A DNA stretch of 25,379 nucleotides from a virus. The stretch covers positions 1-25,379 of the IMG/VR virus record IMGVR_UViG_3300007072_000327. One strand, 5' to 3'. This document shows, piece after piece, positions 1-25,379 of the stretch. How positions within the stretch are numbered: the stretch's first letter is position 1; the number at the start of each line of letters is the position of its first letter. Both the position numbers and the translations under genes were made by a program. Under the pieces are notes generated by a model that was not told the DNA's origin, made no database searches, and saw nothing but the letters and a program-made list of their open reading frames with translations.

Positions 1-90
1 GGTGTAGACGTTGGGCAGGATGTTGATGGCCTGGGTCATCTCGGCGAGCGAGTAGCCGCCCGCGTCGAACGGGTTGATCATGGCGACCAT
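1..90 (-). CDS. Major capsid protein E, N-terminal 30 residues only (cut by window edge)
   Basis: The reading frame starts at ATG 90-88 and runs off the left edge, so only the first 30 residues are visible. They begin MVAMINPFDAGGYSLAEMTQ, which resembles the N-terminus of lambda gpE-type major capsid proteins. These form the icosahedral shell. The start is supported by AAGGAG at 106-101, ten bases upstream; a second in-frame ATG lies three codons in. Position agrees with function: it is the next gene after the gpD-like decoration protein, as in lambda (D then E). An intrinsic terminator at 124-153 sits between the two genes. The assignment rests on a short N-terminus plus gene order, so it is likely rather than certain. 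Confidence 0.75.
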   Translation of the reverse strand, partial: MVAMINPFDAGGYSLAEMTQAINILPNVYT

Positions 91-123
91 GGGGTCGGGT
101 CTCCTTGGGCTGGAACGGGCATG

Positions 124-153
124 AAAAAAGCCCCGAGGCGGAAGCCTCGGAGC
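124..153 (-). terminator. Rho-independent terminator or attenuator between gpD-like and gpE-like genes
   Basis: On the minus strand CCGAGGC-TTCC-GCCTCGG forms a 7-bp perfect stem. It extends to about 10 bp with one G-U pair, has a 4-base loop, and is followed by GGC and six T. This is a textbook intrinsic terminator. It lies 31 bases after the decoration-protein stop and 34 bases before the capsid-protein start. Confidence 0.85.
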
Positions 154-183
154 CGGTGACGGATTGGACCTGACGAGCGAGGA

Positions 184-573
184 TCAGGCGGTGTCGCGCG
201 GCACGATGCCAGCGGCGCTGAGCTCGGCGTGCTTGGCGGCCGTCTTGGTCGCGTCATCGACCGACGCGTCGAAGACGAGCGCCGCCTTGGAGACGATCGC
301 GGGCCCGCGGGCAACGACGAGGCCGGTCCTGTCACTGGCGGTCGCATCGACCGCTTCGATCAGGACAGCCGTCGCGACCTCCGCGCCCTCGTCGCCCACG
401 ACCTGGGCGGCCGGCGAAAGCCGGTACTTGCCCGACGCAGTGATCCGGCCGAGGACGGAGCCGAGCGCGTAGCTCGTTCCAGCCTTGAGCGTCACGGTCT
501 CGCGGCAGTAGCTGGCGTTGAGCTCGTACTTGAGAAGATCGCCCAGCGTGGGCGGCATGGTCAGCACAGGCAT
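184..573 (-). CDS. Head decoration protein D (lambda gpD-like)
   Basis: 129 residues, starting MPVLTMPPTLGDLLKYELN. The pattern and size match the gpD-type head decoration family, which binds at the three-fold axes of the expanded capsid and stabilises it (lambda gpD is about 110 residues). A single small domain is visible, with the typical Gly/Ala-rich region (SYALGSVLGRITASGKY, about residues 34-50). There is no signal peptide or membrane segment. It lies 11 bases after the protease/scaffold gene and before the capsid gene, the lambda gene order. It has an unusually strong ribosome-binding site (577-585), consistent with a protein needed at hundreds of copies per particle. A transcription terminator follows at once. 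Confidence 0.85.
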   Translation of the reverse strand: MPVLTMPPTLGDLLKYELNASYCRETVTLKAGTSYALGSVLGRITASGKYRLSPAAQVVGDEGAEVATAVLIEAVDATASDRTGLVVARGPAIVSKAALVFDASVDDATKTAAKHAELSAAGIVPRDTA

Positions 574-576
574 GGG

Positions 577-585
577 TCACCTCCT
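577..585 (-). promoter_or_regulatory. Near-perfect Shine-Dalgarno for the decoration protein
   Basis: The minus strand reads AGGAGGTGA, three bases before ATG 573. This is the full complement of the usual 3' end of 16S rRNA. Its first base overlaps the last base of the stop codon of the upstream protease/scaffold gene, so translation can also be coupled. Confidence 0.8.
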
Positions 586-1007
586 CATGCGTTGCGGTTT
601 GAGGTTGCGGCGCGCTCTCGGGCGCGGCGGACGATGGGGCTGTCACCAGCGGCTGGCATCTGCGGTGCCGCGGCGACCACGGCGTTCGCCTCGGCGCGCT
701 GGCTCAGCGCGTCGAGCACCGAGCGGCGCAGCGCGTCGGGCCTAATCCCTTTGGCCATGGCCTCGGCCGCGTCGATGGCGACGCCGAGACGGCCCGCCTG
801 CGCCGCGATCGCCGCGATCTCGGCGTACTCGGCGCGCAGGCGCTCAGCCGTGTCAGCCGAAGGAGCCGACGCGGCGGGCCGTTCCGGTTGGGCCGGCTGG
901 ACTGCAGGGGCCGGATGCGCGGGCGCAACCGGATCGGTTTCAGGCGTCTCGGGCGCCTCCACCGGATCAGGATCGGGAGGCACGTTCGTGGTCGTGTCGG
1001 TGGTCAT
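585..1007 (-). CDS. Nested in-frame scaffold protein (lambda Nu3-like), internal start of the protease gene
   Basis: An in-frame ATG at 1007 (residue 302 of the protease) is preceded by AAGGAG at 1023-1018 with a 10-base gap. This is the same signal and gap as at the capsid gene. Translation from it gives 140 residues starting MTTDTTTNVPPDPDPVEAPE. They comprise an acidic Pro/Ala-rich segment (about 5-50), a predicted helical part (about 52-110, AERLRAEYAEIAAIAAQAGR), and a basic end (IVRRARERAATSNRNA). Lambda makes its scaffold Nu3 from an internal start of gene C in just this way. The start signal is seen directly; expression and scaffold function are inferred. Confidence 0.7.
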   Translation of the reverse strand: MTTDTTTNVPPDPDPVEAPETPETDPVAPAHPAPAVQPAQPERPAASAPSADTAERLRAEYAEIAAIAAQAGRLGVAIDAAEAMAKGIRPDALRRSVLDALSQRAEANAVVAAAPQMPAAGDSPIVRRARERAATSNRNA

Positions 1008-1910
1008 GGTGGATGTTCTCCTTGGCAGTTGTGGGGACGCGGCGCCACTGCCGCGCGGCTGGGCCAGACGAGGACGCGAGGGGACGAGGCTGTCGGCGAG
1101 GTCGGCGAGCGCCTGGTCCAAGCTGCCGACGCGGTCAGCGAAGCCAATGTCGATTGCGCGCTGGCCGCGATAGATGGCGGCCTCTGTTACGCGGACCGCG
1201 TCTGGGTTCATCCCGCGATTGCGTGCGATGAGCGCGACGAGTTCCTCATGCAGCGCGTCGACATCGGCCTGGATGTCGGCGAAGGCCTCGACCGACAGCG
1301 GCTCGTGGGGATTGCCGTCGACCTTCTTCGCGCCGGCGTGGATCAGCGTCCACTTGAGCCCGGCCATCGCGTCGGCGGCGCTCTCGTCGACATGGATCGC
1401 GACGACGCCCACCGAGCCAACCTCCGCGGTGCGGGTCACGTAGAGCCGGTCCGCGGCGCTCGCGATGGCGAAGGCGGCCGACAGCGCGCTCTCGTGCGCC
1501 ACCGCCCAGAGCGGCTTGCTTGCTTCGTCGCGCATGGCGGCGAGACGGTCGACCAGATCGAACAGCCCGCCCACCTCGCCGCCGGGCGAGTCCAGCTCGA
1601 GCAGCACGGCGCGCGCGGCGGGATCGGCGAATGCAGCCTCGGCGGCTTCCGCCACATCGCCATAGCTCCTGAAGCCGAAGAACTCCGTCAGCCAGTCGCC
1701 GCGCGCGACCATCGGGCCGACGATCGGAACTACGGCGACGCCGCTGTCAGTCACTATGTAGCCGCACGCAGCCGGTTCGCTCTCTCGGACAGGCAGCATG
1801 GCCGGCCGAGCTTCGATCGAGCGTCCAGCCACAAGCAGCGCGTCGAGCGCGCGCGGCGCGATCGCCAGCGGCCGGCCCGAGAGCCGGAGCATTACGGGAT
1901 GTGATGTCAT
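585..1910 (-). CDS. Phage head maturation protease, S49/SppA-like, with C-terminal scaffold domain
   Basis: 441 residues from ATG 1910, eight bases after the portal stop. The open frame extends further upstream, but only inside the portal gene. Residues about 55-280 are an S49 (SppA/ClpP-fold) peptidase. The LLELDSPGGEVGG segment (about 103-115) is typical. SALSAAFAIASAAD places the likely nucleophile at Ser144, and Lys195 or Lys196 in HAGAKK is the likely general base of the Ser-Lys dyad. After about residue 300 the protein becomes a Pro/Ala/Glu-rich linker and then a helical tail, the usual protease-scaffold arrangement of lambda gpC. In that family the protease cleaves scaffold and itself inside the procapsid. 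An internal start at 1007 would give the scaffold alone. Family call confident; catalytic residues inferred by motif position. Confidence 0.88.
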   Translation of the reverse strand: MTSHPVMLRLSGRPLAIAPRALDALLVAGRSIEARPAMLPVRESEPAACGYIVTDSGVAVVPIVGPMVARGDWLTEFFGFRSYGDVAEAAEAAFADPAARAVLLELDSPGGEVGGLFDLVDRLAAMRDEASKPLWAVAHESALSAAFAIASAADRLYVTRTAEVGSVGVVAIHVDESAADAMAGLKWTLIHAGAKKVDGNPHEPLSVEAFADIQADVDALHEELVALIARNRGMNPDAVRVTEAAIYRGQRAIDIGFADRVGSLDQALADLADSLVPSRPRLAQPRGSGAASPQLPRRTSTMTTDTTTNVPPDPDPVEAPETPETDPVAPAHPAPAVQPAQPERPAASAPSADTAERLRAEYAEIAAIAAQAGRLGVAIDAAEAMAKGIRPDALRRSVLDALSQRAEANAVVAAAPQMPAAGDSPIVRRARERAATSNRNA

Positions 1911-1917
1911 CGAGGCC

Positions 1918-3387
1918 TCAATCGGCGGCGGGTGCGGATGCCGGCTGCTCCGGATCAGCCGGGATCGGATCGGCGCGCGCCCCGGTGAACGAAAGCCCGA
2001 GCCGACGCTCCCGCTCGCGGTCGGCGGCGATCTCGGCGTCGACCTGGTCGGCGTCGTAGCCGCGCTCCGCGAGCGCCTGGGTGCGGCTCTTGAGCCCTGC
2101 CTCGATCTGCTCGATCTCGGCGCGGGCATCCTTCAGCGGATCGACCCAGTCCCACTTCGGCGGCAGCCACGAGCAGGCGATGTAGTCGCGGCGGCGCGCC
2201 TCGTAATCGGGAAGGTCGAGAGCGCCGGCCATGACGGCCGTATCCATCCAGCGCGCCCAGACGCGCCGGCAGATCTGCCAGACCATGACGGCATGCTGGT
2301 AGGCCTCGACGCGGCGGCGGAACTCCAGGAGTGCCAGCCGCGAGTTCGAGTAGTTCGCCTTCAGCATGTCGTTCGAGAGATACGCGTAAGGCAGACCGAG
2401 CGCGGCCGAGACCTGCAGGAGCGTGCGGTACTGGAACGGCTCGTAGGTCTGTCCGACATCGGCCGGCGCCGAGATCTGCACCTCCTCGCCAGGCTCCAGC
2501 ATCACGATCTGGCCGGGCTGCAGGTCCATGGTGCGCTCGCCCGCCTCGTCGCTCTCGGCGACATCGAACGGCTCGGCCGGCGCCGGAGTCGTGATGAACA
2601 GCGCGTGCATCGCCGCGACCTTCTTCCGGTCGAGCTCGGCATCGTCGTATTGGTCGAGCAGGAACAGCTTCACGATGCCCGGCGCGAAGCGAGAAATCCC
2701 CCGCAGCTGTCCGGCATCGACCGGGTCGATGACGTGGATGACCTCCGAGGCTGGCACCCGCACCGTCTCGCCGGAGAGGCCCGGATCGGTCACGTCGCCG
2801 GGATGGCGGCGCAGGAAGTGGTAGGCGACGCGCCTGCCGATGCGGTCGAACTCGATGCCCTGGCGGACGACATTGCCGCCCGCCACCTGCTCATTGCGCG
2901 AGAGCGGCAGCATCTCGGAGGGGATCATCTGCAGCTGCAGCGGCACGACGAGCCCGTCTTCGGGCCGGCGCGGGCGGAAGCGGAGGAACACCTCGCCGGC
3001 GATGAACACCTCGCGCGCGGCGCGGCGCTGCTGGCGGTAGAAATCGGTGAAGCCTTCGGCGTCGCTGTCGTCGGTCCAGTCGAGCCAGAGCCGCTGGACG
3101 CGCGCCTTGAGATCGGCATCGGCGATCAGCGACGACGGCTTGATCCCATCGCCGACGACATTGCCGGCCCAGCTCTCGATCGCATTCGCCGCATAGCCGT
3201 TGTTGCGCACGAGCCAGCGGGCGCGCGCGGTGATGTCGGCGCCGGCGGCGGCGATCAGCGTGTTGAGATGCGCCCGGCTCGGCTGAAAATGCCGGAGCCG
3301 CCGGCTCGCCTCGCCCGCCTCGAAGCCGCCGATGAAGGCGCCGACCTGCCGGCGCCAGCGCCGCATCGTACCGAACATGCCGCTCAC
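1918..3387 (-). CDS. Portal protein, lambda family
   Basis: 489 residues from GTG 3387, whose GTGA overlaps the stop of the upstream gpW-like gene. ATG 3378 (MFGTMRRWRRQ) is a good alternative start, with AAGGGG 11 bases upstream. The lambda-type portal forms the dodecameric ring at one capsid vertex, through which DNA enters and to which the neck attaches. Recognisable stretches are the N-terminal NNGYAANAIESWAGNVVGDG (about 82-101), the DGLVVPLQLQMIPSEMLP region (about 163-180), the central VIHVIDP..AGQLRGISRFAP segment, and the late helical part ending in an Ala/Pro-rich tail. Length is close to lambda gpB (533). It lies between the joiner and protease genes as expected. Confidence 0.92.
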   Translation of the reverse strand: MSGMFGTMRRWRRQVGAFIGGFEAGEASRRLRHFQPSRAHLNTLIAAAGADITARARWLVRNNGYAANAIESWAGNVVGDGIKPSSLIADADLKARVQRLWLDWTDDSDAEGFTDFYRQQRRAAREVFIAGEVFLRFRPRRPEDGLVVPLQLQMIPSEMLPLSRNEQVAGGNVVRQGIEFDRIGRRVAYHFLRRHPGDVTDPGLSGETVRVPASEVIHVIDPVDAGQLRGISRFAPGIVKLFLLDQYDDAELDRKKVAAMHALFITTPAPAEPFDVAESDEAGERTMDLQPGQIVMLEPGEEVQISAPADVGQTYEPFQYRTLLQVSAALGLPYAYLSNDMLKANYSNSRLALLEFRRRVEAYQHAVMVWQICRRVWARWMDTAVMAGALDLPDYEARRRDYIACSWLPPKWDWVDPLKDARAEIEQIEAGLKSRTQALAERGYDADQVDAEIAADRERERRLGLSFTGARADPIPADPEQPASAPAAD

Positions 3388-3596
3388 AGCCCCTTGCTCG
3401 CCGCGGTGCGCACGATGCGTCGGCGGGCGCCCGCCTTGGTCTCGGCGATGCGACGCTCGAGGTCGGCGAGCGCGGCGGCCATCTCGGCATCGGTCGCATA
3501 GGTGATGCGCCGGCCTTCGACCTCGACGGTGCGCACGCCACGAAAGCGGGCGGCGAGCAGCGCATCGCGCCGCGCGATCATCTCTTCGAGCGTCAT
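3384..3596 (-). CDS. Head-tail joining protein W-like
   Basis: 70 residues, MTLEEMIARRDALLAARFRG..., against 68 for lambda gpW. The sequence fits the gpW fold: an N-terminal helix, a short beta-hairpin around VRTVEVEGRRITYATDAEM (about 21-39), then a second helix of Leu/Ala/Glu (AALADLERRIAETKAGARR). In lambda gpW closes the filled head and provides the platform for tail attachment. It sits between terminase and portal, exactly as W does in lambda. Its stop overlaps the portal start (GTGA), suggesting coupled translation. Identification rests on size, position and the small motif; it is probably right. Confidence 0.82.
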   Translation of the reverse strand: MTLEEMIARRDALLAARFRGVRTVEVEGRRITYATDAEMAAALADLERRIAETKAGARRRIVRTAASKGL

Positions 3597-3607
3597 GGGT
3601 CTCGGGT

Positions 3608-5683
3608 TCAGCTCAAGTAGCTCGGGGTGAACACGCGCCGGCCGCGCGTCCGCCGCTCACGGCGCAGGAGTCCTGCCGAAGGCGCCTCGGTGGAGCCTTC
3701 CTCCGTAGACGGATCATCCGCCACGGGCGGCGCTCCCTTCTCGCCATCCCCGGATCGGGGTTCGGGGCAAGCCTTTGCCGTGACCTGCGCCTCGAGGTCG
3801 CGCCAGATCGCTTCGCTCCAGCGGTCGATCCCGGCGATCCAGGCGGCGGCGCGCGCGTAGACACGGCAGTCCAGGACCTCGTTGCGCTCGCGCAGCTTCT
3901 GCCATTCGAGGCGCTGGAAGCCGCGCTTTGTCTTCACTGTGACCAGCTGCTCGGCGACGAGCTGCTTGACCCACTCGGCCTCCGTCCCCTTCGGCAGGTG
4001 GACGTAGCCGGCGGGATACTGCGCTCCTTCGGCGAGCTCGTCCTCCGTCGGCCGGCCGAGCCGCAGGAACCGGTAGGTCTCGCTCTTGAAGGTGGCGACG
4101 GCCACCGTCCATAGCCGCGCGCCGCGGCGAAGCTTGCGGCCGCTCGTCGTCACGTCGACATAGCTCGGCCCGACCACCGGCGCGGCGCGGTTGAATCCCT
4201 CGACCCCCTTCACGGGCGCCACCTGCGCGAAGCCGGTCTGGCGCGCCCAGGCATAGACCGCCGGCGCCTCGTAGCCGGTGTCGATGCCGAGCTTGGCGAG
4301 GCCGAGCCGCTGCCCGTGTGCGTGCGGCCAAGTGCGGTCGAGCAGTACGGAGAGCTCCGCCCAGGCTGAAGCGTGTTCCGGGCCGCCGTCGATCACGATG
4401 TGGTCGACGAGCCAGCTGGTGAGGCCCCGGCCCCAGGCCCATATCGAGACCTCGATCCGGTCCTTCTGGACATCGGCGCCGGCGGTCAGGAACAGCCCGC
4501 CGGCCGGCACCGTGCCGACGGCGAAGTCCTCGCGCCTCTCGTAGAGCCGCTGCCAGTCGGGCGCCTCGCCGGTCTCGATCCAGGTCTCGCCGAGCACGCC
4601 GTTCTTGAAGCTGCGCCTGGCCTCGTCGGTGGTGGCCGCCTCCCACATGCGCGCGATCGCCTCCCAGGAGAGCCAGCCGACCGGCGAGTAGAGCGCCGAG
4701 AGGTGGAAGCCGATCGTCGCCGGATCGGAAGGCTCGGCCGTCGGCCGCCACTCGCCGGCGATCAGCATCGCCGTCTTGTGGTGCTCTTCGATCGCGCCGT
4801 CGCAGGCCTCGCACAGGTAGTGCGCCGTCTCCGGCTTGCCCTTGTCCCACTTCAGCCGCTCGAACCTGAGCCACTGGCGATGGCCGCAATGGGGGCATGG
4901 CACGAAGAAGCGGCGCTGGTCGGACGCCTCGTACTCGCGCTCGATGCGCGAGATCCCGTGGATCGTCGGCGTCGAGGTCATGAACACCTTGCTCCGCCAG
5001 GAGAAGGTGCGTGTGCGTGCCTCGGCGAGCGCGACCGGATCGCCTTCCTCGTCGGCCGAGGGCGGATAGGCGTCGACCTCGTCGAGGAACAGGTAGCGCG
5101 CCGGCATCGAGCGCAGGCCGACCGCCGAGTTGGCGCCGGTGATGACCAGAAGCCCGGCCGGGAACTCCTTCGACAGCACCGTATTGCCGGCATCGCGCGA
5201 GCGCGCCGGCTTCACCCGCTCCCGCAGGGACGGGCTCTCGGCGATCAGCGGGTCGATGCGCTGGCGCGAGAAGCGCTTGGCGAGCTCGACCGTCGGCTGG
5301 ACGCTGAGCATCGGCCCCGGCGCATGGTGGATGACGTAGCCGATCCAGTTGTTGCCGGCCTCGGTCGCACCCACCTGTGCCGCCTTCATGAAGACGACGC
5401 GCCGTGCGGGATGCGACGGCGACAGTGCATCCACGATCGCGCGCATATAAGGCGTGCGATCGGTGCGATAGCGCCCCGGCTCGGCCGACGCCCGCGGGCT
5501 CAGGAAGCGGTGGCGATCCGCCCATTCCGAGACGTCGAGCAGCGGGTCCGGCGTGAGGCCGTCGCGCCACGACTGCCAAAGCTCCTCCGCACCCTCGAAG
5601 GCGAGCAGGTCATCGAACCGCGGGTCCGCGCTAGCGAAACTCCGGCCGGACCTCGGCGAGCTCGGCGAGGTGTGAACGGACAT
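3608..5683 (-). CDS. Terminase large subunit, GpA family
   Basis: 691 residues from ATG 5683, a start that overlaps the small-subunit gene by 53 bases. The frame stays open 13 codons further upstream, so the start is not certain. GpA-type terminases cut concatemeric DNA and pump it into the procapsid with ATP. Visible motifs are EWADRHRFLSPRASAEPG near the N-terminus; a Walker A-like KAAQVGATE (100-108) on the conserved FMKAAQVG segment; Walker B RYLFLDEVDAYP (about 196-207) with catalytic Glu; and SKVFMTSTPT (motif III) just after. A zinc-ribbon-like pair follows (CPHC 263-266, CEAC 291-294). The C-terminal nuclease domain includes LTAGADVQKDRIEV and LGIDTGYEA. Length is close to lambda gpA (641), with an extra charged, Pro-rich tail. 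Family call is confident. Confidence 0.95.
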   Translation of the reverse strand: MSVHTSPSSPRSGRSFASADPRFDDLLAFEGAEELWQSWRDGLTPDPLLDVSEWADRHRFLSPRASAEPGRYRTDRTPYMRAIVDALSPSHPARRVVFMKAAQVGATEAGNNWIGYVIHHAPGPMLSVQPTVELAKRFSRQRIDPLIAESPSLRERVKPARSRDAGNTVLSKEFPAGLLVITGANSAVGLRSMPARYLFLDEVDAYPPSADEEGDPVALAEARTRTFSWRSKVFMTSTPTIHGISRIEREYEASDQRRFFVPCPHCGHRQWLRFERLKWDKGKPETAHYLCEACDGAIEEHHKTAMLIAGEWRPTAEPSDPATIGFHLSALYSPVGWLSWEAIARMWEAATTDEARRSFKNGVLGETWIETGEAPDWQRLYERREDFAVGTVPAGGLFLTAGADVQKDRIEVSIWAWGRGLTSWLVDHIVIDGGPEHASAWAELSVLLDRTWPHAHGQRLGLAKLGIDTGYEAPAVYAWARQTGFAQVAPVKGVEGFNRAAPVVGPSYVDVTTSGRKLRRGARLWTVAVATFKSETYRFLRLGRPTEDELAEGAQYPAGYVHLPKGTEAEWVKQLVAEQLVTVKTKRGFQRLEWQKLRERNEVLDCRVYARAAAWIAGIDRWSEAIWRDLEAQVTAKACPEPRSGDGEKGAPPVADDPSTEEGSTEAPSAGLLRRERRTRGRRVFTPSYLS

Positions 5684-6176
5684 GCGTCTCCAGAAGCTTC
5701 TGCATCGGGTGCGCCTCGACACCGAGCTCGGCTGCCATCAGAGCAGCGACGCGCGCCGGCCAGTTCGCCCAGGCGTCCCGCTCCTCGCGGGCGAGCCGGA
5801 ACACGAGCGCCGTCGCCCGTGCCCGGTCGACGAGTTCGCCCTTGCGTTCCTGCAGCCGGAGCCGCGCGAGATGCGCCTTGGCGATCTCGTGGGCGGTGCG
5901 CGCCTGCACGAAGGTCACGCTGCCGCTCGCGGGCAGGCCCTGCTCCTTGAGCGTCTCCCGCACCGACCCGACCGCCGCTTCGGCGACGGGCTTCAGCTTC
6001 TCGGGCTTTGCACGCGACCGTCCGGGTTCCGTCGATCGCACCCAGGCGGCATCGGCCTTGGCGGAATCGATGGTGCCGTCCGGCTCCACCGGAATGCGGC
6101 CGGCCTTGGCGGCCTTGAGCACCGCCACGTGGCTGACGCCGCGGGCCCTCGCATAGGCGCGGATCGAGATCCCCAT
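5631..6176 (-). CDS. Terminase small subunit (DNA-recognition), Nu1-like role
   Basis: 181 residues from ATG 6176 (MGISIRAYARARGVSHVAVLK). The frame is open to a TTG at 6215, but the ATG begins directly at the helix-turn-helix. Residues about 3-30 (SIRAYARARGVSHVAVLKAAKAGRI) are a winged-helix-turn-helix of the type that binds cos or pac DNA. Residues about 35-50 (VEPDGTIDSAKADAAWV) also match small terminases that begin with a MerR-like reading head. The remainder is helical and charged (AKAHLARLRLQERKGELVDRARA), typical of oligomerisation and large-subunit contacts. It is the first gene of the head operon and overlaps the large subunit. Assignment is by domain plus position. Confidence 0.85.
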   Translation of the reverse strand: MGISIRAYARARGVSHVAVLKAAKAGRIPVEPDGTIDSAKADAAWVRSTEPGRSRAKPEKLKPVAEAAVGSVRETLKEQGLPASGSVTFVQARTAHEIAKAHLARLRLQERKGELVDRARATALVFRLAREERDAWANWPARVAALMAAELGVEAHPMQKLLETHVRSHLAELAEVRPEFR

Positions 6177-6294
6177 CACCTTGGTCCGATGATCGCTCTG
6201 GCCCGGAAAAAGCAATCAAATAATGCACTTATCCGCTTGGCTCCGGGTCGAAGCAGCGCCTCTATGACGGCACGATCACGCGATGGAGACCGCC
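6177..6294. promoter_or_regulatory. Divergent intergenic region between terS and the plus-strand cassette
   Basis: 118 bases separate the outward-facing terminase operon (minus) and the 6295 gene (plus), so promoters for both are expected here. The stretch around 6200-6235 is visibly AT-richer than its surroundings (GGAAAAAGCAATCAAATAAT on the plus strand). I find no convincing -35/-10 pair on either strand, so the promoter content is inferred from gene orientation alone. Confidence 0.4.
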
Positions 6295-6657
6295 ATGACC
6301 ACCATCCTTCCGACCGCCAACCCCGACTGGGGCTTCTTCGGGACCATCCGCCATCACGCCCGGCAGGAGGAGGCCTGGGCGCTCGCGACGAAGACGGTGC
6401 GCACCGCCACGGGCTGTCCCGATTGGGCGGTCCGCGATTTCCTCGACAGCCGCCACGGACGCCACTTCGCCGACGATGTCGCGAATGGCCTGTCCACCGG
6501 ACAGGCACTCGAAGCCGCGATCGAGGCTGCGGTTGCCCGCTGGCTGGCATGGCGGATCGACCGCCGGACATCGCGCGAGACCGGGATCCCGCGCGGGCTT
6601 CCTTATCTGACCGGCTTCGTCACGCACTTCGAGATCATGGCCGAAGCCGCCGAGTAG
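6295..6657 (+). CDS. Conserved hypothetical protein, first gene of plus-strand cassette
   Basis: 120 residues from ATG 6295, chosen over the upstream in-frame ATG at 6283 because GGAG at 6285-6288 is six bases before it. It begins MTTILPTANPDWGFFGTIRH. The protein is soluble, with no membrane segment or signal peptide. It has several tryptophans and a run of acidic and helical residues (HFADDVANGLSTGQALEAAIEAAVARWLAWRIDRR, about residues 57-90). I do not recognise a named family. It is transcribed against the phage operons and leads a four-gene cassette (6295-7926). A hairpin at 6678-6710 separates it from the DUF3489 gene. Function unknown. Confidence 0.8.
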   Translation: MTTILPTANPDWGFFGTIRHHARQEEAWALATKTVRTATGCPDWAVRDFLDSRHGRHFADDVANGLSTGQALEAAIEAAVARWLAWRIDRRTSRETGIPRGLPYLTGFVTHFEIMAEAAE

Positions 6658-6677
6658 CCGATCGCCGTCCCCAAGGC

Positions 6678-6710
6678 GCCCCGACCGGCGGAGCCGGCGG
6701 GGCTCGGGGC
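6678..6710. repeat. Nested inverted repeat in the cassette spacer
   Basis: GCCCCGA (6678-6684) pairs with TCGGGGC (6704-6710). Inside it CCGGC (6685-6689) pairs with GCCGG (6693-6697), leaving one bulged side of six bases. There is no T-run, so it is not a standard terminator. It may be an RNA-stabilising or processing hairpin between the first two cassette genes. Confidence 0.5.
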
Positions 6711-6760
6711 AGTAGGAGGGCCAGGATGGTCCCGGCCCCCTTCAGTAGAAGGACTGCCCC

Positions 6761-7336
6761 ATGACTCCGAAGCTTTCCGATTCTCAGCTCGTCGTCCTTT
6801 CGACCGCCTGCCAGCGGCCGGACGCGTTCGTCTTTCCCGTCACCCTCAAGCTCAAGGGCAATGCCATCGGCAATGTGCTCAAGAGCCTCCTCACCAGGGG
6901 GCTCCTCGAAGAGATTCCGGGGCGGGCCGACGACACCATCTGGCGCTACGACGACGAGGGTGCGCCCCTGACCCTGCGCGCGACCCGCACCGCCTTCGAA
7001 GCCCTCGGCATCGAGCCCGACGACACGCTTACGGGCGACACGGCGGGCACGGACGAGACAGCCGCCGCCGAGGCCACGGAGCCTGCGGAGCCCGCGCCCG
7101 TGGCGCCCACGGGCGCGACGGCGCGCAAGACCCGCGAGGGCAGCAAGCAGGCGCAGCTAATCGGCATGCTGAAGCGCCCGGAGGGCGCCAGCATCGAGGA
7201 GATCGTCGCCGCCTTCGGCTGGCAGGCTCACACCGTGCGCGGTGCCATCGCCGGCGCGCTCAAGAAGAAGCTCGGGCTCGACGTGACCTCGGAAAAGGTC
7301 GACGGACGCGGCCGCGTCTACCGGATCCAGGCGTGA
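6761..7336 (+). CDS. DUF3489 domain protein
   Basis: 191 residues; AAGGA lies seven bases before ATG 6761. The C-terminal third (about 122-190: SKQAQLIGMLKRPEGASIEE, then GWQAHTVRGAIAGALKKKLG, then a DGRGRVYRI end) matches DUF3489, a predicted winged-helix domain. It is common in Proteobacteria and their mobile elements, without an established function. The N-terminal part (about 5-55, LSDSQLVVLSTACQRP...NVLKSLLTRGLLEEI) looks like a second winged-helix half. An acidic Ala/Pro/Thr linker (about 86-118) joins the two. The two-HTH layout suggests nucleic-acid binding, but that is inference. The next gene is probably co-transcribed, starting 30 bases later. Confidence 0.85.
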   Translation: MTPKLSDSQLVVLSTACQRPDAFVFPVTLKLKGNAIGNVLKSLLTRGLLEEIPGRADDTIWRYDDEGAPLTLRATRTAFEALGIEPDDTLTGDTAGTDETAAAEATEPAEPAPVAPTGATARKTREGSKQAQLIGMLKRPEGASIEEIVAAFGWQAHTVRGAIAGALKKKLGLDVTSEKVDGRGRVYRIQA

Positions 7337-7365
7337 GACGCCGCAGGAAGCGGAGGATCGATCCC

Positions 7366-7695
7366 ATGAGCGACAAGCATCCTTCGAGCGTCAGCCCCTA
7401 TCTCCTGCGGCCGCTGCGCAGCCTCGACGAGGTCCAGCGCGACCTCGAAAAGGCGAACGCGGTGACGACGCAAGCCAGGACCATTCATGACCGTCTCGTC
7501 GCGGCGCTCACCGCCCGCGGCGAGCGCATCGTCGAGGACGCCCGCACCACCAAGTACGCGGTGGTCACCCGCGAGGCCGGCAAAGCCGGCTTCTACTACA
7601 TCGGCAAGGCCGGCGCCCTGCACGCCGGCCGCACCGTGGCCGAGAGTCGGCCGGTCGCGGCGGCCCTCCGCGCGCGGTTCCTGGGCGAAGCGTGA
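7366..7695 (+). CDS. Hypothetical small protein of the plus-strand cassette
   Basis: 109 residues from ATG 7366, with GGAGG at 7352-7356 nine bases before. A GTG at 7333 overlapping the previous stop also opens the frame, but has no such site. The N-terminal half is helical (LRSLDEVQRDLEKANAVTT...). The second half reads as a small beta-rich unit with a conserved-looking core, GKAGFYYIGKAGALHAGRTV (about residues 69-88). I have seen similar stretches in uncharacterised alphaproteobacterial phage and plasmid proteins but know no function. It is followed after nine bases by the 73-residue gene, so the two are likely co-translated. Confidence 0.78.
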   Translation: MSDKHPSSVSPYLLRPLRSLDEVQRDLEKANAVTTQARTIHDRLVAALTARGERIVEDARTTKYAVVTREAGKAGFYYIGKAGALHAGRTVAESRPVAAALRARFLGEA

Positions 7696-7704
7696 GGTCC
7701 GCCC

Positions 7705-7926
7705 ATGCGCACCATCCGCGTCAGCGACGCCACCTACCGCGCCATTGCCGCGCTCGCCCTCCTGCCCTTCCGCTCGACGGCGACGCGGCAGCCGGACGGC
7801 ACCTGGCTGGTGCCGATCGAGGACGACACCTACGAGCGGCTCGAGGCGCATCGCCTTCCCGGCGAGAGCGATGAGGACACCGTCCAGCGGCTCATCCACC
7901 GCTACCGCGGCCAGCCGCTGAGCTGA
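7705..7926 (+). CDS. Hypothetical small protein, ribbon-helix-helix-like ends
   Basis: 73 residues from ATG 7705; GAGG lies seven bases upstream. The N-terminus MRTIRVSDATYRAIAALA and the C-terminus GESDEDTVQRLIHRYRG each resemble parts of ribbon-helix-helix (VapB/CopG-like) proteins. The middle (TRQPDGTWLVPIEDDTYERL) reads as a beta-hairpin, so it is not a simple RHH. It could be an antitoxin-like or regulatory protein, but no partner toxin is recognisable next to it. It is the last gene of the plus-strand cassette; a strong hairpin begins 16 bases after its stop. Confidence 0.75.
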   Translation: MRTIRVSDATYRAIAALALLPFRSTATRQPDGTWLVPIEDDTYERLEAHRLPGESDEDTVQRLIHRYRGQPLS

Positions 7927-7942
7927 GCCGCTCTGCCACAAC

Positions 7943-7971
7943 CCACCGCCGGGTTTATCGCCCGGCGGTGG
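7943..7971. terminator. Hairpin between convergent genes (possible bidirectional terminator)
   Basis: CCACCGCCGGG (7943-7953) pairs perfectly over 11 bp with CCCGGCGGTGG (7961-7971), with loop TTTATCG. It lies between the end of the plus-strand cassette (7926) and the end of the minus-strand membrane protein. The TAA stop of the latter is in the loop and its last codons form one arm. Neither strand has a T-run after the stem, so termination would be weak or Rho-assisted. Confidence 0.5.
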
Positions 7972-8197
7972 TCGTCTCACTGCGCCGGATACGGATCGCT
8001 TCGAACAGCCGGCGCAGCGCGTAGGAGCGCACGATCGACACGCCCGTGAAGATCGCGCCTATGGTCAAGTTGTCCGAGAAGGACACTTCGAGCCCGAACA
8101 GGGGGAACACCGCGATCTGGGCCAGCACCGCCACGCCGAAACCGACGGCCACGTTGGCGATCGCCTCGGCCAGCGACATGATGCGTGACTGCTTCAC
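7955..8197 (-). CDS. Small membrane protein, DUF7220-like
   Basis: 80 residues from GTG 8197, which overlaps the stop of the upstream methyltransferase (GTGA); ATG 8179 is an alternative. Two hydrophobic segments are visible: about 12-36 (AIANVAVGFGVAVLAQIAVFPLFGL) and about 44-60 (LTIGAIFTGVSIVRSYA). They are followed by a basic tail (LRRLFEAIRIRR), so it is likely an inner-membrane protein with the tail in the cytoplasm. The sequence closely matches my memory of DUF7220 proteins, which sit next to methyltransferase genes in alphaproteobacterial phages. Function is not established. A holin-like role is conceivable from size and topology, but nothing lytic is nearby. Confidence 0.8.
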   Translation of the reverse strand: MKQSRIMSLAEAIANVAVGFGVAVLAQIAVFPLFGLEVSFSDNLTIGAIFTGVSIVRSYALRRLFEAIRIRRSETTTAGR

Positions 8198-9474
8198 GCT
8201 GCCGTCCGCTCGGCCTTCATGTCCGCAAAGGTTCGATCGCTGCCGTCGAGGATCGCGGCCGATCCCGTGAACGCCTGCCAGCGCTCGACGATGACGTCGC
8301 AGTAGCGCGGATCGATCTCCAGCGCGAGGCAGGATCGCCCCGTGCTCTCCGCTGCGATGATCGTCGAGCCGCTGCCGGCGAAGGGCTCGTAGACGAGATC
8401 GCCGCGCCTGCTGTTGTTGACGATCGGCCGGCGCATGCACTCGACCGGCTTCTGCGTGCCGTGTGTGGTTGCTTCGTCCTCGTCGCCGCCGCTGGTCCCC
8501 TGGCTTGACCAGGGGATCGTCCACAGCGTCGACTGGTCGCGCGCGCCCTGCCAGTGCCCGTTCGCGCCCTTGCGGACCGCGTAGAAGCACGGCTCGTGCT
8601 GCCAGTGATAGTCGCCGCGGCCGAGCACGAAGCGCGGCTTCGCCCAGATGATCTGCGAGCGGATCATCAGCCCACTCGCTTCCAGGCTCTCCGCCACGGT
8701 GCGGGCATGGACGCCCGCATGCCACACGTAGGCCACGTCGCCGGGGAACAGCGCCCAGGCCTCGCGCCAGTCGGCGCGGTCATCGTTCGAGACCCGGCCC
8801 GTGCGCGCGGTGGCGGATACGCCCGCTTCGTTGCGCCAAGCCGGGTCGTACTCGACCCCGTAGGGCGGGTCCGTCACCATCAGGTGCGGGACCGCACCCG
8901 CGAGCAGTCGCTCGACATCGGCGGCGCTCGTGGCGTCGCCGCAGAGCAGCCGATGCTTGCCAAGCAGCCAGAGGTCGCCCGGGCGTGTGACGGGATCCGC
9001 CGGCGGCTCCGGGACGACGTCCTCACCGTCCGTGCCGCCATTGGGCCCGTTCAGGTCGTCGAGCAGGCGGTCGAGCTCGTCCTCGCCAAAGCCGAGGAGA
9101 TCGAGGTCGATCCCGTCCTCCTTGAGCCGCCCTAGCTCAGCTGCGAGCATCGCGTCATCCCAGCCGGCAAGCTCGGTCAGCTTGTTGTCGGCGATGCGGT
9201 AGGCACGCGCCTCCGCGTCGCTCAAGTGGTCGAGGCGGATGACCGGCACTTCCCTGAGCCCGATCTTCCGGGCCGCAAGCAGCCGGCCGTGACCGGCGAC
9301 CAGCACACCGCGTTCATCGACAAGGCAGGGTGCGGTCCAGCCGAAGCGCACGAGGCTTTCGGCAAGCCTTGCCACCTGATCCTCGCCGTGCACACGCGCG
9401 TTGCCCGCATAGGGGATGAGCCGGTCGACTGGCCAAAGCTCGATCGCCGAGGACTGGAAGCGAAGGTCTTTCAT
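8194..9474 (-). CDS. ParB-like nuclease domain plus DNA methyltransferase, DPPY type
   Basis: 426 residues from ATG 9474. Residues about 12-100 are a ParB/Srx-type domain, with the motif VAGHGRLLAAR (about 59-69) and the usual AYRIADNKLTELAGWD tail. A charged linker leads to a methyltransferase domain. Its catalytic motif TDPPYG (201-206) comes before the AdoMet-binding FAGSGST (365-371), the order of beta-class amino-methyltransferases. NDPPY/DPPY is typical of N6-adenine enzymes, so adenine methylation is the likelier outcome; the target site cannot be read from sequence. No restriction endonuclease is adjacent, so it is an orphan enzyme. It is paralogous to the next gene. The start lacks a good ribosome-binding site and follows a 5-bp-periodic spacer. 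Confidence 0.92.
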   Translation of the reverse strand: MKDLRFQSSAIELWPVDRLIPYAGNARVHGEDQVARLAESLVRFGWTAPCLVDERGVLVAGHGRLLAARKIGLREVPVIRLDHLSDAEARAYRIADNKLTELAGWDDAMLAAELGRLKEDGIDLDLLGFGEDELDRLLDDLNGPNGGTDGEDVVPEPPADPVTRPGDLWLLGKHRLLCGDATSAADVERLLAGAVPHLMVTDPPYGVEYDPAWRNEAGVSATARTGRVSNDDRADWREAWALFPGDVAYVWHAGVHARTVAESLEASGLMIRSQIIWAKPRFVLGRGDYHWQHEPCFYAVRKGANGHWQGARDQSTLWTIPWSSQGTSGGDEDEATTHGTQKPVECMRRPIVNNSRRGDLVYEPFAGSGSTIIAAESTGRSCLALEIDPRYCDVIVERWQAFTGSAAILDGSDRTFADMKAERTAA

Positions 9475-9585
9475 GATGGGCTCACAGGCGGACGACCAGG
9501 ACAGCCGGGCGATGCCTTGCCAAACCCCGCCAAGCCTCGACGCGCCATGCCGGCCGCGCCGGCGCCGCTCCGGATTGCCTGCCCC
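9475..9585 (-). repeat. 5-bp periodic GGC-rich spacer before the DPPY methyltransferase
   Basis: On the minus strand, 9475-9585 reads as GGC/GGG triplets recurring every five bases (for example GGCTT GGCGG GGTTT GGCAA GGCAT). It contains CCTCGACGCGCCATGCCGGC (plus strand, 9535-9554), which recurs with one change at 11055-11074 in the spacer before the second methyltransferase. No gene is apparent. Five is not a multiple of three, so the pattern is not codon structure. Confidence 0.75.
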
Positions 9586-11001
9586 TCAAGAGATCGGCGC
9601 AAGCCCAACGCCGCGCTGCCTTGCGACCGCTTCGAAGTCTTCGGTCCCGCCATCGAGGATCGCTGGCTGATCGGGGAAGAGCTGCCGCCACCGCAGAAGC
9701 GCGACGTCCACATATTCCGGGGCAAGCTCGATCGCTCTCACCTGCCGGCCGGTCCGCTCGCCGGCGATGATGCTGGTGCCCGAGCCCGCGAACGGCTCGT
9801 AGACGATATCGCCTTCATTGCTGTAGGCGTGCATCCCGAACTCGGGCAGCGCCACCGGGAACACCGCCGGGTGCTCGGTCTCTAGCCCACGCGCCTTGTG
9901 TCGCATGATGCGGATGACGTTGTCGGGGATGCGCGTCTCCTGGACGCCCTGGCCGGCATGGGTCCACGCGCCCACCGTCCCGTCCTTGCCCCGCATGCCG
10001 CCATGGGCGTCGTTGATGTGGCCGGCCCATTTGCAGGGCACGATCTTGTTCGGCTTGCGCGGCTTGCGATTGAAGTGGAACACGAACTCGAATGCGGGCG
10101 CCAGACGCCCGTTCCAGTCGCCGGGAAGTCCGGGCCCCTGGTCCCAGACGTAAAGGCCGAAGCGCCGCCAGCCCTGAGCTCGCATCCAGTCGAGCCAGGA
10201 TTCCCAATAGGGCTGCCACTCGTTGTCGCGGTGGACGAGGCCGAGGTTGACGAGCACCTGGCCATCCTCGGCTATCACCTCGTCGAGGTTGTCGAAGACG
10301 CCGCGCATCAGGGCGTCCCAATCGCCGATCCCACCGGTGGTGTAGTTCCGCTGGTTGCCGTAGGGTGGGCTCGTGAACAGCAGCGACGCGCGCTCGCCGT
10401 CCATGATCCGGGCAACAGACTTCGCGTCCGTGCTGTCGCCGCAGAGCAGGCGATGATCGCCGAGCCGCCAGAGATCGCCCGGCCGGCTGACCGGGTTGCG
10501 CGGCGGCTCGGGCGCTTCGTCAGCGGCGTCATCGTTTTCGCCGGAGTCGCCGTCCGGCGACATTGCATCCGTGTCGTCGAGCGGCGCCATCAGCCGGTCG
10601 AGCTCGGCCTCGTCGAAGCCGAGGCCGTCGAGATCGAAGCCCTCGCCGTTCAGCGCATGCAGTTCCGCCGCGAGCAGGTCCTCGTTCCAGCCGCCGAGCT
10701 CGGTGAGCTTGTTGTCGGCAAGGCGATAGGCGCGGCGCTGAGCCGGCGTGAGATGCGAGATCCGGATCACCGGCACGCTCTTAAGGCCGAGACGCTGCGC
10801 CGCCAGCACGCGGCCATGCCCCGCGATCAGCGTGCCCTCGTCGTCAACCAAGCAGGGCACCAGCCAGCCATATTCCACCAGGCTTCCCGCCAGGAGGCCG
10901 ATCTGGCGCTCGTCGTGGGTCCTGGCGTTTGCCGCATAGGCCACAAGCTTCTCGATCGGCCACTGCTCGATGGCCGAGGCCTGAAAGCGAAGATCACGCA
11001 T
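9586..11001 (-). CDS. ParB-like nuclease domain plus DNA methyltransferase, SPPY type
   Basis: 471 residues from ATG 11001; the open frame further upstream runs through repeat DNA. The first 138 residues align without a gap to the 8194-9474 protein and are more than half identical by eye. They include AGHGRVLAAQRLG (about 60-72) and AYRLADNKLTELGGW. An acidic linker (about 140-165) leads to the methyltransferase domain with TSPPYGNQR (210-218) and FAGSGTS (404-410), beta-class order. The S in SPPY is more usual for N4-cytosine enzymes, so this paralogue may make a different base modification. No partner nuclease is visible. It lies downstream of two phage proteins of unknown function and a 260-bp repeat spacer, in the same direction. 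Confidence 0.92.
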   Translation of the reverse strand: MRDLRFQASAIEQWPIEKLVAYAANARTHDERQIGLLAGSLVEYGWLVPCLVDDEGTLIAGHGRVLAAQRLGLKSVPVIRISHLTPAQRRAYRLADNKLTELGGWNEDLLAAELHALNGEGFDLDGLGFDEAELDRLMAPLDDTDAMSPDGDSGENDDAADEAPEPPRNPVSRPGDLWRLGDHRLLCGDSTDAKSVARIMDGERASLLFTSPPYGNQRNYTTGGIGDWDALMRGVFDNLDEVIAEDGQVLVNLGLVHRDNEWQPYWESWLDWMRAQGWRRFGLYVWDQGPGLPGDWNGRLAPAFEFVFHFNRKPRKPNKIVPCKWAGHINDAHGGMRGKDGTVGAWTHAGQGVQETRIPDNVIRIMRHKARGLETEHPAVFPVALPEFGMHAYSNEGDIVYEPFAGSGTSIIAGERTGRQVRAIELAPEYVDVALLRWRQLFPDQPAILDGGTEDFEAVARQRGVGLAPIS

Positions 11002-11262
11002 GGTTGTTTGGATCAGTCCGTGGCAAGCCGCCTTGCCGTGCGCAGCCCCGCCAACCTCGACACGCCATGCCGGCCATGACTTGCCCCGCCCAGGCTTGCC
11101 CGGCCCTTCCGGACCAGAACCAGCCATGCGGCGCCTGCCGTGCCAAGCCTCACCACGCCTGGACCAGCCCGATCATGCCAAACACCGCCAGCCATGCCCG
11201 ACCCAGGCCTTGCTGCGCCCCGCCGACGGTGCCAGACCTAGCCTAGCCACGCCATTGAGAAG
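11002..11262 (-). repeat. 5-bp periodic GGC-rich spacer before the SPPY methyltransferase
   Basis: About 230 bp (roughly 11020-11250). On the minus strand it parses as consecutive five-base units, such as TGGCG TGGCT AGGCT AGGTC TGGCA, and later GGCGT GGTGA GGCTT GGCAC GGCAG. GG keeps a five-base phase over most of the block, with a few slips. Open frames cross it in several phases, but none has a start signal. It shares a 20-base segment (11055-11074; 19 of 20 identical) with the spacer before the other methyltransferase. Confidence 0.8.
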
Positions 11263-11769
11263 TCACGCCGCCAGCGGCGGCAATGCCCGCTCGATCTCAT
11301 CGAGCGCCGCGAACAGTTGGGCGAACTCGGTCAGTTGCGCGTAGCGCTTGCGCAGCATCTGGAAATCCTCCCAGGCCTGGCGCAACACGATGGCCCGCCG
11401 CTCGGGATCCGACAATGCAAGGGCGGTCGCGGTGTAGTACTGGCGGTCGCCGTCTTTCACATTCACGAAGGCGACGACGCTGCGCGCGCCATCGCCGGGA
11501 GCGGCCCGGTAGCGCACGACCACCGAGCGGATCAGAGCGCGCGCCTGCACCAGGCGATATTGACGGGCGGCCTCCGTGTCGTCCCATTCGAACAGCGAAT
11601 GCAGCGGCGAAGCCGAATGACGAGCATCCGCTATGACAACCTCCGGCGTCAGTTCACCGTCTCCTGCAATGCGCAATTGTTCCAGCCGCGCGCCCACCAC
11701 TTGCGCCGCCACCCGTGCGCCCTTCTGCAGTCGCGCACCGTCACGCCAGGCATATTCGAGCCTATCCAT
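11263..11769 (-). CDS. Phage protein of unknown function
   Basis: 168 residues from ATG 11769, with GGAGG seven bases upstream. Its first base is the last base of the stop codon of the upstream gene (TGATG), so the two genes are translationally coupled. The protein is soluble. It has a mixed central part (YRLVQARALIRSVVVRYRA, about 91-109; VVAFVNVKDGDRQYYTATA, about 117-135) and a long helical C-terminus (QAWEDFQMLRKRYAQLTEFAQLFAALDEIERAL). I do not recognise a family. Constant association with the upstream gene would suggest they act together; a 5-bp periodic spacer follows it. Confidence 0.82.
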   Translation of the reverse strand: MDRLEYAWRDGARLQKGARVAAQVVGARLEQLRIAGDGELTPEVVIADARHSASPLHSLFEWDDTEAARQYRLVQARALIRSVVVRYRAAPGDGARSVVAFVNVKDGDRQYYTATALALSDPERRAIVLRQAWEDFQMLRKRYAQLTEFAQLFAALDEIERALPPLAA

Positions 11770-12437
11770 CACGCGGCCTCCGCAACGAGGCGCTGCAGCT
11801 CATCGGCGGTCGCCACATGGAACATGCCGAACTGGCCGTCCTTCTCGGGACGCCACTCGCCGATGCCCACACCGAACCCCGCCGTGTTGAACAGGTTCAC
11901 GATCTGCGCCGCGCTCAGCACATTGGCGTTGAAGCGCACCCGCACCGTGGCATGCCAGGGCCAGAACTGCCCGCGGTAGCGGATGTCGGCAGTGCCCATG
12001 GCGATCCGCACCATGTCCTCGCGCATCTCCGGCTCCGATCCCAGAATGCGCACCAGGTCCATGCGCATCAGCGCGCCGTTGAAGGCGCCGCGCACTGCCG
12101 ATTGCGCGCCCACCACATGGAACGCCTGGCGCGCCGCCACCTTGGTGATGCCGGCAACCGAAGTGCAGGCGGTGACGGCTGCCGCCTTGAATGCGACCGA
12201 CGGGAAGCCATAGCCGCCGCCTTCGATCCGATAGAGGCTCTGCTGAAAGTCCTCGCGCGGGTCCTTCGCCTCCTTAGCCGGCTTGGCCAGCTTCATCTGC
12301 TTGCCCAGCATCTCGCGCTTGGCCTTCTCCGACCAGGCGTGCGAGATCAGCGGGGTGTCGCCGACAAGGGTAACTTCGATGATTTCCAGGTTGAGCGGCG
12401 GAAGCTCGATCTGGGTCGTTTCCTTGACTGCTGCCAT
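11769..12437 (-). CDS. Phage protein of unknown function with RAMP-like glycine-rich pattern
   Basis: 222 residues from ATG 12437, with GGAG six bases upstream; an ATG at 12449 has no site. I know similar proteins only as uncharacterised phage proteins. Three stretches recall RAMP-fold (Cas7-like) RNA-binding proteins. These are LVGDTPLISHAWSEKAKREM near the N-terminus (about 24-43), YGFPSVAFKAAAVTAC (about 76-91, like the FPGSSLKGALR loop), and a glycine-rich AGFGVGIGEWRPEKDGQFG (about 186-204). A lysine-rich helix (KQMKLAKPAKEAKD) follows the first. The resemblance is by pattern only and may be coincidence. It is the first gene of the minus-strand run leading to the methyltransferases, and is coupled to the 168-residue gene. 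Confidence 0.82.
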   Translation of the reverse strand: MAAVKETTQIELPPLNLEIIEVTLVGDTPLISHAWSEKAKREMLGKQMKLAKPAKEAKDPREDFQQSLYRIEGGGYGFPSVAFKAAAVTACTSVAGITKVAARQAFHVVGAQSAVRGAFNGALMRMDLVRILGSEPEMREDMVRIAMGTADIRYRGQFWPWHATVRVRFNANVLSAAQIVNLFNTAGFGVGIGEWRPEKDGQFGMFHVATADELQRLVAEAA

Positions 12438-12914
12438 GTTGGTCTCCATCGGGTCCGGCGCGGCCACGCCCCGGACGCGAGTCAGGGGGTCACACGAATG
12501 CGACCACCGGACCCGATGAAGCTCGGATCGCACATGGTCGCGTCTCATCCCCGGTGGCCGCCGGGGAACAAGGCAAGGGGTCCGCAGGACGAGCCCGGTC
12601 ATCACCCAACCGCGTCGGGCAGCCGTGGCGACATGGACCTCGGAATCCGGATGGACGGGGTGGTAACCGGAGAGTGGTAACCGCCGCGGACGGTTACCGG
12701 GGCGGGCTCCCATTCGGGAGACGCGCCAAGCCCGCGCGAACACGGCCTTAATGCGTGCGACGAGCCGCGGGCTCAGTGGTAACTGGTAACTCAGATTTTG
12801 CCGCTGGCGGTAGCAAACTTCCGGGCCATTGCCGCCAGCATACGATCTCGGCCAGGGGGGACCCGTGATTTCAAAGGGTTAGGCCGATTTGGGTGCATTC
12901 GGGTGTCGAATTGG
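12438..12914. other. Control region between divergent operons, with GGTAAC repeats
   Basis: About 480 bases with no convincing gene. GGTAAC occurs at 12662-12667, 12676-12681, 12778-12783 and 12785-12790, and as its inverse GTTACC at 12693-12698. The last pair is an exact 7-bp tandem (TGGTAAC twice, 12777-12790). The minus strand has a short frame ending at about 12797 (MLAAMARKFATASGKI) that could be the remnant of a gene end, but it has no start signal. Promoters for the methyltransferase operon (minus) are expected here; none is clear. Confidence 0.6.
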
Positions 12915-12934
12915 ATGTTCCCGAACGGTAACAT
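12915..12934. promoter_or_regulatory. hipBA operator 1
   Basis: The sequence ATGTTCCCGAACGGTAACAT is an imperfect palindrome (one arm has T for G). It is the most distal of three similar 20-bp sites upstream of hipB, and lies exactly 50 bp before operator 2. It probably binds the HipB dimer. Confidence 0.75.
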
Positions 12935-12939
12935 TCTGC

Positions 12940-12966
12940 TTGATGACGCGGCAGCCATGGGATAAT
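12940..12966 (+). promoter_or_regulatory. Candidate hipBA promoter
   Basis: A -35-like TTGATG (12940-12945) and a -10-like GATAAT (12961-12966) are 15 bases apart, which is short; reading the -10 two bases later gives 17. The -10 touches operator 2 (12965-12984), so a bound repressor would block RNA polymerase. No other pair in this region is better. The fit is suggestive only. Confidence 0.4.
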
Positions 12967-12984
12967 GTGCCCGAGCGGGAACAT
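12965..12984. promoter_or_regulatory. hipBA operator 2
   Basis: ATGTGCCCGAGCGGGAACAT is a near-perfect palindrome with one mismatch (G for T in the left arm). It overlaps the candidate -10 box and is 50 bp from each of the other two sites. Confidence 0.8.
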
Positions 12985-13014
12985 TCGGCAAGGACGAGGG
13001 TCGATCTCAGCCAG

Positions 13015-13034
13015 ATGTTCCCGGTCGGGAACAT
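13015..13034. promoter_or_regulatory. hipBA operator 3, overlapping the hipB start
   Basis: ATGTTCCCGGTCGGGAACAT is a perfect 20-bp palindrome apart from the central GT. It contains the ribosome-binding region of hipB and the first two bases of an alternative start (ATG 13033-13035). Binding here would also obstruct transcription through the start of the gene. Confidence 0.82.
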
Positions 13035-13038
13035 GACC

Positions 13039-13290
13039 ATGAAGATCACGGACAGCAAAAGCTTGGGCAACGTCGTGCGCGAAGCACGCCGCGCGCTCGG
13101 CGTCACGCAGGACCAGCTCGCCCTCACCTCCGGCACGAACCGCCGTTTCATCATCGAGCTGGAGCAGGGCAAGTCCACCGCCCAGATCGGCAAGGTGCTC
13201 CAGGTGCTCCGAACGCTCGGCTGCTCCCTCGAACTGACGATGCCACCCACACTGAAGGACAAGGACCGCGCCCATGGCCCGAGAGCTTGA
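13039..13290 (+). CDS. hipB: HipB-like antitoxin, XRE-family repressor
   Basis: 83 residues from ATG 13039, with GGGA eight bases before; ATG 13033, two codons earlier, is possible. Residues about 10-62 are an XRE helix-turn-helix (LGNVVREARRALGVTQDQLALTS, then RRFIIELEQGKSTAQIGKVL), the standard HipB fold. HipB neutralises the HipA kinase by direct binding and represses its own operon through palindromic operators. Three such palindromes lie upstream, the last overlapping the start. The gene overlaps hipA by 17 bases, the usual antitoxin-first order. The call is confident because of both the domain and the partner. Confidence 0.9.
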   Translation: MKITDSKSLGNVVREARRALGVTQDQLALTSGTNRRFIIELEQGKSTAQIGKVLQVLRTLGCSLELTMPPTLKDKDRAHGPRA

Positions 13291-14545
13291 GGTCTATTTC
13301 GAGCAGCGGCTCGTGGGCACGCTGGTGCAGGACGAGTCCGGTCAGCTTCGCTTCACCTATCACGAGGCCTGGCTGGCCGACCCGGCAAGCGTTCCCATCT
13401 CGTGGTCTCTCCCGCTCAGATCAGAGCCCTTCAATCACCGGGAAACGCGCCCTTTCTTCGCGGGCCTCCTGCCGGAGGCCGAGAAGCGTGAGCTCGTGGC
13501 GCGCGCGCTCGGCGTCTCGGATCGCAACGACTTCGCACTGCTCGACCGGATCGGCGGCGAATGCGCCGGCGCCATCACGCTTCTTCATGCCGGTGAGACG
13601 CCGCCGCCTGTTTCCAAGGAGGCCGACTACAGGCTTCTCGATGACGGCGAATCAAGGCGCATTCTCGATGTGCTTCCCGATCGGCCTCTGCTCGCCGGTG
13701 AAGAAGGCGTGCGCCTCAGCCTCGCCGGCGCGCAGGACAAGCTGCCCGTTCTCGTCGTCGACGGACGGATCGCCCTGCCGCTCCATGGCGCGCCGAGCAC
13801 GCACATTCTGAAGCCTCCGATCCGGCGCTTCGAGGATACGGTCTTCAACGAGGGGTTCTGCCTCGCGCTCGCCAAGGCCATCGGGCTCGACGTCGCCGCG
13901 GCGGAGATTCGCGCGGTCGGCGACCGTCCCTTTCTGCTTGTCGCCCGCTATGACCGGATTCGGGGAAGAGACGGCGCCGTCCGCCGGCTGCACCAGGAGG
14001 ATTTCTGCCAGGCCCTCGGCATCGTGCCTGAGCTGAAGTACCAGTCCGAAGGCGGCCCAAGCTTACGCCAATGCTTCGAGCTCGTGCGGAACGCCGCCGC
14101 GCGTCCCGTCGTGGACCTGGCCCGTCTCCTCGACGCCGTGCTGTTCAATCTCTTCGTCGGCAACCGCGACGCGCACGGCAAGAACTACTCCCTGCTGTTC
14201 ACCGACGACGGCGTGCAGCTCGCGCCGCTCTATGACGTCCTCTCGACGGACGTATACCCTGGCCTCTCACCGCGGCTCGCCATGAAGATCGGCGGCAAAG
14301 ACGAAACAGGCGCGATCTACCCCCGCCACTGGGAGCACTTCGCCAAGGAGGCGGGACTCGCCTTTCCGCAGGTCCGCCGCCGGCTGCTCGATCTTGCGCG
14401 AGCTCTGCCTCAAGCCGCGCGCGATGTGCAACGACGGTTTGCTGCCGAAGGCAAGGATCGACCGGTCATCGCCCGGGTGGTCGACGTCATCGACCGCGAG
14501 ACCAAGCTCGTCATCGATCGCTTTGCGTCCATGGGGAAGGTCTGA
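13274..14545 (+). CDS. hipA: HipA-like serine/threonine kinase toxin
   Basis: 423 residues; E. coli HipA has 440, so it is full length. The N-terminal subdomain starts RELEVYFEQRLVGTL and includes NHRETRPFFAGLLPEAEKRE (about 54-73). VRLSLAGAQDKLPV (about 146-159) is the phosphate-binding loop; Ser149 lies where E. coli Ser150 is autophosphorylated. HILK (177-180) supplies the ATP-contact lysine. The catalytic loop is FVGNRDAHGKNYSLL (about 294-308) with Asp299, and YDVLSTD (about 320-326) gives the metal-binding Asp321. All key residues are present, so it should be active. E. coli HipA phosphorylates glutamyl-tRNA synthetase and induces dormancy; the target here is unknown. It is preceded by hipB with an overlap, and an inverted repeat follows. 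Confidence 0.93.
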   Translation: MARELEVYFEQRLVGTLVQDESGQLRFTYHEAWLADPASVPISWSLPLRSEPFNHRETRPFFAGLLPEAEKRELVARALGVSDRNDFALLDRIGGECAGAITLLHAGETPPPVSKEADYRLLDDGESRRILDVLPDRPLLAGEEGVRLSLAGAQDKLPVLVVDGRIALPLHGAPSTHILKPPIRRFEDTVFNEGFCLALAKAIGLDVAAAEIRAVGDRPFLLVARYDRIRGRDGAVRRLHQEDFCQALGIVPELKYQSEGGPSLRQCFELVRNAAARPVVDLARLLDAVLFNLFVGNRDAHGKNYSLLFTDDGVQLAPLYDVLSTDVYPGLSPRLAMKIGGKDETGAIYPRHWEHFAKEAGLAFPQVRRRLLDLARALPQAARDVQRRFAAEGKDRPVIARVVDVIDRETKLVIDRFASMGKV

Positions 14546-14556
14546 CGAGCGATGTC

Positions 14557-14596
14557 ATGAAACGGCTGTACGTGCGGCTGATGACAGCCGTTTCAT
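14557..14596. repeat. 13-bp perfect inverted repeat after hipA
   Basis: ATGAAACGGCTGT (14557-14569) pairs with ACAGCCGTTTCAT (14584-14596) around a 14-base loop. It starts 12 bases after the hipA stop and sits between convergent genes. No T-run follows, so it is either a Rho-assisted terminator or a structured RNA end; a protein-binding site is another possibility. Confidence 0.6.
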
Positions 14597-14662
14597 CACA
14601 TGCCTCAGCGCCCCTGAAAGAGGTCGAAGCTCGCGCTCGGTTCGCCTCAGTCCAATCACAAC

Positions 14663-15028
14663 CTAATCGAGGAGGCCCTCGCACAGAGCCTCGAACGCTC
14701 GCCGGTCGAACGCGCACAGCCCGTCAGGCGTCACGAAGATCGGCTCGACACCAAGGGCCGCCTGGCTCCACTTGAGGACCGGGCCAGCAACCTGCCAGCC
14801 GCCAGTTTCCCGTGGCCGGAAATTGCACAGCTTCACGTCGAAGAGGCGCACCTGATCTCCCTTGATCGCAACCAGGTCGACCGGCCCGTGAGGTGAAAGG
14901 TTCCGGAAGACATCCCAGCCATGCTCCATCAGCCAGCACGCCGCGATCATCTCGGCGTGAGCGCCCCGATGCTTGCGCGGCACGGTGTTCTGCTCTGGCT
15001 GGATCAGTCGAACCCGGTCCTTTGGCAT
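14663..15028 (-). CDS. PD-(D/E)XK endonuclease-like protein (Holliday-junction-resolvase-like fold)
   Basis: 121 residues from ATG 15028; a TTG one codon upstream is the alternative, and AAGGA is close to either. The core layout fits small PD-(D/E)XK nucleases. A helix carries Glu (HRGAHAEMIAACWLMEHGWDV, about residues 20-40), then GPVDLVAIKGDQVRLFDVKLC (about 48-68) has the catalytic Asp in VDL and the D-x-K pair in DVK. Such proteins include archaeal Hjc-like and PDDEXK_5 enzymes. It lies alone, convergent to hipBA and separated from the early operon by a terminator, so it is more likely an accessory gene than part of the replication set. Substrate unknown. Confidence 0.8.
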   Translation of the reverse strand: MPKDRVRLIQPEQNTVPRKHRGAHAEMIAACWLMEHGWDVFRNLSPHGPVDLVAIKGDQVRLFDVKLCNFRPRETGGWQVAGPVLKWSQAALGVEPIFVTPDGLCAFDRRAFEALCEGLLD

Positions 15029-15144
15029 CAATCCTTGACACAGAGGAGCCGTCCTCGTCCCCCCGGACGGGGCAGACCAGCGCGTGACGCAATGATCCAG
15101 GATGCTTGGTCACCCTATCGGAACCGACCGATTTTGTCCGAGCG

Positions 15145-15167
15145 AAAAGTGTCCGCCGGACACCTTT
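15145..15167 (-). terminator. Terminator at the end of the early operon
   Basis: On the minus strand GTGTCC-GGC-GGACAC is a 6-bp perfect stem followed by four T. It lies 11 bases after the stop of the last early gene (15179). The plus strand also has a T-rich stretch after the stem, so it may work in both directions. Confidence 0.7.
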
Positions 15168-15178
15168 CTCTTTGCTTC

Positions 15179-15619
15179 TCAAGACTTCGCCGCTCCGGTC
15201 ATCTCGATCACTCTGCGCCGCGAATGATTGCGATTGAGCCGCCGCCCATTGAGCCGCCACGCGATCACGCAGAGCGCATAGAGCCAGTGCTCATGGGCGG
15301 CGGAGCGCTGCAGTCCCACCTTCCAGCAGATCGTTTTCCAGCGTTCGCCCGCAGCGCGGAGCCAGACGATCCTGGCGTCGGCCGGGTCGAGGCCGATCGT
15401 CCAGTCCAGCGTTTCCTCCATGCGGCTGATCGCTGCGGGCGACGGCAGCACACGCATCGGCCTGGGCTCCTGTCCCACCAGATCACTGAACTCGTAAATG
15501 ATCCGTGGCCAGAGATTGTAGTAGCCCTGCAGCTTCGGCTCGGGCAGCCGCTTCAACACGCTTGCCGCCTCGGTGAGCCGCTCCTCGACCAGCGAGGGCG
15601 TCCAGTGCGTCTCAGCCAT
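15179..15619 (-). CDS. DUF6362 family phage protein
   Basis: 146 residues from ATG 15619, with AGGAGG six bases before; it overlaps the upstream stop by eight bases. It begins MAETHWTPSLVEERLTEAAS. Tryptophan-rich stretches (YYNLWPRIIYEFSDL, about 33-47; ERWKTICWKVGLQRSAAHEHWLYALCVIAWRLN, about 91-123) match my memory of the DUF6362 family of alphaproteobacterial phages. The last part resembles a helix-turn-helix, so a DNA-binding role in early-to-late control is plausible but unproven. It is the final gene of the early operon and is followed by a terminator. Confidence 0.82.
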   Translation of the reverse strand: MAETHWTPSLVEERLTEAASVLKRLPEPKLQGYYNLWPRIIYEFSDLVGQEPRPMRVLPSPAAISRMEETLDWTIGLDPADARIVWLRAAGERWKTICWKVGLQRSAAHEHWLYALCVIAWRLNGRRLNRNHSRRRVIEMTGAAKS

Positions 15620-15809
15620 GGCGCGCCTCCTGGGATGCGCGCCGGCCATAGAGCTTCTCGCCGAGCTGGCGGATGAGCTCGCGCTCGGGCCAGGTGAGTC
15701 GCTGGTCCTCGGCGCTCACCACCAGCAGGCCTTGCTCGCGCCAGCCCGCGCGCTTGATCTCCTCGGCGGATCGGCGCTCGCCGCCATAGCCCTTCGGGAA
15801 CCACCTCAC
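15612..15809 (-). CDS. Small phage protein of unknown function
   Basis: 65 residues from GTG 15809, which overlaps the previous stop (GTGA); GAGAGG lies seven bases upstream. The sequence (MRWFPKGYGGERRSAEEIKR, then WREQGLLVVSAEDQRLTWPERELIRQLGEKLYGRR) is charged and mostly helical, without motifs I can name. It is one of three small coupled genes at the end of the early operon, between the DUF6378-like and DUF6362 proteins. Confidence 0.72.
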   Translation of the reverse strand: MRWFPKGYGGERRSAEEIKRAGWREQGLLVVSAEDQRLTWPERELIRQLGEKLYGRRASQEARHG

Positions 15810-16063
15810 CGCGCCACCTCTCGCAGGACGGCGGCATAGCCGGCGACATCGACCATGCTGTCGAGGTGCGCCGGATCGTGAGCGAGGCGCGCGAGCTTCA
15901 TGTCGATGAGGCAGAGCGCCACCTGCGCCGGCGTCACCGTGTGCCCGAGAGTGAGCGACCAGCGCTTCGCGATCGCTTCCATGCTGGTGCGGGGACAGCC
16001 GTAGGTCTCACGCCGATTGGCGACCACCGCGGCCGCGTGCTTCAGCAGCATCTCGGCGGTCAT
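15806..16063 (-). CDS. DUF6378-like phage protein
   Basis: 85 residues from ATG 16063, with GGAGG six bases upstream and an ATGA overlap with the resolvase gene. MTAEMLLKHAAAVVANRRETYG at the start, LIDMKLARLAHDPAHLDSMVDVAGYAA near the end (about 54-80). This pattern (helix, LLK/MKLARL, H-x-D-S-x-V-D-x-A-G-Y) agrees with the DUF6378 family of phage proteins, which has been compared with all-alpha NTP pyrophosphatases. The His and Asp residues in HDPAHLDSMVD could bind metal. An NTP-related role is inference. Confidence 0.82.
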   Translation of the reverse strand: MTAEMLLKHAAAVVANRRETYGCPRTSMEAIAKRWSLTLGHTVTPAQVALCLIDMKLARLAHDPAHLDSMVDVAGYAAVLREVAR

Positions 16064-16596
16064 CGCACGCCTCCGCCCGTCTCGATCGCCCAGAGCAGGA
16101 TGGCGATGGCGTCGGCCTCGTTGTCGTCGGTGGGCGCAAAGCCGCGTGCACGGATCGCAGCCAGCACCGCCGCCTTGTCCGCGTTGCCCTTGCCGGTGAC
16201 GTGGCGCTTGATGGTCCCGACAGGCACACCCTCGTAAGCGAGGCCGCGCTGTTCGCACCAGGCGGTCAGTGTCGCCAGAAAGCCGCCGTAGAGATGCGCC
16301 GCATCGGTGCCGGCATGCCGCCGGACTTCCTCGAAGTAGACCGCGTCGGGACCACCGGCATCGGCGGCAAGGCCGTCGAGCCAGCTGCGGAAGCGCAGGT
16401 AGCGCATGCCGCCGCCGTCATAGCGGCTCGGGCGGAAGGAGACAGCGCCACTGTGAATGGCTCCGTCGGCCATGCGCACGGCCCATCCCATGGTGGTGCC
16501 GAGGTCGAGAGAGAGGATGGCGCTGAGCGGCGGCGCCAGGCCGACCGCCGGCAGGCTTGCATCCGCACACGCCGCGGTCAGAGTCGTCGAAGCCAT
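16060..16596 (-). CDS. RuvC-like Holliday-junction resolvase
   Basis: 178 residues from ATG 16596, with GGAG six bases upstream. The RNase H-fold landmarks of RuvC are all present: SLDLGTTMGWAV (29-40) with Asp31, VYFEEVRRHAG (86-96) with Glu89 or Glu90, and DDNEADAIAILLWA (157-170) with Asp158 and Asp162. E. coli RuvC (173 residues) is the same length. RuvC cuts four-way junctions symmetrically; phage versions resolve recombination intermediates before packaging. It follows the replication genes and is coupled to two small downstream genes. The 9-bp repeat region lies just upstream. The N-terminal 25 residues are an extra Ala-rich segment, so a later start is possible. Confidence 0.9.
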   Translation of the reverse strand: MASTTLTAACADASLPAVGLAPPLSAILSLDLGTTMGWAVRMADGAIHSGAVSFRPSRYDGGGMRYLRFRSWLDGLAADAGGPDAVYFEEVRRHAGTDAAHLYGGFLATLTAWCEQRGLAYEGVPVGTIKRHVTGKGNADKAAVLAAIRARGFAPTDDNEADAIAILLWAIETGGGVR

Positions 16597-16686
16597 GATG
16601 GTCTCCGTGATCGGGATTGTTGTGGTCAGGACGGCGACGGTCTGGTTCTTGGCGGAGCTGGCCGTCGTCGTCCGCTTGGCTCGGGA

Positions 16687-17247
16687 TCACCGATCGGCAG
16701 GAGGATCGCGGACTCTTTGCCGTGGCGGCGCGCTCGTCGCCACAAGGGGCAGCGTCGATGACCGGCGACGGCGGAGATGTGTGGAAGGGCGGGCGATCTT
16801 CGCCAGTGGCCACAGTTGCCACATCGGAATTTCATGTGGCCACTGATAAGCCTTTGAAGACAAAGGCGAGTGGCCACACTTGCCACACTTTCCACTTCCT
16901 AGAGATAAAATTGACGCGCGACCCCTCCGCACCTTCCCGCAAGAACGGAAGAGCCTCTCTTCCCCTATATCTGTCCCCCAGCTGTGGCCACGGTGGAAAG
17001 TGTGGCAACTGCCCTTGTTCATCAATGCGTTAACAGTGGCCACAGCGATTTGCCGTGTGGCAAGTGTGGCCACTGGAATGCCTGCTGCGGCGGCCGACGC
17101 GGGCGGAGTGGCCACAGGTGCCACAGTGGCCACATGGCCGAGTGCGGCGGCACTGGCCACAGGTGCCACAATGGCCACACGCTTAGGCGTGGCCACACTG
17201 GCCACGGTTGCCACAGCGCGCGTGCGCGGATGGGCGCGCCCCGTCAT
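16687..17247 (-). CDS. Repeat-derived open frame coupled to the primase/helicase gene (doubtful gene)
   Basis: ATG 17247 has GGAGG seven bases upstream and an ATGA overlap with the stop of the primase/helicase gene, as good a start as any in this operon. Translation gives 186 residues that follow the underlying 9-bp repeat. It first reads as Val-Ala-Thr units (AVATVASVATPKRVAIVAPV, about 11-30), then as KCGKCGH (about residue 130), then as WQLWPL (about residue 150). The same DNA unit is thus read in all three phases, so protein-level selection is unlikely downstream. It may be a short real leader peptide, or the start signal may merely be inherited. No domain is recognisable. Confidence 0.35.
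   Translation of the reverse strand: MTGRAHPRTRAVATVASVATPKRVAIVAPVASAAALGHVATVAPVATPPASAAAAGIPVATLATRQIAVATVNALMNKGSCHTFHRGHSWGTDIGEERLFRSCGKVRRGRASILSLGSGKCGKCGHSPLSSKAYQWPHEIPMWQLWPLAKIARPSTHLRRRRSSTLPLVATSAPPRQRVRDPPADR
16807..17216. repeat. 9-bp iterated TGGCCACAN repeat region (candidate origin or recombination site)
   Basis: TGGCCAC occurs about twelve times, with variants TGCCACA and TTGCCACA. From 17109 to 17216 units recur in a strict 9-bp phase, and one further copy at 17037 is 72 bp (8 x 9) upstream. A 26-bp segment at 17109-17134 recurs at 17154-17179 with one mismatch. A second tight group is at 16871-16897. Between the two groups lie AT-richer stretches (around 16905-16915 and 16965-16972). 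The block fills most of the 647 bases between the primase/helicase gene and the resolvase gene (16597-17243). Confidence 0.85.
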
Positions 17248-20132
17248 GCCTCGTCCTCCTGCATTCCGTGATCGGCCCACGCCGAGCGGCGGCCGAACTC
17301 GGAGCGCTTGAGCGCGTAGGCGTCGATGCGGCCGATCTTCGGGACCCATCGCACGGTGGCCCGCCGCTGATCCTGGCGCGCCGCCAGCAGGTCCCGGTCG
17401 GCGAGCGCCTTGACGATCTGCTGGGCCTTCAGCGTCTCGCCCGCCGCTTCGCGCAGTCGCTGGGCGGGCACGTAGATGGCCGCGTCGTCATACCAGGCGA
17501 CGGCTTCGCGATTGTTGAGCTTGCGGTCGAAGCTCTCGACGCCGATGTCGACGGATTTGATGGTGACGTCCCAGCGTTCCGCGATCCAGGCGCGCAGGCT
17601 CGCGATCGCCTGCTCGTCGGGGGTGAGCGCCTCGGCATCGGAGGATTTCTCGAAGCGCTCCCAGGCCCAGCGGACCGGCGCTTCGATGTCGATCGACCAG
17701 GGCAGGAGATCGAAGTCCTGGGCGAGCCTGCCGGCGACGAGCGGGAGAGCAAGGCAGGTCGCGGCCCGGAGCCGTGCGGAATCGGCACGATCGCCGGCAA
17801 GCTCGCGCGCCTGTTCGAGAATGCGGTCGCGCAGCGCGTCGGGCGCATGGTGCAGCCTGGCCGCGACCAGCCGCTCGACGAAGGCGGGGCCGGCATGGCC
17901 GCAGTGGCTCTCGGCGTCGGCGATCGCCTTGAGCCTCGCCACCGGCACCGAGCGGTCCACTTCCGTCACGTCGACGTCGAGGATGCGCACCGCCATGCCG
18001 GCGATCCAGGACGCGCCGTCGGCGCGCACCTTCTCCTCCAGGGAGCACTCGCTGGAGAGCAGCGCATAGGTGGACCAGGCATAGCGCTGCTTAAGGATGG
18101 CACCGGCCGTCATGCGCGCCTTCCCCTGGCCGCCGGCGATGGCGTAGATGAGCTTGGCGATTGCCCGGCCGTCGGCATGGGCGAGCTCGTCGAGGGCAAG
18201 GACGGTGCCGCTCGCCGCCTGGGCGAAGACCTCGATGGCGTTCTCGGTCGAGCGCATCGACTGGAGCAGTCCGGCACCGATGGCTGTCGAGGTCCAGGCG
18301 GACACGGCGAGGCGCTGGGCGGTGGTCTTGCCGCTCGACGAGAGGCCGGAGAGATTGATGCCGCAGCTGTCGAGGCCGGCGAGCGACTGCACGACACCGC
18401 AGAATCCGGCGAGCACGCCGAGGAGGAAATGCGGACAGCCCTTCACGGATGCGGCGGCGGCCGCCGCGGCCTTCCAGCCGTCGAGGCTGCCGCGCACGGT
18501 GTCGTATCGGGCGTTGGCGACAAGCTCCAGCGTGGAAGCCGGCGCATCGCCGATCGCGCGGCCGGCCGGCGTCACGAAGACAGGGTGGTCGCAGCCATCG
18601 AGCCGGTGCCAGCCGGGCCGGCTGACGACCAGGATCTCGTCTCGCGGATCGGCCGCCTTGAGGACCGCCAGCGCGACCTGGTCGCCATCGCCATAGCTGC
18701 GCAGGCCCGCGGCGAAGAGGGCGGAGCGGATCTCCTGCGCACCCTGGCGGGCGAGGCCGGCGCGCGGCAAGTCGACGGCGCGCGGCCCGCCCTGCATGTC
18801 GCGCACGAGCAGGCGCAGGCCATAGGTCCCCTCCTGGTCGAGATAGCGCAGCCGGGCGGGGATGCCGAAGGGGCTCGCGACCACGCGCCAGATGGTATGG
18901 CCGTCCTTGTCCTTGCCGGCATTGCGGTGGACGAGGACGTCTCCCTTGCGCGTGCGGAAGTAGCGAAGCTCAACGCCCTCGATGAAGGGCAGCGGATAGG
19001 TAGCGGCCGTGCGCGCCACCTCGTCGGGTTCCGGCGCCGTGGCGCCGATGACGGGATCCATCTCGAGCTGTTGGGCGCCCTCGTCGCCGGCCGGCACCGC
19101 ATCGTCTCCACCCCAGGCCACGGCGGCGTCTATGGCAGCCCTGACCGCTTCTGGGCCTTCGCGCAGGAGCAGGTCATTGAAGTCGTCGCCTTCGCGAGGC
19201 GGCAGCGCGATGCAGACCTCGCGGCCCTCCATCGCAAGCTTCGCGGCGGCTGTCTCGGCGGCGCGGCGTCCTGCCTTGTCATGGTCGGCGAGCAGCAGCA
19301 CCTGCGTGATCCCGGGCGGCAGAGCGACGCTTTCCAACCCGGGTGCGGACAGCGTTGCCCAGGCGGGCAGGTCCGAGCATGCGGTCATCACCGCGAGCGC
19401 CGTCTCGATGCCTTCCGCGAGGGCGATGAGGCCGTCGCGCGGTTCGGCCAGCCGCACCGCGCCGCCGCCGACCGGTCCGAGCGTCTTGCGCGCAGGCGCG
19501 ACGTCGACCTTGGCGGGCTTCTCGGGGTCGAGATAGGTGCGATGGAGCGCGATCTGCGCGCCGCCGGCATCGCGCACGATCGCGACCATGCCGGGATAGC
19601 CGCGCTTCGCCTCCCAATGGGTGAGATCGTCATGGAAGAGGAGATCGGGCGATGACAGCGGCATGAGGCCGCGGGCGGTGAGATAGCGCTCCGCATGGGT
19701 GCCCGCGATCGGGCGCGTGCCCGACAGGATGAAGGCGATCTCGCGCGCCACGTCGTCGGATGATTGGCGCGGAGCCTTCTTTCTCGGGCGTGCCGCAAAT
19801 GGGGCTTCGCCCGCCAGCTCGGCCGCATAGGCGAACAGCTGGTGCCCGGCATAGCCGGTCGCCTCTGCAAGCGTGCTGAGCGGCCCGCCGCCACTGCCGC
19901 CGTCGAAGTCGATCCAGTCGCCGGCGCGCTCGCCCTTGAGCGCGATGACGCAGGAGCCGTTCTTGCGCGGGGCATCGCCACGGATGTTGGCGAGCCGCCA
20001 TTCGTCGCCTTCCCGCCTCCCGTTCGGGAAATGCTGCGGCACCCAGACCGCCGCAGTGTCGCGCAGGCGCGCGGCGATCGCGTCGAGATCGAAGCGGGGC
20101 GGAGGGGCGCTCGCGTCGTTGAGATCGATCAT
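17244..20132 (-). CDS. Phage primase/helicase: TOPRIM domain fused to DUF927 ATPase
   Basis: 962 residues; GAGG lies seven bases before ATG 20132. The N-terminal part has a zinc-free primase-like region (about 20-120), then a TOPRIM domain with LIALAEGIETALAVM (about 235-249, Glu240) and VLLLADHDKAGRRAA (about 278-292, Asp283 and Asp285). These are the two metal-binding motifs of DnaG-type primases and topoisomerases. Residues about 380-860 are a DUF927 superfamily-3-like ATPase, with Walker A GLSSSGKTT (596-604) and Walker B VLALDELAHAD (644-654). The tail (about 860-962) is winged-helix-like. The fusion would unwind DNA and prime its replication. It lies between a RecD-like helicase and a 9-bp repeat block, consistent with phage replication. 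Confidence 0.9.
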   Translation of the reverse strand: MIDLNDASAPPPRFDLDAIAARLRDTAAVWVPQHFPNGRREGDEWRLANIRGDAPRKNGSCVIALKGERAGDWIDFDGGSGGGPLSTLAEATGYAGHQLFAYAAELAGEAPFAARPRKKAPRQSSDDVAREIAFILSGTRPIAGTHAERYLTARGLMPLSSPDLLFHDDLTHWEAKRGYPGMVAIVRDAGGAQIALHRTYLDPEKPAKVDVAPARKTLGPVGGGAVRLAEPRDGLIALAEGIETALAVMTACSDLPAWATLSAPGLESVALPPGITQVLLLADHDKAGRRAAETAAAKLAMEGREVCIALPPREGDDFNDLLLREGPEAVRAAIDAAVAWGGDDAVPAGDEGAQQLEMDPVIGATAPEPDEVARTAATYPLPFIEGVELRYFRTRKGDVLVHRNAGKDKDGHTIWRVVASPFGIPARLRYLDQEGTYGLRLLVRDMQGGPRAVDLPRAGLARQGAQEIRSALFAAGLRSYGDGDQVALAVLKAADPRDEILVVSRPGWHRLDGCDHPVFVTPAGRAIGDAPASTLELVANARYDTVRGSLDGWKAAAAAAASVKGCPHFLLGVLAGFCGVVQSLAGLDSCGINLSGLSSSGKTTAQRLAVSAWTSTAIGAGLLQSMRSTENAIEVFAQAASGTVLALDELAHADGRAIAKLIYAIAGGQGKARMTAGAILKQRYAWSTYALLSSECSLEEKVRADGASWIAGMAVRILDVDVTEVDRSVPVARLKAIADAESHCGHAGPAFVERLVAARLHHAPDALRDRILEQARELAGDRADSARLRAATCLALPLVAGRLAQDFDLLPWSIDIEAPVRWAWERFEKSSDAEALTPDEQAIASLRAWIAERWDVTIKSVDIGVESFDRKLNNREAVAWYDDAAIYVPAQRLREAAGETLKAQQIVKALADRDLLAARQDQRRATVRWVPKIGRIDAYALKRSEFGRRSAWADHGMQEDEA

Positions 20133-20141
20133 GCGCGCGCC

Positions 20142-21416
20142 TCAGTCGAGGATCACGAGGCCGCGCTCGGCGCGGGTGATGGCGGTGTAGAGCCAGCGGG
20201 CGCGGTCCTCGGGGTCACGCGCGAGACCGTCGTCGAAGACGATCACGTTCTCCCATTGCGAGCCCTGCGACTTGTGGCAGGTGATGGCCCAGCCCCACAC
20301 CGCCTCGATCAGCGTCTTCTTCTTCCAGTGATCGCGCCGCTCACGCTCGCGGTCGGGCGCGACGTGCTCGTCGAAATGCCCCTTATAGATGCGGAAACGC
20401 TCGCGTGTTCCGTTGGCGCCGCCGATCTTCTCGCCATCCTCGGTGTCGATGACCGCGGTGAAGGAGAGTTCGTCCTCGTCCTCGATCTCGGTGAGGTCGA
20501 GGAACATGCCGTTGACGAGGCCGAGATCGTTGCGGTTCTTGAGGCAGATGATCTTCTCGCCGCGCCCGATGGGATAGACGCCCTCGAAGCCGGCCGCGCG
20601 CTTCATGGCAAGGTTGAGCTGGATGCGGGTCGCGTTTCTGCCACAGATGACCTGGCCGCCGCGCAGCATCTGCTCGGGCGCAACATCGTGCCTGCGCATC
20701 TTCCACACGAAGGCATCGTGCTCGCCGTAGGGGATCGGCCTGCCTTCGCGCGCGAGCGTGGCCAGGCGGATGATGGCGCTGTCGCCGGCCTGCCGGTGCA
20801 CCTCGGTGAGGAGGACGTCGGGCGCGTCCTTGGTGAAGGCGCCTTCACCCTTGACCGGCGGGAGCTGGCCGGGGTCACCCAGCACCAGGATGGGCTTGCC
20901 GAAGGCGAGGAGGTCGCGCGCCATGTCGTCGCCGACCATCGACACCTCGTCGAGCACGAGGAGCTTGGCGTCGCGCAGGGCCGACTGCTCGTTCAGCACG
21001 AAGCGCGGCTTGTGGATGTCGGCAAGGCGGAGCTCGAGCGAGCGCAGCTGCGTGTCGGCAAACAGGCGCTCGGCGGTGCCCATGGTGGGCAGCTTCGCCT
21101 TGAGGTCGGCGATCTCCTGCTTGATCCGCTCGATCTCGGCCGGGGTCGCCTCCGAGACGCGGTAGATCAGCGAATGGATGGTCGAAGCCGGCGTGCCCTT
21201 GCGGGTCATGACCAGCGCCGCCTTGCCGGTGAAGGCGGCGTAGAGGATGCCCTCGTCCAGTCCCAGCTCGGCAATGGCGTGCTTCGTGATGGTCGTCTTT
21301 CCGGTCCCCGCATAGCCGAAGACCCGGAATACCTGGTTCTCCGCCGTGCGGTTCGTGAACCAGTCCTTGATGGCTTCGATGGCCTTCGCCTGGAGCGCGG
21401 AGGGCGTGAAGGTCAT
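20142..21416 (-). CDS. RecD/Dda-like superfamily 1 DNA helicase
   Basis: 424 residues from ATG 21416, which overlaps the stop of the Cas4-like gene (ATGA); GGAGG precedes it closely. Motifs in order: RVFGYAGTGKTT (31-42, Walker A), AAFTGKAALVM (about 60-70, motif Ia), KLLVLDEVSMVGDDM (about 151-165, motif II), LVLGDPGQLPPVKG (about 177-190, motif III), and near the C-terminus AITCHKSQGSQWENVIV and WLYTAITRAERGLVI (motifs V-VI). These define an SF1B helicase (AAA_30 plus UvrD_C_2 type), like T4 Dda or RecD2, which moves 5' to 3'. It probably works with the adjacent nuclease in DNA end processing, or with the primase/helicase in replication start. Confidence 0.93.
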   Translation of the reverse strand: MTFTPSALQAKAIEAIKDWFTNRTAENQVFRVFGYAGTGKTTITKHAIAELGLDEGILYAAFTGKAALVMTRKGTPASTIHSLIYRVSEATPAEIERIKQEIADLKAKLPTMGTAERLFADTQLRSLELRLADIHKPRFVLNEQSALRDAKLLVLDEVSMVGDDMARDLLAFGKPILVLGDPGQLPPVKGEGAFTKDAPDVLLTEVHRQAGDSAIIRLATLAREGRPIPYGEHDAFVWKMRRHDVAPEQMLRGGQVICGRNATRIQLNLAMKRAAGFEGVYPIGRGEKIICLKNRNDLGLVNGMFLDLTEIEDEDELSFTAVIDTEDGEKIGGANGTRERFRIYKGHFDEHVAPDRERERRDHWKKKTLIEAVWGWAITCHKSQGSQWENVIVFDDGLARDPEDRARWLYTAITRAERGLVILD

Positions 21417-22177
21417 GGCGCGCCCTCCCAGCAGCGTCGCTGATAAGGACAGAGGCGGCAGAGATAGAAGTCGGACGCTGAGGCGATGCGCGGCGGCAGC
21501 TCCCCGGCTTCCGCGGCGCGAATGATCTCGACCGCCTTGTCGGAGAGCCCCTGGGCCTCGGCCGGATCGAAGGCGACGGCTTCGTGATAGAGCGCCTGGG
21601 TGTCCTTGTTGATCGCCGTGAAGAGGGCGACCGCGAGCTCCATGTAGGCCATGTAGAGCTGGACCTGCGCGAAATAGACCGGCTTCGAGACCTTGAGCCC
21701 CCGCTTGACCAGGTCGTTCCAGGATTTGGCGTTGAGCGCCTTGTGCTCCCAAAGAGCCGGCCAGGCGATGCCGACATCGGGCCCGTCGACGATGACGCCG
21801 TCGATATGGCCGCGCAGCCGGCCACCGGCAGCCGAGAAGCCGAACTGGCCGCCGTCGCGGCGCTCTGTCCGGAGATCGAAGCCCGCGGCGCGCAGCCAGC
21901 CGATCGACAGCGTCTCGAAGCGATGACCGGCCTCGAAGATGCGCAAAATGGTGCCGTCGAACGCGCGGCCCTCGTCCGGCGGTACATGGCCGATCTCATA
22001 GACGAGCCGTCGCGCACAGGGCTCGCCGATGCGGCTTCCGCCGAGATAGTCGCGCGGCGCCTGCCGGCGATGGCGCTCGACGAGGGCGCCGTCGATGAGT
22101 GCATTGATGCGGGTCGCGACATGCTCAATGGCGAAACCGCCGTAGACGAAGCCGGAGCCGTGGTTGAAGTCGATCAT
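21413..22177 (-). CDS. Cas4-like PD-(D/E)XK exonuclease with a cysteine cluster
   Basis: 254 residues; AGGAGG lies eight bases before ATG 22177. Catalytic pattern of a RecB/Cas4-type nuclease: GHIDGVIV (123-130, Asp126), LWEHKALNAKSW (142-153, Glu144 and Lys146), and a downstream FAQVQLYMAYMEL with Gln171/Gln173 (motif III-like). Cys54 (IGEPCARRLVYE) plus Cys240, Cys243 and Cys249 (CRLCPYQRRCWEG) match the four-cysteine iron-sulfur site of Cas4 and AddB-type nucleases. Phage proteins of this class resect DNA ends for annealing-type recombination. It is coupled at both ends by ATGA overlaps, to the HNH gene upstream and the helicase downstream. There is no CRISPR array in the window, so the role is recombination rather than adaptation. 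Confidence 0.9.
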   Translation of the reverse strand: MIDFNHGSGFVYGGFAIEHVATRINALIDGALVERHRRQAPRDYLGGSRIGEPCARRLVYEIGHVPPDEGRAFDGTILRIFEAGHRFETLSIGWLRAAGFDLRTERRDGGQFGFSAAGGRLRGHIDGVIVDGPDVGIAWPALWEHKALNAKSWNDLVKRGLKVSKPVYFAQVQLYMAYMELAVALFTAINKDTQALYHEAVAFDPAEAQGLSDKAVEIIRAAEAGELPPRIASASDFYLCRLCPYQRRCWEGAP

Positions 22178-22596
22178 CCGGAACCCCTCCTGCGGCGTCC
22201 CTTGATGATCGGGCTGTCATCGCCGGTGCGTGAGCGGCAGTAGTTCAGAAAGCCCGGGGCGTTGAGATTCTCCTTCTGCGTACCCCAACGGAGATTGTCG
22301 GCGCGATTGTTTGCGGCATTCTCATCGAGATGCATCACGACGGCATCTTCAGACGGTGCGGGGCCATGGAATGCCTCCGCCACCAGGCGGGCGACCTTGT
22401 AGGTGTGGCCACGAATGGTGACGATGAAGCGGCCGTCGGCCTTGTTCCAAACACCGAAGGTCGGCTTTCCGCCATAGGGACGATCGCCGCCCTTCGGCAT
22501 CGACCCGCGGTAGGGAATCATCATGACGCGCCCCTCGCTGCTGACGAGCACGTCAGGCAGGCTCGGGACCACGCGCCAAATCTCTCCAGACATCAT
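22174..22596 (-). CDS. HNH endonuclease with NUMOD4 motif
   Basis: 140 residues from ATG 22596 (a second ATG follows at once; the ribosome-binding site is weak). EIWRVVPSLPDVLVSSEGRVMM (about 5-26) is a NUMOD4 module, a DNA-binding element of homing endonucleases. VMHLDENAANNRADNLRWGTQKEN (about 87-110) is the HNH_3 nuclease motif, with conserved His and the Asn-rich end. The C-terminus is short and basic (GRRRRGSG). This is a free-standing homing-type nuclease, which can spread by cutting related phages lacking it. It is now tightly built into the operon: its stop overlaps the start of the Cas4-like nuclease. Confidence 0.92.
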   Translation of the reverse strand: MMSGEIWRVVPSLPDVLVSSEGRVMMIPYRGSMPKGGDRPYGGKPTFGVWNKADGRFIVTIRGHTYKVARLVAEAFHGPAPSEDAVVMHLDENAANNRADNLRWGTQKENLNAPGFLNYCRSRTGDDSPIIKGRRRRGSG

Positions 22597-22612
22597 CGGT
22601 CTGCTTCGTCGT

Positions 22613-22984
22613 CTAGAAGGGCAAAGGGTCGTTCAAATCGTCATCGCGGGTCCGCTTCTCGGCCGCCTGGCGCTGCATCGACTCCTGGAACCCATCGATG
22701 CAGGCCTCGATGATGCGGTCGATCTCGGCCGCGCTGCGGTCATGAAAGGGCGCCATCAGGCCGAGCTCGGTCAGCGCCTCGGCCAGGAAGCGGCGGGCAT
22801 CCTTGATCGCGCGGATCTCCATCTCAGTCTTGTCGATCATTCCGTTGTTCCTGTTCGCGAGGGCCGAACCGGCGTCGAGGCAGCGCATCGAGCAGAAGCG
22901 GTGGTGCGGAAATCGGTCCCACTGCAGCCGGTGGACGTAGCCGAAGCCGCGCGCCTGACGCCCGCACAGGGCGCAGAGACTCAC
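22613..22984 (-). CDS. Zinc-ribbon phage protein (DUF6511-like)
   Basis: 123 residues from GTG 22984, which overlaps the previous stop (GTGA). The N-terminus has two cysteine pairs: CALC (4-7) and, after RFPHHRF, CSMRC (31-35). Together they make a plausible zinc ribbon. The rest is helical (EMEIRAIKDARRFLAEALTELG, then AAEIDRIIEACIDGFQESMQRQAAEKRT). The HHRFCSMRCLDAGS segment matches my memory of DUF6511 phage proteins, of unknown function. It is an early-operon gene upstream of the HNH endonuclease. Confidence 0.75.
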   Translation of the reverse strand: MSLCALCGRQARGFGYVHRLQWDRFPHHRFCSMRCLDAGSALANRNNGMIDKTEMEIRAIKDARRFLAEALTELGLMAPFHDRSAAEIDRIIEACIDGFQESMQRQAAEKRTRDDDLNDPLPF

Positions 22985-23208
22985 CCGAGCAAGAGCCGGG
23001 TCAGGTCCTCGTTGCCGGCGGGCTGCTCCTTGATCCGCTGCGAGGCCAGGACGATGAAGCGGGAGATCGCATTCGAGGCCATGGCCTCGAGGTCGGCCAT
23101 GGTGAGGGCGGCGATGGGCTGACTGAGCCTTCCGCGCCCTTCGAGCCATTTGCCGACCTCCTTTGCCGCTTCGCGCGTCACGTGCGCCTGCCACTCGTCA
23201 TCGGTCAT
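22981..23208 (-). CDS. Small early phage protein of unknown function
   Basis: 75 residues from ATG 23208, five bases after the stop of the SSB-like gene; there is no clear ribosome-binding site, so it probably depends on coupling. MTDDEWQAHVTREAAKEVGK is followed by a helix-rich part (IAALTMADLEAMASNAISRFIVLASQRIKEQ, about 28-58). No signal peptide; no motif I can name. Its stop overlaps the zinc-ribbon gene. Confidence 0.72.
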   Translation of the reverse strand: MTDDEWQAHVTREAAKEVGKWLEGRGRLSQPIAALTMADLEAMASNAISRFIVLASQRIKEQPAGNEDLTRLLLG

Positions 23209-23213
23209 GGCGG

Positions 23214-23930
23214 TCAGCTGTTGAGCCAGGCGGGCCCGGTGGGTTTGCCGGCGGGCTGCGGCGGCGTGGACGCACCTGCGTTGGCCCAGGCCGGGGCGGC
23301 GGCCTGCGCCGGCGGCTGCGCGGAAGCCGCCTGGTTCCAGGCCGGCTGCGCCGCCGGCGCAGGAGACTTCGGGCGGGCGCGGGTGCTCGGGCTCGCAGGC
23401 ACGGCCTCGCCGTCCATCACCTTGCGCCATTCCGGCTCGCTCGGCAGGACCACGCGGTCGAGCTTGTTGCTGTCGCCATAGCGGGGATCCTCGGAGGGCT
23501 CGATCCTGATCTTGGCGACGAAGGTGATGCCGCCCAAGTCGGCGAGACCGCGCAGGATGCGCTTCGCCTTCGCCGCCTCGCTCATGTCGGCGGGATCGAG
23601 GCCGAGTGCCGAGTCGATCATGGCGCGGAAGGTGCTCTTGGAGATCTTCCAGCCGATCGAAACACCATGCTCGTCCACCTTGCCGCCCTGGACGGTGAAC
23701 ATCTGCCAGAACTTTCGCCGGGCATGCGGCCCCTCGGTCACGGTGAACTCGCAGTCGAGCATGAGCACGTCGCTGCCGGGCGAATTCGAGGCCTTGAGCA
23801 GGCCGCGATCGATCTCGGCTTGGCCGTCCGTGCCGCCCTTGCGGATCGCCATCGCCACCTTGGCGAAGGTGCCGTCCGGGATGAGCTCGCCGGTCTTCTG
23901 CGGCTCGGCGTCGTTCATGTCGAAGGTCAT
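23214..23930 (-). CDS. Putative single-stranded-DNA-binding protein, DUF669-like
   Basis: 238 residues from ATG 23930, with AAGGA eight bases upstream; an ATG at 23939 overlaps the previous stop but leaves no gap to the site. After MTFDMNDAEP, residues about 15-160 read as an OB-fold-like beta protein (GELIPDGTFAKVAMAIRKGG, VLMLDCEFTVTEGPHARRKFW). DUF669 proteins of phages usually lie next to a Sak4/RecA-type ATPase and are thought to bind ssDNA; this gene directly follows such an ATPase. The C-terminal ~70 residues are Pro/Ala/Gln-rich and contain PAW three times, ending PAWLNS, like the flexible interaction tail of SSB. Function inferred from neighbourhood and fold pattern. Confidence 0.75.
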   Translation of the reverse strand: MTFDMNDAEPQKTGELIPDGTFAKVAMAIRKGGTDGQAEIDRGLLKASNSPGSDVLMLDCEFTVTEGPHARRKFWQMFTVQGGKVDEHGVSIGWKISKSTFRAMIDSALGLDPADMSEAAKAKRILRGLADLGGITFVAKIRIEPSEDPRYGDSNKLDRVVLPSEPEWRKVMDGEAVPASPSTRARPKSPAPAAQPAWNQAASAQPPAQAAAPAWANAGASTPPQPAGKPTGPAWLNS

Positions 23931-23935
23931 GGGAT

Positions 23936-24772
23936 TCATCCTTTCGTGGTCGCGTTGATCTTGGAGAGGAGGGCGCCGAGGTCGGGCGGCTCGGTCACAT
24001 CGAGGCGGCCGGAGCGGTCCTTGGCGGGAAGGCCGAACGGGTTGCCAGCGCGGCAGACCAGGCGCCGGGTCTCGCCGCGCTCCGGCTCGTGACGCCAGCC
24101 GTCGCCGTCGGCACTGAAGAAGCTCATGCTGATGACCTGGTCGACGATGCCCGGCAGCTCGCGGCCGGCCTTGCCGCCCTCCATCTGCGGCTGCCAGACG
24201 GCGCGGCTGAACTCGTCGGTAACCTTCTCCAGTATGCCGACGAAGATTACGGTCTTCGCCTGCGCGTGCTGCAGGTGCTTCAGGAGCCCGATGACCTCGC
24301 GCGCGAGCAGCCCGTAGGCGCCGCGGGTATCGGGCTTGCCGGTCTTCTCCGAGAAGGCCTCCGGCCGCATCCGCGCCCATGCCATCGCCTGGCGCGTCAG
24401 GTCGGTGATGCTGTCGACGAAGATGATCCGCTTCGAGGCGATCAGGCGGACCAGATCCGGATTGGTCGCCGCCAGGTGCTGGTAGTGGGCATCCGAGAAG
24501 AACCCGTCCGGCGGCACCGCGGGATCGACGCCGCCGACGAGGCAGCCGATGTCGATCGCGTCGGCGAAGGTGCGCACCGGGATGCTGTCGCCGGGCCAGT
24601 CCTGGACCGACTTCATGCCCGCTTCGAGATCGATGCAGAGCGTCTCTCGCGCGGGCAGCGTCTTCAGCAGCGAGGTCTTGCCGACACCGCTCGGCCCGAA
24701 GATCGCGAGGGTGGTCTTGTTGTTGGCTTCGGCCAGACGCTCGTCGGCCGTGACGATCTTGAGTGCCATCAT
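23936..24772 (-). CDS. Sak4-like RecA-fold ATPase (recombination protein)
   Basis: 278 residues; GGGAGG lies just before two tandem ATG codons (24772 and 24769), and the second has the better spacing. Walker A is IFGPSGVGKTSLL (24-36) and Walker B is RIIFVDSITDLT (115-126). ETLCIDLEAGMKSVQDWPG (about 43-61) is the segment that, in this AAA_24/Sak4 group, follows the P-loop. The protein is shorter than RecA. Sak4-type phage proteins promote single-strand annealing together with an SSB-like partner, here the next gene. Its start overlaps the stop of the preceding small gene. Family call good; activity inferred. Confidence 0.87.
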   Translation of the reverse strand: MMALKIVTADERLAEANNKTTLAIFGPSGVGKTSLLKTLPARETLCIDLEAGMKSVQDWPGDSIPVRTFADAIDIGCLVGGVDPAVPPDGFFSDAHYQHLAATNPDLVRLIASKRIIFVDSITDLTRQAMAWARMRPEAFSEKTGKPDTRGAYGLLAREVIGLLKHLQHAQAKTVIFVGILEKVTDEFSRAVWQPQMEGGKAGRELPGIVDQVISMSFFSADGDGWRHEPERGETRRLVCRAGNPFGLPAKDRSGRLDVTEPPDLGALLSKINATTKG

Positions 24773-24942
24773 GCTCCTCCCTGGATCCGGGCGATGCCGC
24801 CGAGCCACTGCTCGACGCGGGCAGCTGCTTCGCGGGCGATGCGGGCTTCGCGGCGGAGCCGAGCCAGCTGCTCCGCCGGCAGAGCGATCAGGTCGCCCAC
24901 CGGCATGTGCCGGACGTCGTCGAGTGCCGGTCGGGCCGTCAT
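24769..24942 (-). CDS. Small early phage protein of unknown function
   Basis: 57 residues from ATG 24942, with AGGA ten bases upstream and an ATGA overlap with the preceding stop. The sequence (MTARPALDDVRHMPVGDLIA, LPAEQLARLRREARIAREAAARVEQWLGGIARI) is largely one amphipathic helix. It resembles the small proteins that often precede Sak4-type genes in temperate phages. No known activity. Confidence 0.75.
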   Translation of the reverse strand: MTARPALDDVRHMPVGDLIALPAEQLARLRREARIAREAAARVEQWLGGIARIQGGA

Positions 24943-25250
24943 CGCGCACACGTCCTGGCGGCGCGCATGCCCGCCTTGATCGCGAGATAGGCCATGCGGC
25001 CATCGTCGAGCCGCTGCTGCACGGCGATCAGCATCTCCTGCCCGGCCAGCGCCATGACGCGATCGGCGACGCGGCCGAGTGCCTCGCGCGCGCCTGCGGC
25101 CAGGCCCGAGGTCTCCCGCGCGCGATCCACTGCCAGGTGGCCGATGTGATAGGTGAAGCGCTCGCCGGGCCGGGCCGTCTCGAACCAGCCGAACAGCGCG
25201 GCTTCGCTGGTGACGATGGTGCGGATGGGCTCGGGGATCTTCATCCCCAT
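24939..25250 (-). CDS. Early phage protein of unknown function, first gene of the visible early operon
   Basis: 103 residues if ATG 25250 is used (MGMKIPEPIRTIVTSEAALF); ATG 25244 is equally possible, and neither has a strong site. The frame is open to the window edge, but the upstream part (25251-25379) is AT-richer and reads as non-coding. ALFGWFETARPGERFTYHIGHLAVDRARE (about 18-46) and a helical second half (REALGRVADRVMALAGQEMLIAVQQRLDDG) are characteristic of a phage early protein family that I recognise only as conserved. It is coupled to the next gene (ATGA). Confidence 0.72.
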   Translation of the reverse strand: MGMKIPEPIRTIVTSEAALFGWFETARPGERFTYHIGHLAVDRARETSGLAAGAREALGRVADRVMALAGQEMLIAVQQRLDDGRMAYLAIKAGMRAARTCAR

Positions 25251-25379
25251 TGAAATACCGGCTCGCGCTGCGGGCACAAATTCGAATGATTTCGCGCGGT
25301 TTCGCCCGCGAACCGGAGAGAAAACAAAATTATCCATGCGGGCTTCTGCGAAAGCGCGGCTCTGAACACCTGCCGTCAT
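25251..25379 (-). promoter_or_regulatory. Putative early control region at the right edge
   Basis: The 129 bases before the early operon are locally AT-richer than the rest of the window. On the minus strand GATAAT (25334-25329) is a good -10 candidate; no clear -35 lies at the right distance. ATTCGAAT (25280-25287) is a perfect 8-bp palindrome, and TTTCGC is repeated at 25290 and 25300, ten bases apart. Together they suggest an early promoter with operator sites, but the evidence is thin. Confidence 0.4.

Follow-up and report, generated by a model that had tools for sequence, protein, structure and literature searches.

Five-base-periodic tracts before two phage methyltransferase genes as probable VIPR guide arrays matching the methyltransferases of rival phages

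Why would a phage carry, directly in front of each of two methyltransferase genes, a spacer with a period of five bases? The question is raised by the window, by which we mean the whole 25,379-nucleotide stretch of IMG/VR virus record IMGVR_UViG_3300007072_000327. An initial annotation, made from the sequence alone, proposed recombination tracts, structured leaders or binding arrays and knew of no described function for such phage tracts. One has in fact been described. A 2026 preprint (PMC13142463) reports VIPR (Viral Interference Programmable Repeat), which consists of a phage-encoded Cas7-like protein, Vipr, and guide RNAs (vrRNAs) in which GGY triplets alternate with NN pairs. It is the NN pairs that recognise the DNA, passing over one base in each unit, and a Vipr–vrRNA complex bound to a gene represses that gene (PMC13142463). 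The systems described there are sorted into types I–VII, with accessory genes vap1 to vap6 (PMC13142463). Published VIPR repeats are non-coding tandem YNNGG (GGY/NN) units, 9–16 per guide, located at the vipr locus (PMC13142463). We consider it very probable that the tracts in the window are VIPR guide arrays, and that their decoded guides match the methyltransferase genes of rivals and not the phage's own copies.

The order of features along the minus strand, from the 226-aa gene through the 169-aa gene, tract 2, methyltransferase 2 and tract 1 to methyltransferase 1, is as follows:

11769..12449, minus strand: vipr, 226 aa, Cas7-like RAMP protein with G-loop GFGVGIGEWRPEKDGQFG; PHROG_4652
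11263..11772, minus strand: candidate vap (VIPR accessory) gene, 169 aa, PHROG_15946; 4-bp overlap with vipr
11002..11262, minus strand: tract 2, putative vrRNA array of about 46 GGY-NN units, 3' of vap and 5' of methyltransferase 2
9586..11001, minus strand: methyltransferase 2, 471 aa, ParB-like N-terminal domain and N6_N4 DNA methylase (PF01555, E 1e-20; PHROG_498, E 4.8e-112)
9475..9585, minus strand: tract 1, putative second vrRNA tract of about 13 units, between methyltransferases 2 and 1
8194..9474, minus strand: methyltransferase 1, 426 aa, ParB-like domain and N6_N4 DNA methylase (PF01555, E 1.1e-17; PHROG_498, E 3e-151)

Terminase and other late genes follow downstream on the same strand. 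A gene for a DUF3489 protein lies on the plus strand at 6761–7336, inside this minus-strand late region.

The five-base period is well supported in both tracts. Lag-5 identity on the minus strand was compared with 5000 dinucleotide shuffles per tract, which averaged 0.30–0.31. In tract 2 (11003–11262) it was 0.447 against a shuffle mean of 0.298 (z 5.4; 0 of 5000 shuffles as high), and in tract 1 (9475–9585) it was 0.415 (z 2.5; 52 of 5000 as high). When the whole 25 kb was scanned, the two tracts were the top-scoring lag-5 windows. Five consecutive GGCNN units with up to two mismatches occur 18 times in the window, always on the minus strand and in 16 cases inside the two tracts, and a strict scan for eight GGYNN units found both tracts on the minus strand and no other place. 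The periodicity first reported thus stands, as does a 20-base element common to both spacers with one mismatch (9535–9554, CCTCGACGCGCCATGCCGGC; 11055–11074, CCTCGACACGCCATGCCGGC). Two details needed revision. The repeating unit, described as GGC/GGG every five bases, is instead GGY-NN (GGC or GGT at five-base intervals), and a few units have 4 or 6 bases. The spacer lengths, given as about 110 and 230 bp, come to 111 and 261 bp, with methyltransferase 2 starting at 11001 and not at the first ATG of its open reading frame (11127).

The gene upstream of the tracts identifies the family to which the locus belongs. Twenty-two relatives of the 226-aa protein, from viruses and genomes, were combined into a family profile, and the one relevant PDB chain that this profile matched at the sequence level was 36pp_D ("SUSP1 Vipr protein"), with an E value of 4.5e-11 and nearly the whole chain aligned. 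The glycine-rich loop GxGEWRPEKDGxxG is largely conserved in this profile, and the protein is single and small (226 aa). Its predicted structure (pLDDT 81) has Csm3/Cas7 proteins as top matches (Foldseek E 1.4e-5; VIA Z 10.2). By sequence homology, then, the window protein is a member of the Vipr family related to SUSP1 Vipr, and the locus is very probably a VIPR system in a phage or prophage. A search of genome contigs, which detects close relatives only, returned three loci, in Phyllobacterium, Mesorhizobium and Corticibacterium; the host is therefore probably an alphaproteobacterium, and these loci do not narrow it further. Between vipr and a divergent HipA gene, positions 12450–12870 hold several GGTAACC/GGTTACC elements, some as inverted pairs, which may form an operator array. 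The HipA-like kinase gene, with a HipA N-terminal domain, adjoins the VIPR locus on the plus strand at 13274–14545.

The candidate vap protein has a conserved core, SPLHxxFEWDDTEAAxQYRLxQAR. The Mycobacterium, Gordonia and cyanophage records in which it has a match have one to vipr too, at neighbouring positions (33 records for either gene). It has no similarity to SUSP1 Vap1, no significant fold match in the PDB and no sequence match indicating a function. Relatives of the vipr and accessory pair in Mycobacterium and Gordonia phages (for example, MW534375.1 and NC_031262.1) are annotated as hypothetical proteins.

Reading the tracts by the one-base-skip rule yields protein motifs. The tract-1 guide decodes to IAEFGFNVP and the guide at the end of tract 2 to IVEFGWTN, both being the motif of the ParB domain:

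11033..11075, minus strand: last tract-2 guide, NN pairs CC AT GT GA TT GG TG AC AA, corresponding to (S)[IM]VEFGWTN of rival methyltransferases
9502..9566, minus strand: tract-1 guide, NN pairs GC GC CC AT GC GA TT GG TT AA AT CC TG, corresponding to AASIAEFGFNVPC in rival methyltransferase 1

The target sites are in codon phase, and the skipped base falls at the wobble (third codon) position. A GGTT unit in tract 2, standing in place of GGYTT, still fits the TT of its target, which suggests that units of four bases are read as GG plus NN. The 20-base element is shared because the two guides would aim at a common target box, in the ParB-like domain of two paralogous genes.

The tract-1 guide was scanned on loci that had been fetched before any target was known. 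With one skipped base it matched 17/18 positions in the ParB-methyltransferase genes of L212, L215, L130 and L133; off the rule, its best results were a single 16/18 with no skip and 15/18 with a skip of two. Over its full 13 units it reached 23/26 in the unselected loci, a score equalled by 6 of 24,485 unit permutations, with at most 19/26 at skips of 0 and 2; in rivals it reached up to 24/26. Eight units of the tract-2 end guide (s8) gave at least 134 exact matches in the fetched viral loci, and 126 of the 134 listed encode [IM]VEFGWTN; nine units matched 17/18 in 52 places. The tract-1 pattern (t1) had 102 matches in fetched viral DNA, of which 88 encode IAEFGFNVP. Scans of viral contigs returned at least 120 stretches for s8 and 114 for t1, and the skip-of-two control, with an unchanged series of NN pairs, gave 23 scattered stretches. 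Among the matches listed, both sites occurred together in 34 contigs, 1372–1394 bp apart and in the same orientation; such pairs, about 1.38 kb apart, are tandem methyltransferase genes. Because phage methyltransferases often share the ParB motif, counting target contigs exaggerates the independent evidence, and the contigs do not each represent a separate event. In 385 bacterial genomes from the class to which the Phyllobacterium relative belongs, the two patterns occurred once and twice; the targets found are thus essentially viral. The functional array linked to methyltransferases that was first supposed therefore survives as a link, for a different reason: the guides match the homologous genes of other phages.

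A general test of 6508 guides taken from 241 loci gave a modest excess at a skip of one, with 98 matches of at least 17/18 against 62 for unit-shuffled guides and 10 perfect matches against 2; there was no excess at skips of 0 and 2. Some of the matches lie in the vap genes, and probably also the vipr genes, of other phages. A guide of L220 matches the vap gene of L134 and L226 at 17/18, and a guide of L104 has an 18/18 match immediately upstream of the vap match in L178, L203, L205, L206 and L208, probably in vipr. A guide at L139:2982 (AT GA AA GC GA GG GG TA GC) matches at 18/18 at L090:6769 and L017:4700, where IEKADGGYA is encoded. The upstream guides of tract 2 (units 0–35, about three quarters of the tract) had no consistent target in 9-unit scans of 488 loci, and two trial patterns from this part stayed at chance level (CTNCGNATNCTNGGNTTNATNCG, 17 scattered stretches; CTNCCNAGNCGNAANTGNGGNAA, 5). 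A MerR-type gene of L284 and L336 was considered as a tract-2 target (16/18) and set aside when a wider scan added no support.

Both tracts directly adjoin the phage's own methyltransferase genes, as would be expected if the arrays served mainly for self-regulation, with the vrRNAs of the spacers tuning these genes. The own copies of the motif are the following:

10855..10884, minus strand: ParB motif in methyltransferase 2 (SLVEYGWLVP); highest scores of the own guides, 10/16 (s8) and 11/18 (t1 core)
9328..9357, minus strand: ParB motif in methyltransferase 1 (SLVRFGWTAP); highest scores of the own guides, 10/18 (t1 core) and 11/16 (s8)

The phage's own methyltransferases are thus mismatched to its own guides, which fit them at 10–11 of 16 or 18 positions against 16/16 and 17/18 in rival homologues. 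The same holds in sister phages, whose guides score clearly lower on the carrier's own genes than on the best rivals. We regard self-regulation as very improbable.

Comparison with related phages extends this pattern. L210 and L211 have both guides and methyltransferase alleles as in the window. L212, L214 and L215 are without the tract-1 guide and carry an allele that it matches (16–17/18). In the sister phages L213, L214 and L215, further guides decode to the methyltransferase motifs DPPYNVDYEG, GFDLGLTGF and SIIEFGWTN; the L213 guide for DPPYNVDYEG matches 20/20 in L304, L367 and L376. Another L213 guide matches methyltransferase 2 of the window at 16/18 over nine units and 18/24 over the whole block, and L214 and L215 have guides similar to those of L213.

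Such differences could also be taken as a sign that the tracts are low-complexity stretches for exchanging methyltransferase cassettes. Sister phages do differ sharply here in both tract and methyltransferase alleles, and L212 and L215, without tract 1, carry another methyltransferase 1 allele than the window. However, the tracts follow vipr and vap even in phages without methyltransferase neighbours. Among 49 loci encoding relatives, 44 have GGYNN tracts in the neighbourhood of vipr and on its strand, and the tracts cover 7.4% of bases from −1.5 to +2.5 kb of vipr against 0.14% elsewhere. They track vipr, and not module borders in general, which speaks against the exchange function first suggested. 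Outside the window's own subclade, no ParB-methyltransferase neighbour was detected; such a neighbour is therefore not a defining feature of the tracts, whose general neighbour is vipr; the position directly before a methyltransferase gene is accurate for the window and does not hold as a general rule. SUSP1's own vrRNA tracts, beside its vipr genes, have the same GGYNN grammar. Moreover, the NN content decodes to coding motifs under the one-base skip only, a code that recombination leaves unexplained, and exchange may be a by-product. We judge recombination tracts highly improbable as an account of these sequences.

Structured or G-quadruplex-forming mRNA leaders controlling methyltransferase translation, which GG every five bases might in principle allow by stacking as two-tier G-quadruplexes, are scarcely credible here, since structure prediction gave the 3' parts of both tracts a lower stability than their shuffles (z +1.3 and +1.1), an Rfam search of the tracts gave no match, and elsewhere tracts occur without a methyltransferase neighbour. 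Tract 2 ends in a short hairpin, GGCAAG-GCGG-CTTGCC, which is not kept in tract 1 and folds no better than shuffles, and no invariant structured 3' tail was found in the two tracts. A promoter scan gave nothing above chance and is uninformative for a GC-rich host. In the more distant family members L219 and L258, the arrays finish with a GC hairpin and then a T run, an arrangement that resembles a terminator and would fit stand-alone RNAs. A CRISPR array was rejected because the repeat unit is five bases with variable NN and parses give no repeat–spacer structure. An array of DNA-binding sites, also suggested at the outset, is not favoured, the code being read as RNA, with NN pairs and a one-base skip.

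Under the VIPR reading, Vipr, a single Cas7-like RAMP protein, would coat an RNA of GGY-NN units, with the GGY triplets holding the protein and the NN pairs reading double-stranded DNA as NNxNNxNNx. Tract 2 would comprise several guides and tract 1 one guide. Competing phages have two tandem methyltransferase genes, and the ParB-domain motif close to their 5' ends would be the site addressed by the tract-1 guide and by the final guide of tract 2, a position suited to blocking transcription of the gene and of what follows it. Binding would be expected to repress the rival's methyltransferase genes, and a blocked polymerase might repress downstream genes as well, as a polar effect. Each of the two guides would stand directly in front of the phage's own motif-diverged allele of the attacked gene, and it is this divergence that would spare the phage. 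Transcription of the tracts, formation of the ribonucleoprotein, repression, the polar effect and a benefit to the phage are steps that we infer.

This layout invites a more tentative proposal, for which we would put the chances at somewhat short of even: guide and immunity might form one cassette, and closely related phages might counter one another, allele by allele, in an arms race at the ParB-methyltransferase locus. Because the vrRNA is embedded before the resistant allele of the attacked gene, recombination that brings the weapon would, under this proposal, also bring the shield. As examples, the tract-1 guide matches methyltransferase 1 of L212 and L215, and the L213 guide may in turn match the window's EYGW allele (at the 16/18 and 18/24 given above).

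The locus resembles VIPR of Escherichia phage SUSP1 and of a Pseudomonas fulva prophage (PMC13142463) in its RAMP protein, in having vipr beside an accessory gene, in its GGY/NN arrays in flanking non-coding DNA, and in a one-base-skip code with skipped bases at wobble positions and targets in competing phages. It also differs from the SUSP1 system, whose repeats are mostly GGT, each in an RNA of about 100 nt with an invariant structured tail (PMC13142463); in the window, the arrays are long and GGC-rich, contain GGNN units of four bases and lack an obvious invariant tail, and the accessory protein is unrelated to SUSP1 Vap1. The targets published for VIPR comprise satellites, lysogeny regulators and further VIPR loci (PMC13142463), whereas those of the window are ParB-methyltransferase genes, which the main text of the preprint does not mention as VIPR targets (PMC13142463). 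With Class 1 CRISPR-Cas effectors (Cas7/Csm3 backbone), the window shares the RAMP fold (VIA Z ~10) and RNA-guided recognition. Unlike those systems, it lacks a cas operon, adaptation genes and direct repeats with spacers, and its guide would read DNA in a gapped fashion.

In summary, the one-base-skip code, published only as a 2026 preprint, holds on a sequence that was found without knowledge of it and that belongs to another Vipr lineage. ParB-methyltransferases of rival phages would constitute a new class of VIPR target, and defined guide–target pairs are now available for bench work. The natural guides appear to aim at conserved protein motifs (the EFGW box and the DPPY catalytic box) at which the carrier's own copy is mismatched. 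The placement of a guide beside a resistant allele is suggestive, and our results hint at why phage methyltransferase alleles diverge at motifs that look invariant.
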